This document shows positions 1-64,000 of a stretch of 64,000 nucleotides of DNA, piece after piece. The notes below the pieces were generated by a model that was not told where the DNA came from, ran no database searches, and saw only the letters and a program-made list of their open reading frames with translations. Origin of the DNA: Pseudomonas gozinkensis (GTDB lineage: Bacteria; Pseudomonadota; Gammaproteobacteria; Pseudomonadales; Pseudomonadaceae); the NCBI RefSeq assembly GCF_014863585.1, contig NZ_CP062253.1, positions 6,128,001 to 6,192,000 on the forward strand. Direction: 5' to 3'. Within the stretch, counting starts at the first letter, position 1. Every line of letters starts with the position of its first letter. The position numbers and the translations under genes were made by a program.

Positions 1-123
1 GGTTACCGGTTTGCCGTAATAGAAGCGGTGCGAGCCTGTGAAACCGAAAATCCACAACAGGTAGCCGATCACCTTGCTGTGGGTGTCTTTTTCCTTCACA
101 CGGGGCAGCTGATAGCTGTTCAT
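1..123 (-). CDS. TM2 domain protein (3' end outside window)
   Basis: The first 41 codons of a gene that continues past the left edge. It starts at an ATG (complement of 121-123) and begins MNSYQLPRVKEKDTHSK. It then has a hydrophobic stretch with a GxxGxHRFYYGK pattern, typical of the first half of a TM2 domain: two short membrane helices joined by a tight turn. TM2 proteins are small inner-membrane proteins of unclear role. Only the N-terminal part is visible, so its full length and any extra domain are unknown. It is divergent from the NlpC/P60 gene, with about 250 bases between them. Confidence 0.7.
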   Translation of the reverse strand, partial: MNSYQLPRVKEKDTHSKVIGYLLWIFGFTGSHRFYYGKPVT

Positions 124-371
124 TAAGACCTCGATTCACGCGATAGATAAATATTCTTTAATTCTTTGTGACTTTTTTACAGGTAGCCGACGTATGGCAA
201 ATGCTACCGTGTCTCCCGTCAAAGCCTTATAGCACCGGACTTCTGTCCGACAATTGCGTCTTTTTGCCGCTTATTTGGTTCCGTTGGCACCCGATTGAAT
301 CGACCAACGGCCTCGGAAGTGACAAAAAAGCTGTTATAAAGTTGCGCGCTAACACACAAGAGCCCTGCCTA

Positions 372-989
372 ATGCGTCCATTTTTCAAGACATGGCTGAC
401 CATTTGCCTATTAATGCCACTGGCCGCCCACGCCACCAATCGTGAGCAACGTCTTCCCAACGTTAACGGTTTCACCCCCAAATCCCATGCCTCTGCTCCT
501 TCGAACAAAGGCAAACAGGTCAAACACACCACGCTGAGCAGCAACGGCCGCAGCAAGCTGGTGCCACCGATGGCGACCAAGGAAAGCAGCAACGTCCTCA
601 GTCGCGCGGTAAACGTCCTCGGTACGCCATACCGTTGGGGCGGCAGCAGCCCGAGTAAAGGCTTCGACTGCAGCGGTCTGGTGAAATACGCGTTCAACGA
701 CGCCACGTTCGACCTGCCACGCACCTCGAACGCCATGGCCAGCGGTCACGGCGAGAAAGTCGAACGCAAGGACCTGAAGCCGGGCGACCTGATTTTCTTC
801 AACATCAAGAGCCGTCGGGTCAATCACGTTGCCATCTACCTGGGCAACGACCGTTTCATCCATGCGCCACGGCGCGGCAAGTCGGTGAGCATCGACACAC
901 TGAACAAGCCGTACTGGGAAAAGCATTACGTCGTAGCCAAACGCGTATTGCCGAAGGAACAGGGGCAGATGCGCGTCGTTCAGCGCTGA
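372..989 (+). CDS. NlpC/P60 (C40) peptidoglycan endopeptidase, secreted
   Basis: A cell-wall hydrolase of the NlpC/P60 class, which cuts stem-peptide bonds of peptidoglycan in the periplasm. I chose the ATG at 372 because it gives a clean signal peptide (MRPFFKTWLTICLLMPLAAHA), whereas the longer open frame from 168 starts with unrelated sequence. The 205-residue product has a basic, low-complexity linker (about 22-75) and a C-terminal NlpC domain. The catalytic triad is visible: Cys100 in FDCSGLV, His152 in VNHVAIYLG and His164 in FIHAP. It is a single gene, convergent with pilT, and a bidirectional terminator lies between them. The exact substrate bond cannot be read from the sequence. Confidence 0.88.
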   Translation: MRPFFKTWLTICLLMPLAAHATNREQRLPNVNGFTPKSHASAPSNKGKQVKHTTLSSNGRSKLVPPMATKESSNVLSRAVNVLGTPYRWGGSSPSKGFDCSGLVKYAFNDATFDLPRTSNAMASGHGEKVERKDLKPGDLIFFNIKSRRVNHVAIYLGNDRFIHAPRRGKSVSIDTLNKPYWEKHYVVAKRVLPKEQGQMRVVQR

Positions 990-1004
990 AGCTGGCTCGT
1001 CCGC

Positions 1005-1088
1005 ACGCTCTGCGTCCGCTTTGGGGCGCGGAGCGTCCCGGGCTGCATTCCCACGCGGACGGTTCGACGCCTCGACGTGGGAACGATC
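1005..1088. repeat. Degenerate copy of the 'GTTCCCACGC' palindromic repeat
   Basis: It shares blocks such as 'gcggagcgtcccgggctgca', 'ttcccacgc' and 'cgtgggaacgatc' with the better copies at 4636, 38687 and 55204, but the left arm is eroded. It lies between convergent genes, next to a rho-independent terminator. Confidence 0.6.
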
Positions 1089-1093
1089 AGAAC

Positions 1094-1127
1094 AAAAAAA
1101 TCGCAGCCCACGGGCTGCGATTTTTTT
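1094..1127. terminator. Bidirectional rho-independent terminator
   Basis: The perfect 9-bp stem TCGCAGCCC / GGGCTGCGA is flanked by seven A on the left and seven T on the right. It sits between the convergent NlpC/P60 and pilT genes, so it can end transcription from both sides. Confidence 0.9.
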
Positions 1128-1129
1128 GT

Positions 1130-2164
1130 CTAGAAATTATCCGGCGTGCGCGCCTTTTCCCGCGCGTGCTCGCGGCTGATCAAGCCCTTGGTCACCAGAT
1201 CCTTCAGGCACATGTCGAGTGTCTGCATCCCCAGGGAGCCGCCGGTCTGTATCGCCGAATACATCTGCGCCACCTTGTCCTCGCGGATCAGGTTACGGAT
1301 CGCCGACGTGCCCAGCATGATTTCGTGCGCCGCCACCCGGCCGCCGCCGATCTTCTTGATCAGCGTCTGCGACACCACCGCCAGCAACGACTCCGAGAGC
1401 ATCGAGCGCACCATGGATTTCTCGTCTCCGGGAAACACGTCCACCACCCGGTCGATGGTCTTGGCCGCCGATGTGGTGTGCAGCGTGCCGAACACCAGGT
1501 GCCCGGTCTCGGCCGCCGTCAGCGCCAGGCGGATGGTTTCCAGATCACGCATCTCACCCACGAGGATCACATCCGGGTCTTCGCGCAGCGCTGACCGCAG
1601 CGCCGTAGCGAAACTGCGGGTATCGCGGTGGACTTCGCGCTGATTGATCAGGCATTTGCGCGATTCGTGGACGAATTCGATCGGATCTTCGATGGTCAGG
1701 ATGTGGTGATGGCGATGGGTGTTGAGGTAGTCGATCATCGCCGCCAGGGTCGTGGACTTGCCGGAGCCGGTCGGGCCGGTCACCAGCACCAGCCCCCGTG
1801 GCGCATCGGTGATCTTGCGAAAGACGTCACCCATGGCGAGGTCTTCCATGCTCAGCACTTTCGACGGGATGGTCCGGAACACCGCACCGGCGCCCCGGTT
1901 CTGGTTGAAGGCATTGACCCGGAAGCGCGCCACGCCGGGGACTTCGAAGGAAAAGTCGGTTTCCAGATGTTTCTCGAAGTCCACCCGCTGGGTGTCGTTC
2001 ATGATGTCGTAGATCAGCTCGTGTACTTGCTTGTGATCCAGCGCCGGCAGATTGATCCGCCGCACGTCGCCATCCACGCGGATCATCGGCGGCAGACCGG
2101 CCGACAGGTGCAGGTCGGAAGCGCCCTGTTTGGCGCTGAAGGCCAGCAGTTCAGTGATATCCAT
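1130..2164 (-). CDS. pilT: Twitching motility ATPase PilT
   Basis: The retraction motor of type IV pili: a hexameric cytoplasmic ATPase that drives pilin disassembly. The protein starting MDITELLAFSAKQGASDLHL is 344 residues, the usual PilT length; an in-frame ATG 12 bases upstream would add four residues and is less likely. The N-terminal PAS-like domain is followed by Walker A GPTGSGKST (130-138), an Asp box, the Walker B region with GEMRDLETIRLAL and a His box with GTLHTTSA. PilU, which normally follows pilT, is not in the downstream position here. Sequence identity to PilT rather than PilU is judged from the N-terminus. Confidence 0.93.
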   Translation of the reverse strand: MDITELLAFSAKQGASDLHLSAGLPPMIRVDGDVRRINLPALDHKQVHELIYDIMNDTQRVDFEKHLETDFSFEVPGVARFRVNAFNQNRGAGAVFRTIPSKVLSMEDLAMGDVFRKITDAPRGLVLVTGPTGSGKSTTLAAMIDYLNTHRHHHILTIEDPIEFVHESRKCLINQREVHRDTRSFATALRSALREDPDVILVGEMRDLETIRLALTAAETGHLVFGTLHTTSAAKTIDRVVDVFPGDEKSMVRSMLSESLLAVVSQTLIKKIGGGRVAAHEIMLGTSAIRNLIREDKVAQMYSAIQTGGSLGMQTLDMCLKDLVTKGLISREHAREKARTPDNF

Positions 2165-2220
2165 AGCGTCCCTCAATTCCAGTAGAATGCCGCGAACCTT
2201 CAGACCGCTGGCGCCTCTTG

Positions 2221-2907
2221 ATGTCCACGATAGCAGACAACATTCAACTGGTTAGTTCGCGAATCCGTAACGCCACCCAAGCCGCCGGACGCGATGAAAA
2301 CAGCGTCCAGCTGCTGGCCGTGAGCAAGACCAAACCTGCACAAGCCCTGCGCGAAGCGTACGCCGCCGGCCTGCGCGATTTCGGCGAGAACTATCTGCAA
2401 GAGGCCTTGGGCAAACAGCTCGAACTGGCCGACCTTCCCTTGATCTGGCACTTCATCGGCCCCATTCAGTCGAACAAGACCCGCTCGATTGCCGAGCATT
2501 TCGCCTGGGTGCACTCCGTGGATCGTCTGAAAATCGCCCAACGCTTGTCCGAACAACGCCCGGCGGATCTGCCGCCACTGAATATCTGCATTCAGGTCAA
2601 CGTCAGCGGTGAAGCCAGCAAGTCCGGCTGTACGCCGCAAGACCTGCCGGCCCTGGCCCAGGCCATCAGCGCCCTGCCGCGTTTGAAGCTGCGCGGATTG
2701 ATGGCGATTCCCGAGCCGACCGAAGATCGCGCCGAGCAGGATGCTGCATTCGCTGCCGTTCAGAAGTTGCAGGCCAGCCTCGATCTGCCACTCGACACAC
2801 TTTCCATGGGCATGAGCCACGACCTCGAGTCGGCCATTGCCCAGGGCGCCACCTGGGTCCGTATCGGTACGGCCCTGTTCGGCGCCCGCGACTATTCCCA
2901 ATCTTGA
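2221..2907 (+). CDS. yggS: YggS-family pyridoxal phosphate homeostasis protein
   Basis: A cytoplasmic PLP-binding protein with a single alanine-racemase-like TIM barrel. The family buffers PLP and affects amino-acid and vitamin B6 balance but has no proven catalytic activity. Lys36 in LLAVSKTKP is the expected PLP Schiff-base lysine. Later motifs include ENYLQEA, WHFIGPIQSNK and the C-terminal SMGMSHDLESAIAQGATWVRIGT, cut here as the phosphate-binding part. I prefer ATG 2221 to the TTG just before it. It is the first gene of the conserved yggS-proC-yggT-yggU run and is divergent from pilT; a TAGAAT box at 2183-2188 may be its -10 element. Confidence 0.9.
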   Translation: MSTIADNIQLVSSRIRNATQAAGRDENSVQLLAVSKTKPAQALREAYAAGLRDFGENYLQEALGKQLELADLPLIWHFIGPIQSNKTRSIAEHFAWVHSVDRLKIAQRLSEQRPADLPPLNICIQVNVSGEASKSGCTPQDLPALAQAISALPRLKLRGLMAIPEPTEDRAEQDAAFAAVQKLQASLDLPLDTLSMGMSHDLESAIAQGATWVRIGTALFGARDYSQS

Positions 2908-2930
2908 ACATTTCCAGATAAGGACCTGAC

Positions 2931-3749
2931 ATGAGCAACACGCGTATTGCCTTTATCGGTGCCGGCAACATGGCCGCCAGCCTGATCGGCGGCCTGCGGG
3001 CCAAGGGTCTGGAAGCTGCACACATTCGCGCCAGCGATCCGGGCGAAGAGACCCGCGCCAAAGTCAGCGCGGAACACGGCATCGAAACCTTCGCCGACAA
3101 CGCCCAGGCTATCGACGGCGCCGACGTGGTGGTACTGGCGGTCAAGCCACAAGCCATGAAGCTTGTGTGCGAAGCGATTCGCCCGAGCCTGAAACCGAAT
3201 CAACTGGTGGTCTCCATTGCCGCCGGCATCACCTGCGCCAGCATGACTGCATGGCTTGGCGAGCAGCCGATCGTGCGCTGCATGCCGAACACCCCGGCGC
3301 TGCTGCGCCAGGGCGTGAGCGGTTTGTACGCCACCAGCGCAGTGAGTGCCGAACAACGCCAACAGGCTGAAGAACTGCTGTCCGCCGTGGGCATCGCCCT
3401 GTGGCTGAACGAAGAGCAGCAACTGGACGCGGTCACCGCCGTCTCCGGTTCCGGCCCGGCGTACTTTTTCCTGCTGATCGAAGCCATGACCGCCGCCGGC
3501 GTCAAACTCGGTTTGCCGAAAGAAACCGCCGAGCAACTGACTTTGCAGACCGCTCTGGGCGCCGCGCACATGGCGGTATCCAGCGACGTCGACGCCGCCG
3601 AACTGCGCCGCCGCGTGACCTCGCCGGCCGGTACCACGGAAGCTGCGATCAAATCGTTCCAGGCCGGTGGCTTCGAAGCCCTGGTGGAAAAAGCACTCGG
3701 CGCCGCCGCGCACCGCTCGGCCGAAATGGCCGAACAACTGGGCAAATAA
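2931..3749 (+). CDS. proC: Pyrroline-5-carboxylate reductase
   Basis: Catalyses the last step of proline synthesis, reducing 1-pyrroline-5-carboxylate with NAD(P)H in the cytoplasm. The 272-residue product is the usual length. It has the Rossmann motif FIGAGNMA at the N-terminus, VVLAVKPQ in the middle and the family signature region VSGSGPAYFFLLIEAM towards the C-terminal dimerisation domain. It starts 23 bases after yggS and is followed 10 bases later by yggT, so the three are almost certainly co-transcribed. Confidence 0.95.
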   Translation: MSNTRIAFIGAGNMAASLIGGLRAKGLEAAHIRASDPGEETRAKVSAEHGIETFADNAQAIDGADVVVLAVKPQAMKLVCEAIRPSLKPNQLVVSIAAGITCASMTAWLGEQPIVRCMPNTPALLRQGVSGLYATSAVSAEQRQQAEELLSAVGIALWLNEEQQLDAVTAVSGSGPAYFFLLIEAMTAAGVKLGLPKETAEQLTLQTALGAAHMAVSSDVDAAELRRRVTSPAGTTEAAIKSFQAGGFEALVEKALGAAAHRSAEMAEQLGK

Positions 3750-3759
3750 GGAGCCTTAC

Positions 3760-4350
3760 ATGATTGGATTGAACACCGTAGCGGTTTACGTGCTGCAAAC
3801 CCTCGGCAGTCTGTACCTGCTGATCGTGCTGCTGCGCTTCGTCCTGCAACTGGTGCGGGCGAACTTCTACAACCCGCTGTGCCAGTTCGTGGTCAAGGCT
3901 ACCCAGCCACTGCTCAAGCCACTGCGCCGGATCATTCCGAGCCTGTTCGGCCTCGACATGTCGTCGCTGGTGCTGGCGATCCTCGTGCAACTGGCGCTGA
4001 TGGCGCTGACCCTGCTGCTGACCTACGGCACCACCGGTAATCCGCTGCAACTGTTGATCTGGTCGCTGATCGGCGTGACGGCGCTGTTCCTGAAGATTTT
4101 CTTCTGGGCCATGATCATCAGCATCATCCTGTCCTGGGTCGCACCGGGCAGCCACAATCCGGGCGCCGAACTGGTAAACCAGATCTGTGAACCGGCTCTG
4201 GCGCCGTTCCGCCGCATCGTGCCGAACCTCGGCGGTCTCGACCTGTCGCCGATCTTTGCCTTCCTCGTGCTGAAGCTGATCGACATGCTGGTGATCAACA
4301 ACCTCGCGGTGATGACGATGATGCCGGAAATCCTGCGCCTGCTGATGTGA
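3760..4350 (+). CDS. yggT: YggT family inner-membrane protein
   Basis: A 196-residue membrane protein built of two YggT repeats, each with a pair of hydrophobic helices and a conserved PLLKPLRRIIP or LAPFRRIVPNLGG segment (first repeat about residues 50-62, second about 143-156). The family is linked to osmotic stress and membrane organisation, but its molecular role is unsettled. I chose ATG 3760, just after an AAGGAG-like site, because the longer frame would overlap proC. Its stop codon overlaps the GTG start of the next gene. Confidence 0.88.
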   Translation: MIGLNTVAVYVLQTLGSLYLLIVLLRFVLQLVRANFYNPLCQFVVKATQPLLKPLRRIIPSLFGLDMSSLVLAILVQLALMALTLLLTYGTTGNPLQLLIWSLIGVTALFLKIFFWAMIISIILSWVAPGSHNPGAELVNQICEPALAPFRRIVPNLGGLDLSPIFAFLVLKLIDMLVINNLAVMTMMPEILRLLM

Positions 4351-4637
4351 GCTGGTTTCGCTGGGACGGTGACGACCTGATTCTGGAGTGTCACCTGCAA
4401 CCGGCCGCCCGCAGCGATGATTTCTGCGGGCTGCACGGTGATCGCTTGAAGATCCGCCTGACCGCGCCGCCGGTCGAAGGCAAGGCCAATGCATACCTGA
4501 TGGGGTTTCTGGCCAAGGCTTTCGGGGTCTCCAAAAGTCAGGTCAGCCTGATCGGCGGTGAGCTGAACCGGCAGAAGCGAGTGCGCATCAGCGCACCGAA
4601 AAAGCTGCCGGACTTGCCGGGTCTGGCTTTACCTTGA
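4347..4637 (+). CDS. DUF167 (YggU) family protein
   Basis: A small cytoplasmic alpha/beta protein of 96 residues. The family signature is visible: LECHLQPAARSD near the N-terminus, then LKIRLTAPPVEGKANAYL and FLAKAFGVSKSQVSLIGGE. Its biochemical function is unknown. The start is a GTG inside the yggT stop (GTGA), an arrangement that gives translational coupling and marks it as the last gene of the yggS-proC-yggT operon. Confidence 0.88.
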   Translation: MSWFRWDGDDLILECHLQPAARSDDFCGLHGDRLKIRLTAPPVEGKANAYLMGFLAKAFGVSKSQVSLIGGELNRQKRVRISAPKKLPDLPGLALP

Positions 4638-4744
4638 TCGTTCCCACGCTCTGCGTGGGAATGCATCCCGGGACGCTCCGCGTCCCTGCCGAAGCGGACG
4701 CGGAGCGTCCAATGAGGCGTTCCCACGCAGAGCGTGGGAACGAG
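4636..4744. repeat. Palindromic 'GTTCCCACGC...GCGTGGGAAC' repeat
   Basis: A near-perfect inverted pair: GATCGTTCCCACGCTCTGC on the left and GCAGAGCGTGGGAACGA on the right. An inner pair (GGGACGCTCCGCGTCC / GGACGCGGAGCGTCC) lies between them. Related copies lie at 38687-38790 and 55204-55306. This copy separates two genes that run in the same direction. Confidence 0.85.
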
Positions 4745-4825
4745 CGCAAATCAGGCCTGATCGTTGCTTGCCGCTAACCCCACCGGTCTTTAGACTTACG
4801 CCTCATTTCAACGAGAGCAGGGTCG

Positions 4826-5965
4826 ATGCCAGCTGCCTTTCCCCCCGATTCTGTTGGTCTGGTGACGCCGCAAACGGCGCACTTCAGCGAACCGCTGGCC
4901 CTGGCCTGCGGCCGTTCGCTGGCCGATTATGACCTGATCTACGAAACCTACGGCACGCTGAACGCGCAAGCGAGCAACGCCGTGCTGATCTGCCACGCCC
5001 TGTCCGGCCATCACCACGCTGCGGGTTACCACAGCGTCGACGACCGCAAGCCCGGTTGGTGGGACAGCTGCATCGGCCCCGGCAAACCGATCGACACCAA
5101 CAAGTTCTTCGTGGTCAGCCTGAACAACCTCGGCGGTTGCAACGGCTCCACCGGCCCGAGCAGCCTCAATCCGGAAACCGGCAAGCCGTTCGGCGCCGAC
5201 TTCCCGGTGCTGACCGTGGAAGACTGGGTGCACAGCCAGGCACGTCTGGCCGACCTGCTCGGCATCGGCCAGTGGGCGGCGGTGATCGGCGGCAGCCTGG
5301 GCGGCATGCAGGCGCTGCAATGGACCATCACGTATCCGGATCGCGTTCGCCACTGCCTGGCCATCGCCTCGGCCCCCAAGCTGTCGGCGCAGAACATCGC
5401 CTTCAACGAAGTGGCGCGCCAGGCGATCCTAACCGACCCGGAATTCCACGGCGGCTCGTTCCAGGAACAAGGCGTCATCCCCAAGCGCGGCCTGATGCTG
5501 GCGCGGATGGTCGGGCACATCACCTACCTGTCCGACGACTCCATGGGCGAGAAATTCGGCCGCGGCCTGAAGAGCGAAAAGCTCAACTACGACTTCCACA
5601 GCGTCGAGTTCCAGGTCGAAAGCTACCTGCGCTATCAGGGCGAAGAGTTCTCCGGGCGCTTCGATGCCAACACTTATCTGTTGATGACCAAGGCGCTGGA
5701 CTACTTCGATCCGGCGGCGAACTTCAACGATAACCTGGCGAAAACCTTCGAAGGTGCCAAAGCGAAGTTCTGCGTGATGTCGTTCACCACCGACTGGCGC
5801 TTCTCCCCGGCCCGATCGCGGGAACTGGTGGACGCGCTGATGGCCGCGCGCAAGGACGTCAGCTACCTGGAAATCGATGCGCCGCAGGGCCACGACGCCT
5901 TCCTGATTCCGATCCCGCGTTATTTGCAGGCGTTCGGCAATTACATGAACCGCATTACGTTGTGA
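4826..5965 (+). CDS. metX: Homoserine O-acyltransferase MetX
   Basis: Acylates homoserine at the start of methionine synthesis; pseudomonad MetX enzymes are often succinyl- rather than acetyltransferases, which sequence reading alone does not decide. The 379-residue alpha/beta-hydrolase fold protein has the oxyanion-loop region [14 protein letters not shown], the nucleophile Ser157 in [10 protein letters not shown] and the catalytic His356 in PQGHDAFL. It acts in the cytoplasm. The stop is only 7 bases before metW, the usual metXW pair. Confidence 0.93.
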
Positions 5966-5972
5966 GAAAGCC

Positions 5973-6593
5973 ATGAGAGCTGATCTGGAAATCATCCAGG
6001 AATGGATCCCCGCCGGCAGCCGCGTGCTCGACCTCGGTTGCGGCGACGGCGAGTTGCTGACCTGGCTGCGCGACCACAAACAAGTCACTGGCTACGGCCT
6101 GGAAAACGACCCGGACAACATCGCCGAGTGCGTGGCCAAGGGCGTCAACGTCATCGAGCAGGACCTGGACAAGGGCCTGGGCAACTTCGCCAGCAACAGC
6201 TTCGACATCGTGGTGATGACCCAGGCCCTGCAAGCCGTGCATTACCCGGACAAGATCCTCGACGAAATGCTGCGGGTCGGGCGCCAGTGCATCATCACCT
6301 TCCCGAATTTCGGTCACTGGCGCTGCCGCTGGTACCTGGCGAGCAAGGGCCGGATGCCGGTGTCCGAGTTCCTGCCGTACACCTGGTACAACACGCCGAA
6401 CATCCACTTCTGCACCTTCGAAGACTTTGAAGAACTTTGTCGCGAACGTGAGGCGAAGGTCATTGATCGGCTTGCCGTGGATCAACAGCACCGCCACGGG
6501 TGGGCCAGTAAGCTATGGCCTAATCTGTTAGGTGAGATCGGTATCTACCGCGTCAGCAGCCCGGGGCTTGCGGATCACAGAATCGCGGTCTGA
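5973..6593 (+). CDS. metW: Methionine biosynthesis protein MetW
   Basis: A SAM-methyltransferase-fold protein that partners MetX in pseudomonads and is needed for full homoserine acyltransferase activity. The 206-residue product has the SAM-binding glycine motif VLDLGCGDGELL at about residues 18-29, then YGLENDP and the DIVVMTQALQ strand. The first gene of the pair ends 7 bases upstream, consistent with one transcript. Whether it methylates anything is not known. Confidence 0.92.
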   Translation: MRADLEIIQEWIPAGSRVLDLGCGDGELLTWLRDHKQVTGYGLENDPDNIAECVAKGVNVIEQDLDKGLGNFASNSFDIVVMTQALQAVHYPDKILDEMLRVGRQCIITFPNFGHWRCRWYLASKGRMPVSEFLPYTWYNTPNIHFCTFEDFEELCREREAKVIDRLAVDQQHRHGWASKLWPNLLGEIGIYRVSSPGLADHRIAV

Positions 6594-6619
6594 ACCACGA
6601 CATTGCGAGGAGAACGAAC

Positions 6620-7054
6620 ATGGGACGCTTGATTACCGTGCTATTGGCCGCCTGCCTGAGCCTGTCGGCCGTGGCCGCCGATGCCATCAAGGGCGAACGC
6701 AAGGAAGTGTTCGGTGATGTCACCGTGCATTACAACACCTTCAACTCCACCTTCCTGACGCCCGACATCGCCAAGGCTGCCGAGCTGATCCGCAGCAAGA
6801 ACCAGGGCGTGATCAATGTCTCGGTGATCAAGGACGGCAAACCGCTGATCGCCCAAGTCACCGGCACCGTCAAAGACCTGACCAGCCAGAGCGTGCCGCT
6901 GACCTTCCGCCAGATCACCGAGCAAGGCGCGATCTACTACATCGCCCAGTACCCGGTGGAGCAGCAGGAAACCCGCACCTTTGAAATCAAGGTGCAGAAC
7001 GGCGACAAGATCAACACCATCAATTTCAACCAAGAGCTTTTCCCTGGCCAATGA
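6620..7054 (+). CDS. DUF4426 periplasmic protein
   Basis: A 144-residue exported protein with a signal peptide ([20 protein letters not shown], then DA) followed by a beta-rich domain containing [28 protein letters not shown] and [17 protein letters not shown]4426 proteins have no assigned function. Its stop overlaps the start of rdgB (ATGA at 7051-7054), and the metXW genes lie just upstream, so it is probably part of a metX-metW-DUF4426-rdgB-hemW transcript. Confidence 0.85.
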
Positions 7055-7647
7055 TCAATCTCACGCAACTCGTACTGGCCAGCCATAACGCCGGCAAACT
7101 CAAGGAACTCCAGGCCATGCTCGGCGAATCGGTGCAACTGCGCTCGATCGGCGAATTCAGCAGCGTGGAGCCGGAAGAAACCGGTCTGTCGTTCGTCGAG
7201 AACGCGATCCTCAAGGCGCGCAATGCCGCTCGCATCTCCGGGCTGCCGGCGCTGGCCGACGATTCGGGTCTGGCGGTGGATTTCCTCGGCGGTGCGCCGG
7301 GCATCTACTCGGCGCGCTACGCCGACGGCAAGGGTGACGCGGCGAACAACGCCAAGCTGCTCGACGCCTTGAAGGATGTGCCTGAAGCCGAGCGCGGCGC
7401 GCAGTTCGTCTGTGTGCTGGCGCTGGTGCGTCACGCCGACGATCCGCTGCCGATCCTCTGCGAAGGCCTGTGGCACGGGCGCATCCTGACCGCCGCCAGC
7501 GGTGAGCACGGTTTCGGCTACGACCCGCTGTTCTGGGTGCCGGAGCGCAACGTGTCCAGCGCCGAGCTGAGCCCGAGCGACAAGAACCAGATCAGCCACC
7601 GCGCCCGTGCAATGGATCTGCTGCGCCAGCGTCTGGGCTTGAAATGA
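7051..7647 (+). CDS. rdgB: dITP/XTP pyrophosphatase RdgB
   Basis: Hydrolyses non-canonical purine nucleoside triphosphates (dITP, XTP) to monophosphates and keeps them out of DNA. The 198-residue protein has the family landmarks: [12 protein letters not shown] (nucleotide-binding, residues 8-19), [13 protein letters not shown], the acidic [21 protein letters not shown] region and [12 protein letters not shown], with the SHRARA motif near the C-terminus. It overlaps its neighbours on both sides by ATGA-type junctions, so translation is coupled along DUF4426-rdgB-hemW. Confidence 0.95.
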
Positions 7648-8849
7648 CCGATAGCTCCTGCGCGTCGTCGCTGATTATCGGCGGCGCCGCCTCCTCGCCT
7701 CGGGCGCCGTTGCCGACGCTGCCGCCCCTGGCGCTGTACATCCACATCCCGTGGTGTGTGCGCAAATGCCCCTATTGCGACTTCAACTCCCACACCGCCA
7801 GCCCGGTGCTGCCGGAGCAGGAATACGTCGACGCGATGCTGGCCGACCTCGATCAGGATCTGCACGCGGTGTATGGCCGTGAGCTGAGTTCGATCTTCTT
7901 TGGCGGCGGCACACCGAGCCTGTTCAGTGCCGAAGCCCTCGGCCGCTTGCTCGAAGGTGTGAAACAACGCATTCCGTTTGCCGATGACATCGAAATCACC
8001 CTGGAAGCCAACCCCGGGACCTTCGAACAGGAGAAGTTCGTCGCCTACCGCAAACTGGGGATCAATCGCCTGTCGATCGGCATCCAGAGCTTCCAGCAGG
8101 AAAAGCTCAAGGCCCTCGGCCGCATCCACAACGGCGACGAAGCGGTACGCGCCGCTGGCATGGCGCGTCAGGCCGGGTTCGATAATTTCAACCTCGACTT
8201 GATGCACGGCCTGCCGGACCAGTCGCTGGACGATGCCTTGAGCGATCTGCGCCAGGCTATCGACCTGAAGCCGACGCACATTTCCTGGTATCAGCTGACG
8301 CTGGAGCCGAACACCGTGTTCTGGAACCAGCCGCCGGTGCTACCGGAAGACGACACGCTGTGGGACATTCAAGAGGCCGGGCAAGCGCTGCTGGCCGAGC
8401 ACGGTTACGCGCAGTACGAAGTTTCGGCCTATGCGCAACCCGGTCGCCCGGCGCGGCATAACCTCAATTACTGGAGCTTCGGCGACTTCATCGGCATCGG
8501 CGCCGGCGCCCACGGCAAGCTCAGCCACCCGGACGGGCGCATCGTGCGCACCTGGAAGACGCGCCTGCCGAAGGACTACCTCAACCCGGCCAAAAGCTTC
8601 CAGGCCGGCGAGAAAGCCCTGACCAACGACGAGATGCCGTTCGAGTTCCTGATGAACGCCCTGCGCCTGACCGCCGGCGTCGAATCGCGCCTGTACCCGG
8701 AGCGCACCGGCCTGCCGCTGGAGAGCCTCGACGAACACCGGCGCGAGGCAGAACAAAGCGGTCTGTTGCAGGTCGAACCGTCACGTCTGGCGGCCACCGA
8801 GCGCGGACAACTGTTCCTCAACGACTTGCTGCAGAAATTTCTGAGCTGA
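7644..8849 (+). CDS. hemW: Radical SAM heme chaperone HemW
   Basis: A radical-SAM-fold protein that binds heme and delivers it to respiratory enzymes; older annotation calls it oxygen-independent coproporphyrinogen oxidase-like. The 401-residue product carries [10 protein letters not shown], the CxxxCxxC iron-sulfur motif, preceded by YIHIPW. Later segments include [18 protein letters not shown] and [11 protein letters not shown]. The extra Cys that marks true HemN is absent from the radical SAM motif, which favours HemW. The start overlaps the rdgB stop. Confidence 0.92.
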
Positions 8850-8868
8850 CCGCTCTTAAGGAAACCGC

Positions 8869-9192
8869 ATGGATTTGATACTCGACCTGCTCGCCACCGT
8901 GTCCCGCTGGAGCCGCAGCAACCTCTCGGAAATCGCTCTGGCCCTGGTGGGCTGTTTGCTGGTGCTGTTCGGCGCCGACTTCAAGGGCTGGGTCGAGCAA
9001 CGCCTGGGCAGCATCGCCGGCGCCCTGCGCGTCCCGTTGATGGCCCTGCTGTGCATGATCGGCAGCGGCGCAGCGCTGATCTACGCCACGCCCTGGGTGG
9101 TGAAGGGGCTGAGCCAGTTCAACAACTACAGCCTGGCGCCGGTGTTGTTGGTGGTGCTGGTGTTGATTGGCGTGGTCGCGGATCGCCGCTGA
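8869..9192 (+). CDS. DUF3392 family membrane protein
   Basis: A 107-residue inner-membrane protein with three predicted hydrophobic segments: about residues 20-38 (ALALVGCLLVLFGA), 46-68 (LMALLCMIGSGAALIYA) and 83-100 (LAPVLLVVLVLIGVVA). The family is found next to hemW in many gammaproteobacteria and has no known function. It follows hemW by 19 bases and probably ends that operon. Confidence 0.82.
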   Translation: MDLILDLLATVSRWSRSNLSEIALALVGCLLVLFGADFKGWVEQRLGSIAGALRVPLMALLCMIGSGAALIYATPWVVKGLSQFNNYSLAPVLLVVLVLIGVVADRR

Positions 9193-9221
9193 TCGCGCAT
9201 TGAGAACAGACAGGGAAGTTC

Positions 9222-9770
9222 ATGAGCAAGAAACTGCTGGACGAAACAAGCAAATTTCTCAGCTTCGTGCTGCGTCATGAGCCTCAGGCGATCGGCCTGA
9301 CGCTGGACTCTGAAGGCTGGACGAACATCGACGCCTTGATCGATGGCGCGGCGCGGGACGGCAGAACGCTGGATCGCACGCTGATTGAAAACGTCGTGGC
9401 GAGCAGTGACAAGAAGCGCTTTTCGATCTCCGCAGATGGCCAGTCGATTCGTGCCGTACAGGGCCACTCGACGAAAAGCGTGGAACTGCAGTTCGAAGAA
9501 AAGCAGCCTCCGGAAACGCTGTACCACGGCACGGCGACACGTTTCATGGACTCGATCAACGAGCAGGGATTGATCCCGGGGTCACGTCATCACGTGCATT
9601 TGTCCCAAGAAACTGCCACCGCTTCAGCGGTTGGGCAACGTTACGGAACGGTCGTGATTCTGCAAGTCGCCGCGCGGCAAATGCAGGAACAGGGTTTCAG
9701 GTTCTATCAGGCCGAGAATGGCGTCTGGCTGACAGAGCGAGTCCCAGTGCGCTACATCTCGATTCTGTAA
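9222..9770 (+). CDS. kptA: RNA 2'-phosphotransferase (KptA/Tpt1 family)
   Basis: Transfers an internal RNA 2'-phosphate to NAD+, the reaction that ends eukaryotic tRNA splicing. The 182-residue length is typical. Visible family motifs are SKFLSFVLRHEPQAIGL (Arg18-His19), IRAVQGHS (77-83), LYHGTA (100-105), LIPGSRHHVHLS (117-128) and NGVWLTERVP (166-175). Together they match the Arg-His-Arg-Arg catalytic pattern and the NAD site. It follows the DUF3392 gene by 29 bases but is an unusual cargo there. Its bacterial substrate is unclear, since bacteria are not known to make 2'-phosphate splice junctions. Confidence 0.88.
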   Translation: MSKKLLDETSKFLSFVLRHEPQAIGLTLDSEGWTNIDALIDGAARDGRTLDRTLIENVVASSDKKRFSISADGQSIRAVQGHSTKSVELQFEEKQPPETLYHGTATRFMDSINEQGLIPGSRHHVHLSQETATASAVGQRYGTVVILQVAARQMQEQGFRFYQAENGVWLTERVPVRYISIL

Positions 9771-9793
9771 TGTCCTCAGCACACAAAAACAAA

Positions 9794-9884
9794 TGTGGGA
9801 GCGAGCTTGCTCGCGAAAGCGTCATAACATTCAACATCTTCGTTGACTGCCAGACCGCAATCGCGAGCAAGCTCGCTCCCACAG
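9794..9884. repeat. Palindromic 'TGTGGGAGCGAGC...GCTCGCTCCCACA' repeat pair
   Basis: The arms TGTGGGAGCGAGCTTGCTCG and CGAGCAAGCTCGCTCCCACA are inverted around a unique core of about 40 bases. It resembles the REP-type elements of fluorescent pseudomonads. An A-rich left flank and a TTTTTTATT right flank let the folded pair act as a terminator between the convergent kptA and trmB genes. Confidence 0.85.
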
Positions 9885-9902
9885 TTTTTTATTGCGTGAT
9901 GC

Positions 9903-10631
9903 TTAAGCGAGCTTTTCGAACTTCAGATCCCACACGCCATGCCCAAGACGTTCGCCGCGGCGTTCGAACTTGGTGATCGGGCGTTCGGCCGGGCGCGGCA
10001 CGCACTTGCCGTCTTCGGCGAGGTTGCGATAGCCCGGGGCGACGTTCATCACTTCCAGCATGTATTCGGCGTACGGCTCCCAGTCAGTGGCCATGTGCAG
10101 AATGCCGCCGACTTTCAGCTTGCTGCGCACCAGTTCAGCGAAGGACGCCTGAACGATGCGGCGCTTGTGGTGACGGCTCTTGTGCCACGGATCCGGGAAG
10201 AACAACATCAGGCGATCAAGGCTGTTGTCGGCGATGCAGCGGTTGAGCACTTCGATCGCGTCGCAATCGTAGACCCGCAGGTTGGTCAGGCCCTGAGTCA
10301 GCACGCCGTTGAGCAGCGCGCCGACACCCGGACGGTGAACCTCGACACCGATGAAATCCTGTTCCGGCGCAGCGGCGGCCATTTCCAGCAGCGAGTGGCC
10401 CATGCCGAAACCGATCTCCAGCGAACGCGGCGCGGAGCGGCCGAACACCTGGTCGTAATCCACCGGCGCATCGGCCAGCGGCAGGACGAACTTCGGCGCG
10501 CCCTGATCCAGGCCGCGCTGCTGGCCTTCGGTCATGCGCCCGGCGCGCATCACGAAACTCTTGATGCGACGGTGTTGGCGCTCGTCGCCTTCTTCCGTCT
10601 GGATTGGCGTGTCGTTCGATTCAGTCATCAA
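9903..10631 (-). CDS. trmB: tRNA (guanine-N7-)-methyltransferase TrmB
   Basis: Methylates N7 of G46 in the variable loop of tRNAs, using SAM. The 242-residue protein has a family-typical SAM site [15 protein letters not shown], then [12 protein letters not shown] and the catalytic/tRNA-binding [17 protein letters not shown] segment. It ends with [19 protein letters not shown], a conserved C-terminal block. It follows thiG by 6 bases on the same strand, so thiS-thiG-trmB is likely one transcript. Confidence 0.95.
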
Positions 10632-10637
10632 TAGCTC

Positions 10638-11432
10638 TTACTTGATCAGACCATCCAGCGGCGAAGAGGCGCTGGCATAGAGTTTTTTCGGCATGCGGCC
10701 GGCGAGGTAGGCCAGGCGGCCCGCGACGATCGCGTGTTTCATGGCTTCAGCCATCATGATCGGCTGCTGGGCGTGGGCGATGGCCGAGTTCATCAGCACC
10801 GCATCACAGCCCAGCTCCATCGAGATGGTGGCGTCGGAAGCGGTGCCGACACCGGCATCCACCAGCACCGGGATTTTCGCTTCTTCGAGGATGATCTGCA
10901 GGTTGTACGGGTTGCAGATCCCCAGGCCCGAGCCGATCAGACCGGCCAGCGGCATGACCGCGATGCAGCCGATTTCCGCCAGTTGCCGGGCGATGATCGG
11001 GTCATCACTGGTGTAAACCATCACGTCGAAGCCTTCCTTGACCAGCACTTCGGCGGCCTTGAGGGTTTCGATCACGTTGGGGAACAGGGTTTTCTGGTCG
11101 GCCAGCACTTCCAGCTTCACCAGATTGTGGCCATCGAGCAGCTCACGGGCCAGGCGGCAGGTGCGCACGGCCTCGACCGCGTCGTAGCAGCCGGCGGTGT
11201 TCGGCAGGAAGGTGTAGCGATCCGGCGACAGCACTTCGAGCAGGTTCGGCTCGCCTTCGATCTGGCCCAGGTTGGTGCGGCGCACGGCGAAGGTGACGAT
11301 CTCGGCACCCGAGGCTTCGATGGCCAGACGGGTCTCTTCCATGTCACGGTACTTGCCGGTACCGACCAGCAAACGCGACTGGTAAGTACGACCGGCCAGA
11401 ACGAAAGGCTTGTCGCTACGAACGATGCTCAT
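10638..11432 (-). CDS. thiG: Thiazole synthase ThiG
   Basis: Forms the thiazole phosphate ring of thiamine from deoxyxylulose phosphate, dehydroglycine and ThiS-thiocarboxylate. The 264-residue TIM-barrel protein starts [20 protein letters not shown] and carries [15 protein letters not shown], the Schiff-base lysine region [15 protein letters not shown] and the phosphate-binding [11 protein letters not shown]. It lies directly downstream of thiS. No TPP-riboswitch-like structure was evident upstream by eye. Confidence 0.95.
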
Positions 11433-11492
11433 GGGAAATCCTCTGTTGGGGTGAGGGTCTTGCAGAATTCTCGGCCCATGCAGGCCGGACAG

Positions 11493-11693
11493 CTAGCCGC
11501 CGCCGATGGCGTGCACCACTTCGACGTTGTCGCCGTCGTTCAAAGTGGTGTCGGCATGCTGGCTGCGCGGGACGATATCCAGATTGAGCTCGACCGCGAC
11601 GCGGCGTCCGGTCAGATCCAGACGGGTCAGCAGGGCCGCAACGGTTTCACCGTCGGGCAGTTCAAAGGACTCACCGTTCAACTGAATGCGCAT
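11493..11693 (-). CDS. thiS: Sulfur carrier protein ThiS
   Basis: A ubiquitin-fold carrier that holds the sulfur for thiazole synthesis as a C-terminal thiocarboxylate. The product is 66 residues from the ATG at complement 11691-11693 ([18 protein letters not shown]) and ends in the required Gly-Gly (HAIGGG). An upstream in-frame start would add six residues and is less likely. It is paired with thiG 60 bases downstream. Confidence 0.93.
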
Positions 11694-11765
11694 GCGCAAC
11701 GCCGCCATCACTTTTTAGGGGGTGGCATTCTAGCCCGATCATGACCTAAAGGTCAGCACCAAGCG

Positions 11766-12146
11766 TCAAGCGGTTGGCTGCAGGCGCCAGGCGGCGAGTC
11801 CGAGGCACAGCCAGCCGATCAGGAACGCCAGACCACCGAACGGGGTAATGATGCCGAGCTTGCCGATACCGATGGTGGTCAACAGGTACAGGCTGCCAGA
11901 GAACAACAGGATGCCAACGGTGAACGAGATCCCGGCCCAGGCGACCAGACGCCCCTGAAGCTGGGTGGCCAGCAGCGCCACGCCGAACAGCGCCAGCGCG
12001 TGCACCAGTTGGTAGGTGACGCCGGTGTGGAAGATCGCCAGGTACTCCGGGGTCAGGCGGTTTTTCAGGCCATGGGCGGCGAATGCGCCGAGGCCGACAC
12101 CCGTGAAACCAAAGAAGGCAGCCAGCATCAGAAAGCTACGCAGCAT
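11766..12146 (-). CDS. DUF423 family membrane protein
   Basis: A 126-residue inner-membrane protein with four hydrophobic segments. It contains the family pattern GLGAFAAHGLKNRLTPEYL and FHTGVTYQLVHALALFGVALL near the N-terminus and TPFGGLAFLIGWLCLGLAAW near the C-terminus. Function is unknown. It is divergent from mtgA; the 74 bases between them hold the mtgA promoter. Confidence 0.85.
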   Translation of the reverse strand: MLRSFLMLAAFFGFTGVGLGAFAAHGLKNRLTPEYLAIFHTGVTYQLVHALALFGVALLATQLQGRLVAWAGISFTVGILLFSGSLYLLTTIGIGKLGIITPFGGLAFLIGWLCLGLAAWRLQPTA

Positions 12147-12181
12147 GTAGAACTCCAGTCAGACTCGATCGGCAGGGTCTG

Positions 12182-12187
12182 TATAAT
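12182..12187 (+). promoter_or_regulatory. Probable -10 box of mtgA
   Basis: A perfect TATAAT hexamer 33 bases before the mtgA start, in the divergent DUF423/mtgA gap. No good -35 hexamer stands out (TCAGAC at 12159 is the best spaced). Confidence 0.5.
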
Positions 12188-12220
12188 GGCCCGCTCAACC
12201 GGTTCGGCCAAGCCATCTCT

Positions 12221-12943
12221 ATGCTGCGTTCATTTCTCCGTCGTTTCACGAAGGCCCTGCTCTGGTTAGCGGGCGGCAGCGTATTGCTGGTGTTGGTGTT
12301 TCGCTTCGTGCCGCCACCGGGCACGGCGCTGATGGTCGAGCGAAAGATCGAATCCTGGGTCGACGGCGAGCCGATCGACCTGCAACGCACGTGGAAGCCG
12401 TGGGACGAGATCTCCGATGACCTGAAGGTCGCGGTGATTGCCGGCGAAGACCAGAAATTCCCCGAGCACTGGGGTTTTGACCTGAGTGCAATCAAGGCCG
12501 CACTGGCCCACAACGAACTCGGCGGGTCGATTCGCGGCGCCAGCACCCTGAGCCAGCAAGTGTCGAAGAACCTGTTTTTGTGGTCCGGTCGCAGCTATCT
12601 GCGCAAAGGCCTGGAGGCCTGGTTCACCGCACTGATCGAAGTGTTCTGGCCCAAGCAGCGCATCCTTGAGGTGTATCTGAACAGTGTCGAATGGGATGAC
12701 GGTGTGTTTGGTGCCGAAGCGGCGGCACGGCATCACTTTGGCGTAAGCGCCAAGTCTTTGTCGCGGCAGCAGGCGAGTTATCTGGCGGCCGTATTGCCCA
12801 ATCCCCGGGTCTGGAGCGCCAGCCACCCGACATCCTATGTTTCACGCCGGGCCGGATGGATTCGCCAGCAGATGAGCCAGCTGGGCGGGGACAGCTACCT
12901 GCTGACACTCAATGATTCGCGCAAGGCACCGTGGGCCCAATGA
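12221..12943 (+). CDS. mtgA: Monofunctional peptidoglycan glycosyltransferase MtgA
   Basis: Polymerises lipid II into glycan strands at the outer face of the inner membrane; a class GT51 enzyme without a transpeptidase domain. The 240-residue protein has one N-terminal membrane anchor (about 10-29, LLWLAGGSVLLVLVFRFV). The GT51 motifs follow: the catalytic Glu in VAVIAGEDQKFPEHWGFD, then RGASTLSQQVSKNLFLWSGRS, KQRILEVYLNSVEW, and AARHHFGVSAKSLSRQQASYLAA. It is convergent with rpoH. Confidence 0.95.
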   Translation: MLRSFLRRFTKALLWLAGGSVLLVLVFRFVPPPGTALMVERKIESWVDGEPIDLQRTWKPWDEISDDLKVAVIAGEDQKFPEHWGFDLSAIKAALAHNELGGSIRGASTLSQQVSKNLFLWSGRSYLRKGLEAWFTALIEVFWPKQRILEVYLNSVEWDDGVFGAEAAARHHFGVSAKSLSRQQASYLAAVLPNPRVWSASHPTSYVSRRAGWIRQQMSQLGGDSYLLTLNDSRKAPWAQ

Positions 12944-12960
12944 CTTTCTGACACGCACAC

Positions 12961-12996
12961 AAAAACGCCCCGATCATCACTGATCGGGGCGTTTTT
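12961..12996. terminator. Bidirectional rho-independent terminator
   Basis: Perfect 16-bp inverted repeat, AAAAACGCCCCGATCA (12961-12976) and TGATCGGGGCGTTTTT (12981-12996), with a TCAC loop. A-run and T-run flanks serve both the mtgA and rpoH ends. Confidence 0.95.
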
Positions 12997-13012
12997 ATTA
13001 CCGGACTACCGA

Positions 13013-13867
13013 TTACGCGGCAATCGACAACTTGAGCTTGTTCATCGCGCTCTTCTCGAGCTGACGGATCCGCTCGGCCGACACGTTGTACTTCTGCGCC
13101 AGGTCGTGCAGCGTGGCTTTCTCTTCTGCCAGCCAGCGCTGGTAGAGGATGTCGCGGCTGCGTTCGTCCAGCACTTCCAGCGCTTCGTGCAGGTTGTGAT
13201 TGGAGTTGTCGCTCCAGTCGGCATCTTCCAGTTGACGCGCCGGGTCGTACCGGTGGTCTTCCAGGTAGTTGGCCGGCGACTGGAAAGCGCTGTCGTCGTC
13301 GGCTTCGGCAGCCGGATCGAAGGCCATGTCATGGCCGGTCAGGCGGCTTTCCATCTCACGCACTTCACGCGGCTCGACGCCGAGGCTTTCCGCCACACGG
13401 TGGACTTCCTCGTTGTTCAGCCAGGCCAGACGTTTCTTCTGGCTGCGCAGGTTGAAGAACAGCTTGCGCTGGGCCTTGGTGGTCGCGACTTTCACGATCC
13501 GCCAGTTGCGCAGGATGAACTCGTGAATTTCGGCCTTGATCCAGTGCACCGCGAAGGACACCAGACGCACACCCATTTCCGGGTTGAAACGCTTCACGGC
13601 CTTCATCAGGCCGACATTGCCTTCCTGGATCAGGTCAGCCTGAGCCAGACCATAGCCGGAATAGCTACGGGCAATGTGTACGACAAACCGCAGGTGGGCG
13701 AGCACCATCTGCCGAGCCGCCCCCAAATCCTGCTCATAGTAGAGACTCTCGGCCAGTTCACGCTCCTGCTCCGGCGTCAGCAATGGAATGCTGTTGACGG
13801 TGTGCACGTAGGCTTCCAGGTTTGCGCCTGGAACCAATGCATACGCAGGTTGCAAAGAATTGGACAT
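13013..13867 (-). CDS. rpoH: RNA polymerase heat-shock sigma factor RpoH (sigma-32)
   Basis: Directs RNA polymerase to heat-shock promoters. The 284-residue product from the ATG at complement 13865-13867 ([20 protein letters not shown]) is the normal RpoH size. It has region 2 with [17 protein letters not shown] and the -10-recognition segment [22 protein letters not shown]. The RpoH box follows as QRKLFFNLR, and region 4 as [22 protein letters not shown] with a C-terminal helix-turn-helix. It lies downstream of ftsX on the same strand with a 115-base leader, so it has room for its own promoters. Confidence 0.96.
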
Positions 13868-13982
13868 ACGGAAAAACCTCCGACTTACATACTCATGCTT
13901 TTCAGCATTGCGAAAAATTGACCGGAAACTCAAATGAAAGTTTCCTTAACCACTGAAAGGTCAATCACGCGCAAAAAAGATT
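13868..13982 (-). promoter_or_regulatory. rpoH leader with small hairpins, one around the Shine-Dalgarno
   Basis: Three inverted repeats lie in the gap between ftsX and rpoH. GGAAACT/AGTTTCC (13924-13930, 13939-13945) is a perfect 7-bp pair. ATGCT/AGCAT (13895-13899, 13904-13908) is a small hairpin. CGGA/TCCG (13869-13872, 13879-13882) encloses the GGAGG ribosome site read on the minus strand. The last could hide the ribosome site at low temperature. This is a reading of potential pairing only; the stems are short. Confidence 0.35.
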
Positions 13983-15008
13983 CTACTTCGGCGCCAGCTC
14001 CCTGAGATGACGTGCGACTGCAATCCATGCACCGATATAACCCAACAGCACCGCGCCAAGCAAGAGCGACAGACCGTCGGCAACTGGCACGCCGGCCAGT
14101 GCGAAATCACTGCCGTACAAGCCGGCCAGTCCAACCACCGCGTCGTTCAGCCAGTTCAGGCCGAACGCCAATACACCCCAGGACAGCAGCCCCGCACCGA
14201 AGCCATACAGCGCGCCCATATAAAGGAAGGGACGACGCACATAGCTGTCGGTGCCGCCGACGAGTTTAATCACTTCTATCTCGGTGCGGCGGTTTTCAAT
14301 ATGAAGACGAATGGTATTGCCTATCACCAAAAGTAATGCGGAAACCAGCAACACCGTCAGACCGAAGACAAAACGATCGCCGAGCTTGAGGATGGCGGCC
14401 AGACGCTCGACCCAGACTAGATCAAGTTGCGCCTGTTGTACCTTGGGCAGCTCGGAAAGTTTTTGTCTTAATGCTTCCAGGGTCGACTTATCGACCTCGT
14501 TCGGCGTCACCAGCACCACGCCCGGCAGCGGGTTTTCCGGCAGTTCGCGCAGGGCTTCGCCCAGTCCCGACTGCTGCTGGAACTCTTCCAGCGCCTGGTC
14601 GCGGCCGACATATTCAGCATCAGCTACGCCCGGCATGGCTTTGATCTGGTCGCGCAACGCTTCGCCTTGGGCCGGACTGGCTTCGAGCTCCAGGTACAGC
14701 GAGATCTGCGCCGCGCGCTGCCACGAGCCGCCCAGACGCTCAACGTTGCTCAGCAACAGCGAAAGGCCCATCGGCAGGCTCAACGCAACCGCCATCACCA
14801 TGCAGGTGAAGAAGCTGCCGATCGGCTGCTTGCCGAGACGGCGCAGGCTGTCGATCCAGCTGGCGCGATGGCTTTCGATCCAGGCACGGAACAACGTGGC
14901 GAAGTCCGGCCCGTCGTCATCGTCGTGCTTTTTCTTCTTTGGCGGTTGCGGATCGGCGGCCTTCGGGGCCACGCGCTCGGAAACCTTCGGACTACGTGTC
15001 GCACTCAT
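13983..15008 (-). CDS. ftsX: Cell division protein FtsX
   Basis: The membrane subunit of the FtsEX complex, which couples the divisome to periplasmic amidase activation. The 341-residue protein has a charged cytoplasmic N-terminus and a first membrane segment near 70-90 (SFFTCMVMAVALSLPMGLSLLL). A periplasmic domain of about 110 residues follows, then three C-terminal membrane segments (FGLTVLLVSALLLVIGNTI, LYGFGAGLLSWGVLAFGL, LLGAVLLGYIGAWIAVA). Its start overlaps the ftsE stop by four bases. Confidence 0.95.
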   Translation of the reverse strand: MSATRSPKVSERVAPKAADPQPPKKKKHDDDDGPDFATLFRAWIESHRASWIDSLRRLGKQPIGSFFTCMVMAVALSLPMGLSLLLSNVERLGGSWQRAAQISLYLELEASPAQGEALRDQIKAMPGVADAEYVGRDQALEEFQQQSGLGEALRELPENPLPGVVLVTPNEVDKSTLEALRQKLSELPKVQQAQLDLVWVERLAAILKLGDRFVFGLTVLLVSALLLVIGNTIRLHIENRRTEIEVIKLVGGTDSYVRRPFLYMGALYGFGAGLLSWGVLAFGLNWLNDAVVGLAGLYGSDFALAGVPVADGLSLLLGAVLLGYIGAWIAVARHLRELAPK

Positions 15009-15676
15009 TCGCCAGCCTCCCCGTCGCCGATCAATCGGCCGCGTTGCAGGGTCAGCATGCGATGGCGCATGCGCGCGATCAGCGCCAGGTCGTGACTGGC
15101 GATCAGCACGCTGGTGCCCAAACGGTTGATGTCTTCGAAGACGCCCATGATCTCGGCCGCCAGACGCGGGTCGAGGTTACCGGTCGGTTCGTCCGCCAGC
15201 AGCAGGGCCGGACGGTGAACGATGGCGCGGGCAATGCCGACGCGCTGTTGCTGACCGGTCGACAGGTCGCCCGGATACAGCTCGGCCTTGTCCGACAGCG
15301 CCACGCGCTCCAACGCCGAATCGACGCGCTTGGCGATTTCGACCTTGGACAGCCCGAGAATCTGCAACGGCAGCGCGACGTTGTTGAACACCGTGCGATC
15401 GAACAGCAGTTGATGGTTCTGGAACACCACGCCGATCTGCCGACGCAGGAACGGAATCTGCGCATTGCTGATGGTGCTCAGGTCCTGCCCGGCCAGCAGC
15501 AGCTTGCCGCTGGTCGGACGTTCCATCGCCAGCAACAGGCGCAACAACGTGGATTTACCGGCACCGGAGTGGCCGGTGACAAACAGGAACTCGCCGCGAC
15601 GGACTCGAAAGCTCAGCTCATGCAAGCCGACGTGACCGTTCGGGTAGCGCTTACCGACCTGTTCGAAACGAATCAT
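15005..15676 (-). CDS. ftsE: Cell division ATP-binding protein FtsE
   Basis: The ABC-type ATPase of FtsEX on the cytoplasmic face. The 223-residue protein has Walker A GHSGAGKSTLL (about 35-45), a Q-loop in VVFQNHQLL, the signature LSTGQQQRVGIARAI, Walker B LLLADEPTGNLD and the His switch LIASHDL. It overlaps ftsY upstream and ftsX downstream by four bases each, so ftsY-ftsE-ftsX is a tightly coupled operon. Confidence 0.96.
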   Translation of the reverse strand: MIRFEQVGKRYPNGHVGLHELSFRVRRGEFLFVTGHSGAGKSTLLRLLLAMERPTSGKLLLAGQDLSTISNAQIPFLRRQIGVVFQNHQLLFDRTVFNNVALPLQILGLSKVEIAKRVDSALERVALSDKAELYPGDLSTGQQQRVGIARAIVHRPALLLADEPTGNLDPRLAAEIMGVFEDINRLGTSVLIASHDLALIARMRHRMLTLQRGRLIGDGEAGE

Positions 15677-17244
15677 GAACGCTCCCGCTCGGCAAACAGT
15701 GCCTGGACAAAGGGTTCGGCTTCAAAGGTACGCAGATCGTCGATGCCTTCACCGACGCCGATGTAGCGGATCGGCAGGCCGAACTGCTTGGCCAGGGCGA
15801 AAATCACCCCGCCCTTGGCGGTGCCGTCGAGCTTGGTCAGCGCCAGGCCGGTCAGTTCGACGGTCTGGTTGAATTGCTTGGCCTGGTTGATGGCGTTCTG
15901 GCCGGTGCCGGCGTCGAGCACCAGCAGCACTTCGTGCGGCGCATCGGCGTCGAGCTTGCCGATCACCCGGCGAACCTTTTTCAGCTCTTCCATCAGGTTG
16001 TCTTTGGTGTGCAGGCGACCGGCGGTGTCGGCGATCAGCACATCGATGCCACGGGCCTTGGCAGCCTGCACGGCGTCGAAGATCACCGAAGCCGAGTCCG
16101 CGCCCGTGTGCTGGGCAATCACCGGAATCTTGTTGCGCTCGCCCCAGACCTGCAACTGCTCGACAGCCGCCGCACGGAAGGTGTCACCGGCGGCGAGCAT
16201 GACTTTCTTGCCTTCCAGTTGCAGCTTCTTCGCCAGTTTGCCGATGGTGGTGGTCTTGCCGGCGCCGTTGACGCCGACCACCAGAATGACGAATGGCTTG
16301 TGCTGGGAAACGATTTTCAGCGGCTGCTCGACTGGCTTGAGCATTGCGGCCAGCTCGGCTTGCAAGGATTTGTACAGCGCGTCGGAATCGGCCAGCTCTT
16401 TACGTGCGACCTTCTGGGTCAGGCGCTGGATGATGACCGAAGTCGCCTCGACGCCTACGTCGGCGGTCAGCAGGCGGGTTTCGAGGTCGTCGAGCAGATC
16501 GTCATCGATCGCCTTCTTGCCGAGGAACAGGCTGGCCATGCCCTCGCCGATGCTGGCACTGGTCTTGGACAGGCCTTGCTTGAGACGGGCAAAGAAGCCG
16601 GCCTTGGTTTCTTCGGTGCGCGGGGCCTCGACCGGGGTTTCTACCTGGACTTCCACAGGAGCGACTGGCGCTACGGCGACCGGTGCAGGTGCAGGTGCAG
16701 GTGCAGGTGCAGGTGCAGGTGCAGGTGCAGGTGCAGGTGCAGGTGCAGGCTCGGGGATTTCGATAACCGGAGCAACCGGAGCAACCGGAGCAACTGCGAC
16801 AGGCTCGGCAGGAACGGGCGCGGCCTCAATCACAGGCTCAGGTTCAGGCTCAACCACAGAAACCGGAACCGGCTCAGGCATCAAGTCAACCGGCGCAGGA
16901 ATCACCGGCGTCACATGCGGCGCAGCCTCTTCAACCAATGCCACCGGTTCCTCGGCCACAGGCAAGGTCAGCCATGGCTGGGCAACCGGGGTCAGCGGCA
17001 ATTCGGCGGCAGCCGGCGCTTCAGGCTCGGCCTCGGCCACCGGTTGCAGCACCGGCTCGGCAATCGGCAGCACAACCGGCGCCGGCGCTTCTTCTATTAC
17101 AGGAGCGGGCGCAGGGGCTGGCTCAGGAATGGCGGTCGGCTGTTCGACGACGGGTTCCTGCGGTTTTTTGCGCAGCCATCCGAACAGGCTTTTCTTCTCG
17201 CCAGCCGCAGCTGGGGTCTTCTTGTCGTCGTTGGAACCAAACAT
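15673..17244 (-). CDS. ftsY: Signal recognition particle receptor FtsY
   Basis: The SRP receptor GTPase, which docks ribosome-SRP complexes at the inner membrane. The 523-residue protein has a long acidic, Pro/Ala/Val/Glu-rich A domain (about 1-205). An N domain begins near [16 protein letters not shown], and the G domain has [31 protein letters not shown] and [10 protein letters not shown]. The A domain includes a run of alternating Pro-Ala that comes from an 11-copy DNA hexamer. It is the first gene of the ftsYEX operon and is divergent from the M16 protease gene. Confidence 0.96.
16682..16747. repeat. Eleven tandem copies of the hexamer GGTGCA inside ftsY
   Basis: Eleven exact GGTGCA units in a row, plus partial units at the edge, encode a (Pro-Ala)n stretch on the minus strand. 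A second, shorter repeat (GGAGCAACC-type) follows at about 16770-16797. Copy-number change by slippage would stay in frame and alter only the spacer length. Confidence 0.95.
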
Positions 17245-17589
17245 GGAGGACGGCTATCTCACGGTAGCGACGCGCCACAGGGGCGCCCCGGCAAATAAAT
17301 ATTCGATGCAGAACAGACTGTGTTTCACCCAGCTTGTTCACGCGCAACATTTTGTCGAGGTGCAAGCGGCACCTCAAAAGATTGATCAACACGAAGGACT
17401 GGTAGGCCATCGTCGGGGAAAAAGCAGAGTCTAGCGGACAAAATCCAGATTAAATCCGCAATTAGCATCACCTGCCTGCCGATCAAAGGCCTTATAGGCG
17501 TGGCCCCCAGTAAAACGGATCAGTATCCTAGCACCCTCTCGCCCGCCGACGCTAAGACCAAGCGGGCAGCCCAACAGGTTTAAAAACGA
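17245..17589. other. Intergenic region between ftsY and the M16 gene pair
   Basis: A 345-base divergent gap. It must hold the promoters of the ftsYEX operon and of the M16 genes. I see AT-richer stretches (for example around 17290-17330 and 17440-17475) but no convincing promoter pair, conserved gene, repeat or RNA structure. Confidence 0.5.
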
Positions 17590-18945
17590 ATGAATGCTCT
17601 AGCCCGCCGCGCCGCAGGCCTGCTGCTCAGCACAGTCTGCCTGCCCCTTTCGGCCCTGGCGGCCGACCCGCAACCGACCCACGAATTTACCCTCGACAAT
17701 GGCCTGAAGGTCGTCGTGCGCGAAGACCATCGCGCGCCGGTGGTGGTGTCGCAGGTCTGGTACAAGGTCGGTTCCAGCTACGAAACCCCGGGCCAGACTG
17801 GTCTGTCCCACGCCCTCGAGCACATGATGTTCAAGGGCAGCGAAAAAGTCGGCCCCGGCGAAGCCTCGCTGATCCTGCGCGACCTCGGCGCCGAAGAGAA
17901 CGCGTTCACCAGCGACGACTTCACCGCTTATTACCAGGTGCTGGCCCGCGACCGTCTGGGCGTGGCCTTCGAACTGGAAGCCGACCGCATGGCCAACCTG
18001 CGCCTGCCGGCCGACGAATTCGCCAAGGAAATTGAAGTCATCAAGGAAGAGCGCCGCCTGCGCACCGACGACAAGCCGATGGCCAAGGCCTACGAGCGTT
18101 ACAAGGCCATGGCCTACCCGGCCAGCGGCTATCACACGCCGACCATCGGCTGGATGGCCGACCTTGAGCGGATGAAGGTCGAAGAGCTGCGTCACTGGTA
18201 TCAGTCCTGGTACGTGCCGAACAACGCCACGCTGGTGGTGGTCGGCGACGTGACTCCGGACGAGGTGAAGACCCTCGCCCAGCGCTACTTCGGGCCGATC
18301 CCGAAACGCGATGTGCCGCCGGCGAAAAAGCCGCTGGAACTGGCCGAACCCGGCGAGCGCCAGATCACCCTGCACGTTCAGACCCAATTGCCCAGCCTGA
18401 TGCTCGGCTTCAACGTCCCGAGCATTGCCACCGCCGAAGACAAGCGCTCGGTCAACGCCTTGCGCCTGATTTCGGCGCTGCTGGACGGCGGCTACAGCGG
18501 CCGCATCCCGACCCAACTGGAGCGCGGCGAAGAGCTGGTGTCCGGCGGTTCGTCGAGTTATGACGCCTACACTCGCGGTGACAGCCTGTTCACCCTGTCG
18601 GCCACACCGAACACTCAGAAGAAAAAGACCATGGCCCAGGCTGAAGCCGGCCTGTGGAAACTGCTGGAACAGCTGAAAACCACCGCACCGTCCGCCGAAG
18701 AGCTGGAACGCGTGCGAGCGCAGGTCATCGCCGGTCTGGTCTTCGAGCGTGATTCGATCACCAGCCAGGCCACCGCCATCGGCCAGCTGGAGACCGTCGG
18801 CCTGTCGTGGAAGCTGATGGACAGCGAACTGGCCGATCTGGAAAGCGTCACCCCGCAAGACATCCAGAACGCCGCCAAGCTGTATTTCACCCGCGAACGT
18901 CTCAGCGTCGCCCACGTCCTGCCACTGGAGACGACTCATGAGTGA
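17590..18945 (+). CDS. Periplasmic M16 zinc protease (active-motif member)
   Basis: A 451-residue insulinase/pitrilysin-family protease. An N-terminal signal peptide (about 1-25, ending SALAAD) sends it to the periplasm. The inverted zinc motif HxxEH is intact as His74-Ala-Leu-Glu77-His78 (GLSHALEHMMFKG), with the distal Glu in the FELEADRMANLRL segment. The second, C-terminal domain has lost the motif as usual. Its stop lies inside the start of the next M16 gene (8-base overlap), so the two are co-translated and likely form a heterodimer. Confidence 0.9.
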   Translation: MNALARRAAGLLLSTVCLPLSALAADPQPTHEFTLDNGLKVVVREDHRAPVVVSQVWYKVGSSYETPGQTGLSHALEHMMFKGSEKVGPGEASLILRDLGAEENAFTSDDFTAYYQVLARDRLGVAFELEADRMANLRLPADEFAKEIEVIKEERRLRTDDKPMAKAYERYKAMAYPASGYHTPTIGWMADLERMKVEELRHWYQSWYVPNNATLVVVGDVTPDEVKTLAQRYFGPIPKRDVPPAKKPLELAEPGERQITLHVQTQLPSLMLGFNVPSIATAEDKRSVNALRLISALLDGGYSGRIPTQLERGEELVSGGSSSYDAYTRGDSLFTLSATPNTQKKKTMAQAEAGLWKLLEQLKTTAPSAEELERVRAQVIAGLVFERDSITSQATAIGQLETVGLSWKLMDSELADLESVTPQDIQNAAKLYFTRERLSVAHVLPLETTHE

Positions 18946-20425
18946 GCGCAAAACCCCACGCCTGCTGCTCGGCCTGATCGCCGTGGCCATCATCGGCTCA
19001 GCCGCGTTCTATCTGGTGCCGAGCGACAACACCAAGGCCAGCGAAGCGCTGGATAACGCTAAGTCCAGCCAAAAGCTGCAATCGCTGGCCGAACTCGACG
19101 GCAAGGCCCCGGCCAGCCGCAAGCTCGACGTGCAGACCTGGAACACCGCCGAAGGCGCCAAGGTGCTGTTCGTCGAGGCCCGCGAACTGCCGATGTTCGA
19201 CATGCGCCTGATCTTTTCCGCCGGCAGCAGCCAGGACGGCAACGCGCCGGGCCTGGCCCTGCTGACCAACGCCATGCTCAACGAAGGCGTGGCGGGCAAG
19301 GATGTCGGCGCCATCGCTCAGGGCTTTGAAGGCCTGGGCGCGGATTTCGGCAACGGCGCCTACAAAGACATGGCCATCGCGTCGCTGCGCAGCCTGAGCG
19401 CCGCGGACAAACGCGAGCCGGCGCTGAAGCTGTTTTCGGAAGTGGTGGGCAAACCGACCTTCCCGGCCGACTCCTTTGCGCGCATCAAAAACCAGATGCT
19501 CGCCGGTTTCGAGTACCAGAAACAGAACCCCGGCAAACTCGCCAGCCTGGAGCTGATGAAGCGCCTGTACGGCAATCACCCGTACGCCCATTCCAGCGAT
19601 GGCAATGCGCAAAGCGTGCCGAAGATCACGCTGGCGCAACTGCGTGAGTTCCACGCCAAGGCCTATGCGGCCGGCAACGTGGTGATCGCGCTGGTGGGCG
19701 ATCTGTCCCGTAGCGAAGCCGAGGCGATTGCCAACCAGGTCTCCGCTGCGCTGCCAAAAGGCCCGGCGCTGGCGAAAGTCGAGCAACCGACCGAGCCGAA
19801 AGCCGGCATCGGCCACATCGAGTTTCCGTCGAAACAGACCAACCTGATGATCGCGCAACTGGGCATCGACCGTGACGACCCGGACTACGCTGCCTTGTCG
19901 ATGGGCAACCAGATCCTCGGCGGTGGCGGTTTCGGCACCCGGCTGATGAGCGAAGTGCGCGAGAAGCGCGGCCTGACCTACGGCGTGTATTCGGCATTCA
20001 GCCCGATGCAGGCTCGCGGCCCGTTCATGATCAACCTGCAGACCCGCGCAGAAATGAGCGAAGGCACCCTGAAACTGGTGCAGGACGTGCTCGCCGACTA
20101 CCTCAAGACCGGCCCTACCCAGAAAGAGCTCGACGACGCCAAGCGCGAACTGGCCGGCAGCTTCCCGCTGTCCACCGCGAGCAACGCCGATATCGTCGGC
20201 CAACTCGGCGCCATGGGTTTCTACAACCTGCCGCTGAGTTATCTGGACGACTTCATGCGTCAGTCCCAGAGCCTGACCGTCGAGCAGGTTCGCGACGTTC
20301 TGAACAAACACTTGAGCACGGATAAACTGGTCATCGTCAGCGCTGGCCCGACCGTGCCGCAAAAGCCGTTACCGGCCCCATCTGATAAACCTGCCGAGCA
20401 GCCGCTCGGGGTTCCGGAGCATTAA
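18938..20425 (+). CDS. M16 family protein lacking the HxxEH zinc motif
   Basis: A 495-residue M16 homologue with an N-terminal membrane anchor or uncleaved signal (about 8-27, LLLGLIAVAIIGSAAFYLV). At the position of the zinc motif it reads ALLTNAMLNEG, so neither His nor the catalytic Glu is present and it cannot bind zinc in the usual way. The C-terminal domain retains NQILGGGGFGTRLMSEVREKRGLTYGV cut here to its core, the substrate-contacting Arg-Tyr segment of these subunits. The overlap with the upstream protease suggests a two-subunit M16B enzyme. Confidence 0.88.
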   Translation: MSERKTPRLLLGLIAVAIIGSAAFYLVPSDNTKASEALDNAKSSQKLQSLAELDGKAPASRKLDVQTWNTAEGAKVLFVEARELPMFDMRLIFSAGSSQDGNAPGLALLTNAMLNEGVAGKDVGAIAQGFEGLGADFGNGAYKDMAIASLRSLSAADKREPALKLFSEVVGKPTFPADSFARIKNQMLAGFEYQKQNPGKLASLELMKRLYGNHPYAHSSDGNAQSVPKITLAQLREFHAKAYAAGNVVIALVGDLSRSEAEAIANQVSAALPKGPALAKVEQPTEPKAGIGHIEFPSKQTNLMIAQLGIDRDDPDYAALSMGNQILGGGGFGTRLMSEVREKRGLTYGVYSAFSPMQARGPFMINLQTRAEMSEGTLKLVQDVLADYLKTGPTQKELDDAKRELAGSFPLSTASNADIVGQLGAMGFYNLPLSYLDDFMRQSQSLTVEQVRDVLNKHLSTDKLVIVSAGPTVPQKPLPAPSDKPAEQPLGVPEH

Positions 20426-21033
20426 TGGCCAGTCCAAAGAAACCTGTACAAAAACTGCACAACGGTGTGAACCAGTTGCGCATCATCGGCGGCGAATGGC
20501 GCAGCCGAAAGCTGAGCTTCCCTGATGCGCCGGGCCTGCGTCCGACGCCGGACCGCGTGCGCGAAACCCTGTTCAACTGGCTCGCACCGTATGTCGCCGG
20601 CGCCAAGGTGCTCGATCCGTTCGCCGGCAGCGGCGCGCTGTTTCTGGAAGCCCTGTCCCGTGGCGCGGCCATGGGCCAGGCACTGGATGCCAGCCATGTT
20701 GCGGTCTCCAGCCTGAAAGAACACCTCGGCACCCTGCGCTGCACCAACGGCCACGTGCAGACCGCCGATGCCCTGCGCTATCTGGAAACCCAGACCGCGA
20801 CCGCGTTCGATCTGGTGTTCCTCGACCCGCCATTCAACCAGAACCTGCTGCCAGCGGTGTGCACGTTGCTGGAAGAGCGCCAATGGCTGGCCGATGATTC
20901 GTGGATCTACACTGAAAGCGAAACCGCGCCATCGACCCTCGGCCTGCCGGGCAACTGGCGCCTGCACCGTGAGCAGAAATCCGGGCGGGTGTATTACGCG
21001 TTGTGGCAACGTATGGCAGTGATCGCCGGTTAA
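20425..21033 (+). CDS. rsmD: 16S rRNA (guanine966-N2)-methyltransferase RsmD
   Basis: Methylates G966 of 16S rRNA. The 202-residue protein has RIIGGEWRSRKL and RPTPDRVRETLFNWL near the N-terminus. The SAM motif is VLDPFAGSGALFLEALSRGA, and the amino-methyltransferase active site FLDPPF is present. It starts one base inside the stop of the upstream M16 gene, an arrangement typical of pseudomonads. Confidence 0.94.
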   Translation: MASPKKPVQKLHNGVNQLRIIGGEWRSRKLSFPDAPGLRPTPDRVRETLFNWLAPYVAGAKVLDPFAGSGALFLEALSRGAAMGQALDASHVAVSSLKEHLGTLRCTNGHVQTADALRYLETQTATAFDLVFLDPPFNQNLLPAVCTLLEERQWLADDSWIYTESETAPSTLGLPGNWRLHREQKSGRVYYALWQRMAVIAG

Positions 21034-21096
21034 CCGACCGGCCTGAAAAAGCGGCGAGTCTCAGCCGAGGCTCGCTGCACTGCATCGAGAGCAATC

Positions 21097-22095
21097 GTGT
21101 CCCCTTCGTCAAAACCGTTCATCCCCGCCTTCGGCCTCGGCAACCCGCACCTGCAAACCTTGTGGGGGCCACTGTGGCGCAAAACCGTGCACCTTGATCG
21201 CCAGCGCGAACGGCTATGGCTGGACGACGGCGACTTCCTCGACCTCGACTGGCACGGTCCGCACAGCGCTGAAGCGCCTCTGGTATTGGTGCTCCACGGG
21301 CTGACCGGCTCTTCCAATTCGCCTTACGTTGCCGGAATCCAGGCAGCACTCGCCGCGCAAGGCTGGGCCAGTGTCGCGCTGAACTGGCGCGGCTGTTCCG
21401 GCGAACCGAACCTGTTGCCGCGCAGCTACCACTCCGGCGCCAGCGAAGACCTCGTCGAAACCATCCGCCACCTGAAAGCCAAGCGGCCACTGGCACCGTT
21501 GTATGCAGTCGGCTATTCCCTCGGCGGCAATGTGCTGCTCAAGCATCTGGGGGAAACCGGCAGCGCGAGCGGCGTGCTCGGTGCAGTGGCGGTGTCGGTG
21601 CCGTTTCGCCTCGATCAGTGCGCCGACCGTATCGGTCAGGGTTTCTCTAAGGTCTATCAGGCGCACTTCATGCGCGAGATGGTCGCCTACATCAAGAACA
21701 AGCAGCGCCAGTTCCAGCACGACGGACGCGAGGACGGTCTCGCCGCCCTCGCCGCCCTCGGCTCGCTGGAAAACATGCGCACCTTCTGGGATTTCGATGG
21801 CCGGGTGACCGCGCCGCTGCACGGTTTCGTAGACGCCGAGGATTACTATCGCCGGGCGTCCAGTCGCTACTTTCTCGGCGAGATCCGCACGCCGACCCTG
21901 ATCATTCAGGCCGCGGACGACCCGTTCGTGTTTCCCCACAGCCTGCCGCAGGCCAGAGAGTTGTCGGCCACGACGCAATTCGAATTGCAGGACAAGGGTG
22001 GGCACGTCGGCTTCGTCGACGGCACGTTCCGTCAGCCAGGTTATTACCTGGAACGACGCATTCCGCAGTGGCTGGCCGATGCGGGGCGTGGGTGA
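21097..22095 (+). CDS. YheT-family alpha/beta hydrolase
   Basis: A 332-residue cytoplasmic hydrolase starting at a GTG (21097). The family start FGLGNPHLQTLWGPLWR is present. The oxyanion segment is LVLHGLTGSSNSPY, the nucleophile lies in AVGYSLGGNVLLKHLGE, and the C-terminal acid and His are in IQAADDPFV and DKGGHVGFVDG. Related proteins act on esters, including short-chain acyl groups, but the natural substrate is unknown. It ends 4 bases before the AraC gene. Confidence 0.88.
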   Translation: MSPSSKPFIPAFGLGNPHLQTLWGPLWRKTVHLDRQRERLWLDDGDFLDLDWHGPHSAEAPLVLVLHGLTGSSNSPYVAGIQAALAAQGWASVALNWRGCSGEPNLLPRSYHSGASEDLVETIRHLKAKRPLAPLYAVGYSLGGNVLLKHLGETGSASGVLGAVAVSVPFRLDQCADRIGQGFSKVYQAHFMREMVAYIKNKQRQFQHDGREDGLAALAALGSLENMRTFWDFDGRVTAPLHGFVDAEDYYRRASSRYFLGEIRTPTLIIQAADDPFVFPHSLPQARELSATTQFELQDKGGHVGFVDGTFRQPGYYLERRIPQWLADAGRG

Positions 22096-22099
22096 GGTC

Positions 22100-22930
22100 A
22101 TGAGCGATCAGGGCGAGTCGATCCGCTTCTGGCAAACCCCGCCGCTGGCCGGTGTTGAACTGCTGTCGGCACGCTACATCGAGCAGCGTTTCGCCCCGCA
22201 CGTCCACGACGGCTACGTGATCGGCATGATCATGGCCGGCGCCCAGCGATATCGTTATCGCGGTGCCGAACACCTGGCCGGCAGCGGCACGCTGGTGCTG
22301 ATCAACCCGGACGAATTGCACACCGGTCACAAGGGCACAGAAGACGGCTGGCTGTACCGGGCGTTTTATCCGGACACCGGCAAGATTGTTGCACTGCTTG
22401 AAGAGCTGGAGCTGCCGACTGCGCCGATGCCGGCCTTTGGCGCGACGCTGTATCGCGATCCGGATCTGGTCAACGGTTTCTGTCAGTTGCATCGTTTGCT
22501 GGAAAGCCCCGCCACCGCATTGCAACAGCAAACGGTGTGGCGGGAAATGATGATGCTGCTGTTGCAGCGTCACGCGGCGGTGCAGATCAACGGCAAGCCC
22601 GGCAAAGAGCACCGTGCGGTGGCGATGGCCAAGGAGTTGCTGCACGCGCAACTGGCGGCGCCGCCGTCTCTGGAAGAACTGGCGGCAGCGGTGAACCTCT
22701 CGCCTTTCCACTTCGCTCGGGTGTTCCGCCGCGCCACCGGGATGCCGCCGCACAGCTGGCTGATGCAGCAGCGGATCGCCTGCGCACGGGGTCTGCTGCA
22801 GAGCGGCTGCCTGCCGGTGGAAGTCGCTACACAGTTGGGATTTGCCGACCAGAGTCATTTGAGCCGGCAGTTCAAACAGGTTTACGGCGTGGGGCCGGCG
22901 GCCTATCGCAGTGCGCGGCTTTTGGAGTAA
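22100..22930 (+). CDS. AraC-family transcriptional regulator
   Basis: A 276-residue regulator with an N-terminal cupin-type effector domain (about 10-140; motifs RFAPHVHDGYVIGMIMAG and INPDELHTGH). The C-terminal pair of helix-turn-helix motifs contains LEELAAAVNLSPFHFARVFRRATG and ATQLGFADQSHLSRQFKQVYG, both cut here to their cores. I chose ATG 22100 because the longer frame overlaps the hydrolase. The ligand and targets are unknown. Confidence 0.88.
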   Translation: MSDQGESIRFWQTPPLAGVELLSARYIEQRFAPHVHDGYVIGMIMAGAQRYRYRGAEHLAGSGTLVLINPDELHTGHKGTEDGWLYRAFYPDTGKIVALLEELELPTAPMPAFGATLYRDPDLVNGFCQLHRLLESPATALQQQTVWREMMMLLLQRHAAVQINGKPGKEHRAVAMAKELLHAQLAAPPSLEELAAAVNLSPFHFARVFRRATGMPPHSWLMQQRIACARGLLQSGCLPVEVATQLGFADQSHLSRQFKQVYGVGPAAYRSARLLE

Positions 22931-22942
22931 ACAAAAAACAAA

Positions 22943-22966
22943 TGTGGGAGCGAGCTAGCTCCCACA
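22943..22966. repeat. Collapsed 'GTGGGAGC' palindrome
   Basis: Perfect 9-bp stem TGTGGGAGC / GCTCCCACA with the loop GAGCTA, preceded by ACAAAAAACAAA. It looks like the 9794 repeat with its core and inner arms deleted. It sits between the convergent AraC and rhodanese genes and could act as a terminator. Confidence 0.8.
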
Positions 22967-22969
22967 AAG

Positions 22970-23824
22970 TTATTCGCCCGTAGCAATACCGCGCGAAGGC
23001 TCGTTGATCCACTCGCTCCACGATCCGGCATACAGCGAACCCAGCGGATAACCCGCCAGGCTCAGGGCAAACAGGTTGTGGCACGCCGTCACCCCGGAAC
23101 CGCAATAAGCCACCAGATCGTTCGGCGAACGCTCGCCGAGTTTTGCGGCGAAACGCTGCTTGAGCTGATCGGCCGGCAGGAAACGCCCGTCGCTGCCCAG
23201 GTTGTCGGTGAACGCTGCGCATTTCGCGCCGGGAATATGCCCGGCAATCGGGTCGATCGGTTCCACTTCGCCCTTGAAGCGCGGCAAGGCGCGGGCATCG
23301 AGCAGGGTCAGGTCCGGCTGGCCGAGGCGCTGCTGCAATTGCTCGGCGCTGAGCAGCAGGCTCATGTCCGGCTGACCGCTGAAGTTGCCCCGTGCCGTTG
23401 ACGGTGGATCAAGACTCAACGGCAGCCGCGCCGCATGCCAGGCCTTGAGCCCGCCATCGAGAATGAACACGCCGTCGCGCTTGCCCAACCACGCCAGCAA
23501 CCACCAGGCCCGCGCCGCATAGGCACCCGGGCCGTCGTCATACAGAACCACGTCGCTGTCGTTATTGATGCCGAACGCTTGCAGGCGCTCGATCAGCGCC
23601 GCCGGCTCCGGCAGCGGATGGCGACCGGTCACGCCCTTGATCACCGGACCGCTGAGGTCGCGTTCAAGATCGGCGAAGTTCGCCCCGGCAATGTGCCCCT
23701 CGGTATAGCTGCGCTGGCCGTAATCCGGGTCTTCGAGGGCAAAACGGCAATCGAGAATCACCAGCCCCGGTTGTGCCTTGCGGGCATCCAGTGCGGTCGG
23801 GCTGATCAGTTGCGCAATCGGCAT
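22970..23824 (-). CDS. sseA: Two-domain sulfurtransferase (rhodanese/3-mercaptopyruvate type)
   Basis: Transfers sulfane sulfur from thiosulfate or 3-mercaptopyruvate to an acceptor in the cytoplasm. The 284-residue protein starts MPIAQLISPTALDARKAQPG and has two rhodanese domains. The N-terminal domain is inactive (DDGPGAYAARAWWLL region). The C-terminal domain carries the active loop CGSGVTA in VAYCGSGVTACHN. A CGSGVTA loop is typical of 3-mercaptopyruvate sulfurtransferases, but the substrate is an inference. The longer open frame upstream is noncoding. Confidence 0.88.
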   Translation of the reverse strand: MPIAQLISPTALDARKAQPGLVILDCRFALEDPDYGQRSYTEGHIAGANFADLERDLSGPVIKGVTGRHPLPEPAALIERLQAFGINNDSDVVLYDDGPGAYAARAWWLLAWLGKRDGVFILDGGLKAWHAARLPLSLDPPSTARGNFSGQPDMSLLLSAEQLQQRLGQPDLTLLDARALPRFKGEVEPIDPIAGHIPGAKCAAFTDNLGSDGRFLPADQLKQRFAAKLGERSPNDLVAYCGSGVTACHNLFALSLAGYPLGSLYAGSWSEWINEPSRGIATGE

Positions 23825-23852
23825 AGCGAACGACTCCAGTGAGGAAATGGAA

Positions 23853-24524
23853 TTACGGTCTTTCTTCGAGGGCCTGTGCCAGTGGCACGTAGAACTCTTC
23901 GAACAAGGCGTTGACCTCATCGCGAGCCTGCTCGGTGACGAACCCTGCTTCCAGCACCAGCACCTGATACACGCCACGCTTGATGGCCTGTTCGCTGAGG
24001 TAATTGGAATTCTCCCGGGTCGTGCACAGGAAGCGCACCCACGAGGTGAGGATGATCCACGCGTTGAGGGTCAGGGATTCGATCTGCACCCGGTCCATCT
24101 TCAGGATTCCGGCGGCAACGAACCCTTCGTAGATCGCCGCGCCCTGGATCACGCAGCGCTGGGAGAAACGCCGGTAACGCCCGGCCAGATCCGGATCGCT
24201 GTCGAGCAGATGCTCGAGATCGCGATGCAGGAAACGGTAGCGCCACATCGCCGACAGCAGTTCCTTGAGATAGAAGCGCTTGTCTTCGACCGTCGCGGCA
24301 CGGCCCTGGGGCGGACGCAGGAAGCTGTCCACCAGGCTTTCGTACTCACTGAACAATACGGCGATGATCGCCTGCTTGTTGGGGAAGTGGTAGTACAGAT
24401 TGCCCGGAGAAATCTCCATGTGGGCAGCGATGTGATTGGTGCTGATGCTGCGCTCGCCCTGCTGATTGAACAGCTCGAGGCTGTTCTGCACGATGCGCTC
24501 GCTGGTTTTGATCCGTGGGGCCAT
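23853..24524 (-). CDS. TetR-family transcriptional regulator
   Basis: A 223-residue repressor-type protein with an N-terminal helix-turn-helix (ISTNHIAAHMEISPGNLYYHF, about 27-47, cut here) and a C-terminal ligand-binding domain. It is divergent from the aldehyde dehydrogenase gene and very likely controls it and the following two genes. A strong dyad lies in the shared promoter region at 24614-24641. The ligand could be an alcohol- or acyl-derived compound, judging by its neighbours; that is an inference. Confidence 0.9.
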   Translation of the reverse strand: MAPRIKTSERIVQNSLELFNQQGERSISTNHIAAHMEISPGNLYYHFPNKQAIIAVLFSEYESLVDSFLRPPQGRAATVEDKRFYLKELLSAMWRYRFLHRDLEHLLDSDPDLAGRYRRFSQRCVIQGAAIYEGFVAAGILKMDRVQIESLTLNAWIILTSWVRFLCTTRENSNYLSEQAIKRGVYQVLVLEAGFVTEQARDEVNALFEEFYVPLAQALEERP

Positions 24525-24610
24525 GGCTTGAGCTTTAATTCAGAGTGCGTTGGGGGGCATCTTACGACCTAACCGGAACGGGATAAAACCAGGATGCGCA
24601 AGGAAGCCAT

Positions 24611-24641
24611 TTGACTTTCTAGAGCATAGACTCTAAAAAGT
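24611..24641. promoter_or_regulatory. Dyad operator overlapping the aldehyde dehydrogenase promoter
   Basis: A 28-base dyad, ACTTTCTAGAG and CTCTAAAAAGT separated by CATAGA, pairs at 10 of 11 positions. It starts inside a TTGACT -35-like hexamer (24611-24616) and covers the region where the -10 would lie, so a bound TetR dimer would block the promoter. Confidence 0.7.
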
Positions 24642-24670
24642 TCCTCACAACAACATCTCCGGAGCTGACG

Positions 24671-26101
24671 ATGACTGCCGATATTGCCTACCTGCAAACG
24701 CTGCAACAGCCGCTGGAAGAGCTCAACCGGCTGTTCGATGCGCAGCGTGCCGCCTACGCCGCCAATCCGATGCCGCCTGCGGCCCAGCGCCAGCAATGGC
24801 TCAAGGCCCTGCGCGATTTGCTGAGCAGCGAACGGCAGGCCCTGATCGACGCCATCAGCTCCGACTTCAGCCACCGCAGCGCCGATGAAACCCTGCTCGC
24901 CGAACTGATGCCGAGCCTGCACGGCATTCATTACGCCAGCCAGCACATCAGCCAGTGGATGAAACCTTCGCGGCGCAAAGTGGGTGTGGCTTTCCAGCCG
25001 GCATCGGCCAAAGTCGTGTACCAACCGCTGGGTGTGGTCGGCGTCATCGTGCCCTGGAACTACCCGCTGTTTCTGGCCATCGGCCCGTTGACCGGCGCCC
25101 TCGCGGCCGGCAATCGGGTGATGCTCAAGCTCAGCGAGTCGACCCCGGCCACCGGCCTGCTGCTCAAGGAACTGCTGGCGCGGATCTTCCCCGAAGACCT
25201 GGTGTGCGTGGTGCTCGGCGAAGCCGATGTCGGCGTGGCGTTTTCGAAAATGCGCTTCGACCACCTGCTGTTCACCGGCTCCACCAGCGTCGGCCGGCAT
25301 GTGATGCGCGCGGCGGCGGAAAACCTGACGCCGGTGACGCTGGAACTGGGCGGCAAATCCCCGGCCATCGTCTCCCACGACGTTCCGCTCAAGGACGCCG
25401 CCGAACGCATCGCCTTCGGCAAGACCCTCAACGCCGGCCAGACCTGCGTGGCCCCGGACTACGTGCTGGTCCCGGAAGAGCGCATCGGCGGTTTCGTCGA
25501 AGCCTATCGCCAGGCGGTGCGCGGGTTTTATCCGACGCTTGCCGACAACCCGGACTACACCGCCATCATCAACGAGCGCCAACTGGCGCGGCTCAACAGC
25601 TACCTCAGCGACGCCACCAGCAAGGGCGCGCTGTTGATTCCGCTGTTCGACCAAGGCCAGGGCCGGCGCATGCCGCACAGCCTGCTGCTGAATGTCAGCG
25701 ACGAGATGACGGTGATGCAGGACGAAATCTTCGGCCCACTGTTGCCGATCGTGCCGTATCAGGATCTGGATCAGGCATTTGCTTACATCAATCAGCGGCC
25801 ACGTCCTCTGGCTCTTTACTACTTCGGCTACGACAAACGCGAACAGAAGCGCGTACTCAGCGAAACCCATTCCGGTGGTGTCTGCCTCAACGACACGCTG
25901 CTGCATGTGGCGCAGGACGACATGCCGTTCGGCGGCATCGGCCCGTCAGGCATGGGCCATTACCACGGGCACGAAGGTTTCCTGACGTTCAGCAAGGCCA
26001 AGGGGGTGCTGGTCAAACAGCGCTTCAACGCGGCGAAGTTGATTTACCCGCCGTACGGAAAGTCCATTCAGAAACTGATCCAGAAACTGTTCATTCGCTA
26101 A
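24671..26101 (+). CDS. Coniferyl aldehyde dehydrogenase-type NAD(P)-dependent aldehyde dehydrogenase
   Basis: Oxidises an aldehyde to its acid. The 476-residue protein is the shorter class of aldehyde dehydrogenase, with VIVPWNYPLFL, FTGSTSVGRHVM, the catalytic Glu in LELGGKSPAIV and the catalytic Cys in NAGQTCVAPDYV. The C-terminus LIQKLIQKLFIR-like basic/hydrophobic tail resembles membrane-associated fatty-aldehyde enzymes. It leads an apparent operon with a Tat-lipoprotein and a GMC oxidoreductase, so the aldehyde is probably the product of that oxidase. The exact substrate is unknown. Confidence 0.85.
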   Translation: MTADIAYLQTLQQPLEELNRLFDAQRAAYAANPMPPAAQRQQWLKALRDLLSSERQALIDAISSDFSHRSADETLLAELMPSLHGIHYASQHISQWMKPSRRKVGVAFQPASAKVVYQPLGVVGVIVPWNYPLFLAIGPLTGALAAGNRVMLKLSESTPATGLLLKELLARIFPEDLVCVVLGEADVGVAFSKMRFDHLLFTGSTSVGRHVMRAAAENLTPVTLELGGKSPAIVSHDVPLKDAAERIAFGKTLNAGQTCVAPDYVLVPEERIGGFVEAYRQAVRGFYPTLADNPDYTAIINERQLARLNSYLSDATSKGALLIPLFDQGQGRRMPHSLLLNVSDEMTVMQDEIFGPLLPIVPYQDLDQAFAYINQRPRPLALYYFGYDKREQKRVLSETHSGGVCLNDTLLHVAQDDMPFGGIGPSGMGHYHGHEGFLTFSKAKGVLVKQRFNAAKLIYPPYGKSIQKLIQKLFIR

Positions 26102-26125
26102 CGTCACCGCCGGGTAATAACAACA

Positions 26126-26671
26126 ATGCACCCAAGCCTGACCGAAACACCTGCCCTCTCACGCCGTGGCCTGCTGAAATTCAGCCTGGGCGCCACGGCT
26201 TTCCTCGCCACCGCCGGCCTTGGTGCCAGCCTCAGCGGCTGTTCGTCGAGCGTATCGGCCAACGGATTCGCCACGTTGCGCAGCGGTGATCTGCTGTTTC
26301 TGCGCGCGCTGATTCCAGTGATGCTGGATGGCGCCGTTGCTGTGGAAAAGATGCCCACCGCTGTCGATGGAACCCTGAAGTCGCTGGATTACAGCCTCGA
26401 TCACCTGTCGCCGGAAATGCTCAAGCTCACCCGGCAACTGTTCGATGTACTGGGCATGGCGGTGACGCGCGGGCCATTGACCGGAATCTGGGGCAGTTGG
26501 GAAAACGCCAGCCCCGAGGCGATCCGCCACTTCCTAGAACGCTGGGAAAACAGCTCGCTGAGCCTGCTGCGCATGGGCCACAGCTCATTGCTGCAAATGG
26601 TGATGATGGCCTGGTACACCCGCGCCGAATCCTGGGCCCACTGCGGTTACCCCGGCCCGCCCGCCGTCTGA
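26126..26671 (+). CDS. Tat-exported, lipobox-bearing small subunit-like protein
   Basis: A 181-residue protein with a twin-arginine signal (LSRRGLLKFSLGATAFLA, residues 11-28) followed by LSGC at 36-39, a fit to a lipobox with Cys39 as the lipidated residue. The rest is helical, with LRSGDLLFLRALIPVML and HLSPEMLKLTRQLFDVLG. It sits between an aldehyde dehydrogenase and a GMC oxidoreductase. It resembles in size and context the Tat-bearing small subunit of gluconate-dehydrogenase-like enzymes, which carries the flavin subunit across the membrane. That role is an inference. Confidence 0.75.
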   Translation: MHPSLTETPALSRRGLLKFSLGATAFLATAGLGASLSGCSSSVSANGFATLRSGDLLFLRALIPVMLDGAVAVEKMPTAVDGTLKSLDYSLDHLSPEMLKLTRQLFDVLGMAVTRGPLTGIWGSWENASPEAIRHFLERWENSSLSLLRMGHSSLLQMVMMAWYTRAESWAHCGYPGPPAV

Positions 26672-26714
26672 GCCTGGCGACCCCACGCAAAACAATAATA
26701 AGAGAACCTGATCG

Positions 26715-28310
26715 ATGCCCGTACCCGACCCGTTTCGCGAAGGCCTTGCCCGTGGCTGGAAAACCTACAACGGCGCGCAACTCACCGATGACCTGACCCT
26801 GGAAGCCGACGTCGCCATCATCGGCAGCGGCGCCGGTGGCGGCACCACGGCGGAAATCCTCAGCGCCGCCGGCTACAAAGTGCTGCTGATCGAAGAAGGC
26901 CCGCTCAAGACCAGCAGCGATTTCAAACTGCTGGAAGACCAGGCCTACAGCAGCCTCTATCAGGAAGGCATCGGCCGCATGAGCAAGGACGGCGCGATCA
27001 CCATCCTTCAGGGCCGCGCAGTCGGCGGCACCACGCTGATCAACTGGACATCGAGTTTTCGTACGCCCGAGCCGACCCTCGAACACTGGGCCAAAGAGCA
27101 CAACGTCAAAGGCCACAGCCCCGCCGACATGGCGCCGTGGTTCGAAAAAATGGAGCAGCGCCTCGGCGTCGCCCCGTGGATGGTGCCACCCAACGCCAAC
27201 AACGATGTGATCCGCAAAGGCTGCGAACAGCTCGGCTACAGCTGGCACGTGATCCCGCGCAACGTGCGCGGCTGCTGGAACCTGGGTTACTGCGGCATGG
27301 GCTGTCCGACCAACGCCAAGCAATCGATGATGGTCACGACCATTCCGGCGACCCTGGAAAAGGGTGGCGAACTGCTTTATCTGGCCCGGGCCGAAAAGCT
27401 GTTGATCAACGGCGACAAGGTCACCGGCCTGCAATGCGTGGCGATGGACGACCGCTGCGTCGAGCCGACTGGACGCACCATCACGGTCAAGGCGCGGCAC
27501 TACGTGCTGGCCGGTGGCGGGATCAACAGCCCGGCGCTGCTGATGCGTTCGGATGCACCGGATCCGCACAAACGGCTGGGCAAGCGCACCTTCCTGCATC
27601 TGGTGAACATGTCCGCCGGGCGTTTCGACGAGGTGATCAACCCGTTCTACGGTGCGCCGCAGTCGATCTACTCGGACCATTTCCAGTGGAAGGACGGCAC
27701 CACCGGCCCGATGGCCTACAAACTCGAAGTGCCGCCGCTGCACCCGGCGCTGGCCGCGACTTTGCTCGGTGGTTTTGGTCAGGAAAGCGCGCAACACATG
27801 GCGGACCTGCCCCACACCCACGCGATGCTGGCCCTGCTGCGCGACGGTTTTCACCCGGACAGTCAGGGCGGCAGCGTCGAGTTGCGCGGTGACGGCTCGC
27901 CGGTGCTCGACTATCAGGTTTCGCCTTACACCTGGGAAGGCTTGCGCCGGTCATTCCACAGCATGGCCGAGATCCAGTTCGCCGGCGGCGCCAAAGCGGT
28001 GATGCCGATGCACGCCGATGCGCGTTACGTGAACAGTCTGGCCGAGGCCCGCTCGTTGATCGACAGCCTGAGTCTGGAGTTGTATCGCACACGCCTGGGC
28101 AGCGCCCACGTCATGGGCGGTTGCGCCATGGGCGAAGACCCGAAGACTGCCGTCACCGACAGCCTCGGCCGGCATCATCAGCTACGCAATCTGTCGATTC
28201 ACGACGGCTCGCTGTTCCCCACCAGCATCGGCGCCAACCCGCAGTTGTCGGTGTATGGTCTGACGGCGCAGCTGGCGACATCCCTCGGCGAACGGTTGAG
28301 AAACCCGTGA
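26715..28310 (+). CDS. GMC-family FAD oxidoreductase
   Basis: A 531-residue alcohol- or sugar-oxidising flavoprotein. The FAD-binding motif is IIGSGAGGGTTAEIL near residues 36-50. GRAVGGTTLINWTSSFRTP marks the second FAD loop, and the C-terminal part has HVMGGCAMGED and IHDGSLFPTSIGANPQLS, the active-site side. It has no signal peptide of its own, while the gene before it encodes a Tat-lipoprotein. Export as a complex is therefore likely. Natural substrate unknown; a primary alcohol whose aldehyde feeds the linked dehydrogenase is a reasonable guess. Confidence 0.87.
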   Translation: MPVPDPFREGLARGWKTYNGAQLTDDLTLEADVAIIGSGAGGGTTAEILSAAGYKVLLIEEGPLKTSSDFKLLEDQAYSSLYQEGIGRMSKDGAITILQGRAVGGTTLINWTSSFRTPEPTLEHWAKEHNVKGHSPADMAPWFEKMEQRLGVAPWMVPPNANNDVIRKGCEQLGYSWHVIPRNVRGCWNLGYCGMGCPTNAKQSMMVTTIPATLEKGGELLYLARAEKLLINGDKVTGLQCVAMDDRCVEPTGRTITVKARHYVLAGGGINSPALLMRSDAPDPHKRLGKRTFLHLVNMSAGRFDEVINPFYGAPQSIYSDHFQWKDGTTGPMAYKLEVPPLHPALAATLLGGFGQESAQHMADLPHTHAMLALLRDGFHPDSQGGSVELRGDGSPVLDYQVSPYTWEGLRRSFHSMAEIQFAGGAKAVMPMHADARYVNSLAEARSLIDSLSLELYRTRLGSAHVMGGCAMGEDPKTAVTDSLGRHHQLRNLSIHDGSLFPTSIGANPQLSVYGLTAQLATSLGERLRNP

Positions 28311-28338
28311 AAAAGACGAAAATTCCGATCGTCTATAG

Positions 28339-28905
<567 letters not shown>

Positions 28906-28968
28906 CGACCGTTCAAACGGCGCCCGCGTGCACTACGGGCGCCAATGCGGCACAATTGCGCGCATTGA

Positions 28969-29259
<291 letters not shown>

Positions 29260-29271
29260 GCCCCTGACCCC

Positions 29272-29294
29272 GATCGCAGCGCCAGGCTGCGATC
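29272..29294. terminator. Possible terminator hairpin between ferredoxin and the small membrane protein
   Basis: Perfect 9-bp stem GATCGCAGC / GCTGCGATC with loop GCCAG. There is no T-run on either side, so it may only weakly terminate. The convergent gene ends just after it. Confidence 0.4.
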
Positions 29295-29297
29295 GCG

Positions 29298-29621
29298 TCA
29301 TTCACGCTGCTCGAATCCTTCCCCTGTGCAGCCCAGGCAACGCACGAACGCTGCTTTCGCCGGCGCCACCACCAACGCCTCTCCCGCATCGCCAATCCCG
29401 CCACCCAGCGCGGTGAACGGCAACGACACGACGAACGCCCCGGCACCGATCACCGTCGCCACCACCAGCAATGGTCGGGCAATCAGCAGATCGCCGAGCA
29501 TGGCGTAGGCCGGTGGATTCTGGATGGCGTAACGAGGGTCACCGCTGCCGCCTTCCGTGGCCTGAACGGTCAGGCTGAAGCACAGCAGCAGGGCGACGAT
29601 GAGGGTTTGCAAGGACTTCAT
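29298..29621 (-). CDS. Small exported membrane protein of unknown function
   Basis: A 107-residue protein starting at the ATG at complement 29619-29621. It has a signal peptide ([21 protein letters not shown]), a short soluble segment and then a long hydrophobic stretch (about 50-85, [25 protein letters not shown], cut here) with [12 protein letters not shown] after it. The tail contains two cysteines (RCLGC). I recognise the general look of a pseudomonad protein often called a multidrug-transporter-like small protein, but no function can be supported. Confidence 0.7.
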
Positions 29622-29689
29622 GGCACGATCCTTCGGGCTAACAGTGAGACAACTCACTATAGACCGTAGGACTTTTTCGGACGCTTTGC

Positions 29690-30502
29690 TCAGCTTTGGC
29701 AGCGCGGACACCAGACGCTGGCACGCTGACCGAGCTTCATTTCCCGCAGGCCCGTGCCGCAGACCTTGCAGTGCTCGCCGCCACGACCGTAGACAAACAG
29801 TTCCTGCTGGAAATACCCCGGCTGCCCGTCGCCACCGATGAAATCGCGCAACGTGGTGCCGCCGCGCGCGATGGCGGCAGCGAGGATGCGTTTGATCTCG
29901 ATCGCCAGCTTCAAATAACGCGCCCGGGAAATGCCTTTGGCTTCACGGCGCGGATCGATACCGGCGGCGAACAGCGCTTCGGTCGCGTAGATATTGCCGA
30001 CCCCCACCACCACCGCGTTGTCCATGATGAACGGTTTGACCGCCATCGAACGCCCGCGTGACAGCTGATACAAGCGCTCGCCATCGAACAGATCGGTCAA
30101 CGGCTCCGGGCCCAGGCGAATCAGCAATTCGTGATTGAGCGGGTCGGTGCTCCAGAGCATCGCCCCGAAGCGCCGCGGATCGGTGTAGCGCAGGGCCAGG
30201 CCCGACTCCAGTTCGATATCGACATGCTCATGCTTGGCCGCCGGCATCCCGACTTCCACCAGCCGCAAGTTACCCGACATACCCAAGTGACTGATCAGCG
30301 TGCCGACCTCGGCATTGATCAGCAGATACTTGGCACGCCGCTCGACCAGCACGATGCGCTGCCCGGACAGGCGCACATCGAGGTCTTCGGGAATCGGCCA
30401 GCGCAGCCGCCGGTCACGCACGATCACCCGGCTGACGCGCTGGCCTTCCAGGTGCGGGGCGATCCCGCGACGGGTGGTTTCGACTTCCGGCAATTCAGGC
30501 AT
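29690..30502 (-). CDS. mutM: Formamidopyrimidine-DNA glycosylase MutM (Fpg)
   Basis: Removes 8-oxoguanine and related lesions from DNA by a combined glycosylase/lyase reaction. The 270-residue protein begins [12 protein letters not shown] after Met, with the catalytic Pro and Glu at positions 2 and 3. It has a Lys near 57 (RRAKYLL), the H2TH region around [15 protein letters not shown] and the C-terminal zinc finger [24 protein letters not shown] (cut for length). It is a single gene, downstream of an HDOD protein. Confidence 0.96.
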
Positions 30503-30561
30503 GAGTGTCTCGAATCAAAGGTCTTTTCAAATCATGAGCTTTTGAATCATGAGCTTTCGAA

Positions 30562-31428
30562 TCAGTGTGCGCCAAGTTCGCGGATCGTCTGCTTCAACGT
30601 TTCGAAGTCGTAATCCGAGAGGCCGATGTATTCCAGCACCAGCGGCCCGACAGCCTGCCATTCGAAGTCTTCGGTCTGGTTGCCCAGCACCCGGTACGAC
30701 GCGCAGATGTGCTCGGCCATTTTCAGGATCGCCAGCAGGTTTTTCATCTGACTGTTGCGCGAAGTCTCGTCGCTGAAGATCGCCAGGGCATTGTGGTGGT
30801 TGGCGATGGCCGCGCTGACGTGTTCCGGCAGGCGCCAGGACTTCGCGGTGTAGTAACCGACCACCGAGTGATTGGTGTTGTAGACATCGTTCTCGGTGTC
30901 CACGACCCGGCGCTCGGCACTTGCGTTGGCGTAGGCCTTTTCGAGCGTCGTCATGTAATCCGGGAAACGCTGAAGCATCAACGGCACGCCGCAGTCATGG
31001 AACAGACCCAGGGCGTAAGCCTCGTCGCTGGCCTCGGTGCCGACACGCTTGGCCAGGGTCAGGCAGGTCATGGCCACGTCCTGGGCGGTATCCCAGAAAC
31101 GGTTGAGGGTGACGATAGTGTCGTCATTCATCTCGCCCTTGATCGACATCGCGTTGATCAGATTGACGATCGAACGACTGCCCAACAGGTTCACCGCGCG
31201 CTTGATCGAAGTGATCTTGTTGCTCAGGCCGTAATACGGCGAGTTGACGATTTTCAGCAGCGAGCCGGACAGGCCGGGATCCTGGGAGATCAGCTTGGCG
31301 ATCGTCTCCAGGTCCGGGTCGGGCATGTATTGCTCCATTTGCAGATCCACCATGATCTGCGGCTGCGCGGGCACGCTGATGCCTTGCAGGGACTGTTGAA
31401 TCTGTTCGGTGGTCAGCTCTTGGGACAT
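30562..31428 (-). CDS. HDOD domain signalling protein
   Basis: A 288-residue protein with one HDOD domain across most of its length (about 20-215). Family-typical segments include LISQDPGLSGSLLKIVNSPYYG, INLLGSRSIVNL-like text and LGLFHDCGVPLML, each cut or paraphrased. HDOD proteins resemble HD phosphohydrolases but usually lack full metal ligands, and they act in c-di-GMP and stress signalling. The HD-like pair here is His-Asp in FHDCG. No partner gene is near. The function cannot be set from sequence. Confidence 0.85.
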   Translation of the reverse strand: MSQELTTEQIQQSLQGISVPAQPQIMVDLQMEQYMPDPDLETIAKLISQDPGLSGSLLKIVNSPYYGLSNKITSIKRAVNLLGSRSIVNLINAMSIKGEMNDDTIVTLNRFWDTAQDVAMTCLTLAKRVGTEASDEAYALGLFHDCGVPLMLQRFPDYMTTLEKAYANASAERRVVDTENDVYNTNHSVVGYYTAKSWRLPEHVSAAIANHHNALAIFSDETSRNSQMKNLLAILKMAEHICASYRVLGNQTEDFEWQAVGPLVLEYIGLSDYDFETLKQTIRELGAH

Positions 31429-31607
31429 AAGTACACACTCTGGGACAGGCGGCGATTCTAACCTCTAAAAACCGACGGACGACACATCGGGGGCAGATCG
31501 GCGGAAACTTTCATTCAAGACCATCTGGCCAATTCTGCCTTCATTCATTTGCAGGCCGGGCTGACGCGCCGCGTGTCCAGCGTCGAACCCGCGTGCGGCG
31601 CAACACG

Positions 31608-31613
31608 GTATAC
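31608..31613 (+). promoter_or_regulatory. Probable -10 box of the RlmI-like gene
   Basis: TATACT lies 28 bases before the chosen start at 31641. The -35 region is weak. Confidence 0.4.
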
Positions 31614-31640
31614 TCCCGCTCTTTTTTCCGGAGCGACGTC

Positions 31641-32837
31641 ATGTCCCTGCCTAGCTTGCGCCTCAAAGCCAACGCCGACCGTCGCCTGCGCGCCGGTCAC
31701 CTGTGGATCTACAGCAACGAAATCGACGTGGCCGCGACCCCGTTGCACGGCTTCAAGGCCGGCGACCAGTCGATCCTCGAAGCCGCCGGCGGCAAGCCGC
31801 TGGGCATCGTCGCCATGAGCCCGAACAACCTGATCTGCGCGCGCCTGCTGTCGCGCGACATCAAGCTGCCGCTGGACAAGTCGCTGCTGGTGCATCGCCT
31901 GAACGTGGCGCTGTCGCTGCGCGAGCGTCTGTTCGACAAGCCGTTCTATCGCCTGGTCTACGGCGATTCCGACCTGTTGCCGGGTCTGGTGGTCGACCGT
32001 TTCGGCGACATCCTGGTGGTGCAGCTCGCCTCGGCGACCATGGAAGCGCATAAAGATGACGTGATCGCGGCGCTGACCCAAGTGCTCAAGCCAAGCGGCA
32101 TCCTGTTCAAGAACGACTCCGCCGCTCGCGACGCCGAAGGCCTCGAGCGTTACACCGAAACCGTGTTCGGCGTGGTGCCGGAGTGGGTGGCGCTGGAAGA
32201 GAACGGCGTGAAATTCGAAGCGCCGGTGGTTCAGGGCCAGAAAACCGGCTGGTTCTACGATCACCGCATGAACCGCGCACGTCTGGCCCCCTACGCCAAG
32301 GGCAAGCGTGTGCTTGACCTGTACAGCTACATCGGTGGCTGGGGTGTTCAAGCCGCCGCGTTCGGCGCCAGCGAAGTATTCTGCGTCGACGCATCGGGCT
32401 TCGCCCTCGACGGCGTCGAGCGCAACGCCGCACTGAACGGTTTCGCCGACAAGATGACCTGCATCGAAGGCGACGTCTTCGAAGCACTGAAGGAACTCAA
32501 GGCCAGCGAAGAACGCTTCGACGTGATCGTTGCCGACCCGCCTGCATTCATCAAACGCAAGAAAGACCTGAAGAACGGTGAAGGCGCCTACCGTCGCCTG
32601 AACGAGCAAGCCATGCGCCTGCTCAACAAGGACGGCATCCTGTTCAGCGCTTCCTGCTCGATGCACCTGCCGGAAGACGATCTGCAGAACATCCTGCTGA
32701 CCAGCGCCCGTCATCTGGACCGCAACATCCAGCTGCTGGAGCGCGGCGGTCAGGGCCCGGATCACCCGGTACACCCGGCCATCCCGGAAACCCGCTACAT
32801 CAAGAGCATCACCTGCCGTCTGCTGCCTAACAGCTGA
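31641..32837 (+). CDS. RlmI-like 23S rRNA cytosine methyltransferase (PUA + SAM domains)
   Basis: A 398-residue protein with an N-terminal PUA domain (about 1-75, starting MSLPSLRLKANADRRLRAGH) followed by a Rossmann SAM domain. SAM motifs are VLDLYSYIGGWGVQAAAFGA and VFCVDASG, and the catalytic-loop segment is VIVADPPAFIKRKKDLK. This order matches RlmI, which makes m5C1962 in E. coli 23S rRNA; the exact position here is inferred. I chose ATG 31641 because the longer frame starts inside a promoter-like region. A strong terminator follows. Confidence 0.88.
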   Translation: MSLPSLRLKANADRRLRAGHLWIYSNEIDVAATPLHGFKAGDQSILEAAGGKPLGIVAMSPNNLICARLLSRDIKLPLDKSLLVHRLNVALSLRERLFDKPFYRLVYGDSDLLPGLVVDRFGDILVVQLASATMEAHKDDVIAALTQVLKPSGILFKNDSAARDAEGLERYTETVFGVVPEWVALEENGVKFEAPVVQGQKTGWFYDHRMNRARLAPYAKGKRVLDLYSYIGGWGVQAAAFGASEVFCVDASGFALDGVERNAALNGFADKMTCIEGDVFEALKELKASEERFDVIVADPPAFIKRKKDLKNGEGAYRRLNEQAMRLLNKDGILFSASCSMHLPEDDLQNILLTSARHLDRNIQLLERGGQGPDHPVHPAIPETRYIKSITCRLLPNS

Positions 32838-32861
32838 CAGACGCACAGCGTGGAAGCTATC

Positions 32862-32893
32862 GAAAGGGGAGCCCATGGGCTCCCCTTTCTTTT
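32862..32893 (+). terminator. Rho-independent terminator after the RlmI-like gene
   Basis: Perfect 13-bp stem, GAAAGGGGAGCCC (32862-32874) and GGGCTCCCCTTTC (32877-32889), followed by TTTT. Confidence 0.93.
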
Positions 32894-32896
32894 ATC

Positions 32897-33136
32897 TCGC
32901 ACTTTGCTTTCCTACATTTATCGCCCTGTCGACGCGCAGGACATTTCCGTGAATACTTTATTTACTGACATTTAACTTACACACTCACTTCCAACCGAAG
33001 ATCACTCCGACAAAATTACTGGATTATTCCTACTTAATATTTGCTTGCGATTAATCCATTACAAACTATTATTAAGTCGTCACCACGGAGGTGACACCAA
33101 CTAACCACGAAGCAACAATGAACAAGGAGTTCAATC
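32897..33136. other. AT-rich leader and promoter region of the peptide/SagB cassette
   Basis: Clearly AT-richer than the flanks. It holds a candidate sigma-70 promoter: TTGCGA at 33045-33050 and TATTAT at 33067-33072, 16 bases apart. It also contains the GTCACC-ACGGA-GGTGAC hairpin (33079-33095). No gene with recognisable coding pattern was found in 32897-33110. Confidence 0.5.
33079..33129 (+). promoter_or_regulatory. Two RsmA/CsrA-like GGA motifs in the leader
   Basis: The first motif is ACGGA in the loop of a perfect 6-bp stem, GTCACC (33079-33084) and GGTGAC (33090-33095). The second is CAAGGAG (33123-33129), which is also the Shine-Dalgarno of the 23-codon gene. A loop-displayed ANGGA plus a second copy at the ribosome site is the usual layout of Gac/Rsm targets in pseudomonads. 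Binding is an inference. Confidence 0.5.
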
Positions 33137-33208
33137 ATGAAAGCAATTACTCTGGAATCCCGCTCCCTCGCAAACCTGGCTTTTCTGGTCGCACCTAAAG
33201 CCCGTTAA
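33137..33208 (+). CDS. 23-residue peptide, candidate precursor or leader peptide
   Basis: A very short gene, ATG at 33137 to TAA at 33206-33208, with AAGGAG seven bases before the start. The product begins MKAITLESRS, has a hydrophobic middle (LANLAFLVA) and ends PKAR. It has Thr5, Ser8 and Ser10 but no Cys, no signal peptide and only an internal hydrophobic patch. It is followed by a strong hairpin and then by SagB-type dehydrogenase, diiron oxygenase and exporter genes. A ribosomal-peptide precursor is the most interesting reading; a regulatory upstream peptide is the main alternative. I do not recognise the sequence. Confidence 0.6.
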   Translation: MKAITLESRSLANLAFLVAPKAR

Positions 33209-33216
33209 GTAAGGTT

Positions 33217-33246
33217 GGCGCTGGGTATAGCCGGCTACCCAGCGCC
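33217..33246 (+). promoter_or_regulatory. Perfect 11-bp hairpin between the peptide gene and the SagB-type gene
   Basis: GGCGCTGGGTA (33217-33227) pairs with TACCCAGCGCC (33236-33246) around an 8-base loop. It begins 9 bases after the peptide stop. No T-run follows, so it is better read as an mRNA-stabilising or partial-attenuation element that favours the peptide over the downstream enzymes. Confidence 0.75.
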
Positions 33247-33283
33247 TCTGACAAAGCACCTATCCAGAGCAGCGTGCCCCAAC

Positions 33284-34357
33284 ATGCATATAAACCCTTA
33301 TTTATTCATACTGCCACGAACGCCCGGCCAGATAGTCTGGAACTACAAAGACCATACTCAACACGAACTTGACCTTGAGTACTCTTCCCGACTGACGCAA
33401 CTTGTCCACAACCCTGACTTATATGACAGCAGCAACATAATAGACACACAGCTATTAAATGCCGGAATACTGATTTCTTCAAAAAACTCAGCACCTGCCT
33501 GGGGCTGGGATGAACTGTCCAGGATCTACCATATCGGGACTCGGGATATTCCTTGCGAACACACTCCCCGAAACATTCAGGAATGGTCCAGGCAATACCT
33601 CGAGCACTGCAATACAGTGCTTGCCACTCCACCGCCGGTCGACATCCCTGCGGATACCCGTCCGGACGCACTCATCGCCCTACCCGCACCGCTCGTACTG
33701 AATGACGACAGCCTGTCGAGTTCACTGACCCGGAGAAAGACCTGCCGATCCTTCACCGGCGCCGCCGTGTCGCTGGACGATGTCGGCACCTTGCTCTACC
33801 TGTCACTCGGTTACCTGCGAGAACGCGAAGCCGATTGCGACGACAGCATCGCCGATGGACTGAGCGCGCGGCGCAGCAGCCCTTCCGGGGGCGGGCTCAA
33901 TGCCTGCGCCGGGTACGTGTTTGTCCAGAACGTCGACGGACTGGCGCCCGGCGTGTATGCCTACCACTCCGTCGAACACGCCTTGAGCTTCATCAACCCC
34001 TTGCCCGACACCGCGCCCGGCAATCTGCTGGGGGGCCAGCATTTCATCAATAACCTGCCATTGGGATTGTTCATCACCGCCCGCTTCGACCGGCTCTGGT
34101 GGAAATACCCCCACTCGCGCGCCTATCGAATGGCGTTCGTCGAAGCCGGGCACCTTTCACAGACGTTTCAGCTGGTGGCCACAGCCCTGGGTATGAACAC
34201 CTGGCTGACGGGCGCGTTTTCCGATGATCAGGTCGAAACGTTGCTGAAGCTCGAGAACAGTGCAGAGCAACCCTTGTTCTTTGTCGGTTGCGGGGAAAGC
34301 GACGGTCAGGCGATGTGCCAGGAAATGCGTGACCTGCTGCGTGAGGCACAACCATGA
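33284..34357 (+). CDS. SagB/McbC-type FMN-dependent dehydrogenase
   Basis: A 357-residue nitroreductase-fold protein of the SagB type, whose RiPP members oxidise azolines to azoles. The N-terminal third (1-120) is a helical extension. FMN-binding segments are RRKTCRSF (150-157) and RRSSPSGGGLNA (196-207). A Lys274-Tyr275 pair in WWKYPHSRAYRMAFVEAGH matches the catalytic Lys-Tyr of McbC-like oxidases. I chose ATG 33284, just after the hairpin; a TTG at 33215 would place the start inside it. Its stop overlaps the next start (ATGA). No YcaO cyclodehydratase is nearby, so azole formation is not assured. Confidence 0.85.
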   Translation: MHINPYLFILPRTPGQIVWNYKDHTQHELDLEYSSRLTQLVHNPDLYDSSNIIDTQLLNAGILISSKNSAPAWGWDELSRIYHIGTRDIPCEHTPRNIQEWSRQYLEHCNTVLATPPPVDIPADTRPDALIALPAPLVLNDDSLSSSLTRRKTCRSFTGAAVSLDDVGTLLYLSLGYLREREADCDDSIADGLSARRSSPSGGGLNACAGYVFVQNVDGLAPGVYAYHSVEHALSFINPLPDTAPGNLLGGQHFINNLPLGLFITARFDRLWWKYPHSRAYRMAFVEAGHLSQTFQLVATALGMNTWLTGAFSDDQVETLLKLENSAEQPLFFVGCGESDGQAMCQEMRDLLREAQP

Positions 34358-35310
34358 GCGCCCTCGCCCCGGAACCGGTCTTTCAGTTCACCCTGAGTGA
34401 CTGGAACACCCGCGCCTCGGTTCGCACCAGTTCTCACGATTACCGCTTACCGGATGACCTGCAGAAACAACTGGAGACCCGGCACTGGTTTCCGCCGGCG
34501 TTCCTGCCCTACCTGGCCCACCCGGTCATCGAAGCAGCGGGCCGTTCGATGCTGCATCGGCTTACGGCCCGGCATCTGGTGCATTTTCTCGACTACACCA
34601 CGCTACTTGAACACCGAATCGTCAATCGCGCCGTCGAAACCATCGTCCACGGCGAGCTCCCGGTCGAGGTACCGGCGCCGATGAAAACGGCCGCACTCCA
34701 GCTCTACACCGACGAGGGCTATCACGCCCTGTTTTCCAGTCAGGTGGCGGAGCAGATTGCTGGCGTCTACGCCCTCAGCGCGCGTCCGGCGATGCCCAGG
34801 CGGATCACCCGGATGAACCTGCTGATTGCGCGCACCGGGCAGGAGCAACGGCCGCTGGTGTGCTTTCTTCTGGGTTTCGTCTCGGAAACCATCATTGCCC
34901 GTGAACTGCTGGATGTATGCCGCGACAGCCTGGTGTCCGGGGTCAACGACATGTTGCGCGATCACCTGACCGACGAAGCGCGCCACAGCCGCTATTTCAC
35001 CGAAGTGTTCCACTACCTCTGGCTGCGCCTGGGCCCGCGACAGAGAACGTTCACCGCAACGACCTTGCTCGACATTTTCGCAATCTTTTTCGAAGTGGAT
35101 GAGCTCTGGCTGCAGGAAAGCCTCAGTGGCGCAGGTATTGCTAACACGACGGTGACGGACATTCTCGGCACGATGACAACCACCCAGGCCAGTCAGCGGC
35201 GGGCTCGCGCCGGCAGCCTCGCCACACTGAACGCATTGAAGAAAGCCGGCTTTTTCAACGAACCTCAAAACCAGACACTATTTGCCAAGGCAGGACTGAT
35301 CGATGGATGA
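34354..35310 (+). CDS. AurF/CmlI-type diiron N-oxygenase
   Basis: A 318-residue helical, non-heme diiron protein. The ligand pattern of AurF is intact by spacing: Glu86, then Glu121-x-x-His124 (DEGYH), Glu178 (VSETII), His204 and Glu208-x-x-His211 (HLTDEARH). The Glu-35-ExxH and HxxxExxH spacings match what I recall for AurF. Enzymes of this type oxidise amines to hydroxylamines or nitro groups. Its start overlaps the SagB-type stop and its stop overlaps the MFS start by 8 bases, so translation is coupled across the cassette. The substrate is unknown; the peptide or a derived amine is the leading guess. Confidence 0.85.
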   Translation: MSALAPEPVFQFTLSDWNTRASVRTSSHDYRLPDDLQKQLETRHWFPPAFLPYLAHPVIEAAGRSMLHRLTARHLVHFLDYTTLLEHRIVNRAVETIVHGELPVEVPAPMKTAALQLYTDEGYHALFSSQVAEQIAGVYALSARPAMPRRITRMNLLIARTGQEQRPLVCFLLGFVSETIIARELLDVCRDSLVSGVNDMLRDHLTDEARHSRYFTEVFHYLWLRLGPRQRTFTATTLLDIFAIFFEVDELWLQESLSGAGIANTTVTDILGTMTTTQASQRRARAGSLATLNALKKAGFFNEPQNQTLFAKAGLIDG

Positions 35311-36520
35311 CGGACAACCTGTGGTAACCCGACAACAGCAGCGCGGAGCTGTCAGTCTTTTGCTGGCAATGGTGTTGCTCGGCGTCTTTCCACTGGATGT
35401 CCTGCTGCCTTCATTCCCCGCACTCGCCGAGCACTTTCGCAGCACCCCGGCGGACATCGCCCTGTCGATCAGCCTGTTCGCCGTCGGGATTGCCTTCGCC
35501 CAGTTGCTGATCGGGCCGCTGTCGGATGTGATCGGGCGCAAGGGCCTGCTGCTCGCCGGCATGAGCGTTTCGATGCTCGGCGCCCTCGGGTGCGTGATGA
35601 CCTCGGACTATTCGCTGTTTCTGATTTTTCGGGTGGTGCAGGCGCTGGGGTGCGGTTGCTTCGTGCTGTCCCAGGCGCTGGTGCAGGACCTGTTTGAAGG
35701 CGAGCAGCGTGATCGCCTGCGGATCCTGATGGTCACCGCCGGCGGGATTTTCATCTCGATATCGCCGCTGGCCGGCACCTTTCTTCAGGCGACATTGGGC
35801 TGGCGCGGCAGTTTCTGGGTGTTCATCGCATTATCAGCCGCAGTGCTGCTCAAGGCCTGGCTGTTTCTGGAGAACACCCGACCGACCGGCAGTGGCACAC
35901 ATACGAACTTCCTCACGGCCTATCGACGGGTTCTGGGAGATTTCGACTTCGTCGGCTACTGGCTGATTTCAGCATTTGCATTCGCCTGCCATTTTTCATT
36001 CATCGTGATCTCGCCGCTGATTTTCATGGATCGGCTGCAACTGTCCGCTTACGAATTTTCGTTGATCCTGTTGATCTACGGTGCGGCTTACGTCACCGGG
36101 GGCATCCTCGCCAGCGTGCTGAGCAGGCGCATCAACAGCGGCCAGCAGATGGTCGTCGGCCTGAGCCTGATCCTGTTCGCCGGCGTGAGCATGCTGTACC
36201 TGTCGTCGAACCTTGCACTGGCTCCGGCGACCGTGCTGATCCCGATGCTGATCTGTACCGCCGGCACCACTATTGCCCGGCCGGCCGCCACGTCCCGGGC
36301 CATGAGTCTGTTTCCGGAAAACGCCGGCACCTCGGCCTCGGCCGGCAGCACAATCATTTTCATCTGCGGCGGGTTGATCAGTGCCTTGATCAGCCTGAGC
36401 CCGACCACTCTGCAATCCACGCTGGGCTACAGCTTCGTGATACTCAGCGGGGTGGCACTGGCACTGAACGCGCGGATCGGTCGGCGCAACGATCTGGTGG
36501 GGCAACCGGATAGCGATTAA
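35303..36520 (+). CDS. MFS transporter, Bcr/CflA-like exporter
   Basis: A 405-residue inner-membrane protein with about 12 hydrophobic helices. The A-motif is GPLSDVIGRKGLLLAG after the second helix, and ALAEHF and the VQALGCGCFVLSQALVQDLF segment fit the Bcr/CflA drug-efflux group. It closes the SagB-diiron-MFS cassette, overlapping the oxygenase gene by 8 bases, and is therefore the probable exporter or self-resistance pump for the product. Confidence 0.87.
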   Translation: MDDGQPVVTRQQQRGAVSLLLAMVLLGVFPLDVLLPSFPALAEHFRSTPADIALSISLFAVGIAFAQLLIGPLSDVIGRKGLLLAGMSVSMLGALGCVMTSDYSLFLIFRVVQALGCGCFVLSQALVQDLFEGEQRDRLRILMVTAGGIFISISPLAGTFLQATLGWRGSFWVFIALSAAVLLKAWLFLENTRPTGSGTHTNFLTAYRRVLGDFDFVGYWLISAFAFACHFSFIVISPLIFMDRLQLSAYEFSLILLIYGAAYVTGGILASVLSRRINSGQQMVVGLSLILFAGVSMLYLSSNLALAPATVLIPMLICTAGTTIARPAATSRAMSLFPENAGTSASAGSTIIFICGGLISALISLSPTTLQSTLGYSFVILSGVALALNARIGRRNDLVGQPDSD

Positions 36521-36775
36521 TCCTGCCGGTCGTCATCCCGCACGCTTCGTCAGCACTGGAACAACGCTTTGCGCCATTCCCTCCTGACGCCAGCGGTGTA
36601 GAATCGCGAGATTCATCGCCATTCATCCCCGGCGGGTTTATGAGCTCAGGCTGAGACCAGCGGCGATCCCGCAACGTCATCGGCAACATCAGGACACACG
36701 GCCATTTCTGAGTGTTCCAGACGTCAATAGAAGCTCACTCCCTTTTGATACCTGATTAGCCGCCCGGAGTGCTCC
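36521..36775 (+). promoter_or_regulatory. ilvD upstream region with long leader
   Basis: A TAGAAT box at 36599-36604 is a candidate -10 for ilvD. It would give a leader of about 165 bases. No leader peptide rich in branched-chain residues and no T-box-like structure was evident, so the reason for the length is not clear. Confidence 0.3.
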
Positions 36776-38617
36776 ATGCCAGATTACCGCTCGAAAACAT
36801 CCACCCACGGCCGCAACATGGCCGGCGCCCGCGCACTGTGGCGCGCCACCGGGATGAAAGATGACGACTTCAAGAAGCCGATCATCGCCATTGCCAACTC
36901 CTTCACCCAGTTCGTACCGGGTCACGTGCACCTGAAGGACCTGGGTCAACTGGTTGCCCGTGAGATCGAACGCGCTGGCGGCGTTGCAAAAGAATTCAAC
37001 ACCATCGCCGTGGACGACGGCATCGCCATGGGCCACGACGGCATGCTCTATTCGCTGCCGAGCCGCGAGATCATCGCCGACTCCGTCGAGTACATGGTCA
37101 ACGCCCACTGTGCCGACGCCATCGTCTGCATCTCGAACTGCGACAAGATCACCCCCGGTATGCTGATGGCCGCCCTGCGCCTGAACATCCCGGTGATCTT
37201 CGTCTCCGGCGGCCCGATGGAAGCCGGCAAGACCAAACTGGCCAGCCACGGTCTCGACCTCGTCGACGCCATGGTGATCGCCGCCGACTCCAGCGCTTCT
37301 GACGAGAAGGTTGCCGAGTACGAGCGCAGCGCCTGCCCGACCTGCGGTTCGTGCTCCGGCATGTTCACCGCCAACTCGATGAACTGCCTGACCGAAGCCC
37401 TGGGCCTCGCACTGCCGGGCAACGGTTCGACCCTGGCCACCCACAGCGACCGCGAACAGCTGTTCCTGCAGGCCGGCCGCACCATCGTCGAGCTGTGCAA
37501 GCGCTACTACGGCGAGAACGACGAGTCGGTATTGCCGCGCAACATCGCCAACTTCAAGGCGTTCGAAAACGCGATGATGCTCGACATCGCCATGGGCGGT
37601 TCGACCAACACCATCCTGCACTTGCTGGCCGCCGCCCAGGAAGCCGAGATCGACTTCGACCTGCGGGACATCGATCGTCTGTCACGCAAGGTGCCGCAAC
37701 TGTGCAAGGTCGCGCCGAACATCCAGAAGTACCACATGGAAGACGTACACCGTGCCGGCGGCATCTTCAGCATCCTCGGTTCGCTGGCCCGTGGCGGCCT
37801 GCTGCACACCGACCTGCCGACCGTGCATAGCCGCAGCATGGAAGAAGCCATCGCCAAGTGGGACATCACCCAGACCGACGATGAAGCCGTGCACCATTTC
37901 TTCAAGGCAGGCCCGGCCGGCATTCCTACACAAACCGCGTTCAGCCAGTCGACCCGTTGGGAAACCCTGGACGACGACCGTGAAAACGGCTGCATCCGCA
38001 GCTTCGAACACGCCTATTCGAAAGAAGGCGGCCTGGCCGTGCTGTACGGCAACATCGCCCTGGATGGCTGCGTGGTGAAAACCGCCGGCGTCGACGAGTC
38101 GATCCACGTGTTCGAAGGCAACGCGAAGATCTTCGAAAGCCAGGACAGCGCCGTGCGCGGCATCCTCGCCGACGAAGTGAAGGAAGGCGACATCGTCATC
38201 ATTCGCTACGAAGGCCCGAAAGGCGGCCCGGGCATGCAGGAAATGCTCTACCCGACCTCGTACCTGAAATCCAAAGGCCTGGGCAAAGCCTGCGCTCTGC
38301 TGACCGACGGCCGTTTCTCCGGCGGTACTTCCGGTCTGTCCATCGGCCACGCTTCGCCAGAGGCTGCGGCCGGCGGCGCAATCGGTCTGGTGCAGGACGG
38401 TGACAAAGTGCTGATCGACATCCCGAACCGCTCGATCAACCTGTTGATCAGCGACGAAGAACTGGCGGCACGCCGGGTCGAGCAGGACAAGAAGGGCTGG
38501 AAACCGGTGGAAAAACGTCCACGTAAAGTGACCACCGCCCTCAAGGCCTACGCCCTGCTGGCGACCAGCGCCGACAAGGGTGCAGTGCGTAACAAGGCGA
38601 TGCTCGACGGGCTGTAA
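36776..38617 (+). CDS. ilvD: Dihydroxy-acid dehydratase IlvD
   Basis: An Fe-S enzyme of valine, leucine and isoleucine synthesis that dehydrates 2,3-dihydroxy acids. The 613-residue protein has cluster cysteines in [10 protein letters not shown] and [18 protein letters not shown]. It also has the C-terminal signature region [21 protein letters not shown] terminator follows at once and the MFS gene lies upstream on the same strand with 255 bases between. Confidence 0.97.
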
Positions 38618-38635
38618 GCGTCAAATCGCAGAAAC

Positions 38636-38667
38636 AAAATGCCCCGCCAAGTGCGGGGCATTTTTTT
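38636..38667 (+). terminator. Rho-independent terminator after ilvD
   Basis: 9-bp stem ATGCCCCGC / GCGGGGCAT with a CAAGT loop and seven T at the 3' side; an A-rich left flank may let it work in both directions. Confidence 0.93.
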
Positions 38668-38686
38668 GCCTTCAAGTTTACTGGGT

Positions 38687-38790
38687 GATCGTTCCCACGC
38701 TCCCGCGTGGGAATGCCTCAAGGGACGCTCTGCGTCCAGTGACGCGGAGCGTCACGGGCTGCATTCCCACGCGGGAGCGTGGGAACGATC
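38687..38790. repeat. Palindromic 'GTTCCCACGC...GCGTGGGAAC' repeat
   Basis: GATCGTTCCCACGCTCCCGC and GCGGGAGCGTGGGAACGATC form the outer arms and GACGC/GCGTC blocks the inner ones. It lies between the convergent ilvD and HAD phosphatase genes. Confidence 0.88.
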
Positions 38791-38824
38791 ATTGCGCTCT
38801 GCGCGGGAGCAATCACCGTAGCAA

Positions 38825-39886
38825 TTACTGGATTTCTTCCGGCTTCACGATCACCCAGTTTTTGTCCGCCGTCACCGGCAGGCCTTCTTTCGCCTGGGCC
38901 GCTGCGTGCTTGGCCATCATGCCCTGGAGCTGGGTCATGTACTTGTCCTTGCGGTTGACCCACAGATGAATGCCACCCTTGGCCACGTCCACATCGTGGA
39001 ACAGCATGTAGCCGTCGCTGGTCGGCGTGTCGCCACCCACCAGCACCGGTTTTTTCCATTCGTCGATGTAGGTCAGGATCGCCGCGTGCTTGCCGGCCAT
39101 CCAGGTCGCCGGGGTCCACAGGTACGGGGTCAGTTCGAGGCCGAGGTTGGCCTTCTCGTCATACTTGCCGGCGGTGATCTGTTTGCGCGCGGTGGTCAGC
39201 TCGCCAGTCTCGCGGTTCTTCAGCAACGTGGTCACGCCGATCACGTTCTGCGGTTTGACGTTGTAGCCGTACTTCGGATCGGCCGCGACCATGCGCACCA
39301 GTTCTTCGGAGGCAGCAGTCATCACGTAAACCTCGATGCCGTTCTCCATCAGTTTGTTGTACAGCTCTTTCTGGCCGGTGAAGATTTTCGGCGGATTCAC
39401 ATCCAGGTTCTTGACCACGTCACCTTCGTAATAGGTCGCCGGCACCGGTTTGCCCGAGGCCATCAGTTCGTCGACGTAGCCCTTGAGTTCCTTGAGGGTG
39501 AAACCGGAGAACACCTGCGCCACCCATGGATAGCAAACCATGTCGTCGACTTCGCAGAGGCGGTAGTAGTAGCTGAACAGGCTTTCCTTGTGGTCGGCGG
39601 TGTCCTTGAACGGCATCAGTTTCAGGGAGGGGTCGAGCTTGTCGCGGGTGATCAGGCCCTTGTTTTCCATGAACGGCAGCAACGACTCTTCGAGGTCGTA
39701 GCGGTAACTGGTGTTGTCCATGTCGAACACCGCGTAGTTACCCTTGTTGGCGTTGGCGGCGATCATCGCGTCCAGTGCCTTGGCCTGATCCGCCGGCCAG
39801 TGTTTCAGGTCGGTGGCGAATGCCTGAGTGGCCAGGCCCATTCCCACAGTCAGTGCGACAGCCAGAAATTTCGGTGCAAACTTCAT
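38825..39886 (-). CDS. Periplasmic HAD phosphatase, phosphorylcholine phosphatase-like
   Basis: A 353-residue protein with a signal peptide (MKFAPKFLAVALTVGMGLAT, then QAFA). The HAD motif I is AVFDMDNTSYRYD, motif II lies in VYVMTAASEELVR and the acidic motif III/IV in LVGGDTPTSDGYML. Size, signal and motifs match PchP of P. aeruginosa, which frees choline from phosphorylcholine in the periplasm. The larger open frame that extends upstream is antisense to the next gene. The choline link is a family inference; no betaine genes are nearby. Confidence 0.85.
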   Translation of the reverse strand: MKFAPKFLAVALTVGMGLATQAFATDLKHWPADQAKALDAMIAANANKGNYAVFDMDNTSYRYDLEESLLPFMENKGLITRDKLDPSLKLMPFKDTADHKESLFSYYYRLCEVDDMVCYPWVAQVFSGFTLKELKGYVDELMASGKPVPATYYEGDVVKNLDVNPPKIFTGQKELYNKLMENGIEVYVMTAASEELVRMVAADPKYGYNVKPQNVIGVTTLLKNRETGELTTARKQITAGKYDEKANLGLELTPYLWTPATWMAGKHAAILTYIDEWKKPVLVGGDTPTSDGYMLFHDVDVAKGGIHLWVNRKDKYMTQLQGMMAKHAAAQAKEGLPVTADKNWVIVKPEEIQ

Positions 39887-40126
39887 TGGCGCTTCTCCCT
39901 GGGTCAAAGAAATCGACGCTAACAAATAAATGTGACAGTCCCCGTCTGTCAGCGACCGTCCACGTCCGTTTCGCGCCAGCTGCATCTCCGAGAGCGACAC
40001 CCGCTTATTCCAAAAACGACGGACGACCTTTGATTTCGGTATTAAATCATTGGAAATCAAGCTGTTAGGCTTGCCGGTTCGCAACAGCCCCGGAAGGTTG
40101 TTGGCACAGTCTTTTCTGGAGTCCCC

Positions 40127-41518
40127 ATGAATCTGCCCCTGATTCTCAACTTGCTGGTGTTCCTCGCCCTGCTCTTCGGTCTGGCGCAAACCCGTCACAC
40201 CACGTGGAGCCTGGCGAAAAAAGTCCTGCTCGCCCTGGTGCTGGGCGTGGCGTTCGGCGTCGCGCTGCACACGATCTACGGTGCCGGCAACCCGGTGCTG
40301 AAAGCCTCGATCGGCTGGTTCGATCTGGTCGGCAACGGTTACGTGCAGCTGCTGCAAATGATCGTGATCCCGCTGGTGTTCGCCTCGATCCTCAGCGCCG
40401 TGGCCCGTCTGCACAACGCATCGTCGCTGGGCAAGATCAGCTTCCTGACCATCGGCACGCTGCTGTTCACCACCGCGATTGCGGCGCTGATCGGCATCGG
40501 CCTGACCAACCTGTTTGGCCTGACCGCCGAAGGCCTGGTCGCCGGCACTCAGGAAATGGCCCGTCTGCAAACCATTCAGACCGACTATGCCGGCAAGGTC
40601 GCCGACCTGAATGTGCCGCAACTGCTGCTGTCGTTCATCCCGCAGAACCCGTTCGCCGACCTGGCGCGGGCCAAGCCGACCTCGATCATCAGCGTGGTGA
40701 TCTTCGCCGCGTTCCTGGGGGTCGCCGCGCTGCAACTGCTCAAGGATGATGTCGAGAAAGGTCAGAAAGTGATCAACGCCATCGACACCCTGCAAGCCTG
40801 GGTGATGCGCCTGGTGCGTCTGGTGATGAAGCTGACCCCGTACGGCGTGCTGGCGCTGATGACCAAAGTGGTCGCCGGTTCCAACCTGCAGGACATCATC
40901 AAGCTCGGCAGTTTCGTGGTGGTGTCGTACCTCGGCCTGGGCCTGATGTTCGTGGTGCACGGTCTGCTGGTGTCGGCGGCCGGGATCAACCCGCTGCGCT
41001 TCTTCCGCAAAATATGGCCGGTGCTGACCTTCGCGTTCACCAGCCGCTCCAGTGCGGCGAGCATTCCGCTGAGCATCGAAGCGCAGACCCGTCGTCTGGG
41101 CATTCCGCAATCGGTGGCAAGCTTCGCCGCATCGTTCGGCGCAACCATCGGCCAGAACGGCTGCGCCGGTCTGTACCCGGCGATGCTCGCGGTGATGGTT
41201 GCGCCAACCGTCGGCATCAACCCGCTGGATCCGCTGTGGATCGCGACGCTGGTGGCGATTGTGACCCTGAGTTCGGCCGGTGTGGCGGGCGTGGGTGGCG
41301 GTGCGACCTTCGCCGCGCTGATCGTGCTGCCGGCCATGGGCTTGCCGGTTTCGCTGGTGGCGTTGCTGATTTCGGTCGAGCCGCTGATCGACATGGGTCG
41401 TACGGCGCTGAACGTGAGCGGTTCGATCACCGCTGGCGCGATTACCAGCCAGGTGATGCAGCAGACCGACAAGGCCCTGCTGGACGCCGATGAGCATGCG
41501 GAGCTTGCTCAGGCTTAA
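40127..41518 (+). CDS. Sodium/proton-dependent L-cystine symporter (TcyP/YdjN type)
   Basis: A 463-residue inner-membrane transporter of the dicarboxylate/amino acid:cation symporter family. It has about eight helices plus re-entrant loops. [19 protein letters not shown] is the conserved hairpin 1 region (cut), [17 protein letters not shown] matches the substrate loop and [21 protein letters not shown] the family's hairpin. The length matches TcyP/YdjN cystine carriers rather than GltP or DctA, so cystine uptake is likely. It is divergent from the HAD phosphatase. Confidence 0.85.
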
Positions 41519-41543
41519 GTTCTACTTTGCCTGATCTACCCTC

Positions 41544-41634
41544 ATCGCTGGCAAGCCAGCTCCCACAAGGGTTCCGGATGTTCACACAACATGTGATTCA
41601 CCTTGGACACTGTGGGAGCTGGCTTGCCAGCGAT
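41544..41634. repeat. Palindromic 'TCGCTGGCAAGCCAGCTCCCAC' repeat pair
   Basis: Arms ATCGCTGGCAAGCCAGCTCC and GGAGCTGGCTTGCCAGCGAT, inverted around a unique core of about 45 bases. It is one of five related pairs (41544, 47221, 51354, 58926, 62637) and lies between convergent genes. Confidence 0.9.
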
Positions 41635-41638
41635 GCTT

Positions 41639-42151
41639 TTAAGCTTTTTCCCAGACTTCGAAGTGGTAAGCCGGTTTGTCGCCTTCAGCCGGATTCGGCA
41701 CGTTCGACACCAGTTTCCACTGGTTCAGATCGAATTCCGGAAACCAGGCATCCCCTTCCGGACTCAACGCCACACGGGTCAGATACAGACGATCCGCCTG
41801 CGCCAGTCCCTGCGCATACAACTGTGCCCCGCCAATCAGCATCAACTCATCGACGCCCTGCTCTTTCGCCCACTCTTCGGCGCGAACCACGGCAGCTTCC
41901 AGCGAGGGATAGACTTCCGCCCCTTCCAGCACCAGACCGGCCTGACGGCTGACCACGATGTTCAGACGGCCCGGCAACGGACGACCCAGCGAATCCCAGG
42001 TCTTGCGACCCATGATGATCGGCTTGCCGAGCGTCGTGGCCTTGAAGTATTTGAAGTCCCCCGGCAGGTGCCAGGGCATGCTGTTATCGACGCCGATCAC
42101 GCGGTTTTCACCGAGGGCTGCGATCAGGCTGAGGGGGAGTGATTTAGTCAT
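41639..42151 (-). CDS. folA: Dihydrofolate reductase FolA
   Basis: Reduces dihydrofolate to tetrahydrofolate with NADPH; the usual trimethoprim target. The 170-residue protein starts MTKSLPLSLIAALGENRVIG and has DNSMPWHLPGDFKYFKATT with the catalytic Asp/Glu region. IIMGRKTWDSLGRPLPGR and LMLIGGAQLYAQ are also present. I chose the start at complement 42149-42151; the frame above it is noncoding. A repeat lies five bases beyond its stop. Confidence 0.95.
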   Translation of the reverse strand: MTKSLPLSLIAALGENRVIGVDNSMPWHLPGDFKYFKATTLGKPIIMGRKTWDSLGRPLPGRLNIVVSRQAGLVLEGAEVYPSLEAAVVRAEEWAKEQGVDELMLIGGAQLYAQGLAQADRLYLTRVALSPEGDAWFPEFDLNQWKLVSNVPNPAEGDKPAYHFEVWEKA

Positions 42152-42236
42152 GCCGGCGAGGATACCAGAGCCGCCCTTACCCCGATAAGCGCCACAGCGG
42201 TTATGCTCACGGCTCAATCAAGCAACGGGATGCCGC

Positions 42237-43610
42237 GTGACTGAACTGACTTCACTGCAAAACCTCTGGCTCACCGAAACCGTGCGTCTGCGCGAAGAAC
42301 ACGCAGGCCCGCTGGACGATCTGGAAGCCAATCGCCTGGCCCGCGCGGCCGGCGGCGATCTGCCGGGACGCATTCAACGCCGCGCCCTGTGGCTGGCCGA
42401 GCGCGACGGCCTGACCTCGGCGCTCAAGCACTGGCTGCAAGGCGCGCGCCTGGCGCTGGTGCTGCTGGCGATCTTCGCGGTACTGAGCGGCGCCGGCCTG
42501 GCCTTTGCCGCACTGGGCCAGACGCCGGTCAACGTGTTCTGGGCCTTGGGCAGCCTGCTCGGGCTGAATCTGATCTTGCTGTTGAGCTGGGCGCTGGGGC
42601 TGATCTTCGCTGGCGAACATGGCGCCACACTCGGCCGCTTGTGGCTGTGGCTCAGTGAAAAACTTGCCCGCGATGCCAAGGCGGCGCAACTGGCGCCAGC
42701 CCTGCTGTTGATGCTGCAACGCCAGAAACTCAATCGCTGGGCGCTCGGTACGCTGGTCAATGGCCTGTGGTTGCTGGCGATGGTCAGCGCGCTGGTTTTG
42801 CTGCTGACGCTGATGGCGACCCGGCGCTACGGCTTCGTCTGGGAAACCACGATTCTCAGTGCCGATACGTTCATCAACATGACCCAGGCCCTTGGCACCT
42901 TGCCGGCGCTGCTAGGCTTCAACGTGCCGACCGTGGACATGATCCGCGCCAGCGGCGACACCGCGCTGAACATCGAAAGCGCCCGTCAGGCGTGGGCGAC
43001 CTGGCTGGTCGGCGTGCTGGTGGTGTACGGCGTATTGCCGCGTCTGCTGTTGGCGCTGTTTTGCTTCTGGCGCTGGAACAGCGGCAAAGCGGCGTTGCGT
43101 CTGGACTTGAACCTGCCCGGTTACGCCCAACTGCGCGAACGCCTGATGCCGACCAGCGAACGCCTCGGCATCACCGACCCTGAGCCTGCGCAATTGCACC
43201 GCGTCGAAAGCACCGTCGGCGAACACGCCAGCGATGGCGCGTTGCTGGTGGCAATCGAACTCGACGATCAACACCCATGGCCACCGACGCTGCCGAAAAA
43301 CGTCAGCAACGCCGGCATCCTCGACAGCCGCGAATCGCGCAACAAACTGCTCGAACAGCTCAGCCGCTTCCCGCCCGCGCGCCTCGCGATTGCCTGCGAC
43401 CCACGACGGTCACCGGATCGCGGCAGCCTGGCGCTGATCGCCGAGCTGGCGCGCAATGCCGCCGCGACCCGTGTCTGGCTGTTGCAGGCGCCATCGGGGC
43501 AAGCGCTGGACGCCGAACGCCTCGGTGACTGGCACGTGGCGCTGCAGCAGCTGGAGCTGCCGTTCGCCGATTGCGCCCCGTTGAACTGGCTGGAGCACGG
43601 ACATGACTGA
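42237..43610 (+). CDS. DUF2868 membrane protein
   Basis: A 457-residue protein starting at a GTG. The first 65 residues are charged. Hydrophobic segments follow at about 70-90 (LALVLLAIFAVLSGAGLAFA), 100-122, 170-195 and 258-285, and the C-terminal third is soluble and likely cytoplasmic. It overlaps the following GTPase gene by eight bases, and the pair is conserved in pseudomonads. The protein may anchor the GTPase at the membrane. No catalytic motif is visible. Confidence 0.8.
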   Translation: MTELTSLQNLWLTETVRLREEHAGPLDDLEANRLARAAGGDLPGRIQRRALWLAERDGLTSALKHWLQGARLALVLLAIFAVLSGAGLAFAALGQTPVNVFWALGSLLGLNLILLLSWALGLIFAGEHGATLGRLWLWLSEKLARDAKAAQLAPALLLMLQRQKLNRWALGTLVNGLWLLAMVSALVLLLTLMATRRYGFVWETTILSADTFINMTQALGTLPALLGFNVPTVDMIRASGDTALNIESARQAWATWLVGVLVVYGVLPRLLLALFCFWRWNSGKAALRLDLNLPGYAQLRERLMPTSERLGITDPEPAQLHRVESTVGEHASDGALLVAIELDDQHPWPPTLPKNVSNAGILDSRESRNKLLEQLSRFPPARLAIACDPRRSPDRGSLALIAELARNAAATRVWLLQAPSGQALDAERLGDWHVALQQLELPFADCAPLNWLEHGHD

Positions 43611-44988
43611 TGCCTGGAAAGCGCCGCTGAAACTGGCGGTGGTCGGCCACACCAACGTCGGCAAGACTTCGCTGTTGCGCACCCTGACCCGCGACGTCGG
43701 TTTCGGCGAAGTCTCCCATCGCCCGAGCACCACCCGGCATGTCGAAGGCGCGCGGTTGTCGGTGGATGGCGAACCGTTGCTCGACCTCTACGACACACCC
43801 GGTCTGGAAGACGCCATCGCCCTGCTGGATTTTCTCGAGCGCCTGGAGCGCCCTGGTGAACGCCTCGACGGTCCGGCGCGATTGGCGCGGTTTCTCGACG
43901 GCAGCGAAGCGCGCCAGCGTTTCGAACAGGAAGCCAAAGTACTGCGGCAATTGCTCGACTCCGATGCCGGCCTGTATGTGATCGATGCGCGCGAACCGGT
44001 GCTGGCCAAGTACCGCGATGAGCTGGAGGTACTGGCCAGTTGCGGCAAGCCGTTGCTGCCGGTGCTGAATTTCGTCAGCAGCGCCAACCACCGCGAGCCT
44101 GACTGGCGCGAAGCATTGGCGCGTCTGGGCCTGCATGCGCTGGTGCGGTTCGACAGCGTCGCCCCACCCGAAGATGGCGAGCGGCGGCTGTATGAAAGCC
44201 TCGCGTTGCTACTGGAAAACGCCCGCCCACAACTTGAACGGCTGATCGCCGATCAACAGGCCCAACGCCTCGCCCGTGAACAAAGTGCCGCGCGCCTGAT
44301 CGCCGAATTGCTGATCGACTGCGCCGCGTGCCGGCGCAGTGTGGCGAGCAACGCCGAACAGGAACAACAGGCCATCAGCGAACTGCGCAAAGCCGTGCGC
44401 CAACGCGAGCAGAAATGCGTCGAAGCGCTGCTCAAGCTCTACGCCTTCCGCCCGCAAGACGCTGCCGCCAGTGATCTGCCGCTGCTCGACGGGCGTTGGG
44501 GCGATGACCTGTTCAACCCGGAAACCCTGAAGCAACTCGGCGTGCGGGTCGGTGGCGGGATTGCCGCCGGCGCCGCAGCCGGTGCGGGTGTGGACTTACT
44601 GGTGGGCGGCATTACCCTCGGCGCAGCGGCCCTGGCCGGTGCAATTGCCGGCGGCGCCCTGCAAACCGCCCGCAGCTATGGCAACCGCCTGCTCGGCAAG
44701 ATCAAAGGGCAGCGGGAACTGACCGTCGACGACAACGTGTTGCGCCTGCTGGCATTGCGTCAACGGCAACTGCTGCAAGCGCTGAATGCCCGAGGCCATG
44801 CGGCGCTGGACAGCATTCAGGTGGCCACGCCGCAGGACAAGACCTGGCGCGAAGGCAAGCTGCCGGAGGCGCTGAATATCGCCCGGGCCCACCCACAATG
44901 GTCGTCGCTCAACCCGCATCCGAAACTGAATCAGGCCCAGCGTCAGGAACAGATCGATGAACTGGTCGGCAAGGTCCTCGAACTCTAG
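43603..44988 (+). CDS. DUF3482 GTPase with glycine-rich tail
   Basis: A 461-residue P-loop GTPase of the Era/TrmE class. G1 is GHTNVGKTS (15-23), G2 lies in RPSTTRHVEG and G3 is DTPG (64-67). At the G4 position it reads NFVS (156-159) in place of NKxD, so guanine specificity may differ. The C-terminal part has a Gly/Ala-rich stretch (about 313-352) that could enter the membrane. It is paired with DUF2868 and its stop shares a CTAG with the stop of the convergent gene. Cellular role unknown. Confidence 0.82.
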   Translation: MTDAWKAPLKLAVVGHTNVGKTSLLRTLTRDVGFGEVSHRPSTTRHVEGARLSVDGEPLLDLYDTPGLEDAIALLDFLERLERPGERLDGPARLARFLDGSEARQRFEQEAKVLRQLLDSDAGLYVIDAREPVLAKYRDELEVLASCGKPLLPVLNFVSSANHREPDWREALARLGLHALVRFDSVAPPEDGERRLYESLALLLENARPQLERLIADQQAQRLAREQSAARLIAELLIDCAACRRSVASNAEQEQQAISELRKAVRQREQKCVEALLKLYAFRPQDAAASDLPLLDGRWGDDLFNPETLKQLGVRVGGGIAAGAAAGAGVDLLVGGITLGAAALAGAIAGGALQTARSYGNRLLGKIKGQRELTVDDNVLRLLALRQRQLLQALNARGHAALDSIQVATPQDKTWREGKLPEALNIARAHPQWSSLNPHPKLNQAQRQEQIDELVGKVLEL

Positions 44989-45410
44989 AACCAGCCGAGC
45001 TTGAGAAACTGTTTGACCAGCGTCGTCACCCGGCTGCGATCCGTGCGATTGGTGCGCCCGTCGTTGTCGACGTCCGAACACAGCACAACCTCGAAGCCGC
45101 CATCGTTATCCAGGTCGTGGACGGCGGCCTTGTAAGCGATCGTTTCGCCCTCGTGAAAGTGCAGCCTGACTGATTCCGGCGTTCCATCGCTGCCGGGGTT
45201 CAGAGCGAACATCCGCAGATGTCGCGTGTCCTCGTCGGCCGCGTTGAACCAGGCACATTTCAGATAGGTGCTGGAGAAGCTGCGCAGTAGCGCCACCTCG
45301 CGAGCCGAGGCTTCGCGCCAATCCAGTTCGCTGTCATGAAAGCGCAGCTCGATACTGTCCGCTGCGCCGCTGCCTTGTCGATCCTGGGCAATCACTTTCA
45401 AAAAACGCAT
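44985..45410 (-). CDS. Small protein with dockerin- or EF-hand-like Ca-binding loops
   Basis: A 141-residue protein starting at complement 45408-45410. The N-terminal half is charged and beta-like (SIELRFHDSELDWREAS). The C-terminal third has two acidic loops, DLDNDGGFE (99-107) and DVDNDGRTNRTD (113-124), followed by a helix RSRVTTLVKQFLKL. The second loop plus helix looks like half of a dockerin/EF-hand calcium site. It has no signal peptide. It lies downstream of the phosphonate cluster with a gap of 86 bases, so it may be separate. Function unknown. Confidence 0.65.
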   Translation of the reverse strand: MRFLKVIAQDRQGSGAADSIELRFHDSELDWREASAREVALLRSFSSTYLKCAWFNAADEDTRHLRMFALNPGSDGTPESVRLHFHEGETIAYKAAVHDLDNDGGFEVVLCSDVDNDGRTNRTDRSRVTTLVKQFLKLGWF

Positions 45411-45496
45411 CCGTGCGCTCCTTCGGCAAAAAAACAGTCTGGGCCGAAGGGGACAACACGCGCCATGCACCGTTTCCCGGTTTGGCGTAAGAAGGT

Positions 45497-46063
45497 TCAG
45501 CGCGCTTCGCGGGACAACACGGTAAAGGCCTTGTGCTTCAACACCGCAAGATCCATCACCGGCACCGCCATTTCCTTCGCCAGCTCATCCCACTGGCGCA
45601 TCCGCAGGCTAACGGCGCACAACGGATCCTGCTCGAACGCATCCGCTTCAGCCTCGGTCATCACCCCGCCCTGATATTCCAGGGTGCGGCGGCTGGCTTC
45701 GCTCAAGCGTTCGTAATAACCCGCCTCTCTGAGCGTCAGGTAACGCTTGGCCTGGACGTGATATTCCACCAGCCGCGCCAGGCGCTCGCTGAATCCGGCC
45801 TCACGCAAATAGTCCGCGCCGAGGCGTTCGTGGCTGACCACGCCGTAGCCGCCCATGTTCTCCGCACCTTCGGCACACAAATGGCCGATGTCGTGGAAGA
45901 ACGCGGCGAGCACCACTTCATCGTCAAAGCCTTCGGCGATGGCCAGTTGCGCCGCCTGGGACATGTGCTCGATCTGCGACACCGGTTCGCCGATGTAGTC
46001 GCTGGCGCCGAAGCGCTCATAGAGGCCGAACACCCGGGCGATGACTTGTTCGTGACTCAACAT
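45497..46063 (-). CDS. PhnZ-like HD-domain mixed-valent diiron oxygenase
   Basis: A 188-residue HD-domain protein of the phosphonate-operon type. Ligands expected for an HD diiron oxygenase are His33, His57-Asp58, His78, His102 and Asp159, close to the PhnZ set as I recall it. A Tyr23-x-x-Glu26 pair (DYIGEP) matches PhnZ Tyr24/Glu27, which guard the iron site. PhnZ cleaves 1-hydroxy-2-aminoethylphosphonate to glycine and phosphate. Its start overlaps the FAD oxidoreductase stop (TGATG), so the two are coupled. No PhnY homologue is in the window, so the immediate substrate is uncertain. Confidence 0.82.
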   Translation of the reverse strand: MLSHEQVIARVFGLYERFGASDYIGEPVSQIEHMSQAAQLAIAEGFDDEVVLAAFFHDIGHLCAEGAENMGGYGVVSHERLGADYLREAGFSERLARLVEYHVQAKRYLTLREAGYYERLSEASRRTLEYQGGVMTEAEADAFEQDPLCAVSLRMRQWDELAKEMAVPVMDLAVLKHKAFTVLSREAR

Positions 46064-47196
46064 CAGTTCTCTCCAAAAAGCCGTGCAACATTGCGCTCGG
46101 CCATGGCCGGGCCGACGCTCATGCCGACGCCGCTGTGCATCAGCGCCACACTCAGCCCCGGTGCCGGCCGCAGGAACGAAAACGGCCCCGGCCCCCGGGA
46201 ACCATAGACACCCTGCCAGCGCTCGACCACTTGCACCTTGCAGCCGAGGGTCTGTTCGACCAGTTCGAGCATCCAGTTGTCGACCTGCTCGGCGTTGAAC
46301 GGTGAAGGATCGCTGCCGTAATGGTGCGAATCACCGATGATCAGTTCGCCGTAAGGCGTCGGGCTGATCAGCAGGTGAATGCCGTTTTCCTGAAGGTGCG
46401 GCTGCTCGCGCAGAATCTGTGCCTGCACAGCCGCTGCTTCCGGCAAGTCAGCGAAGGCGCCGTAGTGCACGCAGCTGAGGCCGGTGAGCAAGGCGTGTTG
46501 CAAGTTCAGATCAATCTGCGGCCGGGCGCGGAGCATTTGCAGACGGCAGATTTGCGGGTCGAGGGTGGCAATCGGCTCGGCCAGCAGGGTCTGATAATCG
46601 TGGCCGGAACAGACAATGATCTGCTCGGCGGTGAAGCGGCCGACGGTGCTGTGCAGGCGTCCCGGCTCGACGTCGCGCACCAATGTCGAGAAGTGAAACT
46701 CGACGTCGAGTTCGCGACGCAGGTAATCGATCAGCGCCGGAATCGCTTCCCGGGAATACAGCTGTTGATCGTCCATGCCGTGCAACGCGGCGCGGTGATG
46801 GCTGAACTGGCCGCCATACAGATCGCGCAGCGCGGCACCGCGCAGCAGCTCGACACGGTAATCATGCTCCACGGCGCGCCCGGCGCAGAAGGCTTCGAGC
46901 AAGTGCTCTTCGGCCTCGGTGCGGGCGAACAGGTACGAACCGTTGCGCTTGAGTTGCAGGCCGGCGAGCTGTGCCCACTGGCCCCAGATCTCGCGGCTGG
47001 CTTTGGCCAGTTCGAGCATCGGGCCCGGTGGCTGGCCGGTGACCAGCGCCTGACCGAAGTTGCGTACCGAGGCGCCGAGTGGCGTGGCGGTGCGCTCGAA
47101 AACCGTAACCTTGAGACCGCGCCGGGCGGCGGCATAGGCGTGGGACAGGCCCAGAATGCCGGCGCCGACGATCAGCAAGTCTTTGTGTTGTGTCAT
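46063..47196 (-). CDS. FAD-dependent oxidoreductase of phosphonate clusters
   Basis: A 377-residue DAO-type flavoprotein (glycine-oxidase fold). It has the FAD motif LLIVGAGILGLSHAYAA (GxGxxG at 11-16), an acidic ribose-binding end in TVFERT and a C-terminal FSFLRPAPGLSVALMHSG segment for flavin. It is of the type seen beside aminoethylphosphonate transporters, where it probably oxidises an aminophosphonate amine. I chose the ATG at complement 47194-47196. It precedes and overlaps the PhnZ-like gene and follows the transporter genes after a repeat pair. Confidence 0.82.
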   Translation of the reverse strand: MTQHKDLLIVGAGILGLSHAYAAARRGLKVTVFERTATPLGASVRNFGQALVTGQPPGPMLELAKASREIWGQWAQLAGLQLKRNGSYLFARTEAEEHLLEAFCAGRAVEHDYRVELLRGAALRDLYGGQFSHHRAALHGMDDQQLYSREAIPALIDYLRRELDVEFHFSTLVRDVEPGRLHSTVGRFTAEQIIVCSGHDYQTLLAEPIATLDPQICRLQMLRARPQIDLNLQHALLTGLSCVHYGAFADLPEAAAVQAQILREQPHLQENGIHLLISPTPYGELIIGDSHHYGSDPSPFNAEQVDNWMLELVEQTLGCKVQVVERWQGVYGSRGPGPFSFLRPAPGLSVALMHSGVGMSVGPAMAERNVARLFGEN

Positions 47197-47220
47197 TGAG
47201 AGGTGCTCTGAATGCGAGAC

Positions 47221-47316
47221 CGCCATCGCTGGCAAGCCAGCTCCCACATTGGCCGGTGTGAAACACACATTGTGTGAACACCGCCAAACCTGTGGGAGCT
47301 GGCTTGCCAGCGATGG
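47221..47316. repeat. Palindromic 'CCATCGCTGGCAAGCC' repeat pair inside the phosphonate cluster
   Basis: The arms CCATCGCTGGCAAGCCAGCT and AGCTGGCTTGCCAGCGATGG are exact inverses. It separates the binding-protein gene from the FAD oxidoreductase gene on the same strand and may lower readthrough or protect the upstream message from decay. Confidence 0.9.
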
Positions 47317-47339
47317 GGCCCTGTCAGTCGATGAAGATC

Positions 47340-48365
47340 TTACTTGGCAGCGACTTTCTCGGACTTGCCGTCATAGCGCTTGCGCCATTCGGTCAGGATC
47401 TCGTCACGATTTTTCGAGGCCCAGGCAAAGTCGTTCTTGATCAGGCGTTGCTCGTAGTCGGCCGGCAGTTCGGTCTGCGGCTTGGCGATGCCCGGCTGCG
47501 CGAGGACGGCGAAATTTTCCTTGTACAGGTCCATCGCCGGGGCGCTGGCGGAGAAGTCAGCCAGTTTCTTCGCGGCCTCTTCGTGCGGAGTGCCTTTGAT
47601 CACCGCAGTCGCTTCGATCTCCCAGCCCAGGCCTTCCTTCGGCAGGATGATGTCCAGCGGCGCACCCTGGCGCTTCAACTGAACGGCCGGGTATTCGAAG
47701 GAAATGCCGATCGGGAATTCGCCCGCTGCCGCCAGTTTGCAAGGCTTGGAACCGGAGTGAACGTACTGGCCGATGTTCTGGTGCAGACCGTCCATGTAGG
47801 CCCAGCCCTGTTTCTCGCCGAAGGTTTGCAGCCAGGCGCTGACGTCGAGGAAACCGGTGCCGGACGAGGCCGGGTTCGGCATCACGATCTTGCCCTTGTA
47901 CTCAGGCTTGGTCAGGTCCTGCCAGCTCACCGGTTTGGTCAGGCCCTGTTTCTCGGCCTCGACGGTGTTGAAGCAGATCGTTGCGGCCCACACGTCCATG
48001 CCGACCCAGGCTGGCGGATTGGCCGCGTCGCGGTAGTTCGCGCCGATCTTGCCAAGGTCCTTCGGTGCGTAACTTTGCAGCATGCCTTGCTGATCGAGGA
48101 TCGCCAGGCTCGACGCCGCCAGGCCCCACACCGCGTCAGCCTGCGGGCGATCCTTTTCGGCCAGCAGTTTGGCGGTGATGATCCCGGTGGAGTCGCGCAC
48201 CCACTTGATTTCAACGTCCGGATTGGCCTTTTCGAAGGCCTCTTTATAGGACTTCAACTGTTCGGCTTCGAGGGCGGTGTACACCGTCAACTCGGTTTTT
48301 GCCGCGAAGGCATTCAGGCTGAAAGTAGCGAGCACAGCAGCGGCCAGGGCCATAGGCTTGAACAT
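47340..48365 (-). CDS. 2-aminoethylphosphonate-type ABC transporter substrate-binding protein
   Basis: A 341-residue periplasmic protein with a signal peptide (MFKPMALAAAVLATFSLNAFA). The mature part has TELTVYTALEAEQLKSYKEAF and WVRDSTGIITAKLLAEKDRPQADAVWGL (cut), a Fe3+/polyamine-type binding fold seen in AEP-binding proteins. It is followed by permease and ATPase genes on the upstream side, in the order expected of an AepXVW-like uptake system. The ligand is inferred from the cluster. Confidence 0.85.
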   Translation of the reverse strand: MFKPMALAAAVLATFSLNAFAAKTELTVYTALEAEQLKSYKEAFEKANPDVEIKWVRDSTGIITAKLLAEKDRPQADAVWGLAASSLAILDQQGMLQSYAPKDLGKIGANYRDAANPPAWVGMDVWAATICFNTVEAEKQGLTKPVSWQDLTKPEYKGKIVMPNPASSGTGFLDVSAWLQTFGEKQGWAYMDGLHQNIGQYVHSGSKPCKLAAAGEFPIGISFEYPAVQLKRQGAPLDIILPKEGLGWEIEATAVIKGTPHEEAAKKLADFSASAPAMDLYKENFAVLAQPGIAKPQTELPADYEQRLIKNDFAWASKNRDEILTEWRKRYDGKSEKVAAK

Positions 48366-48413
48366 GATCGTTTTCCTGTCTTTTGAGTTGAGGGGGAGTT
48401 GAACGGGATGGAA

Positions 48414-50138
48414 TCAGTGGCCCGGCGCCGTTTGCCGCCAGGCCTGGGAGCGGCGCAGCAAGCCGCGCGAAGCCCACGCCAGCAACAGGGACACACCCGC
48501 CGAGGTGAACAGAATCAGGGTCGACATCGCCGCCGCGCCGCCGACGTTGCCGGCGTCATCCATGTTCAGCACTGCTACTGCCGCGAGGATGGTGTCGGGG
48601 CTATAGAGGAAGATCGCGGCGGACACGGTGGTCATGGCCGAGACGAACAGGTAGCGCACGATGTCCAGCAGCGCCGGCAGGCAGATCGGCACGGTGACCC
48701 GCAGGTAATGCCGGTACAGCGGCGCCTTGAGCGACAGCGCGGCGGCTTCGAACTCGGCGTCGAGCTGGCGCAGTGCGGTGGTGGCGGTCATCTGCGCAGT
48801 GGTCAAATAGTGAGCAATGGTGCAGACGATCAGCAGGGTCATGGTCCCGTACAGCACGTGCAGCGGGTTGCCGGTCAGGTTGAAGAAGAAGACGTAACCC
48901 AGACCCAGCACCAGCCCCGGCACCGCCATCGGTACGAAACTGAGCATTCGCAGTGTCAGATTCAACCCGCGCTGGCTGCGGGTCTTTTCCATCAGGTAGG
49001 CGCCGGTGAAGATCAGCACGCTGCCAATCAGCGCCGTGCCCAGCGCCATCTTCAGACTGTTGCCGTAGGCCAGCCAGCCACCGCCGGCGGTTTCGTTGAA
49101 CTGATAGTGGTTGAGCGACAGCGACAGGTTGTACGGCCAGAACTTCACCAGCGACGAGAACACCGCCATGCCGAACACCAGCAGCAACGCGGCGCTGATC
49201 AGCAGGACCACGCTGAGATAAAAGGCATCGCGCTTCTTCGACGGCGCCGGTTTGAACACCTGGGCGCGGCCGCTCATGGAGTCGCCGTGACGACGACGCA
49301 GCCAGGCATCAACGCCGAAGCTGAACAGCGCCGGCAGCAACAGAACCATGCCGATCAACGCGCCACGACCGAATTGCTGCTGGCCGACCACCGCTTTGTA
49401 GGCTTCCAGCGCCAGCACCTGATAGTCGCCACCGACCACCACCGGCACCCCGAAATCGGTGATGGTCAGGGTGAACACCAGGCAGAACGCGGCGAACACG
49501 GCTTGGCGAGTCGCCGGCCAGGTAATGCTGCGGAAGGCTTTCGCAGGACTGGCGCCCATGCTCGACGCAGCGTCGAACAATCGCGCATCCGCCAGCGACA
49601 GGGCTGACAGCAAAATCATCAAGGCGTGTGGGAAGGTGTAGATCACCTCACCCAGAACAATCCCCCAGAAACCGTAGATGTTGTCCGACAGCAGCCCGCG
49701 CAACATGCCCTGATTGCCGAACAGATAGACCAGCGCAATCCCCGGCAACATCGAAGGTGCCATCAGCGGCAGCAGCGAAATACCGCGCCAGATGCCTTTT
49801 GCCGGAATCAACGTGCGCTGCAAGGCGTAGGCAAACAGGTAGGCCAGCGGTACGACGATGGCCGCAACGCTGAGGGAAACTTTCAGGCTGTTGCCGAGCA
49901 GCCAGTGGAAATTGTCGCTGGTCACCAACTCTTTCGCGGCGAGCCAGCCACCGCCCTGCCCGGCTTCGCTGCTGAAACCGCGCCAGAAGATCGCCAGCAA
50001 TGGCAACAGCACCGCCACACCGAGCAACACCAGCAGCAGGAGTTTGCCGCCGAGGACGAAGATCCGGTCGCCGACCTCGGCCCCGGACACCTGCCGCGCC
50101 TGCTTTTGCGGTAGCGGCAGTGCGAGGTTGCTGTTCAT
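48414..50138 (-). CDS. 2-aminoethylphosphonate-type ABC transporter permease (fused two-domain)
   Basis: A 574-residue inner-membrane protein with two binding-protein-dependent permease domains in one chain, each with about six helices. EAA-like loops lie near DARLFDAASSMGASPAKAFRSI and LDAEFEAAALSLKAPLYRHYL (cut). Fused permeases of this size occur in Fe3+ and AEP transporters. Its start overlaps the stop of the ATPase gene by one base (TGATG). Confidence 0.86.
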   Translation of the reverse strand: MNSNLALPLPQKQARQVSGAEVGDRIFVLGGKLLLLVLLGVAVLLPLLAIFWRGFSSEAGQGGGWLAAKELVTSDNFHWLLGNSLKVSLSVAAIVVPLAYLFAYALQRTLIPAKGIWRGISLLPLMAPSMLPGIALVYLFGNQGMLRGLLSDNIYGFWGIVLGEVIYTFPHALMILLSALSLADARLFDAASSMGASPAKAFRSITWPATRQAVFAAFCLVFTLTITDFGVPVVVGGDYQVLALEAYKAVVGQQQFGRGALIGMVLLLPALFSFGVDAWLRRRHGDSMSGRAQVFKPAPSKKRDAFYLSVVLLISAALLLVFGMAVFSSLVKFWPYNLSLSLNHYQFNETAGGGWLAYGNSLKMALGTALIGSVLIFTGAYLMEKTRSQRGLNLTLRMLSFVPMAVPGLVLGLGYVFFFNLTGNPLHVLYGTMTLLIVCTIAHYLTTAQMTATTALRQLDAEFEAAALSLKAPLYRHYLRVTVPICLPALLDIVRYLFVSAMTTVSAAIFLYSPDTILAAVAVLNMDDAGNVGGAAAMSTLILFTSAGVSLLLAWASRGLLRRSQAWRQTAPGH

Positions 50139-51214
50139 CAGGCAAACACCTGCAGGCTGCGTGGCGGCAAGGCGACCATGATCTGCTGGGCGCCGAGGCG
50201 CGGCATGGCTTCCGGCGCCAGTTCGGCGAGCAAGGCATGGCCTGGCAATTGATCGAGTTCGAAGCTCATGCGGCAGCGGTTGCCGAGGAAAGTGATCTCG
50301 CGGACCTTGGCCGGGAACAGGTTTTCCTCATGCACCAGCGGATTGACGTTGATCGCTTCCGGGCGGCAGAACAGCCGGCCCGACGGACTATGGACGCTGC
50401 CATCGGCCAGGCGCAGGTTCATCCCGCCGACCTTGGCGTGGCTGTCGCTGCTGCGCTGGAACGGCAGCCAGTTGCCCTGGCCGACAAACTCGGCCACGAA
50501 CGGCGTGGCCGGGCGGTTGTAGATTTCCTGCGGGGTGGCGTACTGCTCGACCTTGCCGTTGTTCATCACGGCGATGCGGTCGGCCATCAGCATGGCTTCG
50601 TCCTGATTGTGGGTGACCATCAGGGTGGTGATGCCGAGGTTGCGTTGCAGTTGGCGCAGCTCGGTGCACAGATGCTCGCGCACCCGGGCATCGAGGGCCG
50701 ACATCGGTTCGTCGAGCAACAGCAGCGACGGCGCCGGTGCCAGAGCGCGGGCCAGTGCCACACGTTGTTGCTGGCCGCCGGACAATTGGCCCGGGTACTT
50801 TTTCTCACTGCCGCTGAGGCCGACCAGTTCCAGCATCTGACCGACGCGACGGCGCACTTCATCGCGACCGCTGCCGGCGAGGCCGTAGGCAATGTTCGCT
50901 TCGACGGTCAGATTGGGGAACAGCGCGTAGGACTGGAACAGAATGCCGTAGTCCCGAGCCTGCGGGGCGAGGTGGGAAACGTCGCGCTCGCCGAGGTACA
51001 ACTCGCCGCTGTCCTGCTTCTCCAGACCGGCAATGCAACGCAGCAGCGTGGTCTTGCCACAGCCCGACGGGCCGAGCAGGCACACCAGCTCACCGGCCGC
51101 GACATCGAGGGAGACGTTATCCAGCGCCGTGAATGCGCCGAAGCGCTTCTGCACGCCGCGCACTTTCATCGGTGCGCCGGGGTTGGTCAGGGCAGTTGCG
51201 ATTGCAGGGTTCAT
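50138..51214 (-). CDS. 2-aminoethylphosphonate-type ABC transporter ATP-binding protein
   Basis: A 358-residue ABC ATPase with Walker A GPSGCGKTTLLRCIAG, Q-loop FQSYALFPNLTV, signature LSGGQQQRVALARAL, Walker B LLLLDEPMSALD and switch His VTHNQDEAM. A C-terminal TOBE-like domain (about 245-358) is present. It is the first gene of the phosphonate transporter transcript. A LysR gene lies upstream after 256 bases that include a repeat pair. Confidence 0.88.
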   Translation of the reverse strand: MNPAIATALTNPGAPMKVRGVQKRFGAFTALDNVSLDVAAGELVCLLGPSGCGKTTLLRCIAGLEKQDSGELYLGERDVSHLAPQARDYGILFQSYALFPNLTVEANIAYGLAGSGRDEVRRRVGQMLELVGLSGSEKKYPGQLSGGQQQRVALARALAPAPSLLLLDEPMSALDARVREHLCTELRQLQRNLGITTLMVTHNQDEAMLMADRIAVMNNGKVEQYATPQEIYNRPATPFVAEFVGQGNWLPFQRSSDSHAKVGGMNLRLADGSVHSPSGRLFCRPEAINVNPLVHEENLFPAKVREITFLGNRCRMSFELDQLPGHALLAELAPEAMPRLGAQQIMVALPPRSLQVFA

Positions 51215-51262
51215 GGACAGGCCTCATCAAGCAGATGAGACGAATCCTAGAGTTGTAATGCG

Positions 51263-51295
51263 TCGGTCATATGGCAACAAGGCAAAATCGACCGA
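51263..51295. promoter_or_regulatory. Possible regulator-binding dyad upstream of the phosphonate operon
   Basis: TCGGTC (51263-51268) and GACCGA (51290-51295) are an inverted pair 21 bases apart in the 140-base region before the ATPase start. It could be a LysR site, but the arms are short. Confidence 0.25.
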
Positions 51296-51353
51296 TAGTG
51301 GTATTCAGGGATTTTGGTTCAGAACTTCAGATCATGTGTCGTTTGATCTGGCC

Positions 51354-51445
51354 CCATCGCTGGCAAGCCAGCTCCCACAGTTTCTCGGGTGTTTACAAAA
51401 TTTGTATTCACTGAAGATTCCTGTGGGAGCTGGCTTGCCAGCGAT
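51354..51445. repeat. Palindromic 'CCATCGCTGGCAAGCC' repeat pair
   Basis: The arms CCATCGCTGGCAAGCCAGCT and AGCTGGCTTGCCAGCGAT are inverted around a unique core. It lies between the LysR gene and the transporter operon, both on the minus strand. Confidence 0.9.
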
Positions 51446-51470
51446 AAGGCCTGAACAGGCACTGGAGATC

Positions 51471-52334
51471 TCAGGCCGGGGACATTTCCTGGGCCAGTCC
51501 GAGAAACGCCGCTGGCAACCGGGCGTTCTTGCGTTCCTTGAGGCAGTAAAGGTATTCGGGAATCTGCGGCGCATTCTCCAGGGTCAACACCCGCAACTGC
51601 GGATCGTGCGGCACTTCCTGGCGGGCAATGATGCTGATGCCGATGTTGCGCAACACCGCTTCGCGGATCGACTCGCGGCTGCCGATCTCCAGCAACGGGC
51701 CGAAACTGACGCCAGCACTGGCCAGCAACTCTTCGGTCAGGCGCCGAGTCGTCGAACCGGACTCGCGCATCAACAAGGTATGCCCGGCCAGCGCACTCAG
51801 CGTCACATGGTCGTGCGCCGCCAGTGGATGATTGCGATGCACCGCCAGCACCAGTGGATCGCTGCCCAACACCCGACGGATCAGCCGGGCATCGTCGAGC
51901 AACTGCGAGGATGCCGCGACATCCACCCGGTAATCCTCCAGCGCTTCGAGCACCTGCTGTGAATTACCGATTTCCACCGAGACTTCCACCTGCGGCAAAC
52001 GCTCGCGGAAGGTCTTCACCAGATCGAGGATGTAATACGGCGCGGTGGCGGCAATGCGCAGCGTGCCCTGCACCTGGCCGCTGTTGCGCAGGAAGAACTC
52101 GATATCGGCCTCCTGCTGCAACAGCGCCTTAACCATCGGCAACAGCCGCGCGCCTTCGTCGCTGACACTCAGGCGTCGGCCGCCACGGTAGAACAGCTCC
52201 ACCGAATACTGGCTTTCCAGATTGCGAATCTGAGTGGTCACGGTCGGTTGGCTGAGGCCGAGCTTTTTCGCCGCCAGCGTGATGCTGCCCAGACGGGCCA
52301 CCATGTAAAACGCTTTCAGCTCGGCACTCAGCAC
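51471..52334 (-). CDS. LysR-family regulator of phosphonate use (probable)
   Basis: A 287-residue LysR protein. The N-terminal winged helix has FYMVARLGSITLAAKKLGLSQP and TVTTQIRNLE; the rest is a periplasmic-binding-like effector domain (about 90-287). Related regulators sit beside AEP transporter genes, so control of the neighbouring operon is likely. It is transcribed in the same direction as that operon, not divergently, so autoregulation and operon control would need separate sites. Confidence 0.83.
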   Translation of the reverse strand: MLSAELKAFYMVARLGSITLAAKKLGLSQPTVTTQIRNLESQYSVELFYRGGRRLSVSDEGARLLPMVKALLQQEADIEFFLRNSGQVQGTLRIAATAPYYILDLVKTFRERLPQVEVSVEIGNSQQVLEALEDYRVDVAASSQLLDDARLIRRVLGSDPLVLAVHRNHPLAAHDHVTLSALAGHTLLMRESGSTTRRLTEELLASAGVSFGPLLEIGSRESIREAVLRNIGISIIARQEVPHDPQLRVLTLENAPQIPEYLYCLKERKNARLPAAFLGLAQEMSPA

Positions 52335-52350
52335 AACCGTCCCTCTTCCT

Positions 52351-54660
52351 CTATTTGCGCAACAGGCGCAAACCGTTGAACACCACCAGCAGGCTCACGC
52401 CCATGTCGGCAAACACCGCCATCCACATGGTGGCGAGCCCGGCGAAGGTTACCCCAAGAAAGATCGCTTTGATCACCAGCGCCAGCGCGATGTTCTGTTT
52501 GAGGATAGCGGCGGTATGACGCGACAGGCTGATGAAGGCCGGAATCTTGCGCAGATCGTCGTCCATCAGAGCGACATCGGCGGTTTCAATCGCCGTATCG
52601 GTGCCGGCTGCCGCCATCGCAAAACCGATCTCGGCCCGAGCCAGTGCCGGCGCATCGTTGATACCGTCGCCGACCATGCCGACCCGTCGGCCCTGTGCAT
52701 ACAGTTCTTCGATGGCTTGCAGTTTGTCGGTGGGCAGCAGATCGCCCTTGGCCTGATCGATCCCGACCTGCGCCGCAATCGCCTGCGCGGTGTGGACGTT
52801 GTCGCCAGTGAGCATCAGGGTTTTCACGCCCAGTTCGTGCAATTGGCGAATGGCTTCGCGGCTGGTCTCCTTGACCGTGTCGGCCACGGCAAACAGCGCC
52901 AGCGGGCCGGAACTATCGAGCAACAGCACCACGGATTTGCCCTGTTTCTCCAGCGCGTACAGCTTTTCTTCCAGTTGCGGCGAGCACAGGCCCAATTCTT
53001 CCACCAGACGATGGTTGCCCAAGTGGTAGACCTGACCGTTGACCTCGCCTTTTACCCCACGCCCGGCCAGTGCTTCGAAGTTATCCACAACCCGCGACGC
53101 GAAACCTTTATCCAAAGCCGCGTTGGCGATCGCCAGCGACACCGGGTGATCGGAACGTCCGGCCAGCGCGGCGGCAATCGCCGGGGCCGTGGCGTCGGCG
53201 GTCGGGTCGAGGGACAGGTAATCGGTCTGCACCGGTTTGCCGTGGGTGATGGTGCCGGTCTTGTCGAGGGCCAGATAGTCGAGCTTGAAACCGCCCTCCA
53301 GGTACACGCCGCCCTTGACCAGAATGCCTTTGCGCGCCGCTGCGGCGAGGCCGCTGACGATGGTCACTGGAGTGGAAATCACCAGCGCACACGGGCACGC
53401 GACCACCAGCAGCACCAGCGCGCGGTAGATCCAGTCGAACCACGCGGCGCCCATGAACAACGGCGGGATGATCGCCACGGCCAGGGCCAGGACGAAGACC
53501 ACCGGGGTGTAGATCTTCGAGAACTGATCGACGAAACGCTGGGTCGGCGCCCGTGCACCTTGCGCCTGCTCCACGGCGTGGATGATCCGCGCCAGGGTGG
53601 AGTTGTTCGCTGCTGCGGTCACCGCGTATTCCAGCGAACCGGCCTGGTTGATGGTGCCTGCGAACACTTTGTCGCCGACAGTTTTCTCTACCGGCAGGCT
53701 TTCACCAGTGATCGGCGCCTGATCGATAGTCGAACTGCCGCTGACGACTTCACCGTCCAGCGCAATGCGCTCGCCGGGTTTCACCCGCACGCGGGCGCCG
53801 AGATCGATGCTTTTCACATCCAGTTCGACCCAGTTACCGTCCGCCTGCAACACCGTCGCCTGCTCCGGCGTCATCTGCATCAGGCCGCTGATGGCGTTGC
53901 GCGCGCGGTCCAGCGAGCGCGCTTCGATCAGCTCGGCCACGGTGAACAGGAACATCACCATCGCCGCTTCCGGCCATTGGCCGATCAACACGGCGCCGGT
54001 CACGGCGATGCTCATCAGGGCGTTGATGTTGAGGTTGCGGTTCTTCAGGGCGATCCAGCCCTTCTTGTAGGTGGTGAGGCCGCCGCTGAGGATCGAGATC
54101 AGCGCGATGATCGCCACTACCCAGGTCGGGGCGGCGCTGGTGAAGTGGATCACTTCGGCAGCGAGCGCACCGACGCCGGACAGCGCCAGCGGCCACCAGT
54201 GTTTTTTCACCGGCGCCGGCGTTGGCGCTTCGACGCCCGCCTCCAGCGGCTCGGCCTGCATGCCCAGGGATTTGATCGCGTCGATGATCGGCGCGGTGTC
54301 CGGCAGATTGTGGGTCACGCCGAGCACGCGGTTGATCAGGTTGAATTCCAGCTGCTGGATCCCGGCCAGTTTGCCGAGCTTGTTCTGGATCAGCGTCTGT
54401 TCGGTCGGGCAGTCCATCGCCTCGATGCGGAAGCTGCTCAGCCGGGCGTCGGCGCTCGGCGCTTCGCTCAATTGAATCAACGAAGGCGCGGCAGCTTTCA
54501 ACGAGCAGCAAGAGTCTTCACTCGAATGAACCGGCGCAGGCGTAACGGTTTTCGACCCGCAGCAGGAGTCGCCGGCGTGGGCATGTTTATGCACAGGCTG
54601 CAGTTTGTGACTGTGATCGTGCCCGTCGCCGGGCTTGTGGGTGTGCAGGGAATCGCTCAT
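52351..54660 (-). CDS. cadA: Heavy-metal P1B-type ATPase CadA (Cd/Zn/Pb efflux)
   Basis: A 769-residue inner-membrane efflux pump. The first 75 residues are rich in His and Cys (HTHKPGDGHDHSHK, DSCCGSK, DSCCSLK). One HMA domain follows with MDCPTEQ near 110. The core has the transport motif ACPCALVIS, the phosphorylation site DKTGTITHGKP and MLTGDN and GDGINDAPALA in the ATP-binding domain. It is divergent from cadR through a MerR-type promoter. The His/Cys tail and the regulator point to Cd2+, Zn2+ or Pb2+. Confidence 0.93.
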   Translation of the reverse strand: MSDSLHTHKPGDGHDHSHKLQPVHKHAHAGDSCCGSKTVTPAPVHSSEDSCCSLKAAAPSLIQLSEAPSADARLSSFRIEAMDCPTEQTLIQNKLGKLAGIQQLEFNLINRVLGVTHNLPDTAPIIDAIKSLGMQAEPLEAGVEAPTPAPVKKHWWPLALSGVGALAAEVIHFTSAAPTWVVAIIALISILSGGLTTYKKGWIALKNRNLNINALMSIAVTGAVLIGQWPEAAMVMFLFTVAELIEARSLDRARNAISGLMQMTPEQATVLQADGNWVELDVKSIDLGARVRVKPGERIALDGEVVSGSSTIDQAPITGESLPVEKTVGDKVFAGTINQAGSLEYAVTAAANNSTLARIIHAVEQAQGARAPTQRFVDQFSKIYTPVVFVLALAVAIIPPLFMGAAWFDWIYRALVLLVVACPCALVISTPVTIVSGLAAAARKGILVKGGVYLEGGFKLDYLALDKTGTITHGKPVQTDYLSLDPTADATAPAIAAALAGRSDHPVSLAIANAALDKGFASRVVDNFEALAGRGVKGEVNGQVYHLGNHRLVEELGLCSPQLEEKLYALEKQGKSVVLLLDSSGPLALFAVADTVKETSREAIRQLHELGVKTLMLTGDNVHTAQAIAAQVGIDQAKGDLLPTDKLQAIEELYAQGRRVGMVGDGINDAPALARAEIGFAMAAAGTDTAIETADVALMDDDLRKIPAFISLSRHTAAILKQNIALALVIKAIFLGVTFAGLATMWMAVFADMGVSLLVVFNGLRLLRK

Positions 54661-54690
54661 TGGTCGCGTCCATGAAGGTGCCTGTTGCCA

Positions 54691-54721
54691 AGTAAAGACC
54701 CTGTAGCCACTATAGGGTCAA
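54691..54721 (-). promoter_or_regulatory. CadR-type operator and 19-bp-spaced cadA promoter
   Basis: Read on the minus strand, TTGACC (54716-54721) and TTTACT (54691-54696) are 19 bases apart, the long spacer typical of MerR-class promoters. Between them lies the dyad GACCCTGTAG and CTATAGGGTC with one mismatch (54697-54719). This explains metal-dependent activation of cadA. Confidence 0.82.
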
Positions 54722-54744
54722 GCACCCTTTTGGAGATTGCCGTC

Positions 54745-55194
54745 ATGAAGATCGGAGAACTGGCGAAACAGACTGATTGCGCCGTGGAAACCATTCGCTA
54801 CTACGAGCGTGAAAACCTGCTGCCGGAGCCGGCCCGCAGCGACGGCAACTACCGCGTCTACACCCAGGCCCACGCCGAGCGCCTGACGTTCATCCGCAAC
54901 TGCCGCACCCTCGACATGACCCTCGAAGAAATCCGCAGCCTGCTGGCCTTGCGCGACAGCCCGCAGGATCAATGCGAAAGCGTGAATGCACTGATCGACG
55001 AGCACATCCAGCACGTCAAGGCGCGGATCGATGGGTTGTTGGCGTTGCAGACGCAACTGCTCGACCTGCGCCAGCGCTGTGGCGAAGGGCCGGAGGCGGA
55101 TCAGTGCGGGATTTTGCAGCGGCTGGAAGTCAGCGGCGGGGTTGTCGCGGCGGAGGTTGAGCATTCGCATGTGGGCCGCAGTCACGGCCACTAG
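54745..55194 (+). CDS. cadR: MerR-family cadmium/lead regulator CadR
   Basis: A 149-residue activator-repressor starting MKIGELAKQTDCAVETIRYY. It has the MerR helix-turn-helix (1-25), a dimer coiled coil (about 78-110) and the metal-loop cysteines Cys77, Cys112 and Cys121. A His-rich tail (HSHVGRSHGH) matches CadR of pseudomonads. I chose ATG 54745; the longer frame would run across the operator. Confidence 0.92.
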   Translation: MKIGELAKQTDCAVETIRYYERENLLPEPARSDGNYRVYTQAHAERLTFIRNCRTLDMTLEEIRSLLALRDSPQDQCESVNALIDEHIQHVKARIDGLLALQTQLLDLRQRCGEGPEADQCGILQRLEVSGGVVAAEVEHSHVGRSHGH

Positions 55195-55203
55195 CCATAG
55201 TCG

Positions 55204-55306
55204 CTCGTTCCCATGCTCCGCGTGGGAATGCCGCCATGGACGCTCCGCGTCCAAAGTGACGCGGAGCGTCACGGGATTCATTCCCACGCAGAGCGTGGGA
55301 ACGATC
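55204..55306. repeat. Palindromic 'GTTCCCA(C/T)GC...GCGTGGGAAC' repeat
   Basis: TCGTTCCCATGCTCCGCGTG and ACGCAGAGCGTGGGAACGAT are the outer arms, with GACGCTCCGCGTC / GACGCGGAGCGTC inside. It lies between the convergent cadR and thyA genes. Confidence 0.85.
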
Positions 55307-55313
55307 CTGCCGA

Positions 55314-56285
55314 CTAGACCGCCATCGGCGCGGTCATCGGCGCATGGTGCTCGTAGCCTTCCAGCGAGAAGTCGCTCGGTTCCACCAGCTCCAGCCATTC
55401 CGGCTGATAAACACCCGTCTTGGCAAACTCCGGCACGCGGTCCGAAATCTTCAGTTTCGGCATGGCGAACGGCTCGCGCTTGAGCTGTTCGTTGAGCATG
55501 TCGAGGTGGTTTTCGTAGACGTGGGCATCACCGATGAAATAGGTGAACCAGCGCGGCGTGTAGCCGGTCAGGCGACCGATCAGGCTCAGCAGCGCAGCAC
55601 CTTCGGTGAGGTTGAACGGTGTGCCCAGGCCCAGGTCGTTGGAGCGGATGTAGAGGGTCAGAGATATCTCTTTGGTCTCGACATTCGGGTGGAACTGGTA
55701 CAGCAGATGGCACGGCGGCAGGGCCATTTCATCGAGCTGGGCGCAGTTCCAGCCGTGGAACAGGATGCGGCGGCTGCCCGGGTCCTTGATGATCGTGTCG
55801 ACGCACTGGCGCACCTGATCGATGGCTTTGTACAGCACGACGTAGGCCTGGCCGTCTTCTTCGCCCTGGGCAATCTGCTTGTAGCCGTTGCTCAGGGTTT
55901 GTTCGATGGCGGCGGTGTTGCTCAAAGGGATCTGCTTGTACGCCGGCCATTTGCGCCATTGCACGCCGTAGATCTCGCCGAGGTCGTCTTCGCCCTGGCG
56001 GAACGGGTTGGCCAGCCACTGGGCGTTTTCGTTGGCGTTCTGATCCCAGACCTTGCAGCCCAGCGCGCGGAATTCGGCAGCGTTGTTCACGCCACGCAAA
56101 AAGCCGCACATCTCGCCGATGGCCGACTTGAAGGCCATCTTGCGGGTGGTGATCGCCGGGAAACCTTCCTGCAGATCGAAGCGCAGCATGGCGCCCGGAA
56201 AGCTGATGGTGTTCACGCCGGTACGGTTGGCCTGTTTGGTGCCGTTGTTGATGACGTGCGACACCAGATCGAGATATTGCTTCAT
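55314..56285 (-). CDS. thyA: Thymidylate synthase ThyA
   Basis: Makes dTMP from dUMP with methylene-tetrahydrofolate. The 323-residue protein is about 60 residues longer than E. coli ThyA; the extra part lies around [19 protein letters not shown] and before the active-site region. The catalytic Cys is in [11 protein letters not shown], and [19 protein letters not shown] and [10 protein letters not shown] mark the nucleotide site. It is 50 bases downstream of lgt on the same strand, a pair common in gammaproteobacteria. Confidence 0.95.
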
Positions 56286-56335
56286 GAGTTACCTGTGTCC
56301 TTGAGCCCCGGCAGACATCGCCGGGGTTCGAATAT

Positions 56336-57151
56336 TTAAGCTGTCGGTGCAACCGGCGCCGCCGGGGCGCGGTGGTAGGCCAGCCAGATCAGGAACAGCC
56401 CGCCGATGATCATCGGTACGCAGAGTACCTGACCCATGGTCAGCCAGTTCCAGGCCAGATAGCCCAGTTGCGCGTCCGGTACGCGGACGAATTCGACGAT
56501 GAAACGGAAGATGCCATAGAACAGCGCGAACATGCCCGAGACCGCCATGGTTGGTCGCGGTTTACGCGAGAACAGCCAGAGGATCAGGAACAGCGCCACG
56601 CCTTCGAGCGCGAACTGATACAGCTGGGACGGGTGACGCGGCAGTTGCGCCGGATCGCTGAACGGCGGGAACACCATGGCCCACGGCACGTCGGTGGCCT
56701 TGCCCCACAGCTCGGCGTTGATGAAGTTGCCGATACGTCCGGCGCCCAGGCCGATCGGCACCATCGGCGCCACAAAGTCCATCAACTGGAAGAACGACTT
56801 GCCGTTACGCTTGCCGAACCACAGAGCCGCCAGCATGACGCCGATGAAACCACCGTGGAACGACATGCCGCCCTTCCACACTTCGAAAATCAGCGTCGGG
56901 TTGGCCAGGTAGGCACTCAGGTCGTAGAACAGCACATAGCCCAGACGCCCGCCGACAATCACCCCCATCGACAGCCAGAACACCAGGTCGGACAGCTTTT
57001 CCTTGGTCCAGGTCGGGTCAAAACGGTTGAGCCGGCGCGATGCCAGCAGCCACGCGCCGCCGATGCCGACCAGGTACATCAGGCCGTACCAGTGGATTTT
57101 CAGCGGACCGATGGCCAGGGCCACCGGATCGATCTGCGGGTAAGGCAGCAT
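56336..57151 (-). CDS. lgt: Prolipoprotein diacylglyceryl transferase Lgt
   Basis: Adds diacylglycerol to the lipobox Cys of prolipoproteins in the inner membrane. The 271-residue protein has seven membrane helices and the Lgt signature [15 protein letters not shown], plus the HGG segment [13 protein letters not shown] and RHPSQLYQ later. It is upstream of thyA in the same transcript. Confidence 0.96.
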
Positions 57152-57247
57152 TGCGACTCCTCGTTAGCATTCAAATCTTCAAAAATTCCCGGGCGACGCT
57201 GTCACCTCAGGATTAAGCCAGGATTGCGACCTGCCAAAACAGACGGC

Positions 57248-58030
57248 TCAGAACAGAAAGCTCAAGCCCACGCAAAACAGCAAAGCCGCGAACAGCCGTT
57301 TCAGCAACTTCGGCGACAACCTGTGCGCCAGCCGCGCGCCGATCCGGGCGAACACCATGCTGGTCAGGGCAATGCCCAAAAGCGCTGGCAAATACACAAA
57401 CCCGAGACTATGGGCCGGCAGCAACGGATCATGCCAGCCCAGAATCATGAAACTTATTGCACTTGCAACAGCGATCGGCAGGCCACAGGCCGACGAAGTC
57501 GCCACTGCCTGCTGCATCGGCACGCTGCGCCAGGTCAGGAACGGCACGGTCAGCGAGCCGCCGCCAATGCCGAAAATCGCCGACGCCCAGCCGATCACAC
57601 TGCCGGCCACGGTCAGACCGAGCTTGCCGGGCACCGTTCGGCTGGCCTTGGGTTTGACGTCCAGCGCCAGCTGCGCCGCGATCACCAGGGCGAACACACC
57701 GATGATCTTTTGCAGGTTGGGCCCGGAAATCGCTTCGGCGGTCAGCGCGCCGAAACCGGCGCCGAGCAGGATGCCGACGGTCATCCACTTGAAGATCGGC
57801 CAGCGCACGGCGCCGCGTCGATGATGCTCGCGCACGGCATTGACCGACGTGAAGATGATCGTCGCCAGGGACGTGCCGACCGCCAGATGGGTCAGGATCG
57901 ACGGATCGAAGCCCTGCAAGGTGAAACTGAACACCAGCACCGGGACGATGATGATCCCGCCGCCCACCCCGAACAGCCCGGCCAGTACGCCCGCACAGGC
58001 GCCCAGCGCCAGATAGAGCAGAAATTCCAT
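57248..58030 (-). CDS. TauE/SafE family sulfite/anion permease-like protein
   Basis: A 260-residue inner-membrane protein with about eight helices. The two half-repeats each have a glycine-rich start: GLFGVGGGIIIVPVLVF near the N-terminus and GIGGGSLTVPFL in the middle. TauE/SafE members export sulfite or sulfoacetate in some species, but most are unassigned. I chose the ATG at complement 58028-58030. It lies upstream of lgt with about 95 bases between. Confidence 0.85.
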   Translation of the reverse strand: MEFLLYLALGACAGVLAGLFGVGGGIIIVPVLVFSFTLQGFDPSILTHLAVGTSLATIIFTSVNAVREHHRRGAVRWPIFKWMTVGILLGAGFGALTAEAISGPNLQKIIGVFALVIAAQLALDVKPKASRTVPGKLGLTVAGSVIGWASAIFGIGGGSLTVPFLTWRSVPMQQAVATSSACGLPIAVASAISFMILGWHDPLLPAHSLGFVYLPALLGIALTSMVFARIGARLAHRLSPKLLKRLFAALLFCVGLSFLF

Positions 58031-58161
58031 GACTGCCTCCCAAGGCGCGCCCCCAAAACCGGAGCGGCATGGTAACGGATGGATACCCTTCGGCTCCACT
58101 GGCGATGGATGCACGGACGATGTCTGCGTAGAGTGGGCAAAAAACACACAAGGACCACCTT

Positions 58162-58908
58162 ATGTGCCTGATCGTTTTCGCCTGGCGGCCGGGGCATGCC
58201 CAGCCGCTGATCGTCGCGGCCAACCGTGACGAATTCTACGCCCGGCCCAGCCTGCCGCTGGCGCAGTGGCCCGAGTCGCCGCATGTTCACGCCGGTCGGG
58301 ATCTTGAGGCTGGGGGCACCTGGCTCGGCCTGGGCGCCAACGGTCGTTTTGCGGCGCTGACCAATATCCGCGACCCGCATCAGCCGCCGGCGCGACGCTC
58401 TCGGGGCGAGCTGGTGGCAGGATTTCTCACCAGAAACCTGTCGATCGATGACTATTTGTCCGACGTTGTCGCCCGTTCGCCGGAGTATGCCGGGTTCAAT
58501 CTGCTGCTGGGCAATGCCAACGAGCTGTGGCATTTCAACGCGCGGTCTTCGGAACCGGTGATGTTGCAGCCGGGCGTTTATGGATTGTCCAACGCCGGGC
58601 TGGATACGCCGTGGCCGAAACTGCTGAAGGCCAAGTCGGCATTGAGTGCGGTGCTGGATGATCCGCAGCCCGAGCGATTGTTGGCGTTGTTGGGTGATGC
58701 GCAAACGGCGCCGTTTGCTGATCTGCCGGATACCGGCGTGGGGCTGGCGACCGAGTCGTTGCTGTCGAGCGTGTTTATTGCCAGCCAGAGCTATGGGACG
58801 CGGGCGAGTACGGCGCTGATTGTGCAGGCGGACGGGACGCGGCGGATGGTCGAGCGTAGTTTCGGGCCATATGGCGGGCACTTGGGGGAAGTGGAAATTC
58901 TGATTTAG
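58162..58908 (+). CDS. NRDE family protein (TANGO2-like)
   Basis: A 248-residue cytoplasmic protein with the family start MCLIVFAW and the motif AANRDEFYARPS that gives it its name. Related domains resemble Ntn hydrolases, with Cys2 as possible nucleophile after Met removal. EAGGTWLGLGANGRFAALTN follows in two overlapping conserved segments. Its role is unknown; heme or haem-handling links have been proposed for TANGO2 relatives. It is divergent from the TauE-like gene. Confidence 0.85.
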   Translation: MCLIVFAWRPGHAQPLIVAANRDEFYARPSLPLAQWPESPHVHAGRDLEAGGTWLGLGANGRFAALTNIRDPHQPPARRSRGELVAGFLTRNLSIDDYLSDVVARSPEYAGFNLLLGNANELWHFNARSSEPVMLQPGVYGLSNAGLDTPWPKLLKAKSALSAVLDDPQPERLLALLGDAQTAPFADLPDTGVGLATESLLSSVFIASQSYGTRASTALIVQADGTRRMVERSFGPYGGHLGEVEILI

Positions 58909-58925
58909 GCGTTGCTATACGGACG

Positions 58926-59018
58926 CCATCGCTGGCAAGCCAGCTCCCACAGGATGCTCGGTGGACACATATTTTGTGAACACCAGAGGAAACTGTGGGA
59001 GCTGGCTTGCCAGCGATG
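58926..59018. repeat. Palindromic 'CCATCGCTGGCAAGCC' repeat pair
   Basis: The arms CCATCGCTGGCAAGCCAGCT and AGCTGGCTTGCCAGCGATG are inverted around a unique core. It lies between the convergent NRDE and ptsP genes. Confidence 0.9.
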
Positions 59019-59032
59019 AGGCCCTCAGAATT

Positions 59033-61312
59033 TCAGAGAGGTTTTGCCGCCGCCGGATTGACCATCTTCGCCAGCCCGAGGTTCTTCAGCGCCAGTTGCA
59101 GCGAGCTGTGGATAACCTGCGGGTTGTCGATGGTCATCAGTTCCTTCAGCAGATCCTTGGCCTTGCTCAGGTTGATCTGACGCAGCATCCATTTCACTTT
59201 CGGCAGGTTGGTGGCGTTCATCGACAGGCTGTCGAAACCCATCGCCATCAACAGCACCGCTGCCGCCGGGTCACCGGCCATCTCGCCGCAGATGCTCACC
59301 GGCTTGCCTTCGGCATGGGCGTCGCGCACGACGGTTTGCAGGGCTTGCAGCACCGCCGGATGCAGGTAGTCGTAGAGATCGGCCACCCGTGGGTTGTTGC
59401 GGTCCACCGCCAGCAGATACTGAGTCAAGTCGTTGGAGCCGACCGACAGGAAGTCCACCATCCGCGCCAGCTCTTTGGTCTGGTAGACCGCCGCAGGAAT
59501 TTCGATCATCACACCCACCGGCGGCATCGGCACGTCGGTGCCTTCGTCGCGCACTTCGCCCCAGGCCCGGTGGATCAGGTGCAGCGCCTCTTCGAGCTCG
59601 TGGATGCCGGAGATCATCGGCAGCAGGATCCGCAGGTTGTTCAGGCCTTCGCTGGCCTTGAGCATCGCGCGGGTCTGCACCAGGAAGATTTCCGGGTGGT
59701 CGAGGGTGACGCGGATCCCGCGCCAGCCGAGGAACGGGTTGTCTTCCTTGATCGGGAAGTACGACAGCGACTTGTCGCCGCCGATGTCCAGGCTGCGCAT
59801 GGTCACCGGTTGCGGGTGAAACGCGGCGAGCTGCTCGCGGTAGATCGCCAGTTGTTCCTTCTCGCTCGGGAAACGCTGGTTGATCATGAACGGCACTTCG
59901 GTGCGGTACAGACCAACGCCTTCGGCGCCGCGCTTCTGCGCCCGCGCCACGTCCGCCAGCAGGCCGGTGTTGACCCATAGCGGCATGCGGTGACCGTCGA
60001 GGGTCACGCACGGCAAGTCGCGCAGGGTATCGAGCCCCAGCGCCAGTTGCTTCTCTTCCTCCACCACCTCGGTGAATTGCTTGCGCAGCACTTCGCTGGG
60101 GTTGGTGTAGACCTCGCCCCGTGTGCCATCGACGATCATTTCGATGCCGTCGACCTTGGCGTACGGCAGGTCGACCAGACCCATCACCGTCGGAATACCC
60201 ATGGCCCGGGCCAGGATCGCGACGTGGGAGTTGCCCGAACCGAGTACCGAGACCAGACCGACCAGCGTACCTTCCGGCACTTCGCCGAGCATCGCCGGGG
60301 TCAGCTCTTCACTGACCAGAATGGTTTTTTCCGGATAGACCAGGTTCTGCTGGCGCTCTTCCTGCAAATAGGCGAGCAGGCGGCGACCGAGGTCCTTGAC
60401 GTCCGACGCCCGCTCACGCAGGTATTCGTCGTCCATCAAATCGAAACGGTTGACGTGATCGGTCACGACCTGACGCAGCGCGCCCTGTGCCCATTGGCCG
60501 GTCTTGATCACGTTGGTGATTTCGCTGCCCAGCGAGGCATCGTCGAGCATCATCAGGTAGACGTCGAACAGCGCGCGCTCTTCCGGACGCAGCTGGGTTG
60601 CGAGCTTCGCCGACAACGCACGCATGTCGGCGCGCACGCCTTCGATGGCGGTCTTGAACAGCGCCAGTTCCGCGTCGATGTCGGTGATGGTCTTGTCCGG
60701 CACCACGTCCAGATCCGCCGGCGGCAGCATGACCACCGCGGTACCGACCGCCGCGCCCGGTGAACCCGGCACGCCGACGAATTTGGCTTCCTGGATGCCC
60801 TTGCCCTGACGGCCCAGGCCACGGATCGAGCCGGTGGCCTCGGCGTGAGCGATTACGCCAGCTAGCTGTGCGCTCATGGTCACGAGGAAGGCTTCTTCAC
60901 CTTCATCGAACTGGCGGCGTTCTTTTTGCTGGATGACCAACACGCCGACGACGCGGCGGTGGTGAATGATCGGCGCCCCGAGGAACGAGGCGTAGCGCTC
61001 CTCGCCGGTTTCGGCGAAGTAGCGGTAGCGCGGGTGATCCGCGGCGTTTTCGAGGTTCAGGGGTTCTTCACGCGTGCCGACCAGGCCGACCAGACCTTCG
61101 TTGGGTGCCATGCTGACCTTGCCGATCGAGCGCTTGTTCAAGCCCTCGGTGGCCATCAGCACGAAGCGGTTGGTCTCTGGATCAAGCAGATAGACCGAGC
61201 AGACCTGGCTGCCCATGGCCTCTTTGACGCGCAACACAATAATCCCCAACGCCGCCTTGAGATCCTTGGCGGAGTTAACTTCCTGGACGATCTTGCGCAG
61301 CGTATTGAGCAT
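59033..61312 (-). CDS. ptsP: Nitrogen-PTS phosphoenolpyruvate-protein phosphotransferase PtsP
   Basis: The EI-Ntr enzyme that starts the nitrogen phosphotransfer chain (to NPr and EIIA-Ntr). The 759-residue protein has an N-terminal GAF sensor domain (about 15-150) and then the EI body. The phospho-acceptor His is in GSGNSHVAILARAMGIPT. TSM-like DKSLSYFPIKEDNPFLGWRG (cut) and the PEP-binding FLSVGSNDLTQYLLAVDRNN follow. It is downstream of rppH by about 20 bases, the usual pair. Confidence 0.95.
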   Translation of the reverse strand: MLNTLRKIVQEVNSAKDLKAALGIIVLRVKEAMGSQVCSVYLLDPETNRFVLMATEGLNKRSIGKVSMAPNEGLVGLVGTREEPLNLENAADHPRYRYFAETGEERYASFLGAPIIHHRRVVGVLVIQQKERRQFDEGEEAFLVTMSAQLAGVIAHAEATGSIRGLGRQGKGIQEAKFVGVPGSPGAAVGTAVVMLPPADLDVVPDKTITDIDAELALFKTAIEGVRADMRALSAKLATQLRPEERALFDVYLMMLDDASLGSEITNVIKTGQWAQGALRQVVTDHVNRFDLMDDEYLRERASDVKDLGRRLLAYLQEERQQNLVYPEKTILVSEELTPAMLGEVPEGTLVGLVSVLGSGNSHVAILARAMGIPTVMGLVDLPYAKVDGIEMIVDGTRGEVYTNPSEVLRKQFTEVVEEEKQLALGLDTLRDLPCVTLDGHRMPLWVNTGLLADVARAQKRGAEGVGLYRTEVPFMINQRFPSEKEQLAIYREQLAAFHPQPVTMRSLDIGGDKSLSYFPIKEDNPFLGWRGIRVTLDHPEIFLVQTRAMLKASEGLNNLRILLPMISGIHELEEALHLIHRAWGEVRDEGTDVPMPPVGVMIEIPAAVYQTKELARMVDFLSVGSNDLTQYLLAVDRNNPRVADLYDYLHPAVLQALQTVVRDAHAEGKPVSICGEMAGDPAAAVLLMAMGFDSLSMNATNLPKVKWMLRQINLSKAKDLLKELMTIDNPQVIHSSLQLALKNLGLAKMVNPAAAKPL

Positions 61313-61334
61313 GGCTCGGGGTCGAACTCCGTCG

Positions 61335-61814
61335 TCAGTCGCGCGCTAAAAGGCGCGGGGCAAGCTCTTTGAGAGCGCGGCGATACACTTCGCGCTTGAA
61401 TGTCACCACCTGGCCCAACGGATACCAATAACTGACCCAGCGCCAGCCATCGAACTCCGGTTTACCGGTCAAATCCATCCGCACCCGCTGCTCGTTGGAG
61501 ATCAGGCGCAGGAGAAACCATTTCTGTTTCTGGCCGATGCACAGCGGTTGGCTGTGGGTTCGCACCAGACGTTGCGGCAAACGATAGCGCAACCAGCCCC
61601 GGGTGCAGGCCAGTATTTCAACATCTTCGCGTTCCAGGCCAACTTCTTCGTTCAGCTCGCGGTACAAGGCGTCTTCCGGCGTCTCCTCGGGATTGATTCC
61701 CCCTTGCGGAAACTGCCAGGCATCTTGATTGATACGGCGAGCCCATAGCACCTGGCCGGCGTCATTCGTCAGAATGATCCCGACATTAGGGCGGAAACCA
61801 TCGGGGTCGATCAC
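61335..61814 (-). CDS. rppH: RNA pyrophosphohydrolase RppH
   Basis: Removes pyrophosphate from mRNA 5' ends and so starts decay. I chose the GTG at complement 61812-61814 because it gives [20 protein letters not shown] and a 159-residue protein, the usual length; the frame extends further but upstream text does not fit. The Nudix box is [23 protein letters not shown] (cut: GGIN, 5 residues, then [11 protein letters not shown]), complete. It overlaps into the same operon as ptsP. Confidence 0.93.
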
Positions 61815-61957
61815 GGCAACAACCTCGCAAACGCATGTCGCCGCATTGTTCCACAAAGGTTGTGAAGGCGGCAACGAAGGTTCCGAGCTTATGTGCACTC
61901 TTGTGAAAAGACCGTATTCTTGTGGCCTTTTTACTGACTTTTCAGCGGGTAACTGCA

Positions 61958-62614
61958 ATGCGCCTGGCTTTATTCGATTTGGACAACACTCTTCTGGGCG
62001 GCGACAGCGATCACGCCTGGGGCGATTATCTGTGCGAACGCGGCTTCCTCGACCCGATTGCCTACAAGACGCGCAACGACGAGTTCTATCAGGATTACCT
62101 GGCCGGCAAACTGGATAACGCGGCCTACCTGAACTTCTGCCTGGAAATCCTCGGCCGCACCGAGATGGCCGTGCTTGAGCAGTGGCACAACGACTACATG
62201 CGCGACTGCATCGAGCCGATCGTGCTGCCGAAGGCGCTCGAGTTGCTGAAAAAGCACCGTGATGCCGGCGACAAACTGGTGATCATCACCGCTACCAACC
62301 GCTTCGTCACCGCGCCGATCGCCGTGCGCCTGGGCGTCGAAACCCTGATCGCCACCGAGTGCGAGATGCAGGATGGCCGCTACACCGGGCGCAGCACCGA
62401 CGTGCCGTGCTTCCGTGAAGGCAAGGTGACGCGCCTGAACCGCTGGCTGGAAGAAACCGGGCATTCGCTGGAAGGCAGCTATTTCTACAGCGACTCGATG
62501 AATGACCTGCCGCTGCTGGAGCAGGTTGCGAATCCGGTGGCGGTAGACCCGGATCCGAACCTGCGCGCCGAAGCCGAGAAACGCGGCTGGCCGGTAATCA
62601 GTCTGCGCGACTGA
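61958..62614 (+). CDS. HAD-IB family phosphatase (SerB-like)
   Basis: A 218-residue phosphohydrolase. Motif I is [15 protein letters not shown], motif [13 protein letters not shown], motif III lies at [10 protein letters not shown] and motif IV is [13 protein letters not shown]. This is the HAD-IB subgroup (histidinol-phosphatase or phosphoserine-type), where substrate prediction is unreliable. I chose ATG 61958. It is divergent from rppH. Confidence 0.9.
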
Positions 62615-62636
62615 CTACGCCTTCGTCGGAACGCCG

Positions 62637-62727
62637 CCCGGGGCAAGCCCGCTCCCACAGGTTTTACGGGCGCTCACAAAATCTGTGTTCACCGAATATC
62701 CTTGTGGGAGCTGGCTTGCCAGCGATT
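62637..62727. repeat. Diverged 'CTGGCAAGCCAGCTCCCAC' repeat pair
   Basis: The right arm is intact (GTGGGAGCTGGCTTGCCAGC) but the left arm reads GGGGCAAGCCCGCTCCCAC, with changes on both sides. It lies between the convergent HAD and DUF2269 genes. Confidence 0.8.
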
Positions 62728-62748
62728 GGGTCGACTCGGTGTGAAGCC

Positions 62749-63174
62749 TTAAACCGGCTTGGCGCCCATCAACCCGGCAATCGCGATAAAGCAGACCAGC
62801 CCGAACAACGCCAGCCCCAGGCTGAACCGGCCCACGCCGCCCGGCACCTTGCGCAACCGGTTCAAGCGCACCAGCAGCCAGAACCACGCCAGCGCCGCCA
62901 CGGTGTACAGCACGCTGGAGGCCAGAATCCACGTCTGCCCCAACGGCCAGCCCACCAGATGCACCATCCACCAGCCGGTGAATGGCATGCTCACCAGCGC
63001 CAGCACGATCAACAGCCAGACAAACAGCCATGGCCGCTGCAACGTGCGGCTGCCCGCCGTCGCGTCACCCTTGCGCCGTGCGCGCCAGACCCAGATTCCC
63101 AGGCCCAGCGCACCGAGCAACAGCACCGCAGTCGCCAGCATGTGCGCCGCTTTCAGGGCGGTTAACGTTTCCAT
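62749..63174 (-). CDS. DUF2269-like inner-membrane protein
   Basis: A 141-residue protein with four hydrophobic segments (about 7-27, 48-66, 74-97, 113-135) and an Arg-rich loop after the first (RARRKGD). The opening METLTALKAAHMLATAVLLL and the WMVHLVGWPLGQTWIL segment fit the DUF2269 pattern. No function is known. It is convergent with the HAD gene and downstream of ilvA with 39 bases between. Confidence 0.75.
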   Translation of the reverse strand: METLTALKAAHMLATAVLLLGALGLGIWVWRARRKGDATAGSRTLQRPWLFVWLLIVLALVSMPFTGWWMVHLVGWPLGQTWILASSVLYTVAALAWFWLLVRLNRLRKVPGGVGRFSLGLALFGLVCFIAIAGLMGAKPV

Positions 63175-63213
63175 GATCCGATTTCCTTATGGCCTGCCCA
63201 TCAGCGTAGCCGT

Positions 63214-64000
63214 TCAGCCAAGAAACAGCTGATAGGCGGGGTTGTCGCTTTCGTCCCAGTACGGGTAGCCGATTTCCTCAAGGGCTGCGGGCACCAGATG
63301 ACGTTCGTCGTGGGGCACTTGCAGACCCGCCACCACGCGGCCGTCCGCTGCGCCGTGGTTGCGGTAGTGGAACATCGAGATATTCCAGCGCCCGCCAAGC
63401 TTGTTGAGGAAGTTAAACAGCGCGCCCGGACGCTCCGGGAACTCGAAGCGCAGCACCACTTCATCGACCACGTGCGCCGCACGACCGCCGACCATGTGAC
63501 GGATGTGCAGTTTGGCCAGTTCGTTGTCGGTCAGGTCGAGCACCGGGAAACCCTGTTCGGTCAGGCTTGCCAGCAGCGCACTGCGTGGGTCGTTGTCCGG
63601 GTGGGTCTGCACGCCGACGAAGATGTGCGCTTCGCTGCCATTGTTGTAGCGGTAATTGAATTCGGTGATCTGGCGCTTGCCGATGGCCTCGCAGAAGGCC
63701 TTGAAGCTGCCGGCCTTCTCCGGGATGGTCACGGCGATGATCGCTTCGCGGCCTTCACCCAGTTCGGCGCGTTCGGCGACGTGGCGCAGGCGGTCGAAGT
63801 TGACGTTGGCCCCGGAGTCGATGGCCACGAAGGTCTGGCCGCTGACGCCGCGCTGCTCGACGTACTTCTTGATCCCGGCCACGCCGAGGGCGCCGGCCGG
63901 TTCGGTGATCGAACGGGTATCGTCGTAGATGTCCTTGATTGCCGCACAGATTTCGTCGGTGCTGACGGTGATCACTTCATCGACGTAATCCTTGCAGATG
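63214..64000 (-). CDS. ilvA: Threonine ammonia-lyase IlvA (C-terminal part, 5' end outside window)
   Basis: Threonine deaminase makes 2-oxobutyrate for isoleucine. The visible 262 codons run through ICKDYVDEVITVSTDEICAA, the end of the catalytic domain, SITEPAGALGVAGIKKYV and then two ACT-like regulatory domains (from about LGEGREAIIAVTIPEKAGSF and DLTDNELAKLHIRHMVGGR, cut). The two domains are where isoleucine inhibits and valine activates. The start codon is beyond the right edge, so only partial. A GTG within the visible part is internal, not the start. Confidence 0.95.
   Translation of the reverse strand, partial: ICKDYVDEVITVSTDEICAAIKDIYDDTRSITEPAGALGVAGIKKYVEQRGVSGQTFVAIDSGANVNFDRLRHVAERAELGEGREAIIAVTIPEKAGSFKAFCEAIGKRQITEFNYRYNNGSEAHIFVGVQTHPDNDPRSALLASLTEQGFPVLDLTDNELAKLHIRHMVGGRAAHVVDEVVLRFEFPERPGALFNFLNKLGGRWNISMFHYRNHGAADGRVVAGLQVPHDERHLVPAALEEIGYPYWDESDNPAYQLFLG

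Follow-up and report, generated by a model that had tools for sequence, protein, structure and literature searches.

A four-gene cassette between housekeeping genes

The window, a 64,000-nucleotide stretch of the Pseudomonas gozinkensis chromosome, carries on its forward strand a 23-codon peptide gene followed by three genes, which encode a dehydrogenase of the SagB type, a diiron N-oxygenase of the AurF type and an MFS pump (Table 1). An AAGGAG ribosome-binding site stands 7 nt before the ATG of the peptide gene, the sagB/aurF junction is an ATGA overlap, aurF and mfs overlap by 8 nt, and GC content is 45.6% at 33000–33499 compared with about 61% around it. A sequence-only reading of this DNA had pointed to the good ribosome site, the strong hairpin after the short gene, the start/stop overlaps and the AT-rich left end, all of which we could locate. 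The four genes are one cassette and apparently an independent transcription unit, as suggested by the terminator-like hairpin 3′ of the RlmI-like gene.

Table 1. Predicted features of the cassette and its 5′ flank, with coordinates in the window
Feature	Position	Strand	Support
Intrinsic-terminator-like hairpin with T-run, after RlmI-like gene	32862..32889	+	Consensus match only; 1 found, shuffle mean 0.5
Sigma-70-like promoter candidate, TTGCGA-16-TATTAT	33045..33072	+	Consensus match only; 3 found, shuffle mean 0.6
5′ hairpin GTCACC-ACGGA-GGTGAC, upstream of peptide gene	33079..33095	+	Stem recurs in relatives
Peptide gene, precursor-like, 23 aa, MKAITLESRSLANLAFLVAPKAR	33137..33208	+	RBS AAGGAG; conserved in relatives
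Hairpin just 3′ of peptide stop codon	33217..33246	+	Covarying in relatives
SagB-type FMN dehydrogenase, 357 aa, Lys274-Tyr275	33284..34357	+	Family profiles, structure comparison
Diiron N-oxygenase of AurF type (ferritin-like), 318 aa, with all seven ligands	34354..35310	+	Family profiles, structure comparison
MFS exporter near Bcr/CflA family, 405 aa	35303..36520	+	Family profiles (predicted)

The peptide ORF is flanked by hairpins on both sides. A 5′ stem (at least 5 pairs, at least 3 of them G-C, within 80–16 nt before the ATG) occurs in 108 of 118 distinct loci as against 8.4% of mononucleotide shuffles, with a position and loop that differ between loci. An RsmA-type GGA motif in its loop was rejected, being present in the window and missing from many relatives. 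A gap of 37 nt separates the hairpin behind the peptide gene from the sagB start, and in the window sequence the sagB start codon itself lies inside a small predicted stem. An Rfam search gave no match near the gathering score.

A short peptide conserved with the enzymes

The earlier reading had proposed that the four genes belong together and that the peptide would be conserved across strains with the enzymes. Both proposals hold: an encoded precursor-like peptide accompanies the putative maturases in all 146 examined loci with a detectable SagB (118 distinct, with 76 different peptides; all found through AurF). These loci reach down to an AurF identity of 33–40% and represent about nine different places in the chromosome. 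A permissive peptide motif was run over 2.19 Mb, made up of the window and loci L001–L080 on both strands. It gave 81 matches (none dropped), one per source and all of them at the cassette site, which indicates that the peptide is more than a chance ORF.

In a comparison of 106 peptide DNAs, every one encodes Asn13, 105 encode Glu7 and 105 Ala12, the last with four synonymous codons; the pooled pN/pS is 0.43. The C terminus varies in sequence and in length, giving totals of 21–26 residues, and throughout this range Glu7 and Asn13 stay at a fixed distance from the start codon, not from the stop. No Cys, Ser or Thr column is conserved at positions 1–18 of these peptides, and the tail is variable. 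A C-terminal Arg, suggested as the modified residue by 80 close loci, was discarded as far loci end in K, Q, S or A. The window peptide has no family match in Pfam or NCBIfam, PqqA included, and we rejected identity with PqqA on this ground.

Two putative maturases and a pump

The SagB-type enzyme likely starts at ATG 33284 and has 357 residues, because 106 of 120 listed homologues span 354–360 aa (the other 14, 364–376 aa); an alternative 380-aa ORF from TTG 33215 crosses the hairpin behind the peptide gene. With this start the Lys-Tyr pair falls at residues 274–275, as had been noted, and is invariant in 19 of 19 sequences. The protein exceeds the curated cut-off of the SagB family peptide dehydrogenase profile TIGR03605 (117.4 against 78.4 bits) and stays below that of TIGR04511, SagB_rel_DH_2 (160.8 against 240). 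Foldseek searches with its model rank ThcOx first and BmdC fourth; by one aligner, free nitroreductases match it as well as ThcOx does. Residues 7–59 form three strands and two helices (beta-beta-beta-alpha-alpha) in a medium-confidence model, and ThcOx aligns from residue 1. This N-terminal region, possibly peptide-binding and a candidate RiPP recognition element, matches no profile, and comparison with PqqD gave no profile support.

The AurF-type enzyme scores 76.8 bits against PF11583 (gathering cut-off 29.6) and 53.7 against NF045603, AurF, the 4-aminobenzoate N-oxygenase proper, far below the curated cut-off of 620. Its structural model superposes on AurF and CmlI with TM-scores of 0.66–0.75, and the ligand spacing noted from the sequence is borne out residue by residue, with E86, E121, H124, E178, H204, E208 and H211 invariant in 19 of 19 sequences. 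We draw no clade from the AurF tree, in which the branching is not resolved and three rows (L094, L102 and L109) were apparently read in the wrong frame.

The pump is a near relative of the Bcr/CflA MFS family (TIGR00710, 188.1 bits, below the curated cut-off of 200.9, E = 3e-55) and, by NCBIfam comparison, is related to CmlA. Two genomes, G031 and G464, have an intact MFS frame and a broken AurF, and SagB and the peptide were not found in them; these remnants have one neighbour in common and may be one event.

Distribution and chromosomal settings

AurF matches at E ≤ 1e-40 occur in 103 of 398 Pseudomonas genomes, some copies broken, and a phylum sample of 398 genomes gave no match outside Pseudomonas. 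Alignment A4, searched in the class, matched 53 of 274 genomes at E ≤ 1e-3; among the matches listed, the genome that holds the window is the only one with a full-length match. The cassette had been read as an insertion into a housekeeping gene order. By Pfam the flanking genes are indeed of this kind (a MutM-type glycosylase, an HDOD gene, the RlmI-like SAM methyltransferase with a PUA domain, and ilvD), but the insertion is amended: the cassette sits at the window's site in 80 of 80 loci, where it is a long resident, and occupies other sites in other lineages. Common to all of the roughly nine settings are the peptide, SagB, AurF and MFS genes only; no metabolite-supplying, ABC or peptidase gene recurs across them.

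On three Streptomyces plasmids, AurF relatives of 26–31% identity lie near AsnB and a different conserved 22-residue ORF, and two of the three loci also carry MFS and PqqD. Nine plasmid loci with SagB were also inspected. In three of these a short ORF precedes SagB and an MFS gene follows it immediately, and one of the three adjoins a radical SAM RiPP-maturase homologue. This layout was not found at L213, L214, L217, L219 and L220, and at L218 an amidase-like gene accompanies SagB and MFS, with no convincing short ORF.

Comparison with known systems

The SagB, McbC and ThcOx oxidases of azole RiPPs (TOMMs, microcin B17, cyanobactins) share the FMN nitroreductase fold and the Lys-Tyr pair with the cassette enzyme, whereas the cassette has no YcaO cyclodehydratase nearby and its peptide no conserved Cys/Ser/Thr column, which led us to reject a standard azole RiPP. 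The absence of an adjacent YcaO gene, also claimed earlier, is confirmed, as the genome's two matches are at distances of about 2.0 and 2.8 Mb. A TIGR04511 peptide maturation dehydrogenase system is SagB-related as well and was likewise rejected: the cassette SagB is under the cut-off, and two members above it, L115 and L116, have other surroundings and longer ORFs, about 100 aa in size, as candidate precursors.

AurF and CmlI, the arylamine N-oxygenases, agree with the cassette enzyme in fold and in each of the seven diiron ligands, but share about 20% identity with it, and its settings hold no further common gene kind. AurF-type enzymes also occur in the mangotoxin, fragin and valdiazen clusters of Pseudomonas or Burkholderia; these differ from the cassette in being NRPS-based and are not known to include a short peptide. 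We know of no AurF-type RiPP maturase, and none turned up in the literature searched. PQQ is cut out of a peptide, PqqA, which is of similar length and has very few invariant residues. The precursor-like peptide of the cassette, with 21–26 residues, very few of them invariant, and a presumed small product, resembles it in these respects and differs in lacking a PqqA match, a radical SAM gene in the cassette and the same invariant residues.

In the OS3 cluster of Pseudomonas sp. Os17, too, a SagB-type enzyme accompanies a small precursor; as far as the portion of the source covered here goes, this cluster differs in its 85-aa precursor and its extra acetyltransferase and peptidase-like genes, with no mention of AurF (PMC7726476). 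Haem-oxygenase-like diiron oxidases (HDOs) are, according to a review, linked to ribosomal peptide modification (PMC13108848); they too are diiron N-oxygenases, with a fold other than the ferritin-like AurF type. The literature searched, mostly at title level, contained no description of the cassette, nor any known cluster in which these enzymes make something other than a peptide, which would have spoken against the earlier reading.

Discussion

The cassette probably encodes a minimal RiPP-like pathway, in which the peptide is the substrate or scaffold of SagB and AurF and a small product is exported. This reading draws on the presence of the peptide in every examined SagB-positive locus and of the four genes alone in all settings; on the conservation of Glu7, Ala12 and Asn13, the pN/pS and the fixed distance from the start codon; on the invariant catalytic residues, the AurF superposition, the TIGR03605 score and the ThcOx and BmdC ranks; on the covarying hairpin after the peptide gene; and on the short ORFs near the Streptomyces AurF relatives and at three of the nine SagB plasmid loci.

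The main rival is a regulatory leader peptide, whose stalling, together with RNA structure, would control a detoxification operon of a SagB nitroreductase, an AurF N-oxygenase and an MFS drug pump. A short ORF and a hairpin preceding enzymes and a CmlA-related pump suit this explanation, as do the stem around the sagB start codon in the window, the equally good match to free nitroreductases by one aligner, and the size of leader peptides such as TnaC and ErmCL. However, a variable C terminus with Glu7 and Asn13 fixed relative to the start is the opposite of what is known of arrest peptides and argues against it, the conserved hairpin ends short of the sagB start, SagB passes the peptide-dehydrogenase cut-off, and the Streptomyces AurF relatives likewise lie near a conserved short ORF; we consider it unlikely.

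We find it improbable that a small molecule is made from a free metabolite with the peptide as an unconsumed accessory (carrier, chaperone or subunit): AurF and CmlI do act on small amines and the pump's closest family transports small molecules, yet the conserved 23-aa peptide would be left without explanation and no metabolite-supplying gene is common to the settings. It is very unlikely that the peptide itself is secreted, unmodified or with light modification, as a bacteriocin or signal to which the MFS protein gives immunity, given that two maturases accompany it and that the settings have neither an ABC nor a peptidase gene in common. The intact MFS frames in G031 and G464 count for this view because immunity genes sometimes persist, against which stands their common neighbour and hence perhaps single origin.

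Under the RiPP-like reading, a short stretch of mRNA with a hairpin on either side, both predicted with comparative support, would yield a surplus of the 23-residue peptide. Going by the enzyme families, the SagB-type flavoenzyme would dehydrogenate a bond in the conserved Glu7–Asn13 region, and the AurF-type enzyme would N-oxygenate a nitrogen in that region or at a freed end. A housekeeping protease would release the small oxidised product, the variable C-terminal tail probably being discarded, and the MFS pump would export it, as we infer because the known Bcr/CflA pumps transport small molecules. The closest functional parallel would be the excision of PQQ from PqqA.

The cassette may make a small secreted compound from a peptide by a route unlike that of any family compared. 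A new RiPP class, in which an AurF-type N-oxygenase and SagB build an N-oxygenated small molecule from Glu7–Asn13 in a PQQ-like manner, and related Streptomyces AurF proteins act likewise on a 22-residue peptide with AsnB, and PqqD in two of three loci, is a serious possibility that falls somewhat short of being probable. Should this hold, few peptide-maturation systems would be as small, with one 23-codon substrate, two enzymes and one pump, and the cassette would extend well-studied N-oxygenase chemistry to ribosomal peptides in a genus in which about a quarter of the sampled genomes (103 of 398, some copies broken) match the cassette AurF.

Organization of the cassette

In the Pseudomonas genome containing the window (G000; 6.56 Mb in a single contig; genus judged from its relatives), four genes lie between an RlmI-like gene and ilvD, both flanks being identified by Pfam. 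A 23-codon open reading frame (ORF) with a strong ribosome site is followed by a hairpin and then by three genes which, as the sequence-only reading had described, are joined by start/stop overlaps. These encode a SagB-type dehydrogenase of the nitroreductase family (TIGR03605, 117 bits against a cut-off of 78; PF00881 also matched), an AurF-type diiron N-oxygenase (PF11583, 77 bits against a cut-off of 30) and an MFS pump close to the Bcr/CflA family. We take ATG 33284 as the likely sagB start because 106 of 120 listed homologues measure 354–360 amino acids, and it is this start that gives the Lys274-Tyr275 pair its earlier numbering. The same genome holds a second YcaO match, unlinked to the cassette.

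Coordinates of the cassette features and of related ORFs
Feature	Coordinates	Setting
Terminator-like hairpin	window 32862-32889	downstream of RlmI-like gene
5′ hairpin	window 33079-33095	upstream of peptide ORF
Peptide ORF	window 33137-33208	
Hairpin after peptide stop	window 33217-33246	
Small predicted stem	window 33270-33287	encloses sagB start codon; seen in window
sagB	window 33284-34357	
aurF	window 34354-35310	
MFS gene	window 35303-36520	
Second YcaO match	G000:C1:4160263-4161237	
Conserved 22-residue ORF	L206 3409-3477; L207 4491-4559; L210 4508-4576	Streptomyces plasmids, upstream of AsnB and AurF-type enzyme
Short ORF near SagB	L211 7870-7947	Maritalea
Short ORF near SagB	L212 4418-4519	Streptomyces

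Distribution, mobility and decay

Scanning genomes with the AurF protein yielded 123 confirmed relatives, and the best 80 of these were taken as loci. In all 80, SagB and MFS adjoin AurF, the rlmI-like gene and ilvD are present (ilvD matched in part only in L044, rlmI 2.7 kb away in L075) and the short peptide is found, 78 times by motif and in L026 and L054 by ORF scan. AurF is matched at E ≤ 1e-40 in 103 of 398 Pseudomonas genomes, own genome and broken copies counted, and at E ≤ 1e-3 in 237; the weaker matches of the remaining 134, about 1e-20 at best among the matches listed, are taken for paralogues. Two genomes, G641 and G770, have two copies each. Across 398 Pseudomonadota genomes, with at most five candidates scored per genome, the AurF profile matched six; these all belong to Pseudomonas, one of the 212 genera covered, and four reach E ≤ 1e-130.

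Among 20 divergent stretches examined for far relatives, AurF identity to the window drops to 33–40% in the farthest. SagB is found in 19, the exception (L193) starting at a contig end, and the peptide accompanies it in all 19 (18 and L190, the last seen). Both rlmI and ilvD are seen in seven stretches and neither in the other 13, which by their common neighbours form about eight other settings. Among ORFs of at least 70 amino acids, SagB, AurF and MFS are the only ones that these settings share; one cluster (c14) recurs in two settings (L187/L188 and L201), at a distance. The cassette therefore moves as one unit.

The co-occurrence of peptide and enzymes on which the sequence-only reading hinged is borne out: the peptide is present in 146 of 146 loci with detectable SagB (118 distinct, some genomes being sampled twice), drawn from the AurF-family loci L001-L093, L111-L114, L145-L148 and L158-L205 together with the window. 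This count is conditional on AurF, through which all loci had been found, and the AurF-trace loci without SagB (L092/L112, L153, L193) lie outside it. Broken cassettes were flagged in 17 of 149 loci, a few perhaps alignment-end effects only; since the frame of SagB or AurF is broken or split in several cassettes (L080, L111, L148, L170, L194, L196 and L197), the trait seems to have been lost repeatedly. In the remnants of G031 and G464 (L112, L153), AurF is broken and the MFS frame intact, which might resemble a retained immunity pump; SagB and the peptide were sought there and not found, the G464 stretch being short. A neighbour gene common to both suggests that they may be one event.

Conservation of the peptide and its RNA

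Over 106 distinct peptide DNAs, Asn13 is invariant, Glu7 and Ala12 are each kept in 105 and Lys2 in 103, residue 6 is always Leu or Met and residue 11 always Ile, Leu or Met. Ala12 is encoded by all four codons, so it is the amino acid that is under selection; the codons of Glu7 and Lys2 are almost always GAA and AAA and are less informative in this respect. Pooled over 94 distinct DNAs of 23 codons, pN/pS is 0.43. Both the sequence and the length of the tail vary, giving peptides of 21–26 residues that mostly end in Arg (93/106) or Lys (8/106). The only Glu7-to-Gln change, in L091 (L111 covers the same stretch), occurs beside a broken SagB. In 2.19 Mb made up of both strands of the window and L001-L080, a permissive peptide pattern gave exactly one match per source, 81 in all, every one of them located at the peptide.

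The hairpin after the peptide stop was tested on 23 aligned loci (22 distinct), the same sequences from which the structure was derived: 90.2% of cells are paired versus at most 50.6% when slid, and 29 two-sided changes compare with 11.6 in shuffles; these changes fall on six pairs, which is not above shuffles (5.1). Far loci form different stems at roughly the same place. Across 118 loci, the median folding energy of the 60 nt that follow the stop codon is −24.2 kcal/mol, versus −16.0 kcal/mol for mononucleotide shuffles. A 5′ hairpin, counted as the best per sequence, lies ahead of the peptide gene in 108 of the 118 distinct loci versus 8.4% of shuffles; its loop in the window is ACGGA, with a GGA that we take to be an RsmA-like motif and that is absent from many relatives. 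Flanked by these hairpins, the peptide mRNA segment would be stable and abundant.

Relatives on plasmids

Eight plasmid records matched AurF. Three from Streptomyces (L206, L207, L210) carry relatives of 26–31% identity (E 4e-38 to 3e-21; PDB AurF against the window protein gives 6e-15 in another database, only a rough comparison), with AsnB upstream, another gene intervening in L206. Further upstream, several small ORFs have a ribosome site, and one of them recurs in similar form on the three plasmids (MQKYIKPATKKADFGTVVKNNV, MRKYTKPTAKTISQGTVLRDNA, MRKYTKPAVKAITQGTVLRDTA); it contains YxxP, a lasso-like leader motif. MFS and PqqD proteins directly follow AurF in L207 and L210; in L206 the MFS gene is on the other strand and none is annotated as PqqD. 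These loci are a second candidate peptide/N-oxygenase system. Other plasmid AurF relatives neighbour pabB or NRPS genes.

Nine plasmid loci with SagB were inspected (L211-L214, L216-L220). Three have an upstream short ORF and an adjoining MFS, each a single case: Maritalea L211, Priestia L216 and Streptomyces L212, where the ORF is one among several candidates and a radical SAM protein homologous to RiPP maturases scores below their cut-offs. The L211 and L212 ORFs end alike (VLDVNGVC, MLDLNGNC), with MFS after SagB in both.

Proposed pathway and alternatives

Sequence comparison establishes which genes make up the cassette and that they move together, as well as the conservation of the peptide, the kept catalytic residues and the flanking hairpins, and we consider a minimal RiPP-like pathway starting from the 23-residue peptide the probable reading. 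SagB would dehydrogenate and AurF N-oxygenate the peptide, the conserved Glu7-Asn13 stretch would be recognised or modified, the variable tail dropped, and a small product would leave through the MFS pump.

The short ORF could instead encode a ribosome-arrest leader peptide of a detoxification operon. The stem around the sagB start codon and tied nitroreductase matches to SagB raise this alternative and slightly lower the RiPP-like reading, yet we judge it unlikely: in an arrest leader, conservation would be expected at the end next to the stop codon, whereas this peptide is fixed on its start side and variable at its end, and a detoxification operon by itself leaves the peptide unexplained. 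It is also possible that the peptide is an accessory and is not consumed.

Among open-licence PMC papers, we found none pairing SagB with AurF and none using the terms that describe the peptide, and further searches listed nothing on the cassette. The cassette is probably of the RiPP kind, with a fair chance that it constitutes a new RiPP class.
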